Shown: piece by piece, positions 1 through 64,000 of the stretch
Layout: every line of letters begins with the position of its first letter
Numbering within the stretch: position 1 is the stretch's first letter
Origin: Devosia ginsengisoli
Lineage (GTDB): Bacteria > Pseudomonadota > Alphaproteobacteria > Rhizobiales > Devosiaceae
NCBI RefSeq assembly: GCF_007859655.1
Contig: NZ_CP042304.1
Span: 2,854,501 to 2,918,500, forward strand
Length of the DNA: 64,000 nucleotides
Direction of reading: 5' to 3'
Translations under genes and position numbers: made by a program
Notes under the pieces: model-generated
What the model saw: only the letters and a program-made list of their open reading frames with translations
Told to the model about the DNA's origin: nothing
Database searches by the model: none

Positions 1-725
1 TCGTAACCCTTGAGGCCGGCGATATTTCCCTGCCCATCATGACGAAAGACATTGTGCTGGAGCTGGATAATCAGTCCCTGCTCGAAGGCAAGGTTGCGCT
101 CGATGGGCGGCTCATCGACCTGCTGGGCTCGGAGGGCATGCTGAGCGTTTTCGTCGAGGACGGGTCGGAGGAATATCCGCTGGAAGGCGCCATGGAAGCC
201 GCGGCGGCCTTGCTCGAAACCTGCGGACAGGATGCCGACATAGCGGCCATCGAGATCTGCAAATTCGACGCCTGGGCGCATGGCGGCAGCCCGAATGCCC
301 TTGTCATCCGCGACGGCCCGTCCGCCGATGCCGCGGCCATTGCCGATATGCCGGGGCCCTATGAGGGCTATAATGACCTATCCTATCCCACGGTGAGCGT
401 TACCGGCTCCAGCAATGGCTGGTTTCGCATCGACGAGGTCACCACGGACCGCTATGCCGACCGGGACCTCATCGTGGCCTTTACGGGCGAAGGCTGGGTG
501 CAGGGCAAGGCGCTGGCGCTTTATGTGGAAAGCGGGCTCCGCGCGTCGCCATCATACGATGCGGTGACGTCGCAATTCGACGCCGGCACCGACAGTTTTC
601 TGACTGTCGACCGGCTTTATAACTGTCGCGGCGATTGGGTCGAAATCGGCGGCACCTATGCCGGCAAACGGGTGCGCGGCTGGTCGAGCGATATCTGCGA
701 AAGCCAGATAACCACCTGCCCTTGA
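1..725 (+). CDS. Hypothetical protein, 5' end outside window (SH3-like C-terminus)
   Basis: The reading frame is open from base 3 to the TGA at 723-725, with no stop between the window edge and the first ATG at 39, so the gene most likely begins upstream and only its last ~240 residues are seen. The visible part is acidic and rich in Gly, Ala and Ser. The last ~110 residues hold two similar blocks, one with SNGWFRI and one with CRGDWVEI, and end in a Cys-containing tail. This spacing resembles tandem SH3-like folds of secreted alphaproteobacterial proteins, which is an inference only. No family is named with confidence. It converges on the next gene with a 3-base gap. Confidence 0.6.
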   Translation, partial: VTLEAGDISLPIMTKDIVLELDNQSLLEGKVALDGRLIDLLGSEGMLSVFVEDGSEEYPLEGAMEAAAALLETCGQDADIAAIEICKFDAWAHGGSPNALVIRDGPSADAAAIADMPGPYEGYNDLSYPTVSVTGSSNGWFRIDEVTTDRYADRDLIVAFTGEGWVQGKALALYVESGLRASPSYDAVTSQFDAGTDSFLTVDRLYNCRGDWVEIGGTYAGKRVRGWSSDICESQITTCP

Positions 726-728
726 CCA

Positions 729-1109
729 CTATGAGACGGGCAGCGCCTGCCGCAACTGGGCCACGAAATCCGCTGATCGGACCGACATCAATTTGACGGT
801 GCCGCGGGAATAGCGAATGTCGATCCGCTCCGACGCCATGCGGTTTTCCACGGCGATATCGGCAATCTCGGCCAGGGGAATGGTCCAGCTATCGGGGGGA
901 GTGCGCGACTTGGTCAGGCGCGTCTGGGTGAAACCGAGCTTGCCATCGGCAACGACCAGCGTGCCGCTCACCCACACGCCACGATTGCGGTTGAGCATGA
1001 TCGTGGTGGCGGGAAGCACGATCCAGCGCCAGAACGGGATTTTATAGCTGTCCGGAAACGGCTTGAGCCAGGCGGCGGGAATCGAGGCGACAGCGGCGGT
1101 TTCGGTCAA
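729..1109 (-). CDS. Small PH-like domain protein of unknown function
   Basis: A 126-residue protein is read from a TTG at 1109, preceded by GGGGAG five bases upstream. A longer open frame runs back through an intergenic repeat and into tRNA-Leu, so earlier starts are rejected. The first third has an amphipathic or membrane-associating stretch (KIPFWRWIVLPATT). The rest is a compact beta-rich domain with GTLVVADGKLGFTQTR and SWTIPLAEIADIAVE, the pattern of bacterial PH/GRAM-like domains where a short strand pair is followed by a self-regulating loop. The assignment is structural inference; biological role unknown. It is isolated, converging with the upstream gene. Confidence 0.6.
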   Translation of the reverse strand: MTETAAVASIPAAWLKPFPDSYKIPFWRWIVLPATTIMLNRNRGVWVSGTLVVADGKLGFTQTRLTKSRTPPDSWTIPLAEIADIAVENRMASERIDIRYSRGTVKLMSVRSADFVAQLRQALPVS

Positions 1110-1137
1110 GTCGGCTCCCCGATTGCCATCAGGTTGG

Positions 1138-1184
1138 TCGCGTTTCCGAACCGCAAAACCGCAAACACTTTTGCTGGAAACGCT
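1138..1184 (-). repeat. Short palindromic intergenic repeat, family E copy 1
   Basis: The ends GCGTTTCC and GGAAACGC are complementary and enclose an A/T-rich core with CAAAAGTG and a doubled TTTGCGGTT motif. On the opposite strand the same element occurs at 24113-24160. It lies between tRNA-Leu and the start of the PH-like gene. Confidence 0.75.
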
Positions 1185-1193
1185 CCGGGCTAT

Positions 1194-1277
1194 TGGTGCC
1201 CCCCGCCGGACTCGAACCGGCACGCCTCGCGGCGGAGGATTTTGAGTCCTCTGCGTCTACCATTCCGCCAGAGGGGC
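1194..1277 (-). tRNA. tRNA-Leu (anticodon CAA)
   Basis: Read on the minus strand, a seven-pair acceptor stem (GCCCCTC with GGGGGGC, one G-T pair) encloses a D-arm GGCGGAATGGTAGACGC, an anticodon arm GAGGA-CTCAAAA-TCCTC, a long variable arm typical of class II tRNAs, and a T-arm with GGTTCGAGTCC. The anticodon in the seven-base loop is CAA, so it decodes UUG. The discriminator is A and the CCA end is encoded. The 84-base length fits tRNA-Leu. Confidence 0.95.
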
Positions 1278-1329
1278 ACGGGGAGGGTTCCTAGCTCAGT
1301 TGCCCGCAAGCCGCAACTGGGCCTTGCGA

Positions 1330-1638
1330 TTATCCGGCGATGAGCAGCCGGACCAGATAGACCGTGATGACGCCCGTCGCCATGGCCGCGAAGAGGTTGC
1401 GCGTCAGGATGAAGATGCCGCCCGTCGCCAAGGCGGCCACGACCTCGGCCGGGCTGCCGGTGACCAGAGCCGGCGCCACCAATGCGGCCAGCACCGCGCC
1501 GGGAATATGCCGCAGCCAGGCGGCGGCAAAGCCATCGCGCGGCAGGCGATCGGCCAGCAGCAGGCCGCTGGCCTTGACGGCAATGGTGACCAGCGCCATG
1601 CCCAGGATGACGATGACGGCTTCAGGCGTGGTGTGCAT
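1330..1638 (-). CDS. azlD: AzlD-family branched-chain amino acid exporter small subunit
   Basis: This 102-residue inner-membrane protein has about four hydrophobic segments and the AzlD-typical run from ILGMALVTIAVKASG through LPRDGFAAAWLRHIPGAVLAA. AzlD works with AzlC to export branched-chain amino acids or analogues (family knowledge from Bacillus AzlCD and YgaH/YgaZ). The ATG at 1638 lies inside the end of azlC, overlapping it by 17 bases, which implies translational coupling. Length matches the family (100-110 residues). Confidence 0.9.
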   Translation of the reverse strand: MHTTPEAVIVILGMALVTIAVKASGLLLADRLPRDGFAAAWLRHIPGAVLAALVAPALVTGSPAEVVAALATGGIFILTRNLFAAMATGVITVYLVRLLIAG

Positions 1639-2347
1639 GCTTGCGAACCTCCACCAGGGCGCCGGCCAGGCTCCCCGCCACACCGCCGACCAGGATATGC
1701 CAGCTACCCTCGACGAATTGCGCCGTGGCAATGGCGGTCAGCGCCGCCACCAGCCAGGGCACGATATCGCCCCTGCCCTTCCACATGCCGAGCAACAGAG
1801 CGAGGAATGTGGCGGTGAAGGCGAAATCGAGCCCCCAGCGCGCCGGATCGTCGATGGCCGAGCCGAGGCCATAGCCGATGAGATTGGTGCTCATCCAGCT
1901 GATCCAGGCCAGCACGCCCCCGCCCATGAGGAAGGCGACGCTGCCGCCGCCCCGCGCCATGGCAGCCACGGTCATGGCCCAGTTCTCGTCGGTGACCAGA
2001 TACATGCTGAGCGCGCCGCGCCACAGGCCCTTTTCGGGGTAAAGCGGCCGCAGAGTGGCCGTGAGCAGCAGATAGCGCAGGTTGACAATGAGGGCGGCCA
2101 GGATCAGCGGCCCGATGGGCAGGCTCGATGGCGTGGCGGTCCACAGGTCGAGCGCCACGAATTGCGCCGAGCCGGCAAAGACGAGGCCACTCATCATCAC
2201 CACTTCGAGGAGGCTGAGACCCGCCCCGCGCGCCAGCATGCCCCAGACCAACCCATAGGCCGCCACCGAAATGGCCACCGGAATGCAGGCGCGGGCACCG
2301 GCATAGAACTGTTCGGAAAAGCGATAGGGGGCAGCAAGCGTGGACAT
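1622..2347 (-). CDS. azlC: AzlC-family branched-chain amino acid permease
   Basis: A 241-residue polytopic membrane protein and the large subunit of the AzlCD exporter. The N-terminal third contains the family hallmark FAGSAQFVALDL, followed by NLRYLLLTATLRPLY and LVTDENWAM, motifs shared with YgaZ and AzlC. Six to seven hydrophobic segments are visible, and the C-terminus is a short His-rich tail. It is the first gene of a two-gene operon with azlD. The exported substrate cannot be deduced; valine, isoleucine or related compounds are the family precedent. No regulator is adjacent. Confidence 0.92.
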   Translation of the reverse strand: MSTLAAPYRFSEQFYAGARACIPVAISVAAYGLVWGMLARGAGLSLLEVVMMSGLVFAGSAQFVALDLWTATPSSLPIGPLILAALIVNLRYLLLTATLRPLYPEKGLWRGALSMYLVTDENWAMTVAAMARGGGSVAFLMGGGVLAWISWMSTNLIGYGLGSAIDDPARWGLDFAFTATFLALLLGMWKGRGDIVPWLVAALTAIATAQFVEGSWHILVGGVAGSLAGALVEVRKHAHHA

Positions 2348-2915
2348 GGATGATGCTTAGCCTGTGACGGCGCCCAACGCATCGGGAAATTGCGGGGTGG
2401 TGATGACAAGTGGTGATGGCTGACATTTGCGGGCGTGATGCGCGTCACCTCTCCCCCCCGGGAGAGCGTTACAAACCGCACGACACCATCGGCTCCTGCC
2501 CACCCTCCCCCTTGAGGGGAGGGTAGCGAAGCTGGGCCGATAGGCCCTAGCGGAGCTAGGGAGGGGGTCGTTCGGTGGCCTGCAGAAATACCCCCTCCCC
2601 AGCTCTGCCAAGGCCCTGTGGGCCAGGCGCCGCTACCCCTCCCCTCAAGGGGGAGGGTGGCGATGACCACCGACATCGCCACTGCGGCTCCACCTGAAGA
2701 GAGGCGGTGAAGAGAAGCCAGATTGACGCACCCACACCTCCGGCGTACACAACCGGCCGTGTCATTTCCATGCCTCCAGCGCCCGTCCAGCCTGCGCCCC
2801 GCCTTCGGGGTGTGAATCGGTCCCTGCAGCGGTCTGAATTTTGCTCAGAACCCCCCGCTGTTTCCGGGGCCAGCGACGTGACGCGCAATTTGTCGAGGTT
2901 CTCAGGAGTGTTCGA
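2348..2915. repeat. 568-base gene-free stretch with long inverted repeat (family C-like)
   Basis: No convincing gene is present. Bases 2500-2660 form an imperfect inverted repeat: CACCCTCCCCCTTGAGGGGA on the left and the complementary ACCCCTCCCCTCAAGGGGG near 2635-2655, each arm itself palindromic. A shorter hairpin (CTCTCCCCCCCGGGAGAG) sits near 2450. The remainder, 2661-2900, shows no clear feature; it must hold the MATE gene promoter, which I cannot identify. Confidence 0.7.
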
Positions 2916-4274
2916 ATGAACCCCCAATCCAAGCCGCTCTGGCGGCGGTTCGTTGTCTTTCTCGTGCCGCTCATGGCGTCCAATATCCTGCAGGCGCTGT
3001 CGGGCACGGTAAACTCGATCTATATCGGGCAGCTGATCGGCGTCGAAGCGCTGGCCGCCACCGCCACTTTCTTCCCCATCATGTTCTTCCTGATGAGCTT
3101 CATCATCGGGCTGTCGGCCGGCTCGACCGTGCTGATCGGCCAGGCCTGGGGCGCCCGCAATGTCGACAAGGTCAAGCAGGTGACCGGCACCACCCTGGCC
3201 GCGACCCTGGTGCTCGGCCTGCTGGTCGCCATTTTCGGCGGTTTCTTTGCCGAAGGCATCATGACCGTGCTCGGCGCGCCGGAAAATATCCGCGAGCTGG
3301 CCGTGGGCTATGCCCGTATCGTGCTGATCGGCATGCCCGGCTTCTTCATGTTCCTCGTGGTCACCTCGGTTTTGCGCGGCGTGGGCGACACCATCACCCC
3401 GCTCTTCTCGCTGATCATGTCCATGGTGGTGAGCCTGCTGGTCACTCCGGCGCTGATCCTGGGCTGGTTCGGCCTGCCGCAACTGGGCGTCGATGCCGCT
3501 GCCTGGGCGATGATTGCCGGCTTCCTCACCGTGCTGATCTTCCTCTTCGTCTATATGCGCGCCCGCAACATGCCGCTGGCACCCGACAGGGTGCTGCTCG
3601 GCGCCATGCTGAAGCCCGATTTCAAGCTGCTCGGACTGATCCTCAAGCTCGGCGTGCCGGCTGGCCTGCAGATGGTGATCTCCTCCATCGCTGGCATCGT
3701 GGTGATCGGGCTGGTCAACCGCTTCGGCTCGGACGCCACGGCCGCCTATGGCGCGCTGGGACAGGTGATGAGCTATGTGCAATTCCCCGCCATGTCGATC
3801 GGCATTGCCGCCTCGATCTTCGGGGCGCAGGCTATCGGTGCCGGGCAGATGCACCAGCTTTCCGCCATCACCCGCACGGCCTTGGGGCTGAACCTGGTGA
3901 TCACGGGCGGGCTGATCGTGCTGGCCTATCTGTTCAGCCAGCATCTGGTGGCCCTGTTCATCACCGACCCTGAGGTGATCGAACTGACCGAAACGCTGCT
4001 GCATGTCGTGCTGTGGAGCATTCTCTGCTTCGGCTGGAGCGTGGTCTTCTCGGGCATGATGCGCGCCAGCGGCACGGTCTATGCGCCCATGGTGCTGTCG
4101 CTGGCCTGTATCCTCTGCATCGAACTGCCCGGCGCCATCCTGCTCAGCCAGACCAGCCTGGGGCTAACAGGCATCTGGATCGCCTATGCGGCCAGCTTCA
4201 CCATGATGCTGGTGCTGCAGGCGAGCTGGTATCAGTTCGTGTGGAAGAAAAAGAAGATCGTGGCGCTGATCTAG
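2916..4274 (+). CDS. MATE-family multidrug/cation antiporter
   Basis: A 452-residue membrane protein with about twelve transmembrane segments in two similar halves, the architecture of MATE efflux proteins (MatE domains). The ATG at 2916 is preceded by AGGAG seven bases upstream; the frame extends further upstream without a better start. Family-like segments include LVPLMASNILQALSGTVNSI near the N-terminus and GMPGFFMFLVVTSVLRGVGDT, where MATE proteins couple Na+ or H+ entry to drug extrusion. It ends KKKK before the C-terminus. It stands alone, followed by a strong hairpin. Confidence 0.9.
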   Translation: MNPQSKPLWRRFVVFLVPLMASNILQALSGTVNSIYIGQLIGVEALAATATFFPIMFFLMSFIIGLSAGSTVLIGQAWGARNVDKVKQVTGTTLAATLVLGLLVAIFGGFFAEGIMTVLGAPENIRELAVGYARIVLIGMPGFFMFLVVTSVLRGVGDTITPLFSLIMSMVVSLLVTPALILGWFGLPQLGVDAAAWAMIAGFLTVLIFLFVYMRARNMPLAPDRVLLGAMLKPDFKLLGLILKLGVPAGLQMVISSIAGIVVIGLVNRFGSDATAAYGALGQVMSYVQFPAMSIGIAASIFGAQAIGAGQMHQLSAITRTALGLNLVITGGLIVLAYLFSQHLVALFITDPEVIELTETLLHVVLWSILCFGWSVVFSGMMRASGTVYAPMVLSLACILCIELPGAILLSQTSLGLTGIWIAYAASFTMMLVLQASWYQFVWKKKKIVALI

Positions 4275-4290
4275 CGCATTCCGAACATGA

Positions 4291-4320
4291 AAGGGCGGTC
4301 CTGCGGGGCCGCCCTTCTTC
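4291..4320. terminator. Hairpin terminator between MATE and TetR genes
   Basis: AAGGGCGG at 4291-4298 pairs with CCGCCCTT at 4309-4316, extended inward by a few pairs, and is followed by CTTC. It lies between two converging genes and can serve both strands. Confidence 0.7.
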
Positions 4321-4918
4321 ATTGGCCGACCAGTGAATCCCAAGCGGCCAGTGCGCCACTGACGATCCGGTCGAGCTCGGCCTGCCCCGCGCCGTCGCGC
4401 GCCTCGATGGCCAGCCCGTTGATGACCGTGGCGTAGAAGGTGGCGACCGCCTGTGGGTCGGCCGTTTCAGGCACATCGCCATCGGCAATGCCGCGGGCCA
4501 GCCGGGCCGCCAGCCGGTCCCGCGTCGCCTGGCGGCGGCGGGTCAGATGGGCGCGCACATCGGCATTTTGCGGCGTACCGACCGTGGCCGACAGCACGAT
4601 GAAGCAGCCCGGAGGGGCACCGGCATTGAGCTGGGAAGCCGCATTGCGGCGCAGGGTCATGACGAAGGCGGCGTGCGCGGTGGGCGCGTCGTCCAGATCG
4701 GCCTGCGAGAAGCAGCCATAGGTGTCCTCGTAAAGCTGCAAAGCTTCGAGGAACAGGGTCTCCTTGTTGCCGAAAGCCGCATAAAGGCTGGGCTTGCCGA
4801 TGGCCAGCGCCGCGGACAGGTCGCCGATCGACGTGCCTTCATAGCCGCGCTCCCAGAACAGCAGCATCGCCTTCTGCAAAGCTTCAGTGCGATCGAATTC
4901 GCGGGGTCGTCCTGCCAA
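4319..4918 (-). CDS. TetR/AcrR-family transcriptional repressor
   Basis: The N-terminal HTH reads PREFDRTEALQKAMLLFWERGY then TSIGDLSAALAIGKPSLYAAFGNKE, a canonical TetR DNA-binding domain; the rest is a helical ligand-binding domain with PPGCFIVLSATV, as in repressors of quinone- or aldehyde-responsive oxidoreductases. The only ATG in frame (4978) would place the predicted operator and -10 box inside the coding region, so the TTG at 4918 (giving LAGRPREF, 199 residues) is preferred; its ribosome site is weak. It is divergent from an SDR gene and flanked by two copies of a likely operator, so autoregulation plus control of the SDR is inferred. Confidence 0.88.
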   Translation of the reverse strand: MAGRPREFDRTEALQKAMLLFWERGYEGTSIGDLSAALAIGKPSLYAAFGNKETLFLEALQLYEDTYGCFSQADLDDAPTAHAAFVMTLRRNAASQLNAGAPPGCFIVLSATVGTPQNADVRAHLTRRRQATRDRLAARLARGIADGDVPETADPQAVATFYATVINGLAIEARDGAGQAELDRIVSGALAAWDSLVGQ

Positions 4919-4939
4919 AACCGGGTGTCCATCTGAATT

Positions 4940-4959
4940 TATACCGATCAGTATAAAAT
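4940..4959. promoter_or_regulatory. Putative TetR operator, copy 1
   Basis: TATACCGATCAGTATA is an imperfect palindrome (TATAC/GTATA arms around GATC) with AAAT following. On the minus strand it includes TATAAA, a plausible -10 for the TetR gene. Bases 4942-4959 match copy 2 at 17 of 18 positions. Confidence 0.7.
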
Positions 4960-4996
4960 CCTTGACCGGCAATCGCAAGCCGGTCTAGCAATTGTG

Positions 4997-5014
4997 TACC
5001 GATCATTATAAAAT
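4997..5014. promoter_or_regulatory. Putative TetR operator, copy 2
   Basis: TACCGATCATTATAAAAT repeats the 4942-4959 sequence with one difference, 55 bases apart in the same orientation. It lies just before the AGGAGA ribosome site of the SDR gene, positioned to block its transcription. Confidence 0.7.
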
Positions 5015-5025
5015 AGGAGACAGAC

Positions 5026-5776
5026 ATGCGATCCAGGCCCGAACTTCTCGACCAGGTGGCCCTCGTGACCGGCGGCAGCCGTGGCATTGGCGCGGCCATT
5101 GCCGTCGCCCTGGCCCGATCAGGCGCCGATGTGGCCTTCACCTTTGCCAGGAATGGCGCCCGCGCCGACGAGGTGAGCAAGCAGATCACCCAGCTCGGCC
5201 GCAAGGCGCTGGCCTTCCAGGCCGACCTCGGCCGATCCCGATGCAGTGGTCGCGGCGGTGGACCGCACCGTCGCGCATTTCGGCCGGCTCGATGTGCTGG
5301 TCAACAATGCCGGCGTCGGCGATGGCGGCCCCTTCGCCGATGTCTCCCGCGCCGATTTCGACCGGCTGTTCGCCATCCATGCCCGGGCGCCCTTCTTCGC
5401 GGCGCAGGCGGCAGCAAGGCATATGCCCAATGGCGGCCGCATCATCAGCATCGGCACCAACCTGTCGAGCCGCGTGGCCGAGCCGGGCCTGGCGCTTTAC
5501 GTGTCCAGCAAATCGGCATTAACAGGCATGACGCGGGCACTGGCACGCGAACTGGGTCCGCAGGGCATCACCGTCAATACGGTCGATCCCGGCTCGACCG
5601 ACACGGAGATGAACCCGGCCGACAGCCCCTATGCGAGCGAACAGCTCAAGCATAATGCACTGGGCCGCTTCGGCGCCGCCGAGGACGTGGCAGCGGCCGT
5701 ATTGCATCTGGCGGGACCGGGCGGCCGCAGCATTACCGGCAGCTCGATCCTGGTCGATAGCGGCTTCAACGCTTAG
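5026..5776 (+). pseudogene. SDR-family oxidoreductase, interrupted by a +1 frameshift
   Basis: The first part reads LVTGGSRGIGAAIAVALAR (Rossmann TGxxxGIG nucleotide-binding motif) and continues to AFQADL. The frame then breaks; in the next frame the protein resumes with ADPDAVVAAVDRTVAHFG, LDVLVNNAGVGDGG (NNAG), and the catalytic YVSSKSA (Tyr-x-x-x-Lys), ending in a normal SDR C-terminus with VDSGFNA. Joining the frames requires removal of one base near 5228-5230 (CTCGG instead of CTGG) and gives a ~249-residue classical SDR. The start ATG at 5026 has AGGAGA upstream. Probably repressed by the divergent TetR. Assembly error is the simplest explanation; substrate unknown. Confidence 0.9.
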
Positions 5777-6552
5777 AAGCGGCGCTCCAGCCAGTCCACC
5801 GCGAAAGCGACGACGGCGGGAGCATCCACCAGCACGGAAGGGGCGTGGCCGACCAGGCCGCGCCTGCCCTGCCCGGTGGCGAGGAAGTCTTCCACCACCT
5901 CCTCGAAATAATCGTCCGCCAGTCCCTCAACCACTGGCATGCCGGTGTCGAATTCCTCGAACCAGCGCCAGGCCGTCTGGCCGTCGACCAGGATCGGGCT
6001 CTCGTAGCGCAGCACGCGTTTGCCCGGAATGTCCGCCAGGTGCTCGGCGTGATGCAGCAGGGTCATGGTGTCGAGCGGCGCACCAATGAGCAGGGTCTTG
6101 CCACCTGACGCAACCAGCTTGCCGAAGGGTGATTGCGGGCCATAGCCATAGTCGAGCGCATGATCGGTCACAAACCACTCGGCCCGCCCGCCTAGCGCCG
6201 CGCAGGAGGCACCGGGACTGCCGCTGCGGCGCGCGCCCGGCGTAGTGCGCAGCAGTTCGGGGAAGGCACCATTGTCGCGGATCGAGCGCGACCTGACCGG
6301 ATCGAAACCAGGCACATGCTGCCGCAACACGGGATCATCGCGCCCTAGCTCGTCCATCTGCCAGTCGCAATAGCCCAGGATCGTGCCATCAGGCCCCACC
6401 ACATCGCGCAAGGCGTCGATCAGCGCATCGGGACCACCCAGTATCGGGCCGACCGAGCGCAGGCCGGCATGGACCAGCACAGCATCGCCGGGCACAAGGC
6501 CGAGCGCCGAGAGGTGTTCGGTCAGCGCCGCGCGGGTCCAGATGCCTGGCAT
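5773..6552 (-). CDS. AAC(3)-family aminoglycoside-type N-acetyltransferase
   Basis: A 259-residue protein of the antibiotic N-acetyltransferase (AAC(3)/YokD) family, which moves acetyl from acetyl-CoA to an amine. Visible family features are AVLVHAGLRSVGPILGGPDALIDAL near the N-terminus, the TPGARRSGSPGASCAALG stretch corresponding to the acetyl-CoA site, GPQSPFGKLV, and TMTLLHHAEHLA with the conserved His. Whether it acts on aminoglycosides or another substrate cannot be told; many chromosomal homologues confer no resistance. Its 3' end overlaps the SDR gene by 4 bases, and it starts 3 bases after the HxlR gene, indicating an operon. Confidence 0.85.
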   Translation of the reverse strand: MPGIWTRAALTEHLSALGLVPGDAVLVHAGLRSVGPILGGPDALIDALRDVVGPDGTILGYCDWQMDELGRDDPVLRQHVPGFDPVRSRSIRDNGAFPELLRTTPGARRSGSPGASCAALGGRAEWFVTDHALDYGYGPQSPFGKLVASGGKTLLIGAPLDTMTLLHHAEHLADIPGKRVLRYESPILVDGQTAWRWFEEFDTGMPVVEGLADDYFEEVVEDFLATGQGRRGLVGHAPSVLVDAPAVVAFAVDWLERRF

Positions 6553-6555
6553 GGT

Positions 6556-6972
6556 TCAGCCGCGCGCGTAGGCGACCTTGCGCGGCTCGGCCGCCGCCAC
6601 GGCGCTTTCGCGCGCATCATAGACGGCGCGGGCATCGATGATGGCGGCATGGTGCTCGGCCGACCAGTCCCACAGCTTGCTGATCGGGCCATCCAGCGTC
6701 TTGCCCATTTCGGTGAGGCCATATTCGACGCGCGGCGGCACTTCGGGATAGATGGTGCGGGTGACCAGCCCATCGCGCTCCAGATTGCGCAGGGTCAGGG
6801 TCAGCATGCGCTGGGACACGCCATTGATCATGCGCTTGAGCTCGTTGAAGCGCAAAGTGCCGTTACGGCCGAGCATGCCCACCACCATCACGCTCCACTT
6901 GTCGCCGATGCGATTGAGGACATCGGACATCGCGGTGCAATTGGCGGATTTGGATGTGTCATGCAGTGACAT
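6556..6972 (-). CDS. HxlR-family transcriptional regulator
   Basis: A 138-residue winged-helix protein. The core RIGDKWSVMVVGMLGRNGTLRFNELKR and GVSQRMLTLTLRNLERDGLVTRTIYPEVPPRVEYGLTEMG is the standard HxlR (MarR-like) signature. A Cys in the N-terminal extension (ANCTAMSDVL) is at the place where redox-sensing HxlR proteins carry their sensor thiol. It is co-directional with the AAC(3) gene and divergent from doxX; an inverted repeat lies in the shared promoter region, so it probably regulates doxX and itself in response to reactive electrophiles or quinones (inference). Confidence 0.92.
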   Translation of the reverse strand: MSLHDTSKSANCTAMSDVLNRIGDKWSVMVVGMLGRNGTLRFNELKRMINGVSQRMLTLTLRNLERDGLVTRTIYPEVPPRVEYGLTEMGKTLDGPISKLWDWSAEHHAAIIDARAVYDARESAVAAAEPRKVAYARG

Positions 6973-6997
6973 GGCTGTTCCTTCTTGTGCGTAACTC

Positions 6998-7032
6998 AGG
7001 CACTAATATAAACACAGTTCTCTAATGTGCCT
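6998..7032. promoter_or_regulatory. Inverted repeat in hxlR-doxX intergenic region
   Basis: AGGCAC (6998-7003) and GTGCCT (7027-7032) form perfect arms that extend imperfectly into TAAT on the inner side. Position between divergent hxlR and doxX suggests the HxlR operator. Confidence 0.5.
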
Positions 7033-7071
7033 AGGGTACAAAAGTCGAGATCGGTTCGAGGAGGAACGAAT

Positions 7072-7494
7072 ATGACCGACGTGACCAACGGCGCCACCGG
7101 CCGCAGCGGGTGGAATATCGGGCTTTGGGTGGCGCAGGTCGTGCTGGCCGTGATGTATGGCTTTGCCGGCTTCAACAAGGTGAGCCAGTCCATGGAGGGG
7201 CTGGCTGCCATGGGCATGGGTTATGCCGTGGATTTCCCGGAACTCTTGACCCGCTTCATCGGCACGATGGAAATCCTCGGTGCCATCGGCATCATCCTGC
7301 CGGCACTGACCCGCATCATGCCGCGGCTGACGCCGCTGGCGGCTTTGGGCTTCTCGGTCATACAGGTTCTGGCCATGGGCGTGCATATTTCGCGCGGCGA
7401 ATTCATGGTGCTGCCGATGAACCTGGTACTGCTGGCTTTGTCGCTCTTCGTGCTGTGGGGCCGCGAGCGCAAGGCGCCGATCAGCCCGCGCTGA
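7072..7494 (+). CDS. DoxX-family membrane protein
   Basis: A 140-residue inner-membrane protein with four hydrophobic helices. The first helix carries the family pattern VVLAVMYGFAGFNKVSQSM and the second TRFIGTMEILGAIGIILPAL. The ATG at 7072 is chosen because AGGAGG precedes it; an in-frame GTG at 7027 lies inside the predicted operator. DoxX proteins are linked to redox and thiol homeostasis, and the HxlR/DoxX pairing is common, but the biochemical activity here is unknown. Gene is divergent from hxlR. Confidence 0.88.
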   Translation: MTDVTNGATGRSGWNIGLWVAQVVLAVMYGFAGFNKVSQSMEGLAAMGMGYAVDFPELLTRFIGTMEILGAIGIILPALTRIMPRLTPLAALGFSVIQVLAMGVHISRGEFMVLPMNLVLLALSLFVLWGRERKAPISPR

Positions 7495-7579
7495 TTGCAG
7501 ATAACATTATCGATAATCTGCGTTGACAGCGGGGATGCGGCGCTGTCTTGTCGGCCTGCCGTGACGTGAAGGAGGCCCT

Positions 7580-10036
7580 ATGAGCGACCGTATCGAAACC
7601 CTTGCCGACCAGATGACGCTGGAAGAGAAAGTGTCGATCCTGTCCGGCGAGGATTTCTGGTCCGTGCCATCGGTGGCACGGCTGAGCATCGGCAAGCTGC
7701 GCGTCACCGACGGCCCCAATGGCGCGCGCGGCGGCGGCTCGCTGATCGGCGGCGTCAAATCGGCCAGCTTCCCGGTGGGTATCGCGCTGGGCGCGACCTG
7801 GAATGTCGATCTGGTCAGGGAAATCGGCGCGGCTTTGGCCGACGAGGTCAAGTCCAAGCAGGCCCATATGCTGCTGGCGCCCACGGTCAACATCCACCGC
7901 TCGGTGACCAATGGGCGCAATTTCGAATGCTATTCGGAAGACCCCATCCTGTCGGGCGAACTGGCCGCGGCCTACATCATTGGCCTGCAGGGCCAGGGCA
8001 TCGGCGCGACGATCAAGCATTTCGTCGGCAACGAATCCGAGATCGAGCGCACCACCATGTCGAGCGAAATCGACGAGCGGGCCTTGCGCGAAATCTATCT
8101 CATCCCCTTCGAATGGGCAGTGAAGAAGGCGCAGACCTGGGGCGTGATGAGCTCCTATAACCGGCTCAACGGCACCTATACCTCCGAGCATGACTGGCTG
8201 CTATCAGATGTGCTGCGCAAGGATTGGGGTTATGACGGCATCGTCATGTCCGACTGGTTCGGCAGCCACTCCACCGCCGAATCCGTCAATGCCGGGCTCG
8301 ATCTCGAAATGCCCGGCCCGCCGCGCGATCGCGGCCAGAAGCTGGTCGAGGCGGTCAAGTCCGGCGCAGTGAGCGAGGCGACGCTCAACCAGCGCGTCAT
8401 CGCCATGCTGCGACTGATGGAGCGGGTCGGCTCGCTCGACGATGTCAGGACGTTCAAGGAAGTGGCCGACGACCGGCCGGAACACCGCGCGCTGATCCGC
8501 CGGGCCGGCGCCGAAGCCGCCGTGCTGCTCAAGAACAATGGCGCCTTGCCGCTTAAGGGTGATGGACGCATTGCCGTTATCGGACCGAACGCGAAAATCG
8601 CCCAGATCATGGGCGGCGGCAGCGCCCAGCTCAATGCGCATTATCGCGTTTCGCCCTGGCAGGGGCTGGTCGATGCCGTAGGCGAAGATCGGTTGAGCTA
8701 TGCGCCGGGCTGCACCAATCACCGTTTCGAGCCGGTTCTGCGCGGCAGCTTCAGGGTCGAATATTTCGCCAATGAGAAGCTCGATGGCGCGCCGGCATAT
8801 GTCGGCACGCAGGACGACGCCCAGGCCTTCTGGATCGGCCAGGTCGCCGAAGGCAAGGTCGATCCGCTGCATTTCTCGGCCCGCCTCACCGGCAGCTATA
8901 CGCCCGAGACGTCAGGCACCCATCGCGTCGGCATCTATTCGGCCGGCTTCGCCAAGGTCTATGTCGATGGCAAGCTGATTGCCGATGCCTGGACCAATTG
9001 GACCAAGGGCCGCACTTTCTTCGAGGAAGGCTGCGATGAGGTGGTGGGCGAAGTGGCGCTCGAGGCCGGCCGCGCCTATGAGGTGGTGATCGAATTCGCC
9101 ACCAAGGATTTCGCCACGCTAGGCCTCGCCGCCTTTGCCGCCGGCATCGGCCTGCCGCTGGGCGACGATGCCATTGCCGAAGCGGTGCGCGTGGCCCGCA
9201 ATGCCGATACCGCCATTGTCTTCATCGGCCGCAATGGCGAATGGGACACCGAAGGCAGCGACCTGCCCTCGATAGAGCTACCCGGACGGCAGAACGAACT
9301 GGTCGCCGCCGTGGCCCATGCCAATCCCAATACGATTGTGGTTATGCAGACCGGCGGCCCGGTGGAAATGGCATGGATCGGCTCGGTCGCGGCTTTGCTG
9401 CAGGCCTGGTATCCCGGCCAGGAAGCGGGCAATGCCATTGTCGACGTGCTTGTCGGCGCCGCCGAACCCTCCGGCCGCCTGCCCCAGACTTTCCCGGTGC
9501 GCTGGGCCGACAATCCGGCCCATAGCCAGGACCGCGAAGTCTATCCCGGATTCGAGGGCAAGGTGCGCTACGAGGAAGGCATTTTCGTCGGCTATCGCCA
9601 CTATGACCGGCTGGGCCTGACCCCGCTCTTTCCCTTCGGCTTCGGGCTTGGCTATGCCAGTTTCACGGTGAGCGACCTCGTCATCGACGATGCCGAATTC
9701 GAAGCCGAGGGCAATGTGATGGTCGGCGTCACCGTCACCAACACGTCCAACCGCGAAGGCTCGGCCGTGGTGCAGCTCTATGTGTCGGACGATGCGGCCT
9801 CCGACCCCCGCCCGGCCAAGGAGCTCAAGGCCTTCCGCAAGGTGAAGCTCAAACCCGACGAAGTACGCCAGATCACCATGACGCTCGATGCCCGCGCCTT
9901 TGCCTTCTATCGCGCCAAGGCGAAGCACTGGCTAGTCGAAGACGGCAGCTTCACCCTGCGCGTCGGCCTGTCCTCCGCCGACCTGCCGCTGAGCGGGACG
10001 GTGACACGGAATACGACGCTGATGCTGCCGGTTTAG
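7580..10036 (+). CDS. Glycoside hydrolase family 3 beta-glucosidase with PA14 domain
   Basis: An 818-residue cytoplasmic enzyme (no signal peptide). Order: GH3 N-terminal barrel (about 1-290) with KHFVGNESE near 146 and the nucleophile Asp ~225 in VMSDWFGSHST; start of the C-terminal sandwich with AAVLLKNNGALPLK and AVIGPNA; a PA14 insertion (about 385-530); rest of the sandwich with EWDTEGSDLPSIELPG containing the likely acid/base Glu; fibronectin III-like end (about 700-810). This K. marxianus BglI-like layout removes terminal glucose from beta-glucosides, the PA14 domain shaping substrate length. Start ATG has GGAGG upstream. No sugar transporter is adjacent, so the substrate source is unclear. 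Confidence 0.93.
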   Translation: MSDRIETLADQMTLEEKVSILSGEDFWSVPSVARLSIGKLRVTDGPNGARGGGSLIGGVKSASFPVGIALGATWNVDLVREIGAALADEVKSKQAHMLLAPTVNIHRSVTNGRNFECYSEDPILSGELAAAYIIGLQGQGIGATIKHFVGNESEIERTTMSSEIDERALREIYLIPFEWAVKKAQTWGVMSSYNRLNGTYTSEHDWLLSDVLRKDWGYDGIVMSDWFGSHSTAESVNAGLDLEMPGPPRDRGQKLVEAVKSGAVSEATLNQRVIAMLRLMERVGSLDDVRTFKEVADDRPEHRALIRRAGAEAAVLLKNNGALPLKGDGRIAVIGPNAKIAQIMGGGSAQLNAHYRVSPWQGLVDAVGEDRLSYAPGCTNHRFEPVLRGSFRVEYFANEKLDGAPAYVGTQDDAQAFWIGQVAEGKVDPLHFSARLTGSYTPETSGTHRVGIYSAGFAKVYVDGKLIADAWTNWTKGRTFFEEGCDEVVGEVALEAGRAYEVVIEFATKDFATLGLAAFAAGIGLPLGDDAIAEAVRVARNADTAIVFIGRNGEWDTEGSDLPSIELPGRQNELVAAVAHANPNTIVVMQTGGPVEMAWIGSVAALLQAWYPGQEAGNAIVDVLVGAAEPSGRLPQTFPVRWADNPAHSQDREVYPGFEGKVRYEEGIFVGYRHYDRLGLTPLFPFGFGLGYASFTVSDLVIDDAEFEAEGNVMVGVTVTNTSNREGSAVVQLYVSDDAASDPRPAKELKAFRKVKLKPDEVRQITMTLDARAFAFYRAKAKHWLVEDGSFTLRVGLSSADLPLSGTVTRNTTLMLPV

Positions 10037-10050
10037 GCAGAACCTCTATC

Positions 10051-10206
10051 CTTCCCCCCTCTCCCCTTGAGGGAGAGGGACGGCCTGACGCGTTCAGCGG
10101 AAGGCCAGGGTGAGGGGTTCTGCGCCATCCCATGCTTCAATGCTCCTGGATAGCGCGACACCCCTCATCCGCCCTTCGGGCACCTTCTCCCTCAAGGGGA
10201 GAAGGA
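10051..10206. repeat. Intergenic inverted repeat, family B copy 1
   Basis: Left arm CTCTCCCCTTGAGGGAGAG and right arm TTCTCCCTCAAGGGGAGAA are each self-complementary and also pair with each other; the inner part holds GGTGAGGGGTTCTGCG and its counterpart ACCCCTCATCCGCCCTTCGG. It fills the gap between the GH3 and PfpI genes. Confidence 0.8.
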
Positions 10207-10214
10207 AGAAGCGC

Positions 10215-10784
10215 TCAAGCCGCCTTGTGCTCGGCGCCATACATGCCGAGATAGTAGTTCAGGTTGTCGTCGCGCAGCCCGAGTGTCTCCAGCACGCCGC
10301 CCATGAAGCTGACCGGCGCCGTGCCGGGTGCAGTGACGATCCTGCCGGATATCACCGCATCGGGCTGGTCCCGGTAATGCGCCGCGCCCTTGTAGCCGGT
10401 CGGGGTGAGATTGTCGGTCGAATTGGACGTGTGGGCGACCTCGTCGAGCAAGCCGGCCCGCGCCAGCGCCAGCGTGCCATCGCAGATGCCGGCCACCGTC
10501 TTGCCGGCGTCGCGCGCAGCAACGAGAACCCTGCCGATATCGGGCGCATCGGCCTGGCTCCAGGCCACGCCGCCATTGACGACCAGCGCATCGATGGCGC
10601 TCACATTGATGTCTTCCACCGCCAGGTCCGGCGTTACCTTGAGGCCGCCCGACGAGGTGACCGGCTTGCCACCGGGCGTCGCGAACCGGGTGTCGATATT
10701 GAAATAGGAGCGGGCCGCCGCGTTGAGCAAGGCGGTTTCCCAATCGGCATAGCCTGGGGTGAGAATGGTGACGATCGTGGTCAT
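10215..10784 (-). CDS. DJ-1/PfpI-family protein (glutamine amidotransferase-like)
   Basis: A 189-residue protein of the DJ-1/ThiJ/PfpI superfamily. The nucleophile elbow is seen in VAGICDGTLALARAG (Cys in the middle), after ALVVNGGVAWS, and the N-terminus has IVTILTPGYADWETALL with the conserved Glu that polarises the Cys. A His partner follows the elbow (VAHTSNS). ATG 10784 has AGGAG seven bases upstream; an upstream in-frame start adds nine residues without an SD. Members act as chaperones, glyoxalases or proteases; the specific activity is not determinable. Transcribed away from the next gene. Confidence 0.87.
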   Translation of the reverse strand: MTTIVTILTPGYADWETALLNAAARSYFNIDTRFATPGGKPVTSSGGLKVTPDLAVEDINVSAIDALVVNGGVAWSQADAPDIGRVLVAARDAGKTVAGICDGTLALARAGLLDEVAHTSNSTDNLTPTGYKGAAHYRDQPDAVISGRIVTAPGTAPVSFMGGVLETLGLRDDNLNYYLGMYGAEHKAA

Positions 10785-10908
10785 CTGGTCGCTCCTGTTG
10801 GTTGGACACAAACTGGTGCACTCGCGCGACAGCTTGTGTCAGCAGGTTCAAAAGCCTGTCAGCCGGGCCGGCGCCGCATTGAGGTGAAACGCCCACGCTG
10901 CTAAGAGG

Positions 10909-12096
10909 ATGCCGCCTTCCCCGCCGTATCGGAGCCGTTGCCCCTTGCTGTTCGCCCGCCGTATCGTCCTTGCCCTCATGCTGGCGCTGCTGAGCCTCGC
11001 GCCGGCCCGCGCCAATCCGATGCTGCTGGTGGATATGGACAATTTCGCCGTGCTCTATGCCGAGGAAGCCGGCCAGCCCTGGCATCCGGCCTCGCTCACC
11101 AAGCTGATGACGGCCTATGTCGCCTTCGACCAGATCGCTCTGGGCAAGGTGAGTCTCGATACCCCCGTGGTCATCTCCCGCAAGGCCTTCAACCAGGCGC
11201 CGTCAAAATCGGGCCTGGCCGTGGGCAGCGCGGTCACCCTGCAGGACGCGCTCTATCTCCTGCTGGTGAAATCGGCCAATGACGTGGCCGTGGCCATCGC
11301 CGAGACCATTGCCGGCGACGAAGCCAGCTATGTGGCGCTGATGAACGACACCGCCATGCGCATGGGCCTGACGGCAACCCATTACGCCAATGCCAATGGC
11401 CTGCATGACCCGGCGCAGGTCACCTCGGCACGGGACCTGGCCATTCTCTCGCTCTATATCCGCCAGAGCTTTCCGCAATATATGCCCATTTTCGGCACTG
11501 CCACCGTCATGCTCAACGGCAAGAAGCTGGAATCGGAAAATAAGCTGCTTGAAACCTTTGCCGGCACGACCGGCATGAAGACCGGCTTCATCTGCGCCTC
11601 GGGCCTCAACATGGTGGCGACGGTGGACCGCAATGGCCGCCGCCTGCTCGCCGTGATCCTGGGCGGCTCGTCGGCGCGCGACCGCAATGAGCGGACAGCC
11701 GAACTGATCCTGCGCGGGCTGAGCGGCGCAGCCACCGGCACCGGCCAGACCGTGCTGACGCTGGGCAACAATCCCGGCGCGCTGCCGGTCGACATGCGGC
11801 CACAGATCTGTGGCAAGGAAGCCAAGGCCTATACGGCAAGCCAGGAAGCGGCCTTTCCCATGGGGCTCAAGGGTCAGCCGAGTTTCCTCACCGACACGGT
11901 GCTGACCAGCTCCTATGTGGCGACCGACCTGGGCCGCATCGCCGTCGGGGTCAGCCTGCCGCGGCCGCGCCCGGCCCATCTGCCGATCTTCACCGCCCCG
12001 ACCACCGAAGCAGCGCTGGACGGCGACCTGCGCCCCGGCCTGCCGGCAGCCATGCCGGGCGCCGTGCCCTTCCCCCGGCCGCGCCCCAACTTCTAG
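10909..12096 (+). CDS. D-alanyl-D-alanine carboxypeptidase (penicillin-binding, S11 family)
   Basis: A 395-residue exported serine peptidase trimming the terminal D-Ala of peptidoglycan pentapeptides. An N-terminal signal peptide (LALMLALLSLAPARA) is followed by the three active-site motifs: SLTK near 62-65, SAN near 121, and KTG near 224. The S11 core ends around residue 270; the remaining ~120 residues are a Pro-rich, low-complexity tail (PRPRPAHLP, PRPRPNF) rather than the usual PBP5 C-terminal beta domain with amphipathic helix. Start ATG has AGAGG immediately upstream. Acts in the periplasm. Confidence 0.92.
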   Translation: MPPSPPYRSRCPLLFARRIVLALMLALLSLAPARANPMLLVDMDNFAVLYAEEAGQPWHPASLTKLMTAYVAFDQIALGKVSLDTPVVISRKAFNQAPSKSGLAVGSAVTLQDALYLLLVKSANDVAVAIAETIAGDEASYVALMNDTAMRMGLTATHYANANGLHDPAQVTSARDLAILSLYIRQSFPQYMPIFGTATVMLNGKKLESENKLLETFAGTTGMKTGFICASGLNMVATVDRNGRRLLAVILGGSSARDRNERTAELILRGLSGAATGTGQTVLTLGNNPGALPVDMRPQICGKEAKAYTASQEAAFPMGLKGQPSFLTDTVLTSSYVATDLGRIAVGVSLPRPRPAHLPIFTAPTTEAALDGDLRPGLPAAMPGAVPFPRPRPNF

Positions 12097-12180
12097 CCTC
12101 CGCTGTCATGCACCTCACGCAGAGGTGACGCCCAGCCATGGCGCTACCGCATGGCGTTAACCTTGTTCCTTACCGGGGTG

Positions 12181-12218
12181 TTAATTTCTTCCGTCGCATT
12201 TTGCGGAAAGAAATTTAA
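12181..12218 (+). promoter_or_regulatory. Long A/T-rich hairpin in leader of outer-membrane protein gene
   Basis: TTAATTTCTTCCG (12181-12193) can pair with CGGAAAGAAATTTAA (12204-12218) with two single-base bulges. It ends 22 bases before the ATG at 12241, inside the likely 5' leader. Confidence 0.6.
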
Positions 12219-12240
12219 CCCCCTTCAGACGAGGACATCC

Positions 12241-12924
12241 ATGAAGCGCCTTGGCATCATGCTTTCCGCGATCACCCTGCTGACCACTGCCGCGCATGCC
12301 GCCGATCTCGGCTGGAACAGCGGTGCCAGCCCGATCTATTCGCCCACCCCGGCCTCGGGCTGGTCGGGCTTCTATGCCGGCGTCAACGGCGGTTATGGCT
12401 TCGGCACGCTGACGCGCCGGCCGGCCGCCGGCGGGGCGCAGACCGAGAACAATAGCGGCGGCTTCGCACTGGGTGCGCAGGCCGGCTACAATCTGGATAT
12501 GGGCGGCTTCGTGCTCGGCACGGAAGCAGACCTGCAATGGTCCAATATCGGCTATACCGAGGACATTCCGGGCATCGGCTCGTTCAAGGCCGGCATCGAC
12601 TATTTCGGCACTATCCGTGGTCGCGGCGGTGTCAGCTTCGGCCAGGTCATGCCCTACGTCACCGCCGGCTTTGCCGCCGGGCGCGGCACGGCCAGCGTAA
12701 CCAATGGCGCCGGCGTCACCACGTCGCAATCGGCGACCCATATGGGCTGGACAGTCGGCGCGGGCCTCGAGGCACAGGCGACAGAAAACATCTCGATCAA
12801 GGCCGAATATCTTTATGTCGACCTCGGCACGCAGACCTATGCCGGCCCGCTGGCCGGGCTGGGCGGCATCGACGCCACCCAGCGCTTCAGCGTGCTGCGC
12901 GCCGGCATCAACTACAAGTTCTAG
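12241..12924 (+). CDS. Outer-membrane beta-barrel protein (Omp25/31-like)
   Basis: A 227-residue porin-family beta-barrel. The signal peptide is MKRLGIMLSAITLLTTAAHA; the mature part has alternating hydrophobic strands, starting with GWSGFYAGVNGGYGFG, and ends IDATQRFSVLRAGINYKF with the terminal Phe recognised by the Bam machinery. This is the Omp25/Omp31/RopB type common in Hyphomicrobiales. An in-frame ATG 90 bases upstream is rejected because it lies before a leader hairpin and would destroy the signal peptide. It stands alone between cell-wall carboxypeptidase and DUF72 genes. Confidence 0.9.
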   Translation: MKRLGIMLSAITLLTTAAHAADLGWNSGASPIYSPTPASGWSGFYAGVNGGYGFGTLTRRPAAGGAQTENNSGGFALGAQAGYNLDMGGFVLGTEADLQWSNIGYTEDIPGIGSFKAGIDYFGTIRGRGGVSFGQVMPYVTAGFAAGRGTASVTNGAGVTTSQSATHMGWTVGAGLEAQATENISIKAEYLYVDLGTQTYAGPLAGLGGIDATQRFSVLRAGINYKF

Positions 12925-12987
12925 CAACCTGCCGGTTGCCAAGTCTCCCCGCTCCGGGCAAAGCTCGGGGCGGCGGAGGATATTGGC

Positions 12988-13815
12988 ATGACGACACAGG
13001 GCGCGATACGCACGGGAACGGCCGGCTGGGTCTTCGCACCCTGGCGCGGCACCTTCTTTCCTGATGGCCTCGTCCAGAAAAAGGAGCTGGCCTATGCCAG
13101 CTCTCGCCTCGGCAGCATCGAGATCAACGCCACGTTCCGCGCCAACCAGAAGCCGGATAGTTTCACCAAATGGGCGGGCGAGGCACGCGACGGCTTCGTC
13201 TTTTCCATCAAGGGCCCGCAACTCGTCACCCATATCAAGCGGCTGAAGAATTGCGAGCAGGAGCTGGCCAATTTCTTCGCCTCGGGGCCACTGGCGCTCG
13301 GCGCCAAGCTCGGCCCCTTCATCTGGCAGTTGCCGCCCCATGTCGGCTATAACAGGGACGTGCTGGGCGCCTTCCTCAAGCTGCTGCCACGAACCAGTGC
13401 CGACTATGTCGCACTGGCCAGCAAGGCCGATGCACGGCTCAAATCCACGCCCTTCCTCACCACTGATGGGGTCGGTCCCATCCGCCACGCCATCGAGATG
13501 CGCAATGCCAGCTTCGATGTGCCCGAGGTCAATGCGCTACTGGCCGAGCACAATGTGGCGCGGGTCATCGCCGATACCGCGGAAAACCCGTCGCGCGAGC
13601 TGACCGCCGATTTTGCCTATTGCCGGCTGCAGGGCCCGATAGCCGGCGATGGCTACCAGAAGGCCGACATTGCCGACTGGGCCAGCACGGTCAAAACCTG
13701 GGCCAATGCCGGCAAGGACGTGTTTGCCTATTTCGTCCACGAGGACAAATTGCACGCCCCGGCCAATGCCATCGCCCTGCGGCAGGCCGCCGGCATCAGC
13801 CTGCCGGGCGACTGA
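12988..13815 (+). CDS. DUF72 domain-containing protein
   Basis: A 275-residue TIM-barrel protein of the DUF72/YecE family, whose biochemical role is unknown. Typical elements are RTGTAGWVFAPWRGTFFP at the N-terminus, LGSIEINATFRANQKPDSFTKWA, FVFSIKGPQLVTHIKRL, LGPFIWQLPP and IEMRNASF. ATG 12988 has GGAGGATATT upstream. It is co-directional with the preceding porin gene, 63 bases downstream, and with dsbB, but the gaps suggest separate units. Confidence 0.9.
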   Translation: MTTQGAIRTGTAGWVFAPWRGTFFPDGLVQKKELAYASSRLGSIEINATFRANQKPDSFTKWAGEARDGFVFSIKGPQLVTHIKRLKNCEQELANFFASGPLALGAKLGPFIWQLPPHVGYNRDVLGAFLKLLPRTSADYVALASKADARLKSTPFLTTDGVGPIRHAIEMRNASFDVPEVNALLAEHNVARVIADTAENPSRELTADFAYCRLQGPIAGDGYQKADIADWASTVKTWANAGKDVFAYFVHEDKLHAPANAIALRQAAGISLPGD

Positions 13816-13897
13816 TCACAAGCCCGTTCCCCGCTGGAATTTGCCGCAATCGCGGTCTATTCCGGCCCTGTTTCAGCGTCACCCAAGAGACTCCAGC

Positions 13898-14404
13898 ATG
13901 GCTGCCTCCATCCTTCACCCGCTCGACAAGAAATCGGCCGGCCTCGCCTTCATATTGGGGCTGGTGGCGATCCTGGGCGCGCTCGCCTCGCAATTCATCG
14001 GCGGGCTGGTGCCCTGCGAACTCTGCCTCGAACAGCGCCTAGCCTATTACTGGGGCCTGCCGCTTCTGCTGCTCGTGCTGCTCACCTGGAACCGCCTGCC
14101 GCTGACTGTGTGGTACATCGCCATGGCCATCGTCACGGCCATCTTCATCTGGGGCGCCTATATGGGCGTCTTCCATGCCGGCGTCGAATGGGGCTTCTGG
14201 CCCGGCCCCACCGCCTGCACCGGCATCGGCGAGACCATGGACTTCAACGCGCTGAGCAACCTCACCCCGGTCATCGGCTGCGATGTGGTGCAGTTCCGCT
14301 TCCTCGGCATTTCGCTGGCCGGCTATAATGCCCTGGTCTCGGTCGCCATCGTGGCGCTGCTGGGCATTTCGATCGCTGCGCAAATGCGGCATAGGCGGGG
14401 CTAA
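13898..14404 (+). CDS. dsbB: Disulfide bond formation protein B
   Basis: A 168-residue inner-membrane quinone oxidoreductase that reoxidises DsbA. Four transmembrane helices are visible; the periplasmic CELC pair (residues 40 and 43) and a second pair at Cys ~107 (PTACTG) and Cys ~128 (VIGCDV) match the four catalytic cysteines, and the GVEWGFWPGP segment is the family hallmark in alphaproteobacteria. ATG 13898 has AAGAGA upstream; a longer frame without an SD is rejected. The stop codon overlaps the end of the convergent toxin gene by 4 bases. Confidence 0.93.
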   Translation: MAASILHPLDKKSAGLAFILGLVAILGALASQFIGGLVPCELCLEQRLAYYWGLPLLLLVLLTWNRLPLTVWYIAMAIVTAIFIWGAYMGVFHAGVEWGFWPGPTACTGIGETMDFNALSNLTPVIGCDVVQFRFLGISLAGYNALVSVAIVALLGISIAAQMRHRRG

Positions 14405-14697
14405 CTGCCGCCCAGCGCAACATCTAGGTCCATCGCCGCATGCAGCACGCGCGCTATGGTGATGGTATTGGCACCGACTTTATAGATAATGGCGTAGTTG
14501 CCGTAAGGACGACGGCGAAGGCCCTTAGCCTCATATTCCGGTATGAGCGGGTAGCGGAGCGGCTTATCAGCCAACGATGTACAAGCACTCGCGAGTTCGG
14601 CAACAAAACTGCGAGCCCGTGACGGGCTATCACCAGTAATGAAGATAGTGATGTTTCGTAGGTCAGCTCGCGACGCATCGGCGAAGACGACACGCAT
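14401..14697 (-). CDS. ParE/RelE-family toxin of a type II toxin-antitoxin pair
   Basis: A 98-residue basic protein with the RelE/ParE fold signature: DASRADLRNITIFIT, SPSRARSFVAELASAC, KPLRYPLIPEYEAKGLRRRPYGNYAIIYKV and IARVLHAAMDLD. ParE members poison DNA gyrase; RelE members cut mRNA. The closing segment ARVLHAAMDL resembles ParE/YoeB-like ends, so ParE is favoured. The ATG at 14697 is formed by TGATG with the antitoxin stop, implying tight coupling; a GTG at 14700 is an alternative. Base composition is slightly lower in GC than neighbours. Confidence 0.88.
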   Translation of the reverse strand: MRVVFADASRADLRNITIFITGDSPSRARSFVAELASACTSLADKPLRYPLIPEYEAKGLRRRPYGNYAIIYKVGANTITIARVLHAAMDLDVALGGS

Positions 14698-14957
14698 CAC
14701 GACGCCTTGCGAGCAATCTGCTCAATAAGCTCTCGTAGTTCGGCGAAGACTTCTTCTGCAGGTGTCACTCGACCCGCCTCGATATCATCCAGCCCCACCT
14801 GGATTTTCGCATCCAGTTCCCGGAACCGCGCCTCACGCTCCTGCACCAGCCGGACGCCTTCGCGCAAAACTTCGCTCTTGGAATTGTAGCGTCCGTTTTC
14901 AACCAGTTCGGTCACGACCTGTTCCAGGGTGTCGCCCAGTTCTGCGCTAATGGCCAT
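14697..14957 (-). CDS. ParD-like antitoxin (ribbon-helix-helix)
   Basis: An 86-residue protein. The N-terminal half, AISAELGDTLEQVVTELVENGRYNSKSEVLREGVRLV, is a ribbon-helix-helix DNA-binding domain of the ParD/CopG type, and the charged C-terminal half is the flexible toxin-neutralising tail with DDIEAGRVTPAEEVFAELR. ATG 14957 has GGAGAGAAAG upstream. It precedes and overlaps the toxin gene; the dimer is expected to repress its own promoter. A longer in-frame extension upstream continues antisense into the HNH gene and is not real. Confidence 0.9.
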   Translation of the reverse strand: MAISAELGDTLEQVVTELVENGRYNSKSEVLREGVRLVQEREARFRELDAKIQVGLDDIEAGRVTPAEEVFAELRELIEQIARKAS

Positions 14958-15024
14958 GGCTTTCTCTCCGCTTGAGATCAACCAATAATAGTTATTGGCC
15001 GACCCGGACGCAAGGAGAACCGCT

Positions 15025-15582
15025 CTACGGCTCCAGCTCGATATCCCAGTAGAGATAGTCCAGCCAGCTCTGGTGCAGGTGGTTGGGCGGGAAGGCGCGG
15101 CCATTGTTGTGCAGGTCATGCACGGTGGGATGGTATGGCTTCTGGTGCGGGAACATGCGGATTTCGCTGGGCATGCGATTGGCCTTGCGCAGGTTGCAGG
15201 GCGCGCAGGCGGCCACGACATTTTCCCAGGTGGTCTGGCCGCCCTTGGAGCGAGGAATGACGTGATCGAACGTCAGGTCATCCTTTGAGCCACAATACTG
15301 GCACTGGAAGCGGTCGCGCAGGAACACGTTGAAGCGCGTAAAGGCCGGGTGGCGCGCCGGCTTCACGTAGTCGCGCAGCGACACGACGCTGGGCAATTGC
15401 ATTTCGAAGCTGGGAGAATGAATGACCGTGTCGTAATGCGACACGATATTCACGCGATCCAGGCACACCGCCTTGATGGCGTCCTGCCACGACCATAACG
15501 ACAACGGATAGTAGCTGAGAGGCCGGAAGTCGGCATTCAGCACGAGGGCGGGACAGGCCTCAGGCGACACGTGGATCGTCAC
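15025..15582 (-). CDS. HNH endonuclease
   Basis: A 185-residue protein of the HNH family. The metal-binding site is FQCQYCGSKDDLTFDHVIPRSKGG (paired CxxC and the catalytic His) followed by TTWENVVAACAPCNLRKANR (second CxxC-like pair and Asn). The N-terminal ~80 residues, PALVLNADFRPLSYYPLSLW, are conserved in a widespread bacterial subfamily often annotated only as HNH endonuclease, related to cyanobacterial and proteobacterial housekeeping genes of unknown role. There is no associated methylase, so it is not an obvious restriction enzyme. Stands alone. Confidence 0.92.
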   Translation of the reverse strand: MTIHVSPEACPALVLNADFRPLSYYPLSLWSWQDAIKAVCLDRVNIVSHYDTVIHSPSFEMQLPSVVSLRDYVKPARHPAFTRFNVFLRDRFQCQYCGSKDDLTFDHVIPRSKGGQTTWENVVAACAPCNLRKANRMPSEIRMFPHQKPYHPTVHDLHNNGRAFPPNHLHQSWLDYLYWDIELEP

Positions 15583-15671
15583 TTGAGTCTCCCGGAACGG
15601 GAATCGAGTAAGTCCATAGCTCCCTTATACTAAGCCCTTTGTGTCAGGGCTGTGAAGCGGGAAGCGATGGC

Positions 15672-16334
15672 TTATTTCGCGGCAATTCTCTCGATGAAGG
15701 CGGTGGCGAAAGCCAGCCCGTCCGGCGCGATGCCGTGGCCGACGCCCGCGCTGACGTGATAGGCCACGTCATAGCCGGCCAGTCGCAGGGCCACGTCGGC
15801 ATCGGCGCTGAGTTCGGGATCGACCACCTCGTCCATGTCGCCATGCACCAGACAAACCGGGCTTTTGGCCAGGACGGCGCTGCCGAATCCCTCCGGTGGC
15901 ACGAAGGCGCCGGAAAAGGCGATAATGCCCATAAGCGGCCTGTCGAGCGACAGCCCCACATGCAGCGCCATCATCGCACCCTGGCTGAAGCCGGCCAGAA
16001 TGGTGTTTTCCGGCCCGATGCCGCTCTGGCGCCACAGATCATCGAGAAATTCGACCAGCACCGGCCGCGCCTGCGCCACGCCGAGCTGCCGACTGGCCAG
16101 CCGGTCGCCCTCGAAGGCGATATCGAACCACTGAAAGCCCGAGGCCAGTTGCCGGCATTGCTCGGGCGCATTGGGCGAGATGAAGACCGCGTCGGGCAGG
16201 GCATCCTGCCAATGCGGCGCCAGCCCGATCAGGTCATTGCCGTCGCTGCCATAACCATGCAGCAGCACCACCGCCTGTTTGGGAACACCGCCGGAGGCGG
16301 GCGGCAGCATGGGGCCGGAGAGTTTGACGGACAT
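15672..16334 (-). CDS. Alpha/beta hydrolase, phospholipase/carboxylesterase family
   Basis: A 220-residue cytosolic serine esterase of the YpfH/EstB type. AVVLLHGYGSDGNDLIGLA gives the oxyanion loop, GFSQGAMM holds the nucleophile Ser ~117, the Asp lies in VHGDMDEVVDPEL near 168, and the His in AGVGHGIAPDG near 205. The C-terminus ends FIERIAAK. Acts on short acyl esters or thioesters; the natural substrate is unknown. No operon partner. Confidence 0.92.
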   Translation of the reverse strand: MSVKLSGPMLPPASGGVPKQAVVLLHGYGSDGNDLIGLAPHWQDALPDAVFISPNAPEQCRQLASGFQWFDIAFEGDRLASRQLGVAQARPVLVEFLDDLWRQSGIGPENTILAGFSQGAMMALHVGLSLDRPLMGIIAFSGAFVPPEGFGSAVLAKSPVCLVHGDMDEVVDPELSADADVALRLAGYDVAYHVSAGVGHGIAPDGLAFATAFIERIAAK

Positions 16335-16431
16335 GGCGACCTCGAACCTTGCAATGGGTTCCGCCTAGCATGAACGTCCCGGTCTGGCGAGAAATGAGTC
16401 CGGCCGGAGGCAGGCCGGACTCCAGTCGGGG

Positions 16432-17244
16432 TCAGAAGTGGTAGTTGATCCCGGCTTTGACCTGATGCATGGCCGCGTCGTGGCTGCCGCCGCCGCCACC
16501 GAAAAGCCCGCCCAGGCCCAGGCCGAGTCCACCGGCGGGCGCTTCCAGCGCAGGCAGGCCGATAAAGCTGTATTCGGCCGAGATCGAGACCGCCTCGGTC
16601 ACCATGGCTTCGGCGCCGAAGCCGAAGGCGGGGCCGATCAGCAACTGGTTGGCAGTGCTGCTTGAGGGCAGGTCGATGCCCGGCAGGCCGAGCAGGCCAC
16701 CCGGATCGGCCAGAGTCAGCCGCGAATTGCTGGAAACCGAGCCATTGGCCATGACGACGCCGCCCTTGAGGTAGAACAGCCAGTTGTCCTGGGTGAAGCC
16801 CATGCGGCCCTGCAGGGTGGTCAGCCAGTCGATGTTGAAACTGGTGGTGTCGGTATAGTCGATCGTGGCCGTATTGACCCCGTCGGTCATGCTGAGGGCG
16901 GCCACCGTGCTGTTGGTCTTGCCGAAGGCGCCCAGGCCGAAACCGGCCTCGAGGCCCAGCACCAGCCGGTCCCGCTGATAATTGTAGCCGCCGACAACGC
17001 CGCCATGAATGCCATTGATGCGGCCGGTTTCGGTCGCAAGGCTGCCCGTCAGGACGTCGCCACCACCCAGGTCGAGCGTCGCCGGCCCGACAGTGGAGAT
17101 CGAGCTGCCATCCATGTCGAGGCCATAGCCGCCATAGATGCCGGCGTAAAAGCCGTTCCAGTCCGTGGCGTCCTGTGCCAGCACTGCCGTGCTCATCATC
17201 GTCAGCGCAAGTGCGCCCGCCCCTGCAAACCGTCCAATCAGCAC
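16432..17244 (-). CDS. Outer-membrane beta-barrel protein
   Basis: A 270-residue porin-family protein with a signal peptide ending STAVLAQ and first strand DWNGFYAGIYGGYGLD, then GGVVGGYNYQRDRLVLGLEAGFG, FNIDWLTTLQGRMGF, and a terminal VKAGINYHF. A Gly-rich loop (GLGLGLGGLFGGGGG) interrupts the last part, larger than in Omp25. It is similar in plan to the barrel at 12241-12924 but clearly divergent. The gene is single; a regulator gene follows in the opposite order upstream. Confidence 0.88.
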   Translation of the reverse strand: MLIGRFAGAGALALTMMSTAVLAQDATDWNGFYAGIYGGYGLDMDGSSISTVGPATLDLGGGDVLTGSLATETGRINGIHGGVVGGYNYQRDRLVLGLEAGFGLGAFGKTNSTVAALSMTDGVNTATIDYTDTTSFNIDWLTTLQGRMGFTQDNWLFYLKGGVVMANGSVSSNSRLTLADPGGLLGLPGIDLPSSSTANQLLIGPAFGFGAEAMVTEAVSISAEYSFIGLPALEAPAGGLGLGLGGLFGGGGGSHDAAMHQVKAGINYHF

Positions 17245-17408
17245 CGCTCGTCTCCCTTCACCCTGTGGTCATGCCGCAGGATAGGGATCGGACGCGCGCT
17301 GCCATCATTCATATGAATGAGTGCAATTGGACCGATGACAGGAGACGGCCAAACTGTTGCCGCGCCGCAACAAATCCGGATTCAGCCGGGAGGGGGCCAG
17401 ATCGACGC

Positions 17409-18501
17409 TCATCCATCCCCGTTGAGGCGGCCGGGTCCGAAACCCTTGAGCAGGGCGATGAGCTGCCCCTGCTGGCGCGTGCCGGTCTTGCGCAGGACCT
17501 GCGCCAGATGCGTGCGCGCCGTGGCCATGCCGATGCCGCGCTGCTGGGCCACTTCGGCCAGGGTGAGGCCGGCCGCCAGCCCGGCGGCAATCCTGGCCTC
17601 GGCCACCGACAGGTCGAACAATCCGCGCAGCAGCGGCTCGGTCGGCACATTGCCGCCCGCCGAATATCCGCTCACCGCGACCATGGCGGCGCCCTGGTCG
17701 AAAATATCGCTGGCAGAGCGCTGCAGCGGAATGACATGGGTGACGATGGCGCGGTCGGAATCGACCAGCCGCATCGGGATCGACCGCACCTCGGGAACGG
17801 GCACGCCCTGCCCGGGCAGCGCGGCCTGCAGCAACTGGTCGGCTAACCGGTCGCGTGCGGCCAGCCGGCCGAAAGCTGCGGGACGCAACACGTCGGTCAG
17901 CGCTTCGAACAGGGAATTGCTGGCAATCGCCACGCCCCTGGCCGAGATGATCGCGGCAGGAATGCCGATGGCCTCCAGCGCAGCGACACCGGCACTGGCC
18001 CGTTCCATCTGCAGCCGCCAGGCCAATAGGGCTGGCGCGCGCCAGATGCGGCCTGAAACTGTCCAGCAAAGCAAAATCCCGCCTGTCGAAATCGGGAAGC
18101 CCGCGCTGCCGCTCGAAGGTGAAAAGCGCAAATTCGCCATCGGGCATGTCCACGACCGAGCCGACCTGCCAGTCGGCGCCGATCCTGACCATGTTGTCGT
18201 CATAGGGGTTGTGCCCGTTGCGCTCGTCTTCGGTGAAGAAGTCGGCGCGTTCGAGGAAGCCGGGATATTTCATCCGGCGCAGGCGAAGCGCCGGAGCATT
18301 GTCGTACCAGACGGGGCCTTGGGCGAAATCGGCCAGCGTATCGACCACATTGGGCGTTGCGCTGAACAGCGGCGGCAGCCTGGGATCGACGATCAGGATA
18401 GCGCCGGAATGCGCACCGGCCCGTGTGGCGAGCTGCCCCAGCACCTCCGGCCAAAGCTCGGGAACAAAGGCAGCCTCATAGATGCGATCGATCTCTGTCA
18501 T
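17409..18501 (-). pseudogene. LuxR-type HTH regulator, interrupted by a +1 frameshift
   Basis: The N-terminal frame runs from ATG 18501 (MTEIDRIYEAAFVPELWPEVL) to SFRPHLARAS, then breaks; the protein resumes in the next frame as LLAWRLQMERASAGVAALE and continues through IIVSARG-like sequence to a C-terminal HTH (LSVAEARIAAGLAAGLTLAEVAQQRGI with ATARTHLAQVLRKTG). Removing one base in the GGG run at 18029-18031 restores a ~363-residue regulator with a PAS-like sensory half and a LuxR HTH half, a type common in Hyphomicrobiales. The upstream and downstream halves are both well conserved, so an assembly error is likely. Target genes unknown. Confidence 0.85.
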
Positions 18502-18513
18502 GTGCCCCGACCA

Positions 18514-19173
18514 TCACAGCAGGATACCTTCCCGGTCGCGCATGACCGCGAAGTAGCGCCAGAACAGCAGCGCCGCAGCAGAACGATGCGGGGTCCAGCC
18601 CGCAGCGATGCCAATCATGTCCTTTATGGCGGGGCGAGCGTCAAGCCCAAGCCCGTGCTGCACCGCCTTGAGCAGGGCCAGGTCCCCGGCCGGAAACACA
18701 TCGGGATGGCCGGCGCAGAACATCAGATAGACTTCGGCCGTCCATGGCCCGATGCCCTTGTGGGCCACCAGATAGCGCACCGCCTCTTCGGCCGGCAGGG
18801 TTTCGAGATGGTCGAAATCGAGCGTGCCGGCCACCATGGCCTCGGCAATGGCGCGCACGGTGCGGAACTTGCTGCCGGAAAAGCCGGTGCCGCGCACCTG
18901 CTCTTCGCTCAGGGTGAGATAGGTCGTGGGATCGAGCGCGCCGGCCAGGTTTTCGAATCGGGTCCAGATGGCATTGGCGCTGGCGACGGAGACCTGCTGG
19001 CCGGTGATGACCTTGGCCATGCCGGCAAAGCCGCGCCTTGCCACGCGAGGCTGCACATCGCCGGCAAAATCCCGCACGGCGGCAAGCCGCGGGTCGATCT
19101 CCACCAGGGCCTCGATATGGCCGGTAATGGCAGCGACGCTGTCGAGGCGCGGTGACGGCGCAAGCAGGCTCAT
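18514..19173 (-). CDS. DNA-3-methyladenine glycosylase II (AlkA-type)
   Basis: A 219-residue HhH-GPD base-excision glycosylase. Visible are KVITGQQVSVASANAIWTRF, the helix-hairpin-helix LVAHKGIGPWTAEVYLMFC and the catalytic Asp in VFPAGDLALLKAV, which identify the AlkA family removing N3-methylated purines. The ATG at 19173 is preferred; a longer frame overlaps gluQ. It is divergent from gluQ with only 13 bases between the two starts. Lacks the N-terminal TATA-like domain of E. coli AlkA, as many alphaproteobacterial versions do. Confidence 0.9.
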   Translation of the reverse strand: MSLLAPSPRLDSVAAITGHIEALVEIDPRLAAVRDFAGDVQPRVARRGFAGMAKVITGQQVSVASANAIWTRFENLAGALDPTTYLTLSEEQVRGTGFSGSKFRTVRAIAEAMVAGTLDFDHLETLPAEEAVRYLVAHKGIGPWTAEVYLMFCAGHPDVFPAGDLALLKAVQHGLGLDARPAIKDMIGIAAGWTPHRSAAALLFWRYFAVMRDREGILL

Positions 19174-19186
19174 GTAGAAACGCCTC

Positions 19187-20044
19187 GTGTCAAAACAGTC
19201 ATCCAGTCCCGTCCTTCGCTTCGCGCCCAGCCCCAATGGGCTGCTGCATCTCGGCCATGCCTTTTCGGCGCTTTACACCTGGCAGGCCGCCAGCCTGCTC
19301 GGCGGCACCGCTTTGCTGCGGATCGAAGACATCGACGCCGAGCGCAGTAAACCCGAATTCACCGCCGCGATATTAAGTGACCTGCATTGGCTCGGCCTCG
19401 ACTGGCCCGAGCCGGTATTGCACCAGTCCCAGCATATGGACGCTTACGCCGAGGCGGGCAACCGCCTGCGCGACCACGGCCTGCTCTATCCCTGCTTCTG
19501 CTCACGCAGCGAAATCGCTGCCGCCGCTGAGGGCACCGACCCCGATGGCGCCCCGCTCTATCCCGGCACCTGCCGGCATCTCGACCGGGGCGAGCAGATC
19601 ACCCGGCTGGAGCGCGGCGACCCGGTACAGTTCCGGCTCGACACGGCAAAGGCCATGGATCGGGTCGGCATGCTGACCTTTACTGTGGTCGGCCCACTGG
19701 TCACCGACCGCCCGCAGGTCCGCCATGCCCGCCCCGAGCGCTGGGGCGATGTCGTGCTGCAACGCAAGGGCACGCCGACAAGCTATCACCTCAGCGTCGT
19801 GGTCGACGATGCGGCGCAGGGCATCACGCATGTGACGCGCGGCCGCGACATGGAAGCCGCGACCGATATTCATGTTCTCTTGCAGATGCTGCTGGGCCTG
19901 CCCTCGCCGATTTACAATTTTCACCGGCTGATCCTGGACGATGCAGGCAAGAAGCTGGCCAAGTCGCGGGGGTCGGAGAGCCTGCGGGGTTTGCGCGAAC
20001 AGGGTTGGACCCCGGAGGATGTACGACGGGCGGTGGGGCTCTAG
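19187..20044 (+). CDS. gluQ: Glutamyl-Q tRNA(Asp) synthetase
   Basis: A 285-residue truncated glutamyl-tRNA synthetase lacking the anticodon-binding domain; it attaches glutamate to queuosine of tRNA-Asp. RFAPSPNGLLHLGHAFSAL holds the HIGH-like motif, LRIEDIDAERSKPEF follows, a zinc site is formed by YPCFCSRSEI and YPGTCRHL, and the KMSKS counterpart is KKLAKSRGSES. Length fits the YadB/GluQ family (~290). The GTG at 19187 has no clear ribosome site, and the promoter must lie within alkA; translation may be leaderless. Confidence 0.92.
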   Translation: MSKQSSSPVLRFAPSPNGLLHLGHAFSALYTWQAASLLGGTALLRIEDIDAERSKPEFTAAILSDLHWLGLDWPEPVLHQSQHMDAYAEAGNRLRDHGLLYPCFCSRSEIAAAAEGTDPDGAPLYPGTCRHLDRGEQITRLERGDPVQFRLDTAKAMDRVGMLTFTVVGPLVTDRPQVRHARPERWGDVVLQRKGTPTSYHLSVVVDDAAQGITHVTRGRDMEAATDIHVLLQMLLGLPSPIYNFHRLILDDAGKKLAKSRGSESLRGLREQGWTPEDVRRAVGL

Positions 20045-20055
20045 CGCCCAGTAGC

Positions 20056-20141
20056 CCTCATGGTGAGCCCGTCGAACCACGAGGGCGTGGCACGACAGCT
20101 CCACTCACCCGACCTCGTGGTTCGACAAGCTCACCATGAGG
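20056..20141. repeat. Intergenic inverted repeat, family A copy 1
   Basis: CCTCATGGTGAGCCCGTCG on the left pairs with CGACAAGCTCACCATGAGG on the right, continued by CCACGAGG and CCTCGTGG. The whole forms a long hairpin between gluQ and the epimerase gene; a second copy is at 43081-43162. Confidence 0.85.
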
Positions 20142-20156
20142 TCTCGTGTAGTTCTG

Positions 20157-21110
20157 TCACGCCGCCGCCTTGCCCTGCTCACCCAGCAGCTCGGTCACCG
20201 TCGCCGCAACCGCCTCGTCCAGCGGCGTGACAAACCCCTCCCCCAGCACCCCATCAAGCCGCTTGTCCGTCAGCTCCATTTCGTTCAGCCACAGATAGCG
20301 CATGCGATAAATGTCGCGCATGACCGGATTGACCAAGCCCACCGCGCGCAGCATCCACCAGGCCAGCGGCGCCGGCTCGAGCGGTTTGGGCGCGGCCTTG
20401 CGGATGGCCGTCAGCATCTGGCGATGGCTCACCCAATGGCCGGCAAAGTGGAAATTCTCGAACCGGGCGAGGCGCGCCCGCTGCTCCGCCAGAGCCACGA
20501 AGGCGCGGCCAAGATCGGGCAGATAGGCCCAGCTATGGCGCAGGTCGAGATCGCCCATATGGTAGACCTTGCCCTTGGCGTGATCCATCAGCATGGCCGC
20601 TTCGAACCATTCGCCACGATTGCCCGGCCCGTAGAAATCGCCGGCCCGCAGGATGATGACCTGAAACCCGTCCTCGCGCGCCGCCTTGGCCAGCATCTGT
20701 TCGAGCCGGATGCGGATGGCGCCGCGCGGCGCCTCGGCATCCTGCCGCAGTTCGGGCCCGACCACGCGATCCCCGGCGCGGTAATTGTAGATCGTGCCGG
20801 GAAACAGCAGCGTCTTGCCGCTGCCCCTCATGGCATCCAGCACCACCTGCAACTGCGCCTCGGCCCGGCCATTGCCCCAGCGGTCGTAGCGCAGATGCAG
20901 ACCATGCACCACGACATCGGCATCGGCGATGGCCGCCTTGACCACATCAAGGTCGTCGGCATCCCCGGCGATGAAATGCGTGCCCGCGACCAGGCGGCGA
21001 TTGCTTCGGCCCAGGCCCGTGACGGCCCAGCCGGCTTGCTGAAAGGCGACCACGGCAGCATTGCCCAGATGGCCGTTGCTGCCCAGGACAGTGACATTAC
21101 CCTTGCTCAT
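20157..21110 (-). CDS. NAD(P)-dependent epimerase/dehydratase-family protein
   Basis: A 317-residue extended-SDR-like protein. The nucleotide fold begins VTVLGSNGHLGNAAVVAF (GxxGxxG), with DVVVHGLHLRYDRWG and FPGTIYNYRAG in place of the classical YxxxK triad region. The Tyr at IYNY is the candidate catalytic residue, but the Lys four residues later is absent, so it may be a non-catalytic or atypical member. Divergent from a LysR gene that may control it. Substrate unknown. Confidence 0.82.
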   Translation of the reverse strand: MSKGNVTVLGSNGHLGNAAVVAFQQAGWAVTGLGRSNRRLVAGTHFIAGDADDLDVVKAAIADADVVVHGLHLRYDRWGNGRAEAQLQVVLDAMRGSGKTLLFPGTIYNYRAGDRVVGPELRQDAEAPRGAIRIRLEQMLAKAAREDGFQVIILRAGDFYGPGNRGEWFEAAMLMDHAKGKVYHMGDLDLRHSWAYLPDLGRAFVALAEQRARLARFENFHFAGHWVSHRQMLTAIRKAAPKPLEPAPLAWWMLRAVGLVNPVMRDIYRMRYLWLNEMELTDKRLDGVLGEGFVTPLDEAVAATVTELLGEQGKAAA

Positions 21111-21130
21111 GATGTGTTCCTCGATTGCTT

Positions 21131-21163
21131 GATGACAGCATCATGCTCGATACGTTATCGTAT
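21131..21163. promoter_or_regulatory. Two palindromes between the epimerase and LysR genes
   Basis: GATG-ACAG-CATC (21131-21142) and ATACG-TTAT-CGTAT (21150-21163) are perfect short inverted repeats in the 89-base divergent gap. The second contains a T-N-A spacing compatible with LysR boxes. Confidence 0.55.
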
Positions 21164-21199
21164 GACGATTGACAGATATCGTGGGTTCAACATTCAAGA

Positions 21200-22105
21200 A
21201 TGAATAGGCAACCGGATTGGGCGCTGTGGCGCAGTTTTGCCGCCGTAGTGGCGGAAGGCTCGCTCTCGGGCGCGGCGCGGGCCATCGGGCTCAGCCAGCC
21301 CACCATCGGCCGGCATGTGGAAACGCTGGAGGCCGACCTGGAGCTGAACCTGTTCGAGCGGACCATGAACGGCCTCAAGCCCAATGCCACGGCGCTCCGC
21401 CTCTATGAGCCGGTGACCCGCGCCCAGGCGGCGCTGGCGGAGGCCGGCATCGTCGCGGCGGGGGCGCAGGAAGATGTCGGCGGCACGGTGCGGCTCACCG
21501 CCAGCGCCATGATTTCCAACTATGTGCTGCCCGGCCTGCTGGTGCCGATCCGCGACCTGCATCCGCGCATCGCCATCGAGACCATACCCTCCGATTCGGC
21601 GGAAAACCTGCTGATGCGCGAAGCCGACATTGCCGTCCGCATGTTCCGGCCGACCCAGCTCGAACTGGTCACCCGCTATCTCGGCGATATTCCGCTGGTG
21701 GCGGTGGCGCATGAAAGCTACCTCGCCCGCCGCGGCCAGCCGCTCGAGCTGGCGGATCTGTGGGAACACGACCTCATCGGCTTCGACCGCTCCGACGCCA
21801 TCCTGACCCATGCGCGGGGCCTGGGCTTTTCCATCACCCGCGATCATTTCATGCTGCGCTCGGACGACCAGGCCCATCTGTGGGAACTGATCAAGGCGGG
21901 GCTGGGTATCGGCTTCGGCCAGCTCAACCTGGTGCATCGCACGCCGGGCATGGTGGCTTTGCCGCTGGACCTGGCCATCCCGCCGCTGCCGATCTGGCTG
22001 ACCACGCACAGGGAATTGTTCACGTCGCACCGGATTCGTGCCATCTATGACGCGCTGGCCGAGGGACTCACCGCCTATATCAATGACCAGCAGACCAATC
22101 GGTAG
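21200..22105 (+). CDS. LysR-family transcriptional regulator
   Basis: A 301-residue LTTR. The N-terminal winged HTH reads WALWRSFAAVVAEGSLSGAARAIGLSQPTIGRHVETLE, followed by the linker helix and the periplasmic-binding-like effector domain (about 90-295). The divergent orientation to the epimerase gene and the palindromes between them make the epimerase the likely target. Start ATG 21200 lies in a gap with no strong SD. Effector unknown. Confidence 0.92.
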   Translation: MNRQPDWALWRSFAAVVAEGSLSGAARAIGLSQPTIGRHVETLEADLELNLFERTMNGLKPNATALRLYEPVTRAQAALAEAGIVAAGAQEDVGGTVRLTASAMISNYVLPGLLVPIRDLHPRIAIETIPSDSAENLLMREADIAVRMFRPTQLELVTRYLGDIPLVAVAHESYLARRGQPLELADLWEHDLIGFDRSDAILTHARGLGFSITRDHFMLRSDDQAHLWELIKAGLGIGFGQLNLVHRTPGMVALPLDLAIPPLPIWLTTHRELFTSHRIRAIYDALAEGLTAYINDQQTNR

Positions 22106-22111
22106 GACCTC

Positions 22112-22312
22112 ATGCAGACCGCTCTCAATATCGCCATCGCCCTTGCACTGCTCTTCGTCGTCATCGTGCTCGGCCTGGGCCTGTGGAACATGATGAAGGG
22201 CGGGCCGGGCAATACCAGCCAGCGCCTGATGCGCCTGCGCGTCGCCGGACAGGCCGTGGCCCTGATCCTGCTGCTGGGCGCGCTGTTCTTCTTCGGCAGC
22301 GGCCGCGGCTAG
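22112..22312 (+). CDS. HIG1-like twin-transmembrane small protein
   Basis: A 66-residue membrane protein with two hydrophobic helices (IAIALALLFVVIVLGLGLW and VALILLLGALFFFG) joined by a short basic loop NTSQRLMRLRVAGQ. This is the HIG_1_N-like arrangement of a small protein family found upstream of cobalamin adenosyltransferase in Hyphomicrobiales; in mitochondria the relatives help respiratory-complex assembly. Its function in bacteria is not established. It begins 6 bases after the LysR stop and is followed within 11 bases by the adenosyltransferase. Confidence 0.85.
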   Translation: MQTALNIAIALALLFVVIVLGLGLWNMMKGGPGNTSQRLMRLRVAGQAVALILLLGALFFFGSGRG

Positions 22313-22323
22313 GGCCGCCAGCC

Positions 22324-22920
22324 ATGATCAAGCTCAACCGCATCTATACGCGCACCGGCGACGACGGCACGACAGGACTCGTGCGCGGCCCCCGCCGGCC
22401 CAAATACGACCCGCGCATCGACGCCTATGGCACGGTCGAGGAAGCCAATGCCACGATCGGCATGGCGCGGCTGCATACCAATTCCATGCCCCGGATCGAC
22501 ATGCTGCTGGGCCGCATCCAGAACGACCTGTTCGACGTCGGCTCGGACCTGGCGACGCCCGGCGCCGACGCAGCCGATGCCGAATATCCCTCGCTGCGCA
22601 TCCGCCCGGTACAGACCGAATTCCTCGAAAAGCAGATCGACCATTACAATGCCGAGCTCGAACCGCTCCGCAGCTTCATCCTGCCCGGCGGTTCCCCACT
22701 CGCGGCTTGCCTCCATGTGGCGCGCACCGTAACGCGGCGGGCCGAGCGCATCACCGTGGAACTGGCGGCGGCCGAGCCCGATACCAGCCCCGAGGCCCTG
22801 CGCTATCTCAACCGCCTCTCCGACCTGCTCTTCGTGCTGTCGCGCGTAGCCAATGCCAATGGCGTCAAGGACGTGCTGTGGGTGCCCGGCAACCATGGCG
22901 ACATCAAGAAGGGCGGCTGA
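22324..22920 (+). CDS. Cob(I)yrinic acid a,c-diamide adenosyltransferase (PduO type)
   Basis: A 198-residue enzyme adding the adenosyl group to cobalt of cobalamin. The ATP-binding N-terminus is RIYTRTGDDGTTGLVRG, followed by DAYGTVEEANATIG, FILPGGSPLAACLHVARTVTRRAER and LNRLSDLLFVLSRVAN, all typical of the PduO family. ATG 22324 lies 11 bases after the HIG1-like gene, and its TGA overlaps the rhomboid ATG (TGATG). It implies use of adenosylcobalamin in this organism. Confidence 0.93.
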   Translation: MIKLNRIYTRTGDDGTTGLVRGPRRPKYDPRIDAYGTVEEANATIGMARLHTNSMPRIDMLLGRIQNDLFDVGSDLATPGADAADAEYPSLRIRPVQTEFLEKQIDHYNAELEPLRSFILPGGSPLAACLHVARTVTRRAERITVELAAAEPDTSPEALRYLNRLSDLLFVLSRVANANGVKDVLWVPGNHGDIKKGG

Positions 22921-23603
22921 TGTTCCTGCCGCTGCATGATCGCAACGCCATCCGCCACATCCGCTTCCCCTACGTGAATTACGGGCTGATCGCGATCACC
23001 ACGCTCTGCTTCCTGCTGCAATCGGTACTGCCGCCGGCCACCTTCGACCAGGCCACCATCAATTTCGGCATGATCCCCATCGTGGTGCGCGACGTCTATC
23101 CCCAGCCTCTGCCCTGGCTGCCCGATTGGGCCACGCTGCTGACCTATCAGTTCCTGCACGTCAACTGGCTGCATCTGCTCAGCAACATGCTGTTCCTCTG
23201 GGTCTTCGGCGACAATATCGAGGACGCGCTGGGCCACGCCAAATTCCTGCTGTTCTACCTCGCCTGCGGTGTCTGCGCCGCCCTGGCGCATCTGGTGTTC
23301 AACCTCAACGACAACGGTCCGCTGATCGGCGCCTCGGGCGCCGTGGCCGGGGTGATGGGCGCCTATATCCTGCTCTACCCCCATGCCCGCGTCTTCGTGC
23401 TGGCGCGCATCGTCATCCCCATTCCCCTGCCGGTCCCCGCCTTCTGGATGCTGGGCTTCTGGGTGGCGACGCAGCTCTTCTACGTGTTGATCGGCTCGGA
23501 AGAGCCGGTGGCCTGGTGGGCGCATCTGGGTGGCTTTGTCACCGGCGTAGTGCTGGCGGCCGGGCTAAAGCGGCGCGACGTGGCACTGCTGGGCGGCCGC
23601 TAA
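22920..23603 (+). CDS. Rhomboid-family intramembrane serine protease
   Basis: A 227-residue membrane protein with six to seven helices. The serine motif GASGAVAG has Ser ~139, His ~202 lies in AWWAHLGGFVTG, and the HLLSNMLFLW segment supplies the oxyanion His/Asn. It carries the conserved WR-like loop region of the family. The start overlaps the preceding gene by one base. In alphaproteobacteria this rhomboid sits in the same cobalamin adenosyltransferase operon; its substrate is unknown. Confidence 0.92.
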   Translation: MFLPLHDRNAIRHIRFPYVNYGLIAITTLCFLLQSVLPPATFDQATINFGMIPIVVRDVYPQPLPWLPDWATLLTYQFLHVNWLHLLSNMLFLWVFGDNIEDALGHAKFLLFYLACGVCAALAHLVFNLNDNGPLIGASGAVAGVMGAYILLYPHARVFVLARIVIPIPLPVPAFWMLGFWVATQLFYVLIGSEEPVAWWAHLGGFVTGVVLAAGLKRRDVALLGGR

Positions 23604-23694
23604 AGATTTCACGAAATTGCCACGATTGCCCAAGGTTTTGTTCATAACCGCTGCCTAGAGTTGGCCGTGGACTGCCAGCGAAAGGAGGTCCGCT

Positions 23695-23877
23695 ATGAAT
23701 ACCGACCTCTCGATGCAGATGCTGCAGATGAACTCGATGAAGCTGCAGAACAGCATGCAGATCGCCGTGTTCAAGAAGGCGCATGAAATGCAGACCGATC
23801 TGCTCGAAACCCTGATGCAGACCGCGCTTTCGGCACCGCCGCCCGGACAGGGCGCCAAGATCGACAAGCTGGCCTAG
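23695..23877 (+). CDS. YjfB-like small protein (putative motility protein)
   Basis: A 60-residue Met- and Gln-rich coiled protein (MQMLQMNSMKLQNSMQIAVFKKAHEMQTDLLETLMQ) ending with PPPGQGAKIDKLA. The composition and C-terminal PPPGxG motif match the YjfB/putative motility protein family of tiny Bacillus and proteobacterial proteins. The unusual AAAGGAGGT ribosome site seven bases upstream predicts strong translation. Role unknown; no flagellar genes lie nearby. It is followed 17 bases later by another tiny gene. Confidence 0.75.
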   Translation: MNTDLSMQMLQMNSMKLQNSMQIAVFKKAHEMQTDLLETLMQTALSAPPPGQGAKIDKLA

Positions 23878-23894
23878 CCGCCGGAGGGTCCTCC

Positions 23895-24113
23895 ATGAGC
23901 GCCGCCATCGGCATCAGCCCCGCCATCATGATCAGCCGCAAGGCCCACGCCGCCGCCGGACAGGGCAATGCACTGGTCGAAGTCGCCCGCCTGCGCGCCG
24001 ATCTCAGCGTGGCGGCGCAGCGCGAACATGACAGGACGGCATTGCTGCACCCGGAAGCCGATATCGCGCCCCCGGCCATCTATACCGGCGCGGATGTGGA
24101 CCGGCTGGTCTAG
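23895..24113 (+). CDS. Hypothetical 72-residue protein
   Basis: Ala-rich small protein, MSAAIGISPAIMISRKAHAAAG to the C-terminal IYTGADVDRLV, with GGAGGGT upstream of ATG 23895. The 17-base spacing after the YjfB-like gene and both strong ribosome sites suggest co-expression. No domain is recognised, and it stops in the intergenic repeat at 24113. It could be a real small protein; low similarity information. Confidence 0.55.
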   Translation: MSAAIGISPAIMISRKAHAAAGQGNALVEVARLRADLSVAAQREHDRTALLHPEADIAPPAIYTGADVDRLV

Positions 24114-24160
24114 AGCGTTTCCAGCAAAAGTGGCAACGGTTTTGCGGTTCGGAAACGCGA
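24113..24160 (+). repeat. Short palindromic intergenic repeat, family E copy 2
   Basis: GCGTTTCCAGCAAAAGTGG is followed by CAACGGTTTTGCGGTTCGG and AAACGC, whose ends complement GCGTTT. It is the inverted partner of the 1138-1184 element and lies between the two converging genes at 24113 and 24162. Confidence 0.75.
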
Positions 24161-24161
24161 C

Positions 24162-24824
24162 TTAGGAAACCAGCTCGATCATCTTCTCGACCACCGCCTC
24201 GCCATCGGGCGTGTCCCAATGGGCCGGGCCCTGCAGCACGGCCAGTTCGCAGCCATTCTCGTCCAGCACCAGCGTCGCGGGCAGGCCGACCGCCACCGCC
24301 TGTTGCTTGAGGCGTTCGAAGGCGGCAAAGGTGTCGTCGGCATAGAGCGGCAGATTGGCGAAGCTGTTCTCGTCGAGGAAAGCCTGCGCCTTGTCCTGGC
24401 CGCCTGCCCCGATATCGAGATTGATGGGCAGCACCATGAAGGCATCCGAATTGTATTTGGTGGCCAGCGCGTCAAGCGCCGGCATTTCCTCGCGGCAGGG
24501 CACGCACCAACTGGCCCAGAAATTGACCAGCAGCGCCTTGCCCTTGAAATCGGCAATGGTCATGTCCTTGCCGGCGGCATCTTTGAACGCCATGGTCGCG
24601 TAGCCGCGCCCCTCGCCGGTGCCGTTGAGCGCCGCCAGTTCTCCCACCGCCGCCATGTCGATGGCCTCGGCCGCCTCCCGCTGCACCGGGCATTCCTTTG
24701 CCTGCCCGGCATTGCCGAGCCACACCCACGCCGCTATAGCTACCGCCAATCCCGCCAAACCCAGGATGATCCACAGCCGGACCCGGCTCGGTGCTCCGGG
24801 AAGGGGTGCTTGCGTATCGGTCAT
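24162..24824 (-). CDS. tlpA: TlpA-type thiol:disulfide oxidoreductase (thioredoxin-like)
   Basis: A 220-residue membrane-anchored periplasmic thioredoxin. One N-terminal transmembrane helix (WIILGLAGLAVAIAAWVW) is followed by a thioredoxin fold with the catalytic WCVPC in LLVNFWASWCVPCREEMPAL and the cis-Pro in VGLPATLVLDENG. TlpA supports cytochrome c oxidase and heme protein maturation by reducing disulfides. ATG 24824 is preceded by GGAGACC; an ATG five codons earlier lacks a good site. Divergent from argH with 14 bases between starts; the tlpA/argH pair is a conserved order in Hyphomicrobiales. Confidence 0.93.
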   Translation of the reverse strand: MTDTQAPLPGAPSRVRLWIILGLAGLAVAIAAWVWLGNAGQAKECPVQREAAEAIDMAAVGELAALNGTGEGRGYATMAFKDAAGKDMTIADFKGKALLVNFWASWCVPCREEMPALDALATKYNSDAFMVLPINLDIGAGGQDKAQAFLDENSFANLPLYADDTFAAFERLKQQAVAVGLPATLVLDENGCELAVLQGPAHWDTPDGEAVVEKMIELVS

Positions 24825-24838
24825 AGAGGTCTCCGGCA

Positions 24839-26287
24839 ATGAGCAACAAGATGTGGGGCGGACGGTTTGCCACCGGCCCCGACGCCATCATGGAAGAAAT
24901 CAACGCCTCGATCGGATTCGACCAGCGCCTGTTCCGCCAGGATATTGCCGGATCGGTGGCCCATGCCACAATGCTCGCAGAGACGGGCATTCTGACGCAT
25001 GCGGACCGCGACGCCATCATTGCCGGTCTAGCCGAGGTGCTGGCCGAAATCGAGGGCGGCAGCTTCACGTTCTCGCGGGCGCTGGAAGACATCCATATGA
25101 ATGTCGAAAGCCGCCTGCGCGAAAAGATCGGCGATGCCGCCGGCCGGCTGCACACCGCCCGTTCGCGCAACGATCAGGTGGCGACCGATTTCAAGCTCTA
25201 TGTCCGCGATACGATCGACACGCTGGTGACCCAGGTGCAGACGCTGCAACTGGCTTTGGTCACCCGCGCCGAGGAAGAAGCCGAGACCATCATGCCCGGC
25301 TTCACGCACCTGCAAAGTGCCCAGCCGGTGACCTTCGGCCACCACCTGCTCGCCTATGTCGAAATGCTTGGCCGCGATGCCGGGAGGCTGCTCGATGCCC
25401 GCAAGCGCCTCAATGAAAGCCCGCTGGGCTCGGCCGCGCTGGCCGGCACGCCCTACCCCATCGACCGATCGATGACGGCCGAAAAGCTCGGCTTCGACCG
25501 GCCGACGGCCAATAGTCTCGACGCCGTCTCCGACCGCGATTTCATTCTCGAAACGCTGGCCGCTGCCTCGATCTGCGCCATGCACCTCTCCCGTTTTGCC
25601 GAGGAAATGGTGATCTGGAGTTCGGCCCAGTTCGGCTTCGTACGGCTTTCCGACAAGTTCACCACCGGCTCCTCGATCATGCCGCAGAAGCGCAATCCGG
25701 ACGCCGCCGAACTGGTGCGCGCCAAGATCGGCCGCATCCTCGGTGCGCTGACCAGCCTGCTCGTGGTGATGAAAGGCCTGCCGCTCGCCTATTCCAAGGA
25801 CATGCAGGAAGACAAGGAAGTCGCCTTCGACGCGCTCGACGCCCTCTCCCTGTCGCTGGCCGCCATGACCGGCATGGTCGGCGACCTGGTGCCCAATCGC
25901 GAGCGCATGCGCGCCTCGGCCTCGGCGGGCTTTTCCACCGCCACCGACATTGCCGACTGGCTGGTGCGCGAGCTGAACATTCCCTTCCGCGACGCCCATC
26001 ACATTACCGGGCAGATCGTGGCTTTGGCCGAACAGAAGAATTGCGGCCTGGAAGGGCTGACCATCGAGGACTTCAAGTTTATCGACCAGCGCATCGACAG
26101 CCGCATCCACAAGGTGCTGACCGTCGAGGCTTCCGTCGCTGCACGACAGAGCTATGGCGGCACGGCTCCCGCCAATGTGCTTGTTCAGGCCGCCCGCTGG
26201 AAGACCGAACTGACCGGCCAGGAGCATGAGCCGCGCCCACTCGGCAAGAAGAAGCATGCCGGCCATGGTGATGGCGGGGTTGAATAG
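24839..26287 (+). CDS. argH: Argininosuccinate lyase
   Basis: A 482-residue tetrameric enzyme splitting argininosuccinate into arginine and fumarate, the last step of arginine synthesis. The active-site region [20 protein letters not shown], the [11 protein letters not shown] segment and the [19 protein letters not shown] block are diagnostic. The C-terminus after [18 protein letters not shown] is about 15 residues longer than usual. The SD is AGAGG. chaC and lysA follow in the same direction, with repeat elements between them. Confidence 0.95.
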
Positions 26288-26304
26288 GGCTGGGCATTGC
26301 GCCA

Positions 26305-26456
26305 CCTTTCCCTCTCCCCTTGAGGGAGAGGGTGGCAATTCTTCGTTCAGAAGAATTGCCGGGTGAGGGGTTCTGCGCTCTCCCATGCTTCAATGCTGGC
26401 GGAAACAACCCCTCATCCGCCCTTCGGGCACCTTCTCCCTCAAGGGGAGAAGGGAA
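26305..26456. repeat. Intergenic inverted repeat, family B copy 2
   Basis: CCTCTCCCCTTGAGGGAGAGG at the left and CCTTCTCCCTCAAGGGGAGAAGG at the right are inverted, with GGTGAGGGGTTCTGCG and CCCCTCATCCGCCCTTCGGG inside, matching the 10051-10206 element. It lies directly before chaC; the chaC start falls 15 bases after it. Confidence 0.85.
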
Positions 26457-26470
26457 GAACGGAGAGAACA

Positions 26471-27190
26471 TTGCACAAGAAAATCCGACAGATGCGCCTC
26501 ACCGAGCGTCATGTCGGCTATCTCAGGCCCGAAGATCCCTCCGAGGACATGCCGCCACCGCCGCCCGGCCTGCGCGCGACGGCGCCGGACGACTACCGGC
26601 GCACCATCGATACCCTGCTCGGGCCGGATCGCGACCATGACGAGGTCTGGATCTTCGCCTATGGCTCGCTGATCTGGAAGCCGGCCTGCGACTTTGTCGA
26701 AATGCGCACCGGCCGCGTGCATGGCTGGCATCGTTCCTTTTGCCTCGGCTGGAACAACCGCTTTCGCGGCAGCGACGCCAATCCCGGCCTGATGCTGGCG
26801 CTCGATCGCGGCGGCGCCTGCAATGGCGTGCTTTATCGCCTGCCCCCGGGCCGGATCGACGAGGCCATGACCAAGTTGCTGGAACGCGAAATGGGCTGGC
26901 TTCCCTCGCCCTTCCCGCCGCGCTGGGTCAATGTGCGCAGCGGCGACCGGGTGATCCGCGCCATCACTTTCTGCATCGACCGCCATTCCGGCCGCTATGT
27001 TTCGGGCCTCAGCATCGATGCCATTGCCGAAGTCCTGGCTACCGCGGTCGGCTCGCGCGGCTCCATGGCCGAATATCTGTTCGCCACGGTGCGGCACCTG
27101 GAAGACATGGGCATCCACGACCCCCATCTCTGGCAATTGCAGTCCCTCGTCGCCGACCGCATCGAAGCCGCCTATGAGCCGGATCGGTAA
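26471..27190 (+). CDS. ChaC-family gamma-glutamylcyclotransferase
   Basis: A 239-residue enzyme of the ChaC family, which cleaves gamma-glutamyl peptides such as glutathione to 5-oxoproline. Signature YGSLIWKPACDF at the start of the fold, the WHRSFCLGWNNRFRGS segment and the catalytic Glu in LLEREMGWLPSPF-like region identify it. TTG 26471 with GGAGAG upstream is preferred over ATG 26492, which lacks a ribosome site. A second, shorter paralogue is at 42518-43078. Lies between argH and lysA, co-directional. Confidence 0.87.
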   Translation: MHKKIRQMRLTERHVGYLRPEDPSEDMPPPPPGLRATAPDDYRRTIDTLLGPDRDHDEVWIFAYGSLIWKPACDFVEMRTGRVHGWHRSFCLGWNNRFRGSDANPGLMLALDRGGACNGVLYRLPPGRIDEAMTKLLEREMGWLPSPFPPRWVNVRSGDRVIRAITFCIDRHSGRYVSGLSIDAIAEVLATAVGSRGSMAEYLFATVRHLEDMGIHDPHLWQLQSLVADRIEAAYEPDR

Positions 27191-27233
27191 GTCCTGCTTT
27201 TGTTTTTTTCAGCGCTGCACTAGAGCATGAGCA

Positions 27234-27353
27234 CCTTCCCTTCTCCCCTTGCGGGAGAAGGTGGCGCGTAGCGCCGGATGAGGGGTCCCGAGGGGTGGAC
27301 AGAACCCCTCACCCGCCCTTCGGGCACCCTCTCCCGCAAGGGGAGAGGGAAGG
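27234..27353. repeat. Intergenic inverted repeat, family B copy 3
   Basis: CCCTTCTCCCCTTGCGGGAGAAGG and CCCTCTCCCGCAAGGGGAGAGGG form the outer arms, with AGGGGTCCCGAGGGGTGG and ACCCCTCACCCGCCCTTCGG between. It lies in the chaC-lysA gap and ends 13 bases before the lysA ATG. Confidence 0.85.
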
Positions 27354-27366
27354 CAGGAAACGAGCA

Positions 27367-28626
27367 ATGGTCCACCATTTCACCCACCGCGACGGCACCC
27401 TTTACGCCGAGGACGTCAATCTCAACGACCTCGCCGCCAAGGTGGGCACGCCCTTCTATGTCTATTCCAGCGCCACCCTGCGCCGGCATGTGCGCGTGGT
27501 GCAGCAAGCCTTCGAGGGCATTCCGACGCTGCTGGCCTATGCCATGAAGGCCAATTCCAACCAGGCGGTGCTCAAGCTGATGGCGTCGGAAGGCGCCGGC
27601 GCCGATGTGGTGTCCCTGGGTGAACTGGAGCGGGCGCTGGCCGCCGGCATCCGGCCGGACAAGATCGTCTTTTCCGGTGTCGCCAAGACCATTGCCGAAA
27701 TGCGCCGCGGGCTGCAAGCCGGCATCAAGTGCTTCAATGTCGAGAGCGAGCCCGAGCTGGAACGCCTGTCGATGGTGGCCGCCGATATGGGCCTCACCGC
27801 CCGCGTTTCGGTGCGCATCAATCCCGATGTCGATGCCCGCACCCATGCCAAGATCTCGACCGGCAAGGCCGAGAACAAGTTCGGCATTCCCTATATCAGA
27901 GCCCGCGACGTCTATCGCCGCATCGCCGAACTGCCCAATGTCGAGGCGGTGGGCGTCGATATGCATATCGGCAGCCAGCTGACCGATCTCGAACCCTTCG
28001 GCACCGCCTTCGGGCTGATGGCCGAGCTGGTCAAGGCTTTGCGCGCCGATGGCCATGCCATCAGCCACGTCGATGTCGGTGGCGGGCTGGGCATTCCCTA
28101 TCACCACGACCAGGACGCCCCGCCCCATCCCGAAGCCTATGCCGCAGTGATCCGCGACAAGGTGGGCCAGCTCGGCTGTAGCCTGGTGATCGAGCCGGGG
28201 CGCCTGCTGGTGGGCAATGCCGGCATCCTGGTCACCAGGGTCGAATATGTGAAGGAAGGCGGCACCAATTTCGTCATCGTCGATGCGGCGATGAACGACC
28301 TGATCCGCCCCACGCTCTACGAGGCCCATCACGACATGGTGCCGGTCAACCACTCCAACCTCGCCCCCATCACCGCCGATATCGTCGGCCCGGTCTGCGA
28401 AACTGGCGATTATCTCGCCAAGGCCCGCACCATGCCCGGCGTCAGGGAAGGCGACCTGCTGGCGGTGATGAGCGCCGGCGCCTATGGCGCGGTCATGGCC
28501 TCGACCTATAATTCGCGCGCGCTGATCCCCGAAGTGCTGGTCGATGGCGACCGCTTCCACGTGATCCGCCCGCGCAAGTCGCTGGACGAGCTGATCGCGC
28601 TGGATTCGGTACCCGACTGGCTGTGA
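27367..28626 (+). CDS. lysA: Diaminopimelate decarboxylase
   Basis: A 419-residue PLP enzyme making lysine from meso-diaminopimelate. The PLP Lys is ~61 in LLAYAMKANSNQAVLKL, the glycine loop is DVGGGLGIPY, and EPGRLLVGNAGILVT, VCETGDYLA and MSAGAYGAVMASTYNSR are the family motifs. ATG 27367 is taken as start; the frame extends back into the repeat. Third in the argH-chaC-lysA series, a conserved order in this group. Confidence 0.95.
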   Translation: MVHHFTHRDGTLYAEDVNLNDLAAKVGTPFYVYSSATLRRHVRVVQQAFEGIPTLLAYAMKANSNQAVLKLMASEGAGADVVSLGELERALAAGIRPDKIVFSGVAKTIAEMRRGLQAGIKCFNVESEPELERLSMVAADMGLTARVSVRINPDVDARTHAKISTGKAENKFGIPYIRARDVYRRIAELPNVEAVGVDMHIGSQLTDLEPFGTAFGLMAELVKALRADGHAISHVDVGGGLGIPYHHDQDAPPHPEAYAAVIRDKVGQLGCSLVIEPGRLLVGNAGILVTRVEYVKEGGTNFVIVDAAMNDLIRPTLYEAHHDMVPVNHSNLAPITADIVGPVCETGDYLAKARTMPGVREGDLLAVMSAGAYGAVMASTYNSRALIPEVLVDGDRFHVIRPRKSLDELIALDSVPDWL

Positions 28627-28629
28627 TCG

Positions 28630-29040
28630 CTACTGTAGCTGGGCCTGCCGGCCCAGCGACACCACTTCCACCGGCTTGCCTGCAAGCGCGTCATCGACCT
28701 TGGCGATCAGGTCGGCCAGGGTGAACGGCTTGGTGATGACGTCGTAGATCAGCGCCTCGAGCCCATGCGCCCGCTCGCGCTGGTCGGCAAAGCCGGTCAT
28801 CAGCACGATGATGATATCGGGGTATTTGGCCGCCACATGCAGCGCCAGCCCGATGCCATCCATGATCGGCATCTTGATATCCGACAACAGCAGGTCGAAG
28901 CGGCCTTCTTCGCTGTCGACCGTTTCGGCGGCAAGGCCGCCATCTTCCTCGGCGACGACCTCATGCCCCTTCATGGTCAGGGCGCTTACCACGAAGGCGC
29001 GCACCGAGGGATCGTCTTCGGCAACCAATATGCGGGCCAT
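28630..29040 (-). CDS. Single-domain response regulator (CpdR-like)
   Basis: A 136-residue receiver domain: acidic pair EDD at the N-terminus, phosphoacceptor Asp in LLLSDIKMPIMDG, Thr in IVLMTGFAD, Lys in DVITKPFTLADLIAKV. The N-terminal MARILVAEDDPSVRAF and overall length resemble CpdR, the alphaproteobacterial adaptor that controls ClpXP access to cell-cycle substrates. The gene overlaps the zinc-ribbon gene by one base (TGATGG), so the two are co-transcribed on the minus strand, divergent to ftsEX. The CpdR identification is inferred from similarity and not decisive. Confidence 0.8.
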   Translation of the reverse strand: MARILVAEDDPSVRAFVVSALTMKGHEVVAEEDGGLAAETVDSEEGRFDLLLSDIKMPIMDGIGLALHVAAKYPDIIIVLMTGFADQRERAHGLEALIYDVITKPFTLADLIAKVDDALAGKPVEVVSLGRQAQLQ

Positions 29041-29912
29041 CAATGCTGCTCCGGTAGAATGGAATTGTCTGAACCGGCCGCGGCCGGTTTTTCGGCGGCC
29101 CTGGTTTCGGCCGCGACGATGGGCGTGCTCTGCCCGCCGGCAAAGCTGAGGCGAACCCGCGCCGCCTCGCCCGGCGGCAGGGTCAACTGGGTGTCGAAGG
29201 TCGCGCGCTCGCCGGCCATCAGGTCGCGCACCGAAGGGGTGACGCTCCATTCGTAGATGCCGTTTCCCTGCTCATCGACCAGCGTCACCACGACAGGCGG
29301 CACGGTGACCGGCTCGGGCATCTTGCCGACGATCTGGGCCGAGACAACAAGCACTTCCTTGCCGTCGCGCAGGGTGCGCAGGCTGGACACATTGGAAAAA
29401 TCGAGTCCCACCACGTTGACGCCGAGGCCGACAGCGCCATAGACGCCGGCCATGGCCGGGAAGCGCTCGACCACCTGCACTCGGCCGAAATAGGCGGTGA
29501 GGAGGATCGCGCCGAGCAGCACGAAGCCTGCAATGCGCAAAGTCCGCCGCAGCCGCGCCAGTGGCAGGTCGGCGGCCATGGCGGTCTGCCGACGCGCAAA
29601 GGCCCGCTGCCGCCGGCGCAGGATTGCCGCATCGACCTTGGCGGTGCTCAAGGCCTCGGCCTGCCGCTCCAGTTCCAGCCGCTGCGCCGCTTCGGCCGCC
29701 ACCGCACGCTCCTCGGCCGACATGGCTTCATCGAGCCCGTCTTCCTCGATGGTCACGAAAGCCTGTTTCTGCTCGGGCGTAGCTTCCTCTTCCAGCGGCT
29801 GCTGCTGCCAGTCCCGCCGGCAATGAGCGCACTGCACCTTGCGACCTGCCGAGCCAATGGCCTCGTAGGTCACCTGATACTTGGTCTGGCAATGCGGACA
29901 GGTGATGATCAT
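29040..29912 (-). CDS. Zinc-ribbon MJ0042/DUF3426 membrane protein
   Basis: A 290-residue protein beginning MIITCPHCQTKYQVTYEAIG and CAHCRRDW, two CxxC pairs of an MJ0042-type zinc finger; a charged coiled region (EAAQRLELERQAEALSTAKVD) follows, then a transmembrane helix near 128-145, then a beta-rich DUF3426-like region. Such proteins sit next to ftsE/ftsX and cell-cycle genes in Hyphomicrobiales. Divergent from ftsE, with 219 bases between. Function unknown, possibly linked to cell-division regulation. Confidence 0.88.
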   Translation of the reverse strand: MIITCPHCQTKYQVTYEAIGSAGRKVQCAHCRRDWQQQPLEEEATPEQKQAFVTIEEDGLDEAMSAEERAVAAEAAQRLELERQAEALSTAKVDAAILRRRQRAFARRQTAMAADLPLARLRRTLRIAGFVLLGAILLTAYFGRVQVVERFPAMAGVYGAVGLGVNVVGLDFSNVSSLRTLRDGKEVLVVSAQIVGKMPEPVTVPPVVVTLVDEQGNGIYEWSVTPSVRDLMAGERATFDTQLTLPPGEAARVRLSFAGGQSTPIVAAETRAAEKPAAAGSDNSILPEQH

Positions 29913-30131
29913 CGGGCCAGACGGAATGGTGGACGGAATAAGTCAGCCCGACCCTAGCGGGCGGGGGTTAAAACTCCTCAAACCAATCCGCCCGTCTCGG
30001 CAATCCACCACATTTGCGCCGCTTTACTACCCACATGGACGCTGGTCAGCGCATGCGGCACTCATGGCTGTTATGATGCGCCCGACACCTGATTCGCCTT
30101 GATCTGCGCACCAATTGCGGAGCCTCTGTTC

Positions 30132-30794
30132 TTGATCGAGTTTTCCAATGTCGGGCTGCGCTATGGCAATGGTCCCGAGATCCTGCGGGACCTGACCTTT
30201 TCGGTCGAGCCGGGCTCGTTCCATTTCCTCACCGGGCCCTCCGGCTCGGGCAAGACCAGCCTGCTGCGCCTGCTGCTGCTCTCGCTCAAGCCCTCCAGGG
30301 GCCGCGTCACCATGTTCGGCGAGGATGTGAGCAATCTCACCCAGGACCGCCTGCTGCAGATGCGCCGCCATATCGGCATCGTGTTCCAGGAATTCCGCCT
30401 GCTCGATCACCTGACCACCTTCGAGAACGTGGCCCTGCCTTTGCGCGTGCTGGGGCAGCCGGAAAGCGAATACCGCCCCAATGTCACCGAACTGCTCGAA
30501 TGGGTCGGCCTGGGCGAGCGCATGAATGCCCTGCCCTCGCTGCTGTCGGGCGGCGAAAAACAGCGCGCCGCCATTGCCCGCGCCGTCATCGCCCGGCCAA
30601 AGGTGCTGCTGGCCGACGAACCCACCGGCAATGTCGACCCCGACCTGTCGAGCCGGCTGGTCCATCTCTTCGCCGAACTCAACCGCACCCTGGGCATGAC
30701 CATCATCCTGGCCACCCACGAATTGCCGCTGCTGGATCAGTTCAACTATCCGCGCATGCTGCTCAGCAAGGGCGAGCTGGTGATCCATGATTGA
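30132..30794 (+). CDS. ftsE: Cell division ATP-binding protein FtsE
   Basis: A 220-residue ABC ATPase that with FtsX controls periplasmic peptidoglycan hydrolases during division. Walker A GPSGSGKTS, the Q-loop IVFQEFRLLDHLTTFENVALPLRV, signature LLSGGEKQ, Walker B VLLADEPTG and the H-loop LATHELPLL are visible; EFRLLDHLT is an FtsE hallmark. TTG 30132 gives the standard LIEFSNVGLRYG N-terminus; an upstream TTG at 30099 adds residues not seen in the family. Overlaps ftsX by 8 bases. Confidence 0.92.
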   Translation: MIEFSNVGLRYGNGPEILRDLTFSVEPGSFHFLTGPSGSGKTSLLRLLLLSLKPSRGRVTMFGEDVSNLTQDRLLQMRRHIGIVFQEFRLLDHLTTFENVALPLRVLGQPESEYRPNVTELLEWVGLGERMNALPSLLSGGEKQRAAIARAVIARPKVLLADEPTGNVDPDLSSRLVHLFAELNRTLGMTIILATHELPLLDQFNYPRMLLSKGELVIHD

Positions 30795-31716
30795 ACGCGT
30801 TCTCCGCTTCTGGCCCTCGCGCAAGGGCGCGGCTCCCATCGTTCCCGAAAAGAGCGTGGCCGGCCGCACCCTGCTGCTGCTGATCACCATCATGAGCTTC
30901 CTCTCCGCCGTGACCCTGGGCGGCGTGGTGCTGGTACAGAAATCGGCCATTGCCTGGTCGGCCGATGTCGGCCGCGAAGTCACCATCCAGATCCGCCCCG
31001 TCGAGGGCGAGGTGATGGAAAGCAACCTGCGCACTGCCGTGTCCCTGGCTGAATCGACCCCCGGCGTCGCCTCGGCCCGCGCGCTGACCATCGCGGAAAG
31101 CCAGCAATTGCTCGAGCCCTGGCTCGGCACCGGGCTCGACCTCACCGCCATCGAAATCCCGCGCCTCGTCGTGGTGCAACTGGCCGATCCCACCGATGCC
31201 GATATCGAGGGGCTCGGGCGCAACCTCGCCGCCGTCAAGGGCGCCAGCCTCGACACCCATGCCGCCTGGCGCCAGCAGCTCAACACCATGGCCGGCACCA
31301 TCGTGCTTTCAGGCCTGCTCGTGCTCATCCTGATCGGCGCCGCCACCGTGCTCGCCATCGTCTTCGCCACCCGCGGCGCCATGGCGACCAATCGCGAAAT
31401 CGTCGATGTGCTCCACTATATCGGGGCCTCCAACAAATTCATTGCCGGCGAATTCCAGGGGCGGTTCCTGTCCATCGGCCTGCAGGGCGGACTGTTGGGC
31501 ACCGTCGCGGCCATGCTGTTCTTCGCGCTGATCGGCACGGCGGCCGGCAATATGCTGTCGAGCGAAGCCGGCGCCCAGGTCGGCGTGCTGTTCGGCCGCT
31601 TCGCGCTGGGCATAGATGGCATTATCGGCATCCTGGCCGTGGTGCCGGTCATCGCCGCGCTGACAGCCATCACCTCGCGCGTCACCGTCCGCCGTTTCCT
31701 CTCCGAAACGTCCTGA
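30787..31716 (+). CDS. ftsX: Cell division protein FtsX
   Basis: A 309-residue permease-like partner of FtsE. Four transmembrane helices are visible, including LLLLITIMSFLSAVTLGGVVL at the N-terminus, then a periplasmic loop (about 50-160), and near the end TIVLSGLLVLILIGAATVLAIVFATRGAM and LALGIDGIIGILAVVPVIAA. Starts inside ftsE. The pair couples ATP hydrolysis to amidase activation at the septum. Confidence 0.92.
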   Translation: MIERVLRFWPSRKGAAPIVPEKSVAGRTLLLLITIMSFLSAVTLGGVVLVQKSAIAWSADVGREVTIQIRPVEGEVMESNLRTAVSLAESTPGVASARALTIAESQQLLEPWLGTGLDLTAIEIPRLVVVQLADPTDADIEGLGRNLAAVKGASLDTHAAWRQQLNTMAGTIVLSGLLVLILIGAATVLAIVFATRGAMATNREIVDVLHYIGASNKFIAGEFQGRFLSIGLQGGLLGTVAAMLFFALIGTAAGNMLSSEAGAQVGVLFGRFALGIDGIIGILAVVPVIAALTAITSRVTVRRFLSETS

Positions 31717-31719
31717 CGC

Positions 31720-32226
31720 ATGGAGCGAACGGAATCATTCGCCCTGGTTGCCGATGACGTGGTCGCCGCCAACGGGCTTTATACGCTCACCAGCCTCAGG
31801 CAACGGAAAGTCTTGATCGCCTGGACCTGCCTCTGGCTGGGTTTCGTGGCTTTCCTGACCTTCATCGACGGCGTGGATCGGGCCCTCGCCAGCTGGCCCA
31901 TGCTGCTCGGCATTTCGCTCCTGCCCTTCCTGGCCATTCTTCTCGTGGTCTGGATCATGGGGCCGATCTCGGCACGGCGCATGTTCCGCCAGCAGAAATC
32001 CCTGCAGGGCCGCCTGGTCTATGGCTGGTCCGATGCCGGCCTGCATACCGAGAGCGAATATGGCAGCTTCGACATTCCGTGGTCCCATTTCATCCGCTGG
32101 GCCGAGGATGACCGCACTTTCCTTCTGTTCGAGTCCGACCGGCTGTATAGGATGGTCCCCAAAAGGGTCCTGACCACCGACCAGCAGGCAAGCCTGCGTC
32201 GCGCATTGGTCGGGGTCGGCGGGTAA
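31720..32226 (+). CDS. YcxB-like domain membrane protein
   Basis: A 168-residue protein with two transmembrane helices (VLIAWTCLWLGFVAFLTFI and LLGISLLPFLAILLVVWIM) followed by a PH-like YcxB domain: GWSDAGLHTESEYGSFDIPWSHFIRWAEDDRTFLLFES. Starts 3 bases after ftsX and is probably co-transcribed with ftsEX and plsC. Function unknown; YcxB-like proteins are small membrane proteins conserved in Bacillus and alphaproteobacteria. Confidence 0.75.
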   Translation: MERTESFALVADDVVAANGLYTLTSLRQRKVLIAWTCLWLGFVAFLTFIDGVDRALASWPMLLGISLLPFLAILLVVWIMGPISARRMFRQQKSLQGRLVYGWSDAGLHTESEYGSFDIPWSHFIRWAEDDRTFLLFESDRLYRMVPKRVLTTDQQASLRRALVGVGG

Positions 32227-32245
32227 CGGGAGCGCGACAAGCAGC

Positions 32246-33055
32246 ATGACGATCATCCAGGCCATGCGCACCGCGCTGTTTTATTTCGTCTTCATCGGCC
32301 AGACGGCGATCGTCGCCATCATCATCGGCTCCATTGCCCTGGTCAGTGGCCGCACGCCGCTGAGCTGGAAGCTGGCCGTCTTCTGGTGCCGCTCCAACCT
32401 GGCTTATCTCCGCGTGCTGGCCGGGGTGAAGACCCGGGTGACCGGCATGGAAAACATCCCCGAAGGCGGCTGCATCATCGCCTCCAAGCATCAGAGCGAC
32501 TGGGACGTCTTCTCGATCTTCCCCCATACCGGCCGGCCCGCCTATGTCATCAAGAAGGAGCTGATGCGCATTCCCTTCTTCGGCTGGGCGGCCCGCTCGC
32601 TGGACTGTATCGAGGTCGATCGCAAGCGGGGCGCCGAAGCCATTCCATCCATGATGCGCCAGGCCCACGCCGCCATCGATCGCGGCTGCCGCATAGTCAT
32701 CTTCCCCGAAGGCACGCGCAAGGCGCCCCTGGCGCGGCCCGATTACCGCCAGGGCATTGTGCGGCTCTATCTCGAACTCAACGTGCCCGTCGTGCCGGTG
32801 GCGCTCAATTCCGGCCTGTTCTGGGGCCGCAACAGCCCCGTCATCTGGCCGGGCACGGCCGAGGCGAAATTCCTGCCCCCCATCGAGGCGGGGCTCTCGG
32901 CCGACGTCTTCCTCGACCGACTCAAAAAAGCCATCGAATCGGAGTCCAACGCCCTCATCCTCAAGGCCGAGGACCAGGGCCTTTCCCGCCCCGTCGGACC
33001 CGAATTGCGTGAGCGCCTCGATGCCATCAGACAGAACAGCGGCGCCGAGGCCTGA
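32246..33055 (+). CDS. plsC: 1-acyl-sn-glycerol-3-phosphate acyltransferase
   Basis: A 269-residue inner-membrane enzyme making phosphatidic acid. One N-terminal helix (YFVFIGQTAIVAIIIGSIALV) precedes the catalytic HQSDWD (HX4D) in SKHQSDWDVFSIFP, the glycerol-phosphate site IFPEGTRKAP and VPVVPVALNSGLFWG. Downstream of the ftsEX operon as in many Hyphomicrobiales. The end is a helical basic tail. No unusual feature. Confidence 0.92.
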   Translation: MTIIQAMRTALFYFVFIGQTAIVAIIIGSIALVSGRTPLSWKLAVFWCRSNLAYLRVLAGVKTRVTGMENIPEGGCIIASKHQSDWDVFSIFPHTGRPAYVIKKELMRIPFFGWAARSLDCIEVDRKRGAEAIPSMMRQAHAAIDRGCRIVIFPEGTRKAPLARPDYRQGIVRLYLELNVPVVPVALNSGLFWGRNSPVIWPGTAEAKFLPPIEAGLSADVFLDRLKKAIESESNALILKAEDQGLSRPVGPELRERLDAIRQNSGAEA

Positions 33056-33118
33056 CCACTATATATTGACGAAATCGGCAAACACCCACATACATGTAGT
33101 CGTCGGATGCAGGGGCGC

Positions 33119-33152
33119 TTGACATGCCCTGCATTTTGTTCTATTTTTGTTC
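33119..33152 (+). promoter_or_regulatory. Candidate SOS promoter with LexA box
   Basis: TTGACA (33119-33124), a 17-base spacer and TATTTT (33142-33147) form a near-consensus promoter. GTTC-TATTTTT-GTTC at 33138-33152 is the alphaproteobacterial LexA box and overlaps the -10. Confidence 0.75.
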
Positions 33153-33182
33153 TTGTTTGATACCCGCTGCGGGGATAGCGTG

Positions 33183-33527
33183 ATGGCTGGCTATGGCGAG
33201 AACAGGGTAGTGATTCACGGCTTCGGCCGGCAGAGCAACTGGCTCGGCCGTTCCGGGCGGGCCTATGACCTGGTCAGCGAAAATCTCGACCGTTTCGCCA
33301 TGACCGATGCCGACCTCTATCTCATCGCCAAGGGCAATCATGTGCTCTGGGTCGGCTCGACCGGCGAACTGGTCGCCGATCCCATGAGCCGCACGCGCTT
33401 CCGCCTGGCACTCGATTGCGCCGACCGCGCCTTCCGCCTGCTCACCCCCAGCGCCATCGCCGAACGCCTCACCACCATCTGGGACCTCGAAGGCGCCGAA
33501 CCGGCTCAGGGCATGCAGGCGGCGTAA
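33183..33527 (+). CDS. Hypothetical protein, putative SOS-regulated
   Basis: A 114-residue protein, MAGYGENRVVIHGFGRQSNWLG, with RYDLVSENLDRFAMTDADLYLIAKGN, ending EPAQGMQAA. Composition is mixed alpha/beta with no signal peptide or membrane helix. ATG 33183 is preferred, with GGGGA upstream; an in-frame TTG at 33147 lies inside the LexA box and is rejected. It is the only gene downstream of the SOS promoter. No family recognised; a role in DNA-damage response is inferred only from the promoter. Confidence 0.65.
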   Translation: MAGYGENRVVIHGFGRQSNWLGRSGRAYDLVSENLDRFAMTDADLYLIAKGNHVLWVGSTGELVADPMSRTRFRLALDCADRAFRLLTPSAIAERLTTIWDLEGAEPAQGMQAA

Positions 33528-33572
33528 GTCCTCGAGGTTTTCGTCTCCGTCATTCCATTCCCACCCACTGGC

Positions 33573-33717
33573 CGTCACCCTCGGGCTTGACCCGAGGGCT
33601 CTTCACTTACCGAACATCTAGCAAGTACAGTCCCCTCGGGTCAGGCCCGAGGGTGACGATCGAGCATTGGCGAAGCCCGGAGGCCATGACTGGAGACCCG
33701 CGGATCAAGTCCGCGGG
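33573..33717. repeat. Intergenic inverted repeats (family D) in a gene-free stretch
   Basis: CGTCACCCTCGGGCTTGACC (33573 on) pairs with GGTCAGGCCCGAGGGTGACG ending 33658. A second perfect hairpin CCCGCGGA-TCAAG-TCCGCGGG is at 33697-33717. The rest of the 348-base gap 33528-33875 before rpmF shows no gene. Confidence 0.75.
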
Positions 33718-33875
33718 AGGCGGCTGTCGATAGGGGTGGAATTGCGCATGCGACTCCGCGCAAACCCCCTAGCCAAGCCCGCATACTTGCTCTATAGAGC
33801 CGACCAATCCCTTTCAGAGATGACCTCTCTGGGCCGCTCTGGCGGCGCAACGATATTGAATTCGGAGTACCGACC

Positions 33876-34055
33876 ATGGCAGTGCCAAAACGCAAGACCT
33901 CGCCGATGAAGCGCGGCTTCCGCCGCTCGGCCGACGCCCTTGCCGCCCCTTCCTATGTCGAAGACAAGGATAGCGGCGAGCTGCGCCGTCCGCATCACGT
34001 CGACCTCAAGACCGGCATGTATCGCGGCCGGCAGATCCTCGACGCCAAGAAGTAA
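33876..34055 (+). CDS. rpmF: 50S ribosomal protein L32
   Basis: A 59-residue ribosomal protein, N-terminal [21 protein letters not shown] followed by [16 protein letters not shown], matching bacterial L32 in length and N-terminal motif. It is basic and contacts the peptide-exit region of the large subunit. ATG 33876 follows CGGAGTACCGACC. It is short and easy to overlook. Followed by a strong terminator. Confidence 0.95.
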
Positions 34056-34096
34056 ACGAAAGACGAGGCGCGAATTGCGCTCGTTTCTGTTATGCA

Positions 34097-34134
34097 ACGG
34101 CCGGCCCTCCTCGGGGTCGGCCGTTTTGCTTTTT
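34097..34134 (+). terminator. Intrinsic terminator after rpmF
   Basis: ACGGCCGGCCC at 34097 pairs with GGGTCGGCCGT around 34114-34123 and is followed by TTTGCTTTTT. It lies 42 bases after the rpmF stop. Confidence 0.85.
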
Positions 34135-34175
34135 CCGCCGCCAGCAAGAGCGGCCCGCTACACTGGAGTTAAGCC

Positions 34176-35576
34176 ATGAGCATGCGCGTTGAATCGGACA
34201 CGATGGGCACGATCGAAGTCCCTTCCGACAAGTATTACGGCGCGCAGACGGCCCGCAGCCTCATGAACTTCGACATTGGCGGCGAAAAGATGCCGACCGA
34301 GATCGTCACCGCCTTTGGCGTGCTCAAGAAGGCCGCTGCTTTGGCCAACCACAAGCTCGGCCTGCTCGACGAAACCACTCGCGACCTGATCGTCGCCGCC
34401 GCCGATGAAGTCATTGCGGGCAAGCTGGCCGATCACTTCCCGCTCGTCGTCTGGCAGACCGGCTCGGGCACCCAGTCCAACATGAATGTCAACGAGGTCA
34501 TCTCCAACCGCGCCATCGAAATGGCTGGCGGCACCATGGGCTCCAAGAAGCCCGTGCATCCCAATGACCACGTCAATATGAGCCAGTCGTCCAACGACAC
34601 CTATCCCACGGCCATGCATATCGCCGCCGTCGAGGCGCTGGAAAACTACCTCTTCCCGCGCGTGCAGCTGCTGCGCGACACCCTCCATGCCAAGTCCGAG
34701 CAATTCATGGACGTGGTCAAGATCGGCCGCACCCACCTGCAGGACGCGACGCCCCTGACCCTGGGCCAGGAAATCTCCGGCTGGGTCGCCCAGATCGACT
34801 ATGCCATAGCCGCCATCAAGGCCACCCTGCCCCAGCTCAAGGAACTGGCTTTGGGCGGCACCGCCGTCGGCACCGGCCTCAATGCCCATCCCGATTATGC
34901 CGTCGCCGTGGCGAAAGAAATCGCCACCCTCAGTGGCCACGACTTCGTCACCGGCCCCAACAAGTTCGCCCTGCTCGCCGGCCACGATGCCTTTGTCGGC
35001 ACGTCGGGCGCCCTCAAGCAGCTGGCCGCCGCCTTCATGAAGATCGCCAATGACGTGCGCTGGCTGGCCTCCGGCCCCCGCTCGGGCCTGGGCGAGATCG
35101 TCATCCCGGAAAACGAGCCCGGCTCGTCCATCATGCCGGGCAAGGTCAACCCGACCCAGTCCGAAGCCATGACCATGGTCGTCGCCCATGTCATGGGCAA
35201 TGACGCCGCCATCGGTTTCGCCGCCAGCCAGGGCAATTTCGAGCTCAACGTCTTCAAGCCCGTCATCGCCTACAATTTCCTGCAGGCCGTGCGGCTGCTG
35301 GCCGACAGCGCCAAGAGCTTCAACGACAATTGCGCCGTCGGCATCGAGCCCGACCGCAAGCGCATCAAGCAGCTCGTCGACCAGTCACTGATGCTGGTAA
35401 CCGCCCTCAACCGCCGCATCGGCTACGACAACGCCGCCAAGATCGCCAAGACCGCCCACAAGAACGGCACCACTTTGCGCGAGGAAGCGGTCAATCTGGG
35501 CCTGCTGTCAGGCGAAGAATTCGACGCCGAAGTAAAGCCCGAACAGATGGTCGGCCCGCTCAAGCTGAAGAAGTAG
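34176..35576 (+). CDS. fumC: Class II fumarate hydratase
   Basis: A 466-residue iron-independent fumarase converting fumarate to malate in the TCA cycle. The active-site loop [13 protein letters not shown] is near 315, the substrate-binding [15 protein letters not shown] near 98 and [18 protein letters not shown] near 185. Standard length for FumC. ATG 34176 with GGAGTTAAG upstream. Preceded by the rpmF terminator, so it has its own promoter. Confidence 0.95.
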
Positions 35577-35640
35577 CCTTCTGCGCGATACCCCCGTTCG
35601 CGGGAAGCGTTCACTTTCAACTTCTGTGTGCGCGACTCCA

Positions 35641-35763
35641 CCCCACCCTCATTCCCTCCCCATCAAGGGGAGGGAGGCGCATGGGTGACGTCAGTGGTCC
35701 AATATCGCAAGGTCCACTGGCCTGGCTTCCCTCCCCCTTGTGGGGAGGGAGTGAGGGTGGGGG
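35641..35763. repeat. Intergenic inverted repeat, family C copy 1
   Basis: CCACCCTCATTCCCTCCCC on the left pairs with GGGGAGGGAGTGAGGGTGG on the right; arm-internal hairpins are CCCTCCCC-ATCA-AGGGGAGGG and CCCTCCCCCTTGTGGGGAGGG. It fills most of the 306-base fumC to 35883 gap; 35764-35882 shows no other feature. Confidence 0.85.
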
Positions 35764-35882
35764 TATCTGACCCCGATATAGGGGTAAGCCGCTCAGCCTC
35801 CGTTCATCTGCGACCCATTAGGCACTCTTTGCGGCGGACCGCCAATCTGGCATGGTCCGCCCAGGGAACAAGGAGAGCCAAC

Positions 35883-36341
35883 TTGGTCGAACATGTCTAT
35901 GTGCCACCGACCGGTGCCGCACCGCGCCGCACCGGGCCGTTCATTCCGCCTCTGCTGATCGTGCCCTTCCTGGTCTACAACCTGGTCGTCTTCATCTTCC
36001 TGGGCGGCAACCCGGCCGGCTGGGGCAATACGGCCCTGTCCATCCCCATGGTCTCGGGCGTACCATGGGCCGTCTCCATCGGCGACCTGCTGGTCGTCGG
36101 CTCGCTGATCCTCTTATTCTTCGAACTGCTGAAATCCACCCGCATCGGCACGGTGTCCATCCTCGAGCACATGCTCTCGATGATCGTCTTCGTGGTGATC
36201 CTGGTCGAATTCCTGCTGATCGGGGCGGCCTCGAGCTCGGTCTTCTTCATCCTGCTCGTCATGTCGCTGATCGACGTCGTGGCCGGCTTCACCATGTCCA
36301 TCACGTCGGCCACGCGCGACATGAGCATGGGCGGCCACTAG
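35883..36341 (+). CDS. Hypothetical four-helix membrane protein
   Basis: A 152-residue inner-membrane protein. The cytoplasmic N-terminus VEHVYVPPTGAAPRRTG is followed by four hydrophobic helices, among them LLIVPFLVYNLVVFIFLGG, ISIGDLLVVGSLILLFFELL, MLSMIVFVVILVEFLLIG and SVFFILLVMSLIDVVAG. TTG 35883 with AAGGAG nine bases upstream is chosen. No domain recognised. It overlaps the convergent gene by 4 bases. Confidence 0.75.
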   Translation: MVEHVYVPPTGAAPRRTGPFIPPLLIVPFLVYNLVVFIFLGGNPAGWGNTALSIPMVSGVPWAVSIGDLLVVGSLILLFFELLKSTRIGTVSILEHMLSMIVFVVILVEFLLIGAASSSVFFILLVMSLIDVVAGFTMSITSATRDMSMGGH

Positions 36342-36553
36342 GCGACGATGCTGGTCCGGTAGCCCAGCGGCATGCGCTTCACGACAACAGTGGCGCCATC
36401 GGCATAAGCCCCGATGGCGCCATCGGCATTGCCGCGCCGCCGCGCGCGCTGGGGCGCAAGATTGGCGCGCGCCGCCAGCAACTGGCTGACAAAGGCTGCG
36501 GTGGTTTCGCTGCGGCGCAATGACGGGCGCGGGCGCGGCGCCTCGATCAGCAT
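36338..36553 (-). CDS. Small hypothetical protein
   Basis: A 71-residue basic protein: MLIEAPRPRPSLRRSETTAAF, then ANLAPQRARRRGNADGAIGAY and VVVKRMPLGYRTSIVA. Similar short proteins ending in GYR(K/T)T-like sequence occur in Hyphomicrobiales without known role. A longer frame from 36670 is possible but lacks a good start. The 175 bases up to the next gene show nothing else. Confidence 0.6.
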   Translation of the reverse strand: MLIEAPRPRPSLRRSETTAAFVSQLLAARANLAPQRARRRGNADGAIGAYADGATVVVKRMPLGYRTSIVA

Positions 36554-36728
36554 CGGAAGTCCGGCTGGCTTTGTGTCAGAACTGGCCAATTTCGCCTCTT
36601 TTGTCTCAAAGCGGGCCAGCCTGTCTCGAATTGAAACAACGCATCTGGCCCTATGCGCTATTAAACGCAAACGGTGTGCCAGATGCTAACAGTCTGTTAA
36701 CGATTTCCGCTCTCAAAGCGAATGATGG

Positions 36729-37271
36729 TTAAAGCGGCAGATGCATGACATGCCGCCGCGTACCCTCCCGTCCATCCTCGACGAACCCGGCCCGCTCGAA
36801 GGCCGGAACGAAGCCCATATGCCGGTAGCTGGGCGAGTCGGAATCAACCGGATAGGCCTCGAGAATGCGGGCCTTGTGGCGCCTCGCATATCGGGCCGCC
36901 CCCTCGATCAGCTGGGCGCTGAGGCCCTGCTTGCGGTGGTCCCGGGCAATGAACATGCAGGTCAGCGACCAGACTTTGTCGCTTGCCTCGACCCCGCCAA
37001 GTCCCCGCTGGAACGTCTCCTTGGGCGCCACCGAGACCCAGGCGACGGGCTTGCCCGCATCATAGGCCACGAGCCCCACCGGCACGCCGCCATTGATGCG
37101 CTCCAATATCTGCCGCTTGCGGGCCGGGCTCTTGGCATCCTTGAGTTCGGCGCTGGTGGCACGAAAGGCCATGCACCAGCACCAGTTGGGCCCGCCCTTG
37201 GCCCCGAACAGCGCCTCGAAATCGCCGACAGTCTCCGCCGTCACCGGCTTGAATGTCAGCTTGAGGGACAT
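36729..37271 (-). CDS. GNAT-family N-acetyltransferase
   Basis: A 180-residue acetyltransferase. The acetyl-CoA loop is CMFIARDHRKQGLSAQLIEGAARYARR (R-x-x-G-x-S/A), after VGLVAYDAGKPVAWVSVAPKE and before ILEAYPVDSDSPSYRHMGFVPAFERAGF, typical of small GNAT proteins acting on unknown amines. It shares orientation with gloB, with 2 bases between the two coding regions, suggesting an operon. Substrate unknown. Confidence 0.88.
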   Translation of the reverse strand: MSLKLTFKPVTAETVGDFEALFGAKGGPNWCWCMAFRATSAELKDAKSPARKRQILERINGGVPVGLVAYDAGKPVAWVSVAPKETFQRGLGGVEASDKVWSLTCMFIARDHRKQGLSAQLIEGAARYARRHKARILEAYPVDSDSPSYRHMGFVPAFERAGFVEDGREGTRRHVMHLPL

Positions 37272-37273
37272 GG

Positions 37274-38041
37274 CTAGAAGTTGTCCTTGCCCTTGCGGAT
37301 CGCGGCAAACACCTCGGCCGGGTCAGCGCCCTCAAGGCCATAATGCCGGGCCAGTACGGGGTCATCCGCCCGCAGGAACGGGTTGGCCGCCTTGTCCTCG
37401 CCGAGCAGGAACGGAATGGTCGCCCGCCCCGACGCCTGCAAATCCTTCACCTCGGCCGCCCGCTTCTGCAGGGCCGCATTGTCAGGATCGATGGACAGCG
37501 CGAATTTGGCATTGCTGGCGGTATATTCGTGGCCGCAATAGACCAGCGTATCGTCGGGTAGCTCGCGCAAGGCCTTGACCCCCGCCCACATCGGCCCCGG
37601 CGTGCCCTCGAACATGCGGCCGACGCCGAGCGAGAACAGCGCATCGGCAGTGAACAGGTGCTTGCCGGCCTTGTCGTGGAACACGATATGGCCCAGCGTA
37701 TGGCCCGGCGCGTCATAGACTTCGAACGTGGTCTCCCCCAGGCTCACACTGTCCCCACCGGACACCAGCTCATCGAGATCGGCAATCTTGTCGGCCTCGC
37801 CGCGCGGTCCGACGACGCGGGCGCCGAACTCGGCCTTGAGCTCGGGAATGGCCTCGACATGGTCGATATGGTGGTGGGTGATGAAAATATCGGTCAGCGT
37901 CCAGCCGCGATGCACCAGCGCATTGCGGATAGCGGCGGTTTCCGGCGCGTCGATAGCCGCAGTACGGCCGCTGGCCGTGTCATGCACCAGATAGCCGAAA
38001 TTGTCGCTCCGGGCGGGAAACACATCGACGATCAGACTCAT
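37274..38041 (-). CDS. gloB: Hydroxyacylglutathione hydrolase (glyoxalase II)
   Basis: A 255-residue metallo-beta-lactamase-fold enzyme that hydrolyses S-lactoylglutathione in methylglyoxal detoxification. The metal motif FITHHHIDHVEAIPEL (THxHxDH) is near residue 50-60, and further ligands are in DAPGHTLGHIVF and FTADALFSLGVGRMFEGTPG; the C-terminal substrate domain includes GHEYTASNAKFAL. ATG 38041 has GGAG upstream; an earlier in-frame start is rejected. First gene of a two-gene operon with the GNAT gene. Confidence 0.93.
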   Translation of the reverse strand: MSLIVDVFPARSDNFGYLVHDTASGRTAAIDAPETAAIRNALVHRGWTLTDIFITHHHIDHVEAIPELKAEFGARVVGPRGEADKIADLDELVSGGDSVSLGETTFEVYDAPGHTLGHIVFHDKAGKHLFTADALFSLGVGRMFEGTPGPMWAGVKALRELPDDTLVYCGHEYTASNAKFALSIDPDNAALQKRAAEVKDLQASGRATIPFLLGEDKAANPFLRADDPVLARHYGLEGADPAEVFAAIRKGKDNF

Positions 38042-38142
38042 GGCAGCACTCCGAAGCAGGGAAACCTGCAAGCTAGGGTGACCCGCACCACAAGACAACC
38101 TGAGGTTGGACAAGTTCTCGGGAACGCGGCAATGTCACGCGC

Positions 38143-38872
38143 ATGACCGCCGATGTGACCCGCCTCATTGCCTATTACAAGTCCCCGCTGGGGCGTTTCG
38201 CGCGCCCTGGTGCGCGAACAGGTGGTTGGGCTGGCCGATGACGTTTCCGGCAAGCGCGTGCTGGGACTGGGCTTCGCCACGCCCTATATGCGCTTCACGC
38301 TCGACAAAGCCGAACGCGTGCTGGCCTTCATGCCGGCCCGCCAGGGCGCCTCGGCCTGGCCGCGTGAGGGACCGTCGCACACGGTATTATGCGATCCGCT
38401 GGAAATGCCGCTGACCGACGCAGCCATCGACCTCACCCTGGCCATCCACGCATTGGAGCATGTGGCCGATGCCGAGGAACTGATGCGCGAACTCTGGCGC
38501 ATCACCGCGCCCAACGGGCACCTGATCCTCATCGTACCGCGCCGCCGGGGCATCTGGGCGCAGCGCGACAACACGCCTTTCGGCTCGGGCAGCCCCTATT
38601 CGGGCGGACAGATCGACAAGCTGCTGCGCGACCACAGCTTCGTGCCCGAAGCCTGGCGCGATGGCTTGTTCCTGCCGCCATTCCAAAGTTCGTTAGTGCT
38701 GAAATCGACCCGGCTCTTCGAGCGGGTGGGCCGGCTGTTCGGCCCGGCCATGAGCGGCGTCATCTGCGTACGCGCCCGCAAGGAGGCCTTCCCGGCCGTG
38801 CCGCGCCGCAAGCGCGAGGAACGCTTCGTGCGCCTGCCAGGGCTGAGCACCGCCACGGCGCGGCAGGGGTGA
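38143..38872 (+). pseudogene. SAM-dependent methyltransferase, interrupted by a +1 frameshift
   Basis: The N-terminus MTADVTRLIAYYKSPLGRFAR is in one frame from ATG 38143; the rest (LVREQVVGLADDV, GKRVLGLGFATPYMRF, a variant of the SAM glycine motif, LAIHALEHVADAEELMRELWRI, GHLILIVPRRRGIWAQ) is in the next frame. Removing one base at the CCC at about 38205-38207 gives a ~242-residue class I methyltransferase of a family conserved in Hyphomicrobiales beside gloB and hisC. Error in the sequence is more likely than gene loss. Substrate unknown. Confidence 0.85.
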
Positions 38873-38910
38873 TTGATCAGCGACCGTTCAGTCACTCCAG
38901 CGAGCGGCCC

Positions 38911-39041
38911 CACCCCACCCTCAATCCCTCCCCATCGAGGGGAGGGAGGCGCTAGATCGACTTTCAAGGATCATCTCGAAATTGCCCCAACCGCCGAGCG
39001 GGCTTCCCTCCCCCTTGTGGGGAGGGAATGAGGGTGGGGGT
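38911..39041. repeat. Intergenic inverted repeat, family C copy 2
   Basis: CCCCACCCTCAATCCCTCCCC on the left pairs with GGGGAGGGAATGAGGGTGGGG on the right, as in the 35641-35763 element, with internal hairpins. It lies between the methyltransferase and hisC, so it may interrupt an operon. Confidence 0.85.
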
Positions 39042-39146
39042 GAGTCAAGCGCACCGGACGAAGGAGCCCGATTGCTCAGAGCGTTGATTGCCTTAGCCCG
39101 GCGCTTTGACTATGGTCCGCGCGGTTTTCCCGCCCAGATTGGCATC

Positions 39147-40244
39147 ATGTCCGACGACTCTATCCGACCCGTTCCGCAGCCCGGTATTCTCGATATTGCG
39201 CCCTATCTGCCCGGCAAGTCCGGCGCACCGGGCAGCAATGCCATCAAGCTTTCGGCCAATGAAAGCCCGCTGGGCACCAGCCCCAAGGCGATGGAAGCAT
39301 TTCGTACCGCGGCCGAACATCTGGAAATCTACCCGGAAGGGTCGTCGAAAATCCTGCGCACGGCCCTGGCCGAAGTGCATGGCATCGACCCCGACCGGAT
39401 CGTCTGCGGCAATGGCTCGGATGACTTGCTGCACCTGCTGGCGCAGACCTATCTCGGCGAGGGCGACGAGGCGGTGATGAACCGCTACGGCTTCTCGGTC
39501 TATCCAATCATCACCAAGGCCGCCGGCGCAAAAATCGTCATGGTCGAGGAGACCGACTACACGGCCGACGTGGATGCGCTGCTGGCTGCCGTGACGGAGA
39601 AGACCAAGGTCATCTGGCTGGCCAATCCCAATAATCCCACCGGCACCTATCTCAGCGATGCCGAGGTGCGGCGGCTGCATGCCGGGCTGCGCCCCGATAT
39701 TCTGCTCGTCATCGACAGCGCCTATGCCGAATATGTCATCGCAGCCGACTATTCGGTGGGGCTCGAGCTGGTGGGCGAGGCCAGCAATGTCGTCATGGTC
39801 CGCACCTTCTCCAAGATGGGGCTGGCGGCCGCCCGCATCGGCTGGATGGTGGGCCCGGCCCATGTCGTCGACGCCATCAACCGCATTCGTGGCCCGTTCA
39901 ACGTCAACCTGCCGGCGCAGCTGGCCGGAGCGGCGGCGACGCGCGACGTGGAATTCAACGCGCGCCTCAAGGAACATAACGCCAAATGGCGCGACTGGCT
40001 GACGGCGGAGCTGCATTCCAACTCCATGCGTGTCGTGCCCAGCCAGGCCAATTTCATCATGGTGCTGTTTCCCGATGCCGAATTCGCCGCAAAGGCCTTC
40101 GAAACCCTGCGCGAGCGCGGACTGATCGTGCGCGAAATCGGCCCGTCCTACGGCATTCCCGAAGGCCTGCGCATTTCCATCGGCTCCGAAGAGGCCATGC
40201 GCGGCGTCGCCGGCATTCTCAAGGCACTGGTCAAGATCTCATGA
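39147..40244 (+). CDS. hisC: Histidinol-phosphate aminotransferase
   Basis: A 365-residue class I/II PLP aminotransferase. The PLP Lys lies in VRTFSKMGLAAARIGW, with NPNNPTGTY, CGNGSDDLLHLLAQ and IKLSANESPLGTSP as other motifs. It transaminates histidinol phosphate, but the coupling to prephenate dehydrogenase indicates it may also act on aromatic keto acids. ATG 39147 has no clear ribosome site. Its TGA overlaps the next ATG. Confidence 0.92.
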   Translation: MSDDSIRPVPQPGILDIAPYLPGKSGAPGSNAIKLSANESPLGTSPKAMEAFRTAAEHLEIYPEGSSKILRTALAEVHGIDPDRIVCGNGSDDLLHLLAQTYLGEGDEAVMNRYGFSVYPIITKAAGAKIVMVEETDYTADVDALLAAVTEKTKVIWLANPNNPTGTYLSDAEVRRLHAGLRPDILLVIDSAYAEYVIAADYSVGLELVGEASNVVMVRTFSKMGLAAARIGWMVGPAHVVDAINRIRGPFNVNLPAQLAGAAATRDVEFNARLKEHNAKWRDWLTAELHSNSMRVVPSQANFIMVLFPDAEFAAKAFETLRERGLIVREIGPSYGIPEGLRISIGSEEAMRGVAGILKALVKIS

Positions 40245-41212
40245 GCGTTCACTTCCGCAAACTCGCCCTGATCGGCATTGGCCTGATCGGCTCCTCCATC
40301 GCCCTGGCGGCCCGCCGGCAGGGACTGGTCGAAGTCATCTCCATCGCCACCCGCAAGCAGGACACGCTGGACGAAGCGCGCGAGTTGGGGCTGGGCGACA
40401 TCTATACGCTCGATGCGGCCGAGGCGGTGCGCGGCGCCGATCTGGTCGTCATCTGCACGCCCGTTGGCGCCTATGAAGGCGTGATGCAGGCCATTGCCCC
40501 GGCGCTGGAGCCCGGCGCCATCCTCTCCGATGTCGGCTCGGTCAAGGGCCATGTGGTGAAGACTTTGGCGCCGCTGATCCCTGATGGCGTGAGCTTTATT
40601 CCCGGCCATCCGCTGGCCGGCACCGAACATTCCGGCCCTTCGGCCGGCTTTGCCGAACTCTTCGCCGGCCGCTGGTGCGTGCTGACCCCCGGGCCTGAAG
40701 TCGACCCGATCAAGACCGAAAAACTCGCCGGTTTCTGGCGCGCCATGGGCAGCCAGGTCGAGAGCATGGACGCGGCCCATCACGACATGGTGCTGGCCAT
40801 TACCAGCCACATCCCGCACCTGGTCGCCTACAATATCGTGGGCACGGTGGCCGATCTCGAGGCCGCCACGCAGTCCGAAGTCATCAAGTTCTCGGCCTCC
40901 GGCTTCCGCGACTTTACCCGCATCGCCGCCTCGGACCCCGTCATGTGGCGCGACGTGTTCCTGACCAATCGCGACGCGGTGCTGGAAATGCTCGGGCGTT
41001 TCTCCGAGGATTTGAGCATCCTGCAGCGCGCCGTGCGCACCGGCGACGGCCCGGCGCTGGAAGCCATGTTCACCCGCACGCGCGCCATCCGCCGTTCGAT
41101 CATTTCGGCGGGCCAGGAAACCGCGGCCCCGGATTTCGGCCGCCAGCACGAAGCCCCGCCAGCGCCCGAAACGCCCTTCGTGCGCGAGCATGGCGGCGGA
41201 GACGACGCCTAA
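40241..41212 (+). CDS. Prephenate/arogenate dehydrogenase (TyrC type)
   Basis: A 323-residue NAD-dependent enzyme. The dinucleotide motif is LALIGIGLIGSSIALAAR, with DLVVICTPVGAYEGVM, SDVGSVKGHVVKTL and FIPGHPLAGTEHSGP giving the substrate site of cyclohexadienyl dehydrogenases. The C-terminal tail after FVREHGGGDD is acidic. Overlaps hisC by 4 bases. Forms the tyrosine branch step together with an aromatic aminotransferase. Confidence 0.92.
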   Translation: MSVHFRKLALIGIGLIGSSIALAARRQGLVEVISIATRKQDTLDEARELGLGDIYTLDAAEAVRGADLVVICTPVGAYEGVMQAIAPALEPGAILSDVGSVKGHVVKTLAPLIPDGVSFIPGHPLAGTEHSGPSAGFAELFAGRWCVLTPGPEVDPIKTEKLAGFWRAMGSQVESMDAAHHDMVLAITSHIPHLVAYNIVGTVADLEAATQSEVIKFSASGFRDFTRIAASDPVMWRDVFLTNRDAVLEMLGRFSEDLSILQRAVRTGDGPALEAMFTRTRAIRRSIISAGQETAAPDFGRQHEAPPAPETPFVREHGGGDDA

Positions 41213-41227
41213 GGATCAGTCCTCTAT

Positions 41228-41358
41228 CACCTCTCCCCTGAGGGGGAGAGGTCGGCCCCGCAGGGCCGGGTGAGGGGTTCAGAATGGCGGCTCTTTCAAT
41301 GCTGGCGCCCCAGCCCTGAACCCCTCACCCCAGTCCCTCTCCCTCAGGGGAGAGGGGG
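41228..41358. repeat. Intergenic inverted repeat, family B copy 4
   Basis: CACCTCTCCCCTGAGGGGGAG and CTCCCTCAGGGGAGAGGGGG form the arms; GGTGAGGGGTTCAGAATGG and CCCTGAACCCCTCACC lie inside. It separates two converging genes and could act as terminator. Confidence 0.85.
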
Positions 41359-41388
41359 CAATTAAGCTGGCGGTTTAGCCTGACGAAC

Positions 41389-42360
41389 TCAGAACAAGGG
41401 CGGCAGGCTGGCGATCGGCACCAACCCCGAAAAGATGCCGCCGGCGCGGAAATTGATCTGGTTCACATGGGCGCCATCGGCGCCGGGCGTGCCCAGCACC
41501 AGCGTCCGCCACGGCTCCTGCAGTAGCGGTCCGATGCGCTCGGCCACGCCGGTCGAGGTAATGGCGATCTGTCCATCGACCATGCCCTGCGGGTCGAGAC
41601 CAAGCTGCCCCTCGGCATCGAGCACCGAATCCGCGTCACTGGCGCGGATAGCGACGATCTTGAGCGCACCGCCGGCCTGCTGCATGGCAGGCAGCAGCAT
41701 GGGATCACCCCAATTGCGCACATCGTCGGGCAGGCCCGAAAGCTCCAACTGCACTTCCGCATTGGTGTCGGTCAGGGTCAGCCCTGGCCAGGCCAGAGTA
41801 TCCGCCTTGGCATAAAGCGCCAAAGCCGCCAGATGCCGCTCGGCATCATATTGCTCGGGAATGTCGAACAGATGGACTTCGGTGAGCGGGCTATGCGCGA
41901 TCACCGCATCGCCGAACAACGTGTCGGACCAGACCAGATCCTTGCCCGATACCGAAGCCCGGGCAATGCGCCAATTATCGAGCCGTATGCTGGCCTCGAG
42001 GCTGGACCATGCCACGCCGTTGCGCGTGCCGGTAAAATTGTCGCTCAACTGCAGCGGCCCCTTGGCCGAAGCCAGCACATGGAACGGGGCATAGACCCGC
42101 ACGCTGGCGCGAATGCCGGGAACATCGACCACGATATCGCCGCTGACAATGCGGGCGGTTTCGCAATCGACGTCGAAACGGAAGGGGAAGCCGCCGACAT
42201 CCAGCGTGCCGCAAGTGAGGTTGGGTTCCGTCACGCCATCGGTCAATGCCAGCGCATCGACATTCTGCTTCACGATACCGGCCAGCACCAGCCAGGCCGC
42301 GCTCCACAGCACGATGACCGCCGCCACGACACTGCCAAGGATGATGATTCGCTTCTTCAT
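41389..42360 (-). CDS. DUF2125 domain-containing protein
   Basis: A 323-residue protein with one N-terminal transmembrane helix (IIILGSVVAAVIVLWSAAWLVLAG) and a DUF2125 region with LTCGTLDVGGFPFRFDVDCE and VRVYAPFHVLASAKGPLQ, repeated beta-rich blocks, and a C-terminal block ending GLVPIASLPPLF. The domain is restricted largely to alphaproteobacteria and located next to tyrosine-pathway and chaC genes, as here. It likely resides in the periplasm anchored to the inner membrane. Function unknown. Confidence 0.9.
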   Translation of the reverse strand: MKKRIIILGSVVAAVIVLWSAAWLVLAGIVKQNVDALALTDGVTEPNLTCGTLDVGGFPFRFDVDCETARIVSGDIVVDVPGIRASVRVYAPFHVLASAKGPLQLSDNFTGTRNGVAWSSLEASIRLDNWRIARASVSGKDLVWSDTLFGDAVIAHSPLTEVHLFDIPEQYDAERHLAALALYAKADTLAWPGLTLTDTNAEVQLELSGLPDDVRNWGDPMLLPAMQQAGGALKIVAIRASDADSVLDAEGQLGLDPQGMVDGQIAITSTGVAERIGPLLQEPWRTLVLGTPGADGAHVNQINFRAGGIFSGLVPIASLPPLF

Positions 42361-42517
42361 GGCGGCACTCTTACCTGCGCGGGACGGCGGACTAAAGCAC
42401 CTTCACGAGCCCCGGCATTCATCGGCGGTAAATCCGGGTCGCCATAGGATGGCATGGCTTCTATCGAGACTGCGCAATTCCTCGCGGGGCAAGCTTGCCT
42501 AGGTTTCTGTTCAGGTT

Positions 42518-43078
42518 ATGGCGATGCACGATACGGACAATACAGCGACCCACTGGGTCTTCGGCTACGGGTCCCTCATCTGGAATCCGGGATTTGCCCA
42601 TGTGTCGGCCCAGCAGGGCCTGCTCAAGGGCGCCCATCGCAGCCTCTCCATCGTTTCCCATCATCATCGCGGCACGGTGGAGCAGCCGGGGCTGGTCTTC
42701 GGGCTAACCCGCGGCGGCTCCTGCCGTGGCATGGTGTTCGAAGTGGCCGATGCCGATTGGCCCCAAGTCTATGCCTATCTGCAGGAACGCGAACAGGTCA
42801 CCGCGGTCTACCGCGACGTGATGCGCCCGGTTCATCTGGCCGATGGCCGCACCATCGGCGCCCTGGCCTTTCTCGTCGACGAGCGGCACGAACAGTTCGC
42901 CGGCCGGCTCAGCCTCGACCAGCAACTGGCCATGGTGCGGGCTGGGGTGGGCTTGTCCGGCCGCAATATCGATTATGTGCTCAATACCGCCCGGCACTTG
43001 CGCGAACTGGGCATTCGCGACCGGCAATTGATGGCTTTGGCCGACCTGCTGGCCGAGGACGACGCTGCGGTCGCCTGA
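42518..43078 (+). CDS. ChaC-family gamma-glutamylcyclotransferase (second copy)
   Basis: A 186-residue ChaC-like protein. FGYGSLIWNPGFAHVSAQQG, GLVFGLTRGGSCRGMVFEVAD, REQVTAVYRDVMRPV and YVLNTARHLRELGIRD align with the other ChaC-like gene at 26471-27190, which is longer by about 50 residues at the N-terminus. Degrades glutathione or related gamma-glutamyl compounds. ATG 42518 has AGG upstream; ATG 42524 is an alternative. Divergent from DUF2125. Confidence 0.9.
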   Translation: MAMHDTDNTATHWVFGYGSLIWNPGFAHVSAQQGLLKGAHRSLSIVSHHHRGTVEQPGLVFGLTRGGSCRGMVFEVADADWPQVYAYLQEREQVTAVYRDVMRPVHLADGRTIGALAFLVDERHEQFAGRLSLDQQLAMVRAGVGLSGRNIDYVLNTARHLRELGIRDRQLMALADLLAEDDAAVA

Positions 43079-43080
43079 GA

Positions 43081-43162
43081 CCTCATGGTGAGCCTGTCGA
43101 ACCACGAGGGCGGGCACGCAGATCGTGCCACGACCTCGTCCTTCGACAAGCTCAGGATGAGG
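43081..43162. repeat. Intergenic inverted repeat, family A copy 2
   Basis: CCTCATGGTGAGCCTGTCGA pairs with CCTTCGACAAGCTCAGGATG at the right, similar to 20056-20141. The element lies between chaC and mtgA, and reaches to within 6 bases of the mtgA stop. Confidence 0.85.
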
Positions 43163-43168
43163 TCTACT

Positions 43169-43885
43169 TCACAGCGCCAACCGCCCGCCTTCGCCGACGC
43201 AACTGGCGCGGTCGCCATATTCGATGACGCGGGCTTCGATGATCCCGGCAATGCGCAGCATGCCCGGAGACGGCCTCGCCGGCTGCCGCAGCATTGGATT
43301 GGGCAGAACCGTCACCAGCAGCGTCGCCGTACGCCAGTCGAGATTTTGCGGCTCGATGCCGAAAGCCCTTTGTGCCCCGGCGGCGACGCCGAACTGCCCT
43401 TCCGGACCCCATTCGGCAATGTTGAGATAGATTTCCATGATCCGCCGTTTGGGCAGGACTAGGTCGATATAGAAGGCCAACGGCACTTCCAGCGCCTTGC
43501 GAATGACGCTCTGCCCGTTCCACAGGAACAGGTTTCGCGCCACCTGCATGGTGATGGTCGAGGCGCCCCGCGCCTCCTTGCCATCAATGAAGTTCTCGAC
43601 CTCGTCGCGCAAGGCTCCCAGATCGACGCCCCAATGGCGGCAGAACTGACCATCTTCGGAGAGAATGACCGAAGCCTTGAGCCGGTCGGAAATATCATCG
43701 ATATCGCGCCATTGCCGATCCACCGGTCTGCCGGTGAGATAGCGTTCCAGCATCGGCACCGAGACCGGATCGACGAAGAGATAGACCGGCGTCAGCAACA
43801 CCGGAATGGCAACGAGGACGGCCACGGCAAGGCCCAACCAGCGCAGGATGCGCCAAAGGCCCTTGGATTTGCGTCGTCTTGCCAT
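43169..43885 (-). CDS. mtgA: Monofunctional biosynthetic peptidoglycan transglycosylase
   Basis: A 238-residue membrane-anchored GT51 enzyme polymerising lipid II. One N-terminal helix (LGLAVAVLVAIPVLLTPVYLF) precedes the catalytic SEDGQFCRHWGVD (Glu), GASTITMQVARNLFLW, KRRIMEIYLNIAEWG and GVAAGAQRAFG motifs. ATG 43885 has GGAGAGAC upstream. Divergent from ispA, an arrangement conserved in the group. Confidence 0.93.
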   Translation of the reverse strand: MARRRKSKGLWRILRWLGLAVAVLVAIPVLLTPVYLFVDPVSVPMLERYLTGRPVDRQWRDIDDISDRLKASVILSEDGQFCRHWGVDLGALRDEVENFIDGKEARGASTITMQVARNLFLWNGQSVIRKALEVPLAFYIDLVLPKRRIMEIYLNIAEWGPEGQFGVAAGAQRAFGIEPQNLDWRTATLLVTVLPNPMLRQPARPSPGMLRIAGIIEARVIEYGDRASCVGEGGRLAL

Positions 43886-43979
43886 GTCTCTCCATAGCCG
43901 CCGCGGGGCCGTTCATCCAGCCCCGGCGCGACGCCGCATCCCCTTGCCGCCGCATCGGCAAACGGCTAGCAACGTGCCC

Positions 43980-44882
<903 letters not shown>

Positions 44883-44884
44883 GC

Positions 44885-45520
44885 TTGGCCATTCTTGCCA
44901 GCGTCAATATCGGCCAGCCGCGCCCCATTCCCGGCAAGAGCGGCAAGACCGGCATCTACAAGCTTCCGGTCGAGGGCGATGTGGCCATCACCCGCGAAGG
45001 CGTGGCCGGCGATGCGGTGATGGACAGCAAGCATCACGGCGGGCGAGACCAGGCGGTCTATCTCTATTTCAGCGACGACTATGTGTGGTGGTCGAACGAA
45101 CTGGGGCTGGAGATCGCGCCGGGCACCTTTGGCGAGAACCTGACCATTGGCGGCGTCGAGGGGCGCCAGGTTGCGGTGGGCGACCGCTTCAGCATCGACA
45201 AGCTCGTGCTCGAAGTCACCTCGCACCGCACGCCCTGCAACGTCTTTGCCCTGCGCATGGGCGACCCCAAATTCGTCCGCCGCTTTCATCAGGCTGGTCG
45301 TCCCGGCGCCTATTGCCGGGTCATCACCGAAGGCAGCCTGCATGCCGGGCAGCCGGTGCGCTACACCCGCTTTGCCGGCGAGCGCACCACGGTCGCCGAA
45401 TTGATGGCGCTCGATGGCGTGCGCGAACCCGACCCCGCCATTCTCCGCCGTGCCCTCCTGGCACCCGTCCATTACAAGATGCGCGCCGATTTCGAAGATA
45501 AACTGGCCAGACTATTCTGA
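44885..45520 (+). CDS. MOSC domain-containing protein (YiiM-like)
   Basis: A 211-residue protein with the MOSC core: KTGIYKLPVEGDVAITREGVAGDAVMDSKHHGGRDQAVYLYF, GTFGENLTIGGVEGRQVAVGD, TSHRTPCNVFALRMGD with the conserved Cys, and GAYCRVITEG. MOSC proteins bind molybdenum cofactor-sulfur or reduce N-hydroxylated substrates; the YiiM group is related to 6-N-hydroxylaminopurine detoxification. TTG 44885 starts 3 bases after ispA. Role inferred from the family. Confidence 0.92.
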   Translation: MAILASVNIGQPRPIPGKSGKTGIYKLPVEGDVAITREGVAGDAVMDSKHHGGRDQAVYLYFSDDYVWWSNELGLEIAPGTFGENLTIGGVEGRQVAVGDRFSIDKLVLEVTSHRTPCNVFALRMGDPKFVRRFHQAGRPGAYCRVITEGSLHAGQPVRYTRFAGERTTVAELMALDGVREPDPAILRRALLAPVHYKMRADFEDKLARLF

Positions 45521-45529
45521 GAGAATTCC

Positions 45530-46009
45530 ATGAGCCTTGCTTCCGTCCAAGCCGACCTCGCCGCCCGCGCCCCTGATCTCTCCGTCATTGTCACCGATGC
45601 CTCGACCGCCACCGTGCAACTGGCGGCCGAAGTCCATGGCGTCGAGCCGGGCCAGATCGCCAAGACGCTGTGCATCCGCGTCAAGGACGAGGAATTCCTG
45701 CTGGTGACGCGGGGCGATGCGCGGCTGGACAACCAGAAATCCAAATCCGCCTTTGGCGGCCGCCCGCGCATGCTGGGCGTCGAGGACGTGCTGCGGCTCA
45801 CCAGCCACCAGGTGGGCGGTGTCTGCCCCTTCGGCCTGCCCGCGCCCTTGCCGATCTATCTCGACGTGTCGCTGAAGGTTTATGACCTGGTGATCCCGGC
45901 AGGCGGCTCCACCCACGCCTCGGTCAGGCTGACGGTGGATCGACTGGCCGAGCTCTGCGGCAGTAAATGGGCCGATGCCTGTGTGCCACCGGGCCTGGCT
46001 TCCGAATAG
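45530..46009 (+). CDS. YbaK/EbsC-family aminoacyl-tRNA deacylase
   Basis: A 159-residue protein with the YbaK/ProX fold: VQLAAEVHGVEPGQIAKTLCIRVKDEEFLLVTRGDARLD, DVLRLTSHQVGGVCPFGLP and YDLVIPAGGSTHASVRLTV. Members hydrolyse mischarged Cys-tRNA(Pro) or similar. The conserved Lys (AKTL) and the GGVCPFG loop are the active-site markers. SD GAGAG. Co-directional with MOSC and ispA, likely operon. Confidence 0.9.
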   Translation: MSLASVQADLAARAPDLSVIVTDASTATVQLAAEVHGVEPGQIAKTLCIRVKDEEFLLVTRGDARLDNQKSKSAFGGRPRMLGVEDVLRLTSHQVGGVCPFGLPAPLPIYLDVSLKVYDLVIPAGGSTHASVRLTVDRLAELCGSKWADACVPPGLASE

Positions 46010-46126
46010 CCTGTTCGAGCCCAGCCTTGTCCGGTCGGTGGGCCTATCCTATACCTCTGCCAAGTGAGGACGGCCTCCCCCTTTATGGGTCAACGCTCGG
46101 GACGCCCCGGCAAGCCGGGGATCTCC

Positions 46127-46558
46127 ATGCGCACCACCGCCGACCGCATCCGCCACGCCATCAGTTTTGAAGTCATCGGCATCCTACTGGCAACGCCGCT
46201 GGGTGCTTTGGTCTTCAATCTCCACGCCGGCGACAGTGCCGTCATCGTTATCGGCAGCGCCACGGTGGCGATGGTCTGGAACTACATTTACAATCTGGGC
46301 TTTGACCACGCGATGACGCGCCTGCGCGGCAGCACGCTCAAGACAGTGCCGCTTCGCGTCCTCCATGCTGTGCTGTTCGAATTGGGCCTGCTGGCCATGC
46401 TGATGCCGCTGATCGCGCTCTATCTGGGCATATCGCTGTGGGAAGCGCTCCTCATGGACCTGGCTTTCGCCCTGTTCTACATGGGTTACGCTCTGATTTT
46501 TAACTGGGGCTATGACCGGCTGTTCCCGCTGCCCGAATGGCAGAAGAGCCAGGTCTGA
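46127..46558 (+). CDS. PACE-family efflux transporter (BTP domains)
   Basis: A 143-residue membrane protein of four helices in two similar halves: RHAISFEVIGILLATPLGALVF and LRVLHAVLFELGLLAMLMPLIALY, each followed by WNYIYNLGFDHA and FNWGYDRLFP, the BTP/PACE hallmark with conserved W-N-Y-x-Y-N. PACE pumps export biguanides such as chlorhexidine and polyamines. ATG 46127 is taken as start; an in-frame upstream ATG adds low-complexity residues. Its stop abuts the end of the small gene on the other strand. Confidence 0.9.
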   Translation: MRTTADRIRHAISFEVIGILLATPLGALVFNLHAGDSAVIVIGSATVAMVWNYIYNLGFDHAMTRLRGSTLKTVPLRVLHAVLFELGLLAMLMPLIALYLGISLWEALLMDLAFALFYMGYALIFNWGYDRLFPLPEWQKSQV

Positions 46559-46678
46559 TCAGGCCAGATTGCCGGTCAGCGCCAAGGCCGCCAGCACCAG
46601 CAGCATCATGCCGACCCAGAACCAGCGCCGCGGCGAGGACTGGAAGGGCGTGAACAGGCGCCGGAAGAAATCGCTCAT
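46559..46678 (-). CDS. Small 39-residue membrane peptide coupled to ispG
   Basis: A 39-residue peptide: [20 protein letters not shown] followed by a single helix ([18 protein letters not shown]). The ATG overlaps the ispG stop (ATGA, 4 bases), so translation depends on ispG. The basic N-terminus and one hydrophobic segment are typical of small inner-membrane proteins. Not annotated in the families I know. Confidence 0.6.
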
Positions 46679-47916
46679 TCCGCCGCCGTCTTCTGCCCGG
46701 CGCCGAACTTGCGCTCGATATAGTCGGCCACCATCACCTTGAACTGGTCGGCCACATCGGCCCCACGCAAAGTGGCAACCTTTTCGCCATCGACGAAAAC
46801 CGGCGCCGCAGGGGTTTCGCCCGTACCGGGCAACGAAATGCCGATATTGGCATGCTTGCTCTCGCCCGGCCCGTTGACGATGCAACCCATGACAGCCACC
46901 GACAAAGTCTCGACCCCCGGGTAGCGCTCGCGCCATTCCGGCATGGAAATGTTGAGATGGTCCTGGATGTCCTTGGCCAGCGTCTGGAACGTCGTGGACG
47001 TGGTGCGCCCGCAGCCGGGGCAGGCCGCTACAACTGGCAGGAACTGGCGGAAGCCCATGGTCTGCAGCAATTCCTGCGCCACCTTGACCTCGGTGGTGCG
47101 ATCGCCGCCTGGCTCGGGCGTCAGCGAAATGCGGATCGTGTCGCCAATGCCCTGCTGCAGCAGGATACCCAAGGCGGCCGACGAGGCGACGATGCCCTTG
47201 CTGCCCATGCCCGCTTCGGTGAGGCCGAGATGGAGGGCATAATCGCAGCGCGCCGCCAGGTCCTGATAGACGGCGATCAGATGCTGGACGTCAGATACCT
47301 TGGTCGAGAGGATGATCTTGTCGCGGCCCATGCCCAGTTCTTCGGCACGTCTGGCCGAGAGCAGGGCCGACTGGATGATCGCCTCGCGCTGCACCGCCGC
47401 CGCCGAAATCGGCGCCGCGGAGGCCGCATTCTCATCCATCAGTTTGGTCAGCAATTCCTCGTCGAGCGAACCCCAGTTCACCCCGATGCGGACGGGCTTG
47501 TCATATTTGTTGGCAATGTCGATCAGCGTCGAGAATTGCGTATCGCGCTTGGCCTTGAAGCCGACATTGCCCGGATTGATGCGGTATTTGGCCAAGGCCT
47601 CGGCGCAGGCCGGATGATCGGTCAGCAGCTTGTGGCCGATATAGTGGAAATCGCCCACCAGCGGCACGTCATAGCCCATGGAAACCAGCCGGTCGCGGAT
47701 TTCAGGTACGGCGGCCGCCGACTCGTCGCGATCCACCGTGATACGCACAATTTCCGAACCGGCGCGGGCCAGTTGCATGACCTGCTTCACCGTGGCGTCG
47801 ATATCGGCCGTATCGGTATTGGTCATCGACTGCACGACCACGGGTGCGCCGCCGCCGACCATGACGCCGCCGACATCCACACCCACCGATTGCCTGCGCT
47901 CTGCCGGGCCAGCCAT
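46675..47916 (-). CDS. ispG: 4-hydroxy-3-methylbut-2-enyl diphosphate synthase (flavodoxin)
   Basis: A 413-residue iron-sulfur enzyme of the MEP isoprenoid pathway. The cluster Cys residues lie in [14 protein letters not shown] and [44 protein letters not shown] and [12 protein letters not shown] are other conserved stretches. ATG 47916 has GAGGTG upstream; an upstream GTG gives three more residues. The gene overlaps a 39-residue membrane peptide by 4 bases. Confidence 0.95.
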
Positions 47917-48073
47917 GAAAAACACCTCGAATGCTCTGAGGGAGAAATAGGCCTGCTAGCGTAGCGACGCAATGTTTCTCGATTGTGTCGAACGGACGCG
48001 GGTCGCCCGGCCATTCCGCACAAGATGATCGCCACCATCTTGAACCGGCCCCGGCAGCAACCATTTATAGGGC

Positions 48074-48373
48074 ATGTTCAAGATGCTCCTCCCCCGCCTC
48101 GTCCTCTTCCGCAAGGAAGTCGTCCAGCTCTGGAAGGCTTTCTGGGCGGCCGGGACCCCGCTTCATCTCAAGGCCGCCACGCTGTTCGTGGCCTTCTACC
48201 TGATCAATCCGTTCGACATCATCCCCGATGTCATCCCCCTGCTCGGCTGGGTCGACGACATGATCCTGGTGCCGCTGATGGTCAGCTGGATCGTCAGCCG
48301 CCTGCCCGTTCCGGCCCGCGTCTATGCCGGCAAATACGGGCCGACTGTGGACGGTAAGGCGCGGCATCTCTAG
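48074..48373 (+). CDS. YkvA/DUF1232 family protein
   Basis: A 99-residue protein with the DUF1232 hallmark TLFVAFYLINPFDIIPDVIPLLGWVDDMILVPLMV, two hydrophobic helices, and a C-terminal VYAGKYGPTVDG tail. Membrane-associated, function unknown; DUF1232 proteins are found in many phyla. Divergent from ispG with a 157-base gap, and followed by a terminator. Confidence 0.9.
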   Translation: MFKMLLPRLVLFRKEVVQLWKAFWAAGTPLHLKAATLFVAFYLINPFDIIPDVIPLLGWVDDMILVPLMVSWIVSRLPVPARVYAGKYGPTVDGKARHL

Positions 48374-48381
48374 CCAGCAAC

Positions 48382-48411
48382 AAAAAAGGCCCGGATCGCT
48401 CCGGGCCTTTT
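48382..48411. terminator. Bidirectional intrinsic terminator
   Basis: AAAAAAGGCCCGGA and TCCGGGCCTTTT form a perfect stem with a TCGC loop, flanked by A and T runs. It lies between the converging DUF1232 and pyruvate carboxylase genes. Confidence 0.92.
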
Positions 48412-48412
48412 G

Positions 48413-51400
48413 CTATTCTAACCGCACCAACAGATCCTTGGCGTCGATCTGGTCACCGGGCTTGATCAGCAATTCGGCGATCACCCCATCCACTTCGGCA
48501 TGGAGCGCGGTTTCCATCTTCATCGCTTCGATCGAGCACAGCACGTCGCCAGCCGTCACCGACTGGCCCTGCTTGACGGCCAGGGTCGAGATGACGCCCG
48601 GCATGGGCGCACCGACCTGCTTGGCATCACCCGGCACGGCCTTGGCCCGCACCTTGACCTCGCCGGCCTTGAGGCGATCGGGCACCACGATGGTGCGCGG
48701 CTGGCCGTTGAGATCGAAGAAGACGCGGACCTCGCCCTTTTCATTGGTCGGGGCGCGGCCGAGATAGTTGACGACCAGCGTCTTGCCCTTCTCGATATCG
48801 ACCAGCAGTTCGTCGCCCTCTTCCAGCCCATAAAAATAGACCGGGGTCGGCAGCACTTCGGTCGGGCCGTAGCGATCCTGGGTCTTTTCGAAGTCGGCAT
48901 AGACCTTGGGATACATGAGGTATGAAGCCAGCCGGAAATCGTCGATTTCGTGACCCACATCGTCGGCGATCTTCTTGCGCTCGGCTTCGAGGTCGACGGG
49001 CTTGAGATAGGACCCCGGCCGCTCGGTCAGCGGCGTCTTGCCCTTGAGCACCTTCTTCTGCAGCGCCTGCGGGAAGCCGCCCGGCGGCTGGCCCAGATCG
49101 CCGGCAAAGAAACCCACCACGGAATCGGGGAAAGCGATGTCGCGCTTGGGATCTTCCACCTCAGCGCGGGTCAGGCCGGCCGAGACCATGGCCAAAGCCA
49201 TGTCGCCCACCACTTTGGATGATGGTGTGACCTTGACGATATCGCCGAACATCCGGTTGACGTCGGCATAGGTCTGGGCGACTTCGTGCCAGCGGGTTTC
49301 GAGGCCGAGCGAGCGCGCCTGTTCCTTGAGATTGGTGAACTGGCCGCCCGGCATTTCATGCAGATAGACTTCCGAGGCGCCGCCCTTGAGGTCGCTCTCG
49401 AAGGCGCGATACTGCGTCCGTACCGCCTCCCAATAGAACGAAATCTGGCGGATCGCCTTGGCATCCAGCCCAGGATCGCGCTCGCCGCCGGCCAAAGCCG
49501 CGACGATGGAGCCGAGCGTCGGCTGGCTCGTCGTGCCCGATAGCGCATCCATGGCTGCGTCCACCGCATCCACGCCCGCTTCCACCGCTGCCAGCACCGT
49601 CGCCGAAGCCGCGCCTGATGTGTCGTGGGTGTGGAGGTGGATCGGCAGGTCCACTTCCTGCTTCAACGTCGCAATCAGCGTCCTGGCGGCGGCAGGCTTG
49701 AGCAGCCCCGCCATGTCCTTGAGGCCCAGCACATGCGCGCCGGCCTTTTCCAGCTCCTTGGCCAGCCCGACATAATATTTGAGGTCATATTTCGACCGCT
49801 CGGGATCGAACAGGTCGCCCGTATAGCAAATGACGCCTTCGGCGACCTTGCCCTCCTCGATGACCGCATCGAGCGACACGCGCATATTCTCGACCCAGTT
49901 CAGGCAGTCGAACACGCGGAAGATATCGACGCCCCCGGCCGCCGCCTGCTTGACGAAGAACTTGACGACATTGTCGGAATAATTGGTGTAGCCGACGCCA
50001 TTGCTGCCGCGCAGCAGCATCTGCGTCAGGATATTGGGAGCACCCTCACGCACTTTAGCGAGGCGTTCCCACGGATCCTCGTTGAGGAAGCGCATGGAAA
50101 CGTCGAACGTCGCCCCGCCCCAGCATTCCAGCGAGAAAAGTGCAGGCAAACCGCGAGAATAGGCCTGGGCAATCCTGGTAATATCGTAGGAACGCATGCG
50201 GGTCGCGAGCAGGCTCTGATGCGCATCGCGCATCGTCGTATCGGTGAACAGCACCCGGCTTTGCGCCTTCATCCACCTGGCCAGAGCCGCCGGCCCGTCG
50301 CGGTCGAGAATCTGCCGGCTGCCATCGATCGTGGCGAGCGGCGGGAATTCCGGCACGACAGGTGCGGCCGCTTCTGCCGGTGGCTTGGGCCGGTCGCGCA
50401 CTTCGGGATGCCCGTTGACCGTGACGTCGGCGATATAGCTCAGCAGCTTGGTGGCGCGATCCTTGCGCGGCTTGAAGTTGAACAGTTCCGGCGTCGTATC
50501 GATGAAGCGCGTCGTGTAGCGGTTCTCGACGAAATCGGCGTGGGTGATGATGTTTTCGAGGAAGGCCAGGTTGGTCGCCACGCCGCGAATGCGGAATTCG
50601 CGTAAAGCGCGATGCATCCGCGCAATGGCCTCTTCGGCTGATGGCGCCCAGCAGGTAACCTTTTCCAGCAGTGGATCGTAGAAGCGGGTGATGACCGCCC
50701 CGGCATAGGCCGTGCCGCCGTCGAGCCGCACGCCGAAGCCGGTGGCGCCACGATAGGCGGTGATGCGGCCATAATCGGGGATGAAGTTCTGCTCTGGGTC
50801 TTCGGTGGTCACCCGGCACTGGATGGCATTGCCGTTGAGGCGGATATTTTCCTGCAGCGGTACGCCCGATTCCGGCGTGCCGATGACAGCGCCGTCCAGC
50901 AGGTGGATTTGCGCCTTGACGATGTCGATGCCGGTCACTTCTTCGGTGACGGTATGTTCCACCTGGATGCGCGGGTTCACCTCGATGAAGTAGAACTTGT
51001 CGGTATCGGCATCCATCAGGAATTCGACCGTGCCAGCGCCGCGATAATTGGCGGCCTGGCCCAGCCGCACGGCCGCGTCGGTCAGGTCCTTGCGCACCGC
51101 ATCCGACAGGTATGGCGCGGGGGCGCGTTCCACCACCTTCTGGTTGCGGCGCTGCACCGAGCAGTCGCGCTCATAGAGATGCACCAGGTTACCGTGATCG
51201 TCGCCGATCGAGCTGCACCTCGACATGGCGGGCGCGCTCGACCAGCTTTTCGAGATACATCTCGTCCTTGCCGAAAGCCGCCTTGGCCTCGCGCTTGCCC
51301 TCGCTGACTTCCGACAGCAGCGACTTCTCATCCATGATGCGGCGCATGCCGCGCCCGCCGCCGCCCCAGCTGGCCTTGAGCATCAGCGGATAGCCGATCT

Positions 51401-51854
51401 CTGCCGCCAGCTTCTTGATCTCAGCAGGATCGTCAGGCAGGGCCTCGGTGGCCGGCACCACCGGGACATTGGACGCGATCGCCATATTGCGCGCGGCGAC
51501 CTTGTTGCCGAGGTCGCGCATGGTCTGGGCGCGCGGGCCGATGAAGATGAGGCCCGCATCCTCGCAGGCATCGACGAATTCCGGGCTTTCCGACAGCAGG
51601 CCGTAACCGGGATGGATGGCATCGGCGCCCGAAATGCGGGCGATACGGATATATTCGTCGATCTGCAGATAGGCCTCGACCGGCCCCTTGCCCTTGCCGA
51701 TCAGATAGGCCTCGTCGGCCTTGAACCGGTGCAGCGCCAGTTTGTCTTCTTCGGCATAGGCGGCGACCGTCTTGAGCCCCAGCTCATTGGCGGCGCGGAA
51801 GACGCGGATGGCGATTTCGCTGCGGTTAGCGACGAGGATTTTCTTGATGGGCAT
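48413..51854 (-). pseudogene. pyc: Pyruvate carboxylase, interrupted by a +1 frameshift
   Basis: A ~1147-residue biotin enzyme carboxylating pyruvate to oxaloacetate (anaplerosis). Order: biotin carboxylase (MPIKKILVANRSEIAIRVFRA, SWGGGGRGMR ATP loop, EVNPRIQVEHTVTEEVTGID), carboxyltransferase (TDTTMRDAHQSLLATRMRS), PYC_OADA region, and biotinyl domain with EAMKMETALHA (Lys of AMKM). The N-terminal ~215 residues are in one frame and the remainder in another: HVEVQLD becomes nonsense where the normal HVEVQLIGDDHGN is expected. One extra base at about 51208-51211 (CTCGATC instead of CTGATC) explains it. All domains are intact, so an assembly error is likely. Confidence 0.93.
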
Positions 51855-51956
51855 GCATGTCCGTCCGAGCAGGAGGGGTTTGGGACCCTGGCGGGTCCGG
51901 CTCAGGTAATCAGGACGGCTGGGACGGTTGCCCGCCCAACCGTCGAATAGAAAAGT

Positions 51957-52373
51957 CTAGCTGCGGCTCAGGTGGCCGGCGAGATGGCTCATGTCGTAGC
52001 CGGCCTCGGCCGCCTCCCGAATGATCTCGCCTGCCTCCATCTCTCCCGCCTGGCTCAGCGCCCACAAGGTGGTGGAGCGCGTCCCCGAACGGCAGAAGGC
52101 GAAGACCGGACCCGCGCTCCCCTCGAGCACGGATTTGGTCTTTTCGACCATGTCGGGGGAAACCCCTTCACGGCCAAGCGGGATGGCATAGTAGTCGAGC
52201 CCGGCAGCCTTGGCAGCCGCTTCGATAGCGGCGCTTTCCGGCTGGTCGGGCGATTCCCCGTCGGGGCGGTTATTGATGATGGCGACGAAACCGGCGGCTT
52301 TGAGCGCTGCGACGTCCTCGGGCTGAATCTGCCCCGAAACGCTGACGTGATCGTTGATCCGCTTCAAATCCAA
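51957..52373 (-). CDS. TIGR01244-family sulfur transferase/phosphatase-like protein
   Basis: A 138-residue protein with the phosphatase-like loop FAFCRSGTRSTTLWALSQ (Cys-x5-Arg) near residue 95. The N-terminus IQPEDVAALKAAGFVAIINNRPDGE is the DUF442/TIGR01244 hallmark. Often fused to a beta-lactamase domain in sulfide-oxidising proteins (Blh), but alone here. TTG 52373 with GGGAG upstream is the start. Upstream of it a 102-base gap reaches the pyruvate carboxylase gene. Confidence 0.88.
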   Translation of the reverse strand: MDLKRINDHVSVSGQIQPEDVAALKAAGFVAIINNRPDGESPDQPESAAIEAAAKAAGLDYYAIPLGREGVSPDMVEKTKSVLEGSAGPVFAFCRSGTRSTTLWALSQAGEMEAGEIIREAAEAGYDMSHLAGHLSRS

Positions 52374-52487
52374 GTCACTACTCCCGCTGCCAACTTCGGC
52401 GTCCCCGCCCCTTATATGCGCCGGGCCCCACCCGACGCAACTACGACGGAAGGATACCTGTCATGAACCTGTCATGGGTCGAGCCGT

Positions 52488-53999
52488 TCAGGCGGCCACG
52501 GCAGCACCGGCCCTGGCCAGCGGTTTGGGGCGCCCGAGCAGGAAGCCCTGGAAGGCGGTGCAGCCGGCCTGCCGCAACTGCATGAACTGTTCCTGCGTCT
52601 CGACGCCCTCGGCCACCACTTCCACCGGCAGCGAGCGGGCAATGTCGCAGATGGCCGAGACGATCATGCCGTCGATACGGCTGGCGCCGAGATTGACGAC
52701 ATAGCTCCGGTCGATCTTGATGATGTCGAAGGCAAAGCCGCGCAGATATTGCAGGCTCGCATGGCCCGCCCCGAAATCGTCGATGGCGATGCGCACGCCC
52801 AGTGCCCGCAGGGCAGCCAGGTTTTCCAATTCCACATCGCCGGCATTGAGCGGCACCGTCTCGGTGATCTCGACCACGATGCGGCGCGGATCGGTATCGG
52901 TCTCGGCCAGCGTCGCCGCGAACCGGCCGGCGAAATCGGCGTGGCGCAACTGCATCGGCGATACATTGATGGCCACCGGCTTGCCACCGAGATTTTCGAG
53001 GTCGGCACAGACCCGCCGCAACACCCAATCGCCCAGCTTGTCGATGAGATCGCTCTCCTCGGCGATGGGGATGAACTGGGCCGGCGAAATCATGCCGCGC
53101 ACCTGATGGCGCCAGCGCACCAGCGCCTCATGTGAGCGGATTTGCAGGTCGGCGCTGAAAATCGGCTGATAGTGCAGTTCCAGCTCGTTCATCATCAGGG
53201 CCGCGCGCAATTCGCGTTCGACGAAGCGCCTTTGCCGCTCGTCGCCCAGCATGTCCGGCTCGTAGCAGAGCACACTATGGCGGCCGGAGCGCTTGCCCTT
53301 GTAGAGCGCCAGGTCTGCCTTGGAGATCAGGTCGGTGGGATCGACGGCATCCTGCGGCGCCAGGGCCACGCCGATGGAGGCCGAAAGGCGCACGGGACGC
53401 CCCTGGATGCTGACCGGACGTTCCAGCTGGCGCAGCAATTCCTCGCCGAGCCGGCGCAGGCCCGGCTTGTTGTCATGCCCGACAATGATCACGCCGAACT
53501 CGTCGCCGCCCAGCCGGCCCAATATGCCGCCGGGAATGACCTGCTCGATGGTGCGGGCCAGATGCACCAGGGCGGCGTCGCCCGCCGCATGGCCGGCACT
53601 GTCGTTGAGCACCTTGAGATTGTCCATGTCGAGCTGCAGGTAGCCGACCGACCGTTCGGCGCCGTGGAACACGTCATCGGCCAGCGCTTCGAGGAAATAG
53701 GCCCGGTTGAACACGCCGGTCAGCGCGTCGCGATTGGCCCTGGTCCGGGCCTGGCGGGCCTGCTCGGCTATGGTCGACAATTGCCGGGACAGCCAGCGAT
53801 GGCCATAGGCCAGAATGGCCAGCAGCATGACACCGCTGAACAGCGCCGCGCCCGGCAGAACAGCCTGCACGCCCGGCCCCAGCAGATCGAAGAAAGCCAG
53901 CATGCGGACAATCACGATGGCGACGACCAGCACGGCTACAGCCAGTGCAGCGCGGCGATAACCGCTGAGTACAGACGCAAAATCAGGATCGCGGCGCAT
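52488..53999 (-). CDS. GGDEF-EAL bifunctional cyclic-di-GMP protein
   Basis: A 503-residue membrane protein. Two N-terminal helices (LAVAVLVVAIVIVRMLAFF and VLPGAALFSGVMLLAILA), a linker, then a GGDEF domain with intact RLGGDEFG near 175, and an EAL domain with HEALVRWRH, NVSPMQL, DDFGAGHASLQYL and EGVETQEQ, so both active-site signatures are present. No inhibitory RxxD is seen directly upstream of GGDEF. The domains can make and degrade c-di-GMP; net activity is not predictable. Single gene. Confidence 0.93.
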   Translation of the reverse strand: MRRDPDFASVLSGYRRAALAVAVLVVAIVIVRMLAFFDLLGPGVQAVLPGAALFSGVMLLAILAYGHRWLSRQLSTIAEQARQARTRANRDALTGVFNRAYFLEALADDVFHGAERSVGYLQLDMDNLKVLNDSAGHAAGDAALVHLARTIEQVIPGGILGRLGGDEFGVIIVGHDNKPGLRRLGEELLRQLERPVSIQGRPVRLSASIGVALAPQDAVDPTDLISKADLALYKGKRSGRHSVLCYEPDMLGDERQRRFVERELRAALMMNELELHYQPIFSADLQIRSHEALVRWRHQVRGMISPAQFIPIAEESDLIDKLGDWVLRRVCADLENLGGKPVAINVSPMQLRHADFAGRFAATLAETDTDPRRIVVEITETVPLNAGDVELENLAALRALGVRIAIDDFGAGHASLQYLRGFAFDIIKIDRSYVVNLGASRIDGMIVSAICDIARSLPVEVVAEGVETQEQFMQLRQAGCTAFQGFLLGRPKPLARAGAAVAA

Positions 54000-54171
54000 G
54001 GTCGTTCAGGTTCCGGACGCAGTCTTGCCTTTATCGTGCCGAAGGTCTGAACGCAGGGTAAACGCGCGGAAAAATCCGTTGTTTTACATCATCTTAGAAC
54101 CGGCAGGCCTCCAGCAAGCCGGGGAAATTATGCCGGCCACATGACAGTGACGCGACAGAACGGCGAGCCGC

Positions 54172-54202
54172 TGCCGGCAGGGTTAACAAGGCCCTGCCGG
54201 CA
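54172..54202. terminator. Hairpin after the glycine-betaine ABC operon
   Basis: TGCCGGCAGGG (54172-54182) and CCCTGCCGGCA (54192-54202) form a perfect 11-pair stem with a 9-base loop, just beyond the proV stop at 54208. There is no T run, so termination is inferred. Confidence 0.65.
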
Positions 54203-54207
54203 TGGGG

Positions 54208-55266
<1,059 letters not shown>

Positions 55267-56136
55267 TTAGCGAGCCTCCGCCAGGCCGATACGGCCCTGC
55301 AATTGTTTGCCGAAGGATTGGGTAATGCGATCGAAGATGATCGCCAGCACCACGATGCCGAGGCCAGCAAACAGCCCGCGGCTGACCTCGAGCCGCCCGA
55401 TGCCCTGCAGTACCTGATAGCCCAGCCCGCCCGCGCCGATCATCGAGGCGATGACCACCATGGCCAGCGCCATCATCGTGGTCTGATTGATGCCGGCGAG
55501 AATGGTCGGCAGGGCCAGTGGTATCTGCACGCCCAGCAGGCGCTGGCGCGGATTGGTGCCGAAGGCCCGGCTGGCCTCCATCACCGCCGGATCGACCGAG
55601 CGCAGACCGAGATCAGTGAGACGCACCAGCGGCGGCGCGGCATAGACGATGGTGGCGATCAGCGCCGGAATCTTGCCCGGCCCGAAAATCATCACCGTGG
55701 GAATGAGATAGACGAAGCTCGGCAGCGTCTGCATCAGGTCGAGGATCGGCGTGATCACATTGCGCACATGCAGCGACCGGCTCATCCATACGCCTACCGG
55801 AATGGAGACGACGATGGCCGTGATCGTCGCCGCGATCATCAGCGCCATGGTGGTCATGGCGTCTTCCCAAAGGTTCATCACCCCCAGGAACAGCAGCGAG
55901 ACCAGCACGATCACTGGCAGCTTCCAGTTGCGGGTGGCAAGCCAGGCTATGCCCACCAGGATAGCCATGATCAGCCACCATGGCGTGGCAACCAGCAGAT
56001 CCTCGATGGCCTTGAGCAGCATCAGCAGCGGATAGGCCGCCGCCTCGAATTCATCGCCCCAGTTGCGCACGACCCAGTTGAGGCCATCGTCGATGGCCCG
56101 GCGCAGCGGGCGGGTGTCGATCAGTTCGGGAAACAC
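55267..56136 (-). CDS. proW: Glycine betaine/choline ABC transporter permease
   Basis: A 289-residue permease with about six transmembrane helices. The EAA-like loop is EASRAFGTNPRQRLLGVQIPLALPTILAGINQ, after SRSLHVRNVITPILDLMQTLPSFVYLIP, typical of ProW/OpuAB. Membrane part of the transporter with proV directly downstream and the binding protein upstream. Length is shorter than E. coli ProW, which carries a long N-terminal extension. Confidence 0.92.
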   Translation of the reverse strand: MFPELIDTRPLRRAIDDGLNWVVRNWGDEFEAAAYPLLMLLKAIEDLLVATPWWLIMAILVGIAWLATRNWKLPVIVLVSLLFLGVMNLWEDAMTTMALMIAATITAIVVSIPVGVWMSRSLHVRNVITPILDLMQTLPSFVYLIPTVMIFGPGKIPALIATIVYAAPPLVRLTDLGLRSVDPAVMEASRAFGTNPRQRLLGVQIPLALPTILAGINQTTMMALAMVVIASMIGAGGLGYQVLQGIGRLEVSRGLFAGLGIVVLAIIFDRITQSFGKQLQGRIGLAEAR

Positions 56137-56222
56137 GTCATTCTTCTCCGGGAAGTTTGGCGCGCGATGCCGGAAGGCGTTCCCAAAGCGAGGGCAAATC
56201 GCATTCGGGCATCACGCGGAAA

Positions 56223-56246
56223 ACGGCCGGGTCGAAACCCGGCCGT
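56223..56246. promoter_or_regulatory. Intercistronic hairpin between binding-protein and permease genes
   Basis: ACGGCCGGGT (56223-56232) and ACCCGGCCGT (56237-56246) form a perfect 10-pair stem with a CGAA loop, followed on the coding (minus) strand by TTTCC. It lies 27 bases beyond the binding-protein stop and could attenuate read-through so that the binding protein is made in excess. Confidence 0.7.
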
Positions 56247-56272
56247 ATCGGCTTTTCGCTGTGAGGCAACGA

Positions 56273-57302
56273 TCAGCTAAGGCTGGCCTTGACCTTCTCG
56301 GCCACCTCGGGGGAAACCCAGGTGGTCCAGAGGTCTTCCTTGGTCTTGAGGAAGTTTGCCGCGGTATCGGCGGCATCGGCCTGGTTCTCGTCGCCATAAA
56401 CCAGCAATTCGCTGATCTCGGCATTGGTGAGACCCACCTTGGAGAAATACTCGGCCACTTCAGGCGCTTCTTCCCTGAATCCAGGCGGCAGCGCCGACGA
56501 TGGCAGGCGAGGACGGATAAGCGGTCACGCCGGCCGGCTCGTCGCAATCGGGGTTGGTATTGCAGGCATAGACTTCGGGCTTGGTCTCGCCCAGATCGAG
56601 CTGCACCGCATCGAACTTGCCCAGGATGGCCGTGGGACCCCAATAGTAGAACAGGATCGGCTCTTCGCGGGTAAAGGCACGCGCAATCGAGGCGTCAAGC
56701 GCTCCGCCCGAACCGGGGGAGAAGATGTTCCAGGTATCGGCAACATCGAAGGCTTCATAAAGCGCGGAGGTCGACAACTCGCAGGCCCAGCCCGGCGGGC
56801 AGGAATAGAGCCGCCCCTTGCTGGAATCCTCGGGATCCGCGAACAACTCCGGACGAGCCAGAACCGCCTCGGCCGAGGTCAGCTCGGGATATTCTTCCTG
56901 CACATAGCGCGGGATGAACCAGCCTTCGACCGTGCCATCGGTGATGGCGTCGCCAAGCTTGACGACATCACCGGCCTCGACGCCCTCAGCCCAGGGCTCT
57001 TCAACGGCGCTGGTCCAGAGTTCGGGCGCGACGGCGGGGGTGCCCCGCGTCAGCATGGATGAGGCCGTAGGAACGGTGTCGCCAGTCACAATCTCGACGT
57101 CGCAGCCAAAGCCGGTTTCGAGAATGGTGGCGTGAATATGAGCCAGAGCGGCCGCAGATGGCCACGTCATTTCGGCAATATCGATGGTCTTGTCGGTGCC
57201 GCAGGCGGCGGCGTCGGCTTCCTGGGCAAGGGCGGGAAGGCTCATCGCGGACAATAGCGCAACGGCCATCGCGGCGGCAATGCCACCGGATTTCAATATC
57301 AT
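56273..57302 (-). pseudogene. proX: Glycine betaine/choline-binding protein, interrupted by a +1 frameshift
   Basis: A ~342-residue periplasmic substrate-binding protein with a signal peptide (LLSAMSLPALAQEADAA). The body, IDIAEMTWPSAAALAHIHATIL, CDVEIVTGDTVPTASSM, PAVAPELWTSAVEEPWAEG and ILFYYWGPTAILGKFDA, has the aromatic/Trp box used to bind betaine. The frame fails after AAAWIQ; the final ~60 residues (AEYFSKVGLTNAEISELLVYG, ending VKASLS) are in another frame. Removing one base in the CCC run at 56473-56475 restores the sequence WIQEEAPEVAEYF. The rest of the operon is intact, so sequence error is likely. Confidence 0.9.
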
Positions 57303-57328
57303 CAGGTCGTCTCCTGGATTTATGTGAT

Positions 57329-57364
57329 GCGGCAACCCTATATGCCGCAGTACATCCATGTCAA
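57329..57364 (-). promoter_or_regulatory. Candidate promoter of the betaine transporter operon
   Basis: On the minus strand, TTGACA (57364-57359), a 16-base spacer and TATAGG (57342-57337) form a promoter with a 28-base leader before the ATG at 57302. The -10 is straddled by the perfect inverted repeat GCGGCA/TGCCGC (57329-57348), a possible operator. Confidence 0.6.
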
Positions 57365-57404
57365 ATCGACGTATACTTGATAATTAACTGTAATTACGCG
57401 CAGT

Positions 57405-57419
57405 GTTGATTTGATCAAC
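57405..57419. promoter_or_regulatory. Palindrome GTTGAT-TTG-ATCAAC in the A/T-rich intergenic region
   Basis: A perfect 6-3-6 inverted repeat is present in the most A/T-rich stretch of the window (57303-57562), which otherwise shows no gene. It resembles a half-site-pair for a dimeric regulator upstream of the betaine transport operon. Identity of the regulator is unknown. Confidence 0.45.
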
Positions 57420-57562
57420 GAACTAAATATGACTTCAAAACAACTGCAAAATCATAAAAACTTGCTCACTCAAGAGCTTCCAGTGAACGTATTAAATTGT
57501 CGCCGAAGCAAAAAAATTGCTCGGTCAACTTTTGGCCGTCAAATTGCCCGGTTTTCAACGTC

Positions 57563-58603
57563 TTATGGCGCCGTCGATCCAACCCAGCGCCGCCAGATAT
57601 CTTCTCGCTCCGCCACGAAGCGGTCGGCGACGCCTTCGACCGTGGCGCCGGGCTCGTTGAGCTGTGCCAGCAGCCCGTTCATGTCGGCCAGCGGCAGGCT
57701 GCTGCGCTGGAAATAGGCGGCAATGGCGGGAATATCGGTAAAGACCCACTCCGCCAGCGCCACCACTACCGTCTCGCTGGGAAAGGCGCTGGGCGCTGGC
57801 GACGGACAGGCCAGCCGCGCCAGGCACTTGGCCGCCTCTTCGTCATAGGCACCCATGTCGAGGGCGACGAAATTGAACTGGGACAGCACCGCATTGGGCT
57901 GCCAGTAGTAGAACAGGATCGGCTCCTTCCGGCTCACCGCCTCGGCGATCAGCGTATCCATTTCGAACCGGTTGCCGGGCTCGACCAGTTCCACCATGCC
58001 ACCAAGTCCCAGGGCGGCGATCAGATTGCGGTTGATCAGTGCGCAGGCCCAGTCGGCCGGGCACGATATGAACCGCACCTTCACCCCGCCATTGAGCACC
58101 GGCAGTGCCGCGACCAGCCCGTCGATACCGACCAGTTCGGGATGCACCGAGGCCAGATAGTCGGGCATGAACCAGCCTTCGAACTGGGTTTCGGCATAGG
58201 TCGGCGCGGCCGGGCGCAACATCTGCGCGTCGATGCCGGCATTCCACACATCGGCAATGCGCGTGACCCACATTTCAGGCGCTACCGCCGGTTGTCCGGT
58301 CGACCCCATCGAGGAGCCCGTCGCTGCCAGGTCGCCCGGCGTAACCCGCGTATCGCAGCCATAGGCGCGCGCCAGCACGCGGGCGTGGATTTCGGCAAGC
58401 AGCTCGGCCGAAGGCCAGCTCATGCGGGCGATACTGAGGGGTTGGGTACCGCAGGGCGGTGGCGGCGCGACCTCGCCAACGGGAGCCTGCGGCGCCGGGA
58501 CGGCATCCTGGGCCTGGTCGAGCACGGTGATCTGCGCCATCGCCGGTCCCGCAGCCACCAGGGTCGCCAGCAGGAGCATCGCCCGCAATAGCCTCGCCGT
58601 CAT
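57563..58603 (-). CDS. Second glycine betaine/choline-type substrate-binding protein
   Basis: A 346-residue protein of the same family as proX at 56273-57302, with signal peptide LLRAMLLLATLVAAGPAMA, a Pro-rich linker (VPAPQAPVGEVAPPPPCG), IARMSWPSAELLAEIHARVLARAYGCDT, PAVAPEMWVTRIADVW and ILFYYWQPNAVLSQFNF. Overall sequence is clearly divergent. It lies 260 bases upstream of proX, same strand, divergent from the amino-acid binding protein. It may bind a different compound or compete for the same transporter. Confidence 0.85.
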   Translation of the reverse strand: MTARLLRAMLLLATLVAAGPAMAQITVLDQAQDAVPAPQAPVGEVAPPPPCGTQPLSIARMSWPSAELLAEIHARVLARAYGCDTRVTPGDLAATGSSMGSTGQPAVAPEMWVTRIADVWNAGIDAQMLRPAAPTYAETQFEGWFMPDYLASVHPELVGIDGLVAALPVLNGGVKVRFISCPADWACALINRNLIAALGLGGMVELVEPGNRFEMDTLIAEAVSRKEPILFYYWQPNAVLSQFNFVALDMGAYDEEAAKCLARLACPSPAPSAFPSETVVVALAEWVFTDIPAIAAYFQRSSLPLADMNGLLAQLNEPGATVEGVADRFVAEREDIWRRWVGSTAP

Positions 58604-58831
58604 TGCAGCCTCTCCCGCATCAGTCTCACTCTATGCAAAAACCACCCCCGTTAAGCAACAGTTGCGGCAAGCTGAAATGCCAATCAATACCCGGTGACTC
58701 CTGCTCATCAAATGTGCAACAGTTGCTTCCAGCGGGGCGTGGGTTGCGCCCCCTTTATCGCGTTGTTTCCGCTTGGAAAGACGGGCTCGGGCAAGAGCCG
58801 CCCCGCGGAACAACCCAGCAGAGGGACGTAC

Positions 58832-60040
58832 ATGCTCAATCTCAAGAATACTCTGGCCCTGGCCGTTGCCGCCTCGGCACTCGCCGTCGCCGCTCCCGCC
58901 ATGGCGCAGGAAGTCAAGATCGGCTTCCTGGCCGACGTGACCGGCCCTATCGCCGGCTTCGCGCCGGGCATGGTCGATGCCGGCAACCTGGCCATCACCA
59001 ATGTCAACGATCAGGGCGGCATTCTCGACGGCCAGACCCTGGTCTCCGTGCTGGCCGACAGCGCCTGCGACGGCGGTGCCGCCGGCCCGGCCGCCGACCG
59101 CCTGGTCAATAGCGAGCAGGTCGTGGCCATCTTCGGTGGCTACTGCTCCGGCTCGACCATTGCCGGCGCCAACGGCTCGGCCATTCCGGGCAATGTGGTG
59201 ATGGTCTCGCCGGCCTCGACCGCTCCGGCCGTGGCTGAACTGGCCGACAATGACCTGGTGTTCCGCGACGTGGTTCCCGACTCCATCCAGGGCGTCAAGG
59301 CGGCCGAATTGCTGCTTTCGCAGGGCACCACGGAAGTGGGCGTCACCTATGTCAACAACGACTATGGCTCGGGCCTGGCCGGTGCTTTCGTCGATGCCTT
59401 CACCGCTGGTGGCGGCACGGTTCTGGCCAATGTCGCCCATGAAGACGGCAAGGCCGACTATCGCCCCGAAATCGGTCAGGTCGAAGCGGCCGGCGCCACC
59501 ACGCTGGTGATCTATGGCTATGAAAACGCCGGTGGCGGCGCCATCCTGAACCAGGCCATCGAAGCCGGCTCGTTCACCCAGTTCGTCGGTGGCGACGGCA
59601 TGGCCGGTGACGCCCTGCTGGAAGGTCGCGACGCTGCCTCGCTCGAAGGCATGATCCTGACCCAGGCTGCTGCGGCTGCCGGCCCGTCCTTTGACGCGCT
59701 GAACGCCCTCACCAGCGCCGTCGGCCAGGACGCCAACGGCACCTATGTGACCAACTCCTACGACGCCGTGTTCCTGCTGGCCCTGGCCATCGAGAAGTCC
59801 GGCTCGGCCGATCGCGAAGGCGTCTCGGCTGCCCTGCGTGAAGTCGCCAACGCCCCCGGCGAAACCATCCTGCCGGGTGAGTGGAGCAAGGCCAAGGAAC
59901 TGATCGCTGCCGGCACCGACATCAACTACGAAGGCGCTTCGGGCACCATCGAGTTCGACGACGTCGGTGACGTGGCCGGCGCCATCAACTACTTCGTCAT
60001 CGAAGGCGGCGCCACGGTCAACAAGGGCCTGATCCAGTAA
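58832..60040 (+). CDS. Branched-chain amino acid ABC transporter substrate-binding protein
   Basis: A 402-residue periplasmic Leu/Ile/Val-type binding protein. Signal peptide (TLALAVAASALAVAAPAMAQ), then EVKIGFLADVTGPIAGFAPGM, VFGGYCSGSTIA-like ligand loop and a C-terminal lobe ending INYFVIEGGATVNKGLIQ. ATG 58832 has GAGGGA upstream. It is divergent from the betaine SBP and lies apart from the matching permease/ATPase genes, which run in the opposite direction. Ligand specificity is not determinable. Confidence 0.92.
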   Translation: MLNLKNTLALAVAASALAVAAPAMAQEVKIGFLADVTGPIAGFAPGMVDAGNLAITNVNDQGGILDGQTLVSVLADSACDGGAAGPAADRLVNSEQVVAIFGGYCSGSTIAGANGSAIPGNVVMVSPASTAPAVAELADNDLVFRDVVPDSIQGVKAAELLLSQGTTEVGVTYVNNDYGSGLAGAFVDAFTAGGGTVLANVAHEDGKADYRPEIGQVEAAGATTLVIYGYENAGGGAILNQAIEAGSFTQFVGGDGMAGDALLEGRDAASLEGMILTQAAAAAGPSFDALNALTSAVGQDANGTYVTNSYDAVFLLALAIEKSGSADREGVSAALREVANAPGETILPGEWSKAKELIAAGTDINYEGASGTIEFDDVGDVAGAINYFVIEGGATVNKGLIQ

Positions 60041-60064
60041 TCCTGATCAACCCGACCAATCCGA

Positions 60065-60092
60065 AGGCCCAGGAGCAATCCTGGGCCTTTTT
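60065..60092 (+). terminator. Intrinsic terminator after the amino-acid binding protein gene
   Basis: GGCCCAGGA-GCAA-TCCTGGGCC followed by TTTTT, 24 bases beyond the stop. Confidence 0.95.
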
Positions 60093-60106
60093 GTCAGGAG
60101 AAGCCG

Positions 60107-60697
60107 ATGGCAGATGACGAGACGCTGGCTTTCTACGCCCGGAATGCCGCCGAATATGTGCGCGACGATGGCGGGCGGCCCGATGCCCGCCTGAATGCCT
60201 TCCTCGATGCGCTTCCGGCCGGCGCCCGCATTCTCGAACTCGGCTCGGGTAGCGGGCGCGACGCCGCCACCATGCTGGAGCGCGGCTTCGACATCCATGC
60301 CACCGACGCCTCCCCCGAACTGGCCGCGGAGGCCGAAACCCGTCTGGGTCGTCCGGTGGCCATAATGCGGTTCGACCAGCTCGATGCCGTGAACGCCTAT
60401 GACGGCGTCTGGGCCTGTGCCTGCCTGTTGCACGCGCCGGCGGAGGAATTGACCGACGACCTGCGCCGCATCCACGCCGCCTTGCGCGTGGGCGGATTGC
60501 TCACCGTCAGCTTCAAGGCCGGCAATGGCGCCGGCCGCGACCGCTTCGGCCGCTACTATAACTATCCCGATCGCGACACGCTGCTCGGCCACTTTCACGC
60601 CGCCGCCGACTGGCAGGGCATCGCGCTCGAAAGCAATGCGGGCAGCGGCTACGACCGGCAACCCACGCAATGGCTCTGGGTCAACGCCCGCAAATAA
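60107..60697 (+). CDS. Class I SAM-dependent methyltransferase
   Basis: A 196-residue methyltransferase. The glycine motif is ARILELGSGSGRDAATM, then FDIHATDASPELAAEAE, YDGVWACACLLHAPAEELTDDLRRIHAALRVGGLLTVSFKAG. Small cytosolic enzyme; acceptor unknown. ATG 60107 has AGGAGAAGCC upstream. It starts 14 bases after the terminator of the preceding gene. Confidence 0.92.
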   Translation: MADDETLAFYARNAAEYVRDDGGRPDARLNAFLDALPAGARILELGSGSGRDAATMLERGFDIHATDASPELAAEAETRLGRPVAIMRFDQLDAVNAYDGVWACACLLHAPAEELTDDLRRIHAALRVGGLLTVSFKAGNGAGRDRFGRYYNYPDRDTLLGHFHAAADWQGIALESNAGSGYDRQPTQWLWVNARK

Positions 60698-60699
60698 GA

Positions 60700-60728
60700 C
60701 GGCCCGCAGCCGGGTAGGCTACGGGCCG
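60700..60728. terminator. Hairpin between converging methyltransferase and livM
   Basis: CGGCCCGCAGCC (60700-60711) pairs with GGCTACGGGCCG (60717-60728) with one mismatch; no T run. Located after the methyltransferase stop and before the livM stop. Confidence 0.65.
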
Positions 60729-60750
60729 CATATCATTCTGGCTGGCGGGC

Positions 60751-62073
60751 TCAGCCCTCGCGGCGGATCACTTCGGGGATCAGCCCCTTGGGCGCGAAGC
60801 GCAGGGCGATGGTGATCACCACACCGAGCACGAAGACGCGCATCTGCAGCGCCCGCGAGTCGATTTCGGGAATGGCGCCCCAGCCCATATGCTGCGTCAG
60901 CGTCGACAGGTTGACGAAGATCAACTGCGCCGCCGGGTCGGACAGCACCCAGACCACATAGATCAGCAGCGACCCCAGCAGCACGCCCCAGCTATTGCCG
61001 GAGCCGCCGACGATGACCATCACCCAGATCATGAAGGTGTGGTTGATCGGCTGGTAGCCCGAAGGGTCGAAAATCTGGCTGAACGAGACCAGCATGGCCC
61101 CGCCAATGCCCATCAATACCGAGCCCAGCACAAAGAGTTCGAGCTGGCGCCCGGTGACATCCTTGCCCATCGAGCCGGCGGCGATGTGATTGTCGCGAAT
61201 GGCGCGCATCATGCGGCCCCAGGGCCCGCCATAGGCGCGCTGGACGACGTAGAAGATGATGACCAGCAGGGCCACCGCCAGCGCCAGGAACCCCAGGCGG
61301 GCCTGCACGAAGCTGTCGGCAATGCCCACCCCATTGGCCTGCAGCGCCTGCGGCAGCGGCGTCGGCCAGGGCATGGGCGACACCGACATGGTGCCGCGCG
61401 TCAGCCAGTCCATATTCTTGATCAGTGCGCGAAGGATCTCGGAAATGCCGATCGTGGCGATGGCCAGATAGTCGGTGCGCAGGCCCAGGCTGATCCTGCC
61501 GACGAAATAGGCGATGGCCGCTGCCAGCAGCCCGCCGAACAGCCAGCCCAGCACCGGATTGAGCCCCAGCCCGCCGACAAAGCCGGCGGTGGATTCGATA
61601 TAGGCCGCGGCCGGATCGATCTGGCTGCGATAGATCACATAGGCGATGAACCAGGCCAGCACGACGACGAGACCATAGAAGAAGCCACGCAGGCCCAGCC
61701 GCCGCGTCTGCCGCGCCGCATAGACCAAAGCCGCCCCGATCAGGAAGGCCAGTAGCGCCCGCCCCAGCAGCATCGGGCCATCCGAGTTCCAGAAGCTGGC
61801 ATTGACCGGATAGGAGATGAACGTCACCGCCGCACCGCCCACCATCAGGAAGCCCATAATGGCGAAATTGAACAGCCCGCCATAGCCCCACTGGATGTTG
61901 AGGCCCAGTGCGATCAGGGCAAAGCCGGTGGCCTGCACCAGGATCAGCAGCATGCTGGCGCTGCCCTGCGACACACCGGCCGCCGCTACCAGGAAGAACA
62001 GGGCGACGAACAGGGCAATACCGCGATAGAGCGGACGATCCAGCCAGCGGGTTTCGGCTTCTGCCGCGCTCAT
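60751..62073 (-). CDS. livM: Branched-chain amino acid ABC transporter permease LivM
   Basis: A 440-residue polytopic permease with about ten helices. The family core reads LNIQWGYGGLFNFAIMGFLMVGGAAVTFI and LGLRTDYLAIATIGISEILRALIKNMDWLTRG, followed by RAYGGPWGRMMRAIRDNHIAAGSMGKDVTGRQLELFVLGS, IWVMVIVGGSGNSWGVLLGS. The length is larger than E. coli LivM (~425). Overlaps livH by 4 bases. Transports branched-chain or other amino acids with livFGH. Confidence 0.93.
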   Translation of the reverse strand: MSAAEAETRWLDRPLYRGIALFVALFFLVAAAGVSQGSASMLLILVQATGFALIALGLNIQWGYGGLFNFAIMGFLMVGGAAVTFISYPVNASFWNSDGPMLLGRALLAFLIGAALVYAARQTRRLGLRGFFYGLVVVLAWFIAYVIYRSQIDPAAAYIESTAGFVGGLGLNPVLGWLFGGLLAAAIAYFVGRISLGLRTDYLAIATIGISEILRALIKNMDWLTRGTMSVSPMPWPTPLPQALQANGVGIADSFVQARLGFLALAVALLVIIFYVVQRAYGGPWGRMMRAIRDNHIAAGSMGKDVTGRQLELFVLGSVLMGIGGAMLVSFSQIFDPSGYQPINHTFMIWVMVIVGGSGNSWGVLLGSLLIYVVWVLSDPAAQLIFVNLSTLTQHMGWGAIPEIDSRALQMRVFVLGVVITIALRFAPKGLIPEVIRREG

Positions 62074-63074
62074 GTGGAAACTCCCTTGAAGATACCGGTG
62101 GGGCGCACCAGCAGGGTCACGACCAGAATGACGAAGGCCACGGTGAGCTTGTACTCGGTGGGCACCAGCGCCAGATTGGCCGGCAGCGCCATGCCTTCGG
62201 GCAGGATTCCATTGAGCGGGCGCAGCACTGCCGTCCAGTTGAACACGGCTAGCGTCTCGGCAAAGGCAATGAGGAAGCCACCGACAATGGCGCCATAGGC
62301 ATGGCCCAGCCCGCCCACAATGGCAGCAGCGAAGATGGGCAGCACGATATTGAAGGCCAGGTCCGGCATCAGCGCCACGTCGAGCGCCAGCATCACCCCG
62401 GCCACACAGGCGAGACTACCGGCAATCACCCAGGTCACCCGCACCACCAGCGCGGTATTGATGCCCGAGACCTGCGCCAGGTCGGCATTGTCGGCCATGG
62501 CGCGCATCGCCTTGCCCAGCCGCGAGCGCGTCAGGAACAGGTGCAGCGCAATCACCAGCAGCGCCGTGACCACGAACATCAGCACCTGCGGCTCGGTGAT
62601 CGAGATCGGCCGCGTGCCGCCCAGGGCGCTCATGTCGATGCGGAAAATGTCCTTGGGCTCGGTGTCGTAGAAGCTGCGTGTGCCCGAGCCGAAGATCAGC
62701 CGGATCAGGCCCTGGATCATCAGTGTCACGCCGATCGAGGCGATCAGCATGGTCACCGGCTTGGCGCCGCGCTTGCGCAATGGCGCGTAGAAGCCTTTGT
62801 CGATGCCCAGCGCCAGGAAGGCCGCGATCACCATGGCCACCGGCAGCACGACGAAGCCCGTCGGCAGCGGCGTCACGATGCCCAATGCGGTGCACAGGCC
62901 CGCCAGCACGAAGGCAACGAAGGCCCCCATGGTCATCATGTCGCCATGGGCGAAATGGGCGAAGCGCAGGATGCCGAAGATCAGCGTGACGCCGATGGCG
63001 CCCAGCGCATAGATCGAGCCGAGCACGGTGCCCGAAATCAGCACGCGGTTGATGAAGAAAATGAGTTCGTCCAT
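62070..63074 (-). CDS. livH: Branched-chain amino acid ABC transporter permease LivH
   Basis: A 334-residue permease with about eight helices: LGSIYALGAIGVTLIFGILRFAHFAHGDMMTMGAFVAF, LTRSRLGKAMRAMADNADLAQVSGINTALVVRVTWVIAG, LPIFAAAIVGGLGHAYGAIVGGFLIAFAETL. Overlaps livM by 4 bases and starts 5 bases after livF. Somewhat longer than the 290-310-residue norm because of an added central loop. Confidence 0.93.
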   Translation of the reverse strand: MDELIFFINRVLISGTVLGSIYALGAIGVTLIFGILRFAHFAHGDMMTMGAFVAFVLAGLCTALGIVTPLPTGFVVLPVAMVIAAFLALGIDKGFYAPLRKRGAKPVTMLIASIGVTLMIQGLIRLIFGSGTRSFYDTEPKDIFRIDMSALGGTRPISITEPQVLMFVVTALLVIALHLFLTRSRLGKAMRAMADNADLAQVSGINTALVVRVTWVIAGSLACVAGVMLALDVALMPDLAFNIVLPIFAAAIVGGLGHAYGAIVGGFLIAFAETLAVFNWTAVLRPLNGILPEGMALPANLALVPTEYKLTVAFVILVVTLLVRPTGIFKGVST

Positions 63075-63079
63075 GACCC

Positions 63080-63784
63080 TCAGCCCCCGAGGAAACTTTT
63101 GGCGACTTCGGGATCGGCGATGAGTTCGGCGCCGGTACCGGTGAAGCGGTTCTGCCCATTGGCGAGCACGAAGCCGCGCGAAGCGAAGGCCAGTGCCTGG
63201 CGAGCATTCTGCTCGACCATGAGGATGCCGACGCCTTCCTTGTTGACGCGCATGATGGTCTCGAAGATTTCGATGACATAGCGCGGCGACAGGCCTGCCG
63301 ACGGCTCGTCCAGCATCAGCAGCGTCGGCTTGCTCATCAGCGCCCGGCCCATGGCCACCATCTGCCGCTGCCCGCCCGACAATTCACCCGCCGGCTGCCG
63401 GCGCTTTTCCGCCAGCACGGGGAACATCTGGTAGACCCAGTCCATCGTATCGCGAAAATCGTCGCGCCTGGTGAAAGCGCCCATTTCGAGATTTTCCTCG
63501 ACGGTCAGGGTGGTGAAGACGTTCTTTTCCTGCGGCACGAAGCTGAGCCCCATCGGCACCAGCGTGTCGGGCAGGGAATTGGCGATATTGCGGCCACCGA
63601 ATTCAATCGTGCCGCCGGTGACCCGGAGCAGGCCGAAAATCGCCTTGAGCGTCGTCGACTTGCCGGCGCCATTGGGGCCGACGATGACGCCGATATCGCT
63701 CTGCTCGATGGCCATGTTGACGCCATTGAGAATAGGCGCGCCGCCATAGCCGCCAACGACGTTCCTGAGTTCGATCAGCGCCAT
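63080..63784 (-). CDS. livF: Branched-chain amino acid ABC transporter ATP-binding protein LivF
   Basis: A 234-residue ABC ATPase. Walker A is VGPNGAGKST, signature ELSGGQRQM, Walker B TLLMLDEPSAGLSP; VPQEKNVFTTLTVEENLEMGAF is typical for LivF. It is encoded after livG, with which it would form a heterodimer, separated by a 53-base gap holding a palindromic repeat, and precedes livH. Confidence 0.94.
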   Translation of the reverse strand: MALIELRNVVGGYGGAPILNGVNMAIEQSDIGVIVGPNGAGKSTTLKAIFGLLRVTGGTIEFGGRNIANSLPDTLVPMGLSFVPQEKNVFTTLTVEENLEMGAFTRRDDFRDTMDWVYQMFPVLAEKRRQPAGELSGGQRQMVAMGRALMSKPTLLMLDEPSAGLSPRYVIEIFETIMRVNKEGVGILMVEQNARQALAFASRGFVLANGQNRFTGTGAELIADPEVAKSFLGG

Positions 63785-63788
63785 CCAC

Positions 63789-63833
63789 GGGTCTCCCCAA
63801 AAAGTGGGAACCGGTTTTTGGATAAGGAGACCC
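63789..63833. repeat. Palindromic element between livG and livF
   Basis: GGGTCTCC (63789-63796) and GGAGACCC (63826-63833) are perfect arms; inside them CCAAAAA (63797-63803) and TTTTTGG (63815-63821) form nested arms around GTGGGAACCGG. This is a common intergenic element in the order, here located inside an operon. Confidence 0.7.
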
Positions 63834-63837
63834 GCAT

Positions 63838-64000
63838 CTACGCCACCTCGACGGGTGTGCCGAAATAGGCTTCGACAATGGCTGGATTGGCGCGGATTTC
63901 GGCCATCGGGCCCTCGGCGATCTTCTCGCCCTGCGCCATCACGATGACCGGATCACATAGCCGCGCGATCAGATCCATATCGTGTTCGATGACGAAGAAA
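63838..64000 (-). CDS. livG: Branched-chain amino acid ABC transporter ATP-binding protein LivG, partial
   Basis: The last 53 codons of liv[36 protein letters not shown] and [11 protein letters not shown]. The H-loop region VIEHDM is a LivG hallmark. The gene continues beyond the right edge. First ATPase of the operon, with livF 53 bases downstream. Confidence 0.9.

Follow-up and report, generated by a model that had tools for sequence, protein, structure and literature searches.

A conserved gene behind a LexA box in Devosia and other Hyphomicrobiales, and its apparent GIY-YIG ancestry

Sequence comparison gives good support for placing a gene of Devosia ginsengisoli, which encodes a protein of 114 amino acids (aa), in the LexA (SOS) regulon. 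We analysed it within a 64,000-nucleotide stretch of the genome (the window). To the promoter and box recognized in the original prediction, the comparison adds the spread of the gene through the order Hyphomicrobiales and its apparent derivation from the GIY-YIG superfamily.

RecA-stimulated cleavage of LexA after DNA damage releases LexA from its sites. In an undamaged cell, LexA bound to GTTCTATTTTTGTTC, over the whole of the −10 hexamer, would repress a strong sigma-70-type promoter, which this cleavage would free once DNA is damaged. The product would be a small GIY-YIG-derived protein that has kept the core, lost the Tyr of the YIG motif, the catalytic Glu and the terminal Asn, and gained an N-terminal hairpin; it would most likely serve as a non-nucleolytic accessory whose target is either DNA that is damaged or branched or a repair enzyme sitting on such DNA. 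To this explanation as a whole, an SOS-induced GIY-YIG derivative acting in the damage response without cutting, we assign a probability of about 0.6.

LexA box and promoter in Devosiaceae

The original prediction described a GTTC-N7-GTTC site, taken to be the alphaproteobacterial SOS box, over the −10 of a near-consensus promoter (TTGACA-N17-TATTTT). This arrangement is present (Table 1): the box reads GTTC-TATTTTT-GTTC, wholly contains TATTTT and lies 30 bp upstream of the gene, and the promoter has a 17-nt spacer, scores 10/12 and is the sole sigma-70-like site in a scan of 32900-34200 (mean of 0.3 in shuffles). The motif is identical to that published for Caulobacter LexA (PMC12700426). 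An alternative start of the gene, GTG at 33180, lies one codon upstream of the ATG. A terminator-like stem of 6 pairs at 33112-33130 overlaps the −35 (3 such sites against 1.2 expected). On the 3′ side of the gene, before rpmF, stands a near-identical pair of palindromic repeats, CCCTCGGG(C)(T/C)TGACCCGAGGG, at 33578-33598 (+) and 33633-33653 (−), with a chance expectation of 0.01.

Table 1. Features at the Devosia ginsengisoli locus, in window coordinates
Feature	Position	Strand	Basis or remark
ftsE	30099..30794	+	TIGR02673, 265.4 bits (cut-off 264.85)
ftsX-like gene	30787..31716	+	TIGR00439, E 2.9e-13, below its cut-off
YcxB-like protein	31720-32226		PF14317; between ftsX and the acyltransferase gene
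Acyltransferase, 1-acylglycerol-3-phosphate type	32246..33055	+	PF01553, E 1.1e-24; box not in front
−35 hexamer TTGACA	33119..33124	+	Promoter scan; conserved in Devosiaceae loci
LexA (SOS) box GTTCTATTTTTGTTC	33138..33152	+	Exact GTTCN7GTTC
−10 hexamer TATTTT	33142..33147	+	Promoter scan; entirely within LexA box
114-aa gene, putatively degenerate GIY-YIG-derived	33183..33527	+	ATG 33183; stop ends 33527

By count, the exact box alone is at chance level and not significant: the window holds one (shuffle mean 1.02), and the genome (4.48 Mb, one contig) holds 87 against 61 for a reversed-motif control. Because the count is uninformative in this way, conservation upstream of orthologues was used as the test, and it is from this comparison of sequences that the box takes its significance.

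A homologue of the protein occurs in 131 of 136 Devosiaceae genomes (118 of the 119 of good quality), and a profile search of the other five found none. All but one of the 131 have a single match, the remaining one having one split gene. We sought the box from 250 nt upstream to 90 nt inside the gene. The first DNA set covered 110 of the 131 loci (30 + 80) and had the exact motif in 108 (control 0/110; 1 of 615 other 340-nt windows from these loci), and a second set had it in 18 of 19 (control 0), for a total of 126/129 against 0/129 for the control. The three box-less loci, all counted among the 129, are L065, which a contig end cuts 19 nt upstream of the match; L126, in which the box is lost; and L340, from the small genome G081, in which the gene is split across two frames and has no box. 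Genomes G070 and G094 fall outside the 129, the gene itself being cut by a contig start. The box persists while protein identity among Devosiaceae loci drops to about 32%.

The promoter elements are conserved with it. When 108 Devosiaceae loci are aligned on the box, T-T-G-A-C at positions −19 to −15 occurs at frequencies of 0.96, 0.79, 0.75, 0.73 and 0.74, and the T and A of the −10 at +4/+5 at 0.94 and 0.99 (0.72 and 0.74 across 46 other genera). Purifying selection acts on the coding sequence (dN/dS 0.19-0.36, n = 8 pairs).

The original prediction had named this conservation in advance as its own test, and the box was found in 126 of 129 Devosiaceae loci and in 62 of 93 more distant ones (below). 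A chance box in front of a gene outside SOS control could draw on the roughly one exact match expected per window and on the modest genome excess of 87 over 61; set against the Devosiaceae total, the single hit in 615 windows and the distant loci, it becomes extremely improbable.

The host encodes LexA and has the same site in front of core SOS genes. Among the 42 of 87 exact sites that we examined (30 sites and 12 regions), boxes precede lexA (two), ssb, uvrA, dnaE2, radA, yifB/comM and the start of recA, as well as an ImuA-like gene whose match is below that model's cut-off; uvrA, dnaE2 and recA were seen in part. On sequence evidence, the suggestion of a new DNA-damage-inducible factor is supported at the level of regulation.

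The same survey yielded three other observations. In L297 (own genome 1694400-1696400), the RecA match covers only the first 34 residues, after which the frame seems to change within the short stretch covered, through an assembly error or in reality. A perfect GTTCTCTTTTTGTTC stands 114 bp in front of an AAA ATPase gene of unclear family in L294 (1647500-1649500), possibly another SOS gene, whose best NCBIfam matches are FtsH/CDC48, far under the cut-off. A radical SAM gene of the PA0069 family in L014 (181201-184215) has GTTCTTGTTTTGTTC 89 bp upstream.

Distribution, gene order and start sites beyond Devosiaceae

When 397 Hyphomicrobiales genomes were searched with a profile built from 61 Devosiaceae proteins (A2), weak relatives appeared in 47, of which 21 are Devosiaceae and some of the others false; one false positive, L195, is a frame of an ABC transporter and was excluded from later counts. 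A second profile (A3), built from 12 distant relatives (8 already seen with the box and 4 without), matches 229 of the 397 genomes and 84 of 137 genera. In a class-wide draw A3 matched 4 of 289 genomes, three of them in Hyphomicrobiales, including D. ginsengisoli itself. From these searches we assembled 93 distant loci: the 30 best A3 matches in the order, three of the four class-wide matches (own excluded) and 60 others chosen mainly for spread over genera, the places of the A3 rows being included; 92 come from other Hyphomicrobiales families.

The exact box is present in 62 of the 93 (250 nt upstream to 60 nt inside; reversed control 0). By family, the 31 loci without it are 12/12 in f34, 7/7 in f2, 4/6 in f42, 3/9 in f28 (all g43), 2/3 in f12, 1/4 in f41, 1/1 in f14 and 1/1 in f65. 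A set gathered with a GIY-YIG query, which overlaps the 93 and was counted without a control, has the box in 17 of 30 loci, including all four fetched from family f17. These f17 loci (L360, L361, L366 and L379) form a divergent branch in which GWSSAWY or GWSGAWY replaces GxSGRRY, with GTTCCACGTTCGTTC or GTTCCATGTTCGTTC as the box upstream. L364 (genome G256, C6:911918-912262) has more canonical motifs (FIG, Glu and PPLN) and is likewise preceded by a box of LexA type, GTTCTAGATATGTTC; G256 contains one further match, at C8:182213-182533.

Gene order is partly shared as well. Of 110 fetched Devosiaceae loci, 106 contain an acyltransferase match, counted irrespective of side. Among the 93 distant loci, 52 have one upstream and on the same strand; the D. 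ginsengisoli gene is likewise downstream of one. Downstream, 60 of the 93 have a ChaC-like gene encoded on the opposite strand (PF04752 in the one checked). That neighbours, box and sequence are shared points to a single orthologous family, at least across those groups in which all three are combined.

SulA and SidA are small proteins that inhibit cell division in the damage response. The present family resembles them, and DidA, in being a small damage-response protein of limited distribution, and an SOS brake on division with a role like that of SulA or of Caulobacter SidA/DidA would suit a small protein encoded downstream of an SOS box and, in the D. ginsengisoli window, downstream of ftsEX. 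The distant loci have an ftsX-like match upstream in 3 of 93, most flanks being too short to reveal one. The conserved neighbours, however, are the acyltransferase and ChaC genes, and GIY-YIG ancestry suggests nucleic acid as the target, which leaves the division brake improbable. DidA is itself described as SOS-independent (PMC4211646).

Gene order and copy number also bear on whether a mobile or defence gene was captured by SOS control. The annotated GIY-YIG relative is indeed carried by a conjugative plasmid, with an IS91 transposase close by. Against this, the neighbours are conserved, 130 of 131 matching Devosiaceae genomes have one match each, and nothing was matched in PADLOC, in PHROGs at E < 0.029, among phages with P0148 or among plasmids with the D. 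ginsengisoli protein. We consider capture very improbable, and a defence, phage or plasmid origin gained no support from the PADLOC, PHROGs, phage and plasmid searches.

In 35 of the 62 box-bearing distant loci, representing 24 of 46 genera and 15 of 21 families, the first base of the box is followed after 14-20 nt by a start codon in frame; in 31 of the 62 an ATG stands at +16 or +17, several of these loci sharing one genus (f19/g34, 8 loci). Because this is about where a −10 at +4 to +9 would be expected to set the start of transcription, distant homologues with the ATG at +16/+17 are predicted to have leaderless transcripts. Devosiaceae starts differ, lying mostly near +39 to +48.

Ancestry and catalytic residues

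As the original prediction held, the protein has no known domain: searches of Pfam, NCBIfam, PHROGs and PADLOC gave no match. No Pfam GIY-YIG match above the cut-off was found among the 61 Devosiaceae proteins (E to 0.5) or 97 members of the wider A6 set (E to 0.1), and the three PF01541 genes in the host genome are distinct from this locus. Weak Pfam matches (Gelsolin in 2 members, SAM_PNT in 1, Phage_TTP_16 in 3, and others) were judged to be chance. The link to GIY-YIG is a homology chain, in which the 114-aa family connects to a Bradyrhizobium protein annotated as a GIY-YIG nuclease (intermediate L355), and this to the superfamily (via L355, E 1e-5 and E down to 5e-19; hhalign 99.6% and 90.5%). 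L355 itself has sub-threshold matches to Pfam GIY-YIG, and a direct profile-profile comparison of the family with 31 GIY-YIG domains was negative.

Structural re-alignment placed PDB entries of the GIY-YIG fold in its first rows, with weak agreement (2lwf is taken to be of this fold from its title). Foldseek returned nothing significant against the PDB with both models or against viral models with P0148, and searching PDB sequences with the profile of Devosiaceae proteins gave a single irrelevant match (E 1.7). The predicted core, beta-beta-alpha-beta-alpha, is one that the protein would have in common with PF01541, the UvrC N-terminal domain and the N-domain of AtGRXS16; the family has, in addition, a conserved N-terminal hairpin, WxGxSGxxY. 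Taken together, the sequence intermediate and the weaker structural agreement lend fair support to descent from the GIY-YIG superfamily.

The family departs from that superfamily in its catalytic residues. The column of the YIG Tyr holds Trp in all 61 Devosiaceae rows (Trp56 in D. ginsengisoli) and, in a wider alignment of 48 rows (7 of them Devosiaceae), Trp in 30 and Tyr in one. The catalytic Glu is present in 6 of the 48 and is Ile in the D. ginsengisoli protein; in the terminal Asn column, Asn is absent from every row inspected there (44 of 48). Since Tyr and Glu are mostly lost and Asn was not seen, we infer from the residues that canonical catalysis has been lost and that the product is probably non-nucleolytic. 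Other positions are firmly kept: an Asp two residues past the Glu column is invariant (48/48), and W20, G22, S24, G25, Y28 and D101 are nearly invariant across the 61 Devosiaceae and 48 wider rows.

Such positions could instead form a rebuilt active site (for example Tyr28, Asp101 and Arg70) in a nuclease that is still active and would cut DNA intermediates after damage. GIY-YIG origin is compatible with this, R70 is kept in 61 of 61 Devosiaceae rows, and AtGRXS16 offers a precedent: its GIY-YIG domain is described as atypical, other residues making up the core (PMC8263062), and activity is stated for it (PMC5890173). Against it stand the near absence of the canonical residues, the variability of R70, an Arg in just 10 of the 48 wider rows, and an EVHVHLLA strand (HVH) that is conserved in the A6 set and missing from Devosia. 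We therefore regard a rebuilt active site as unlikely. 

The role of such a nuclease would be like that of Cho. E. coli Cho is a LexA-regulated UvrC homologue, an SOS-controlled GIY-YIG nuclease. In SOS control and GIY-YIG derivation Cho is the nearest analogue in role, but the 114-aa family has no UvrC family match and has apparently lost the canonical catalytic residues. Under the preferred reading of a non-nucleolytic accessory, the product would bind DNA or a repair complex.

Implications for the Hyphomicrobiales SOS response

Our literature search, which extended to work outside subscription journals and supplements, found no description of the gene, nor did it appear in the LexA-regulon literature searched (PMC12700426). 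The 114-aa protein may be a hitherto undescribed accessory of the DNA-damage response. A broader proposal, which we put forward tentatively and hold to be somewhat less probable than not, is that a GIY-YIG pseudonuclease is a core LexA-controlled SOS effector of Hyphomicrobiales that would sense or shield damaged or branched DNA uncut, in many genera from a leaderless mRNA with its start codon directly behind the box.

Hyphomicrobiales include many plant symbionts and soil bacteria. The analysis points to an uncharacterized conserved SOS gene in this order, provides a gene that can be tested at once in Devosia, which is culturable, and supplies an example of a nuclease fold that has apparently been retained under damage control despite the loss of catalytic residues. 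If the broader proposal is true, much of Hyphomicrobiales would have an SOS gene of previously undescribed function.
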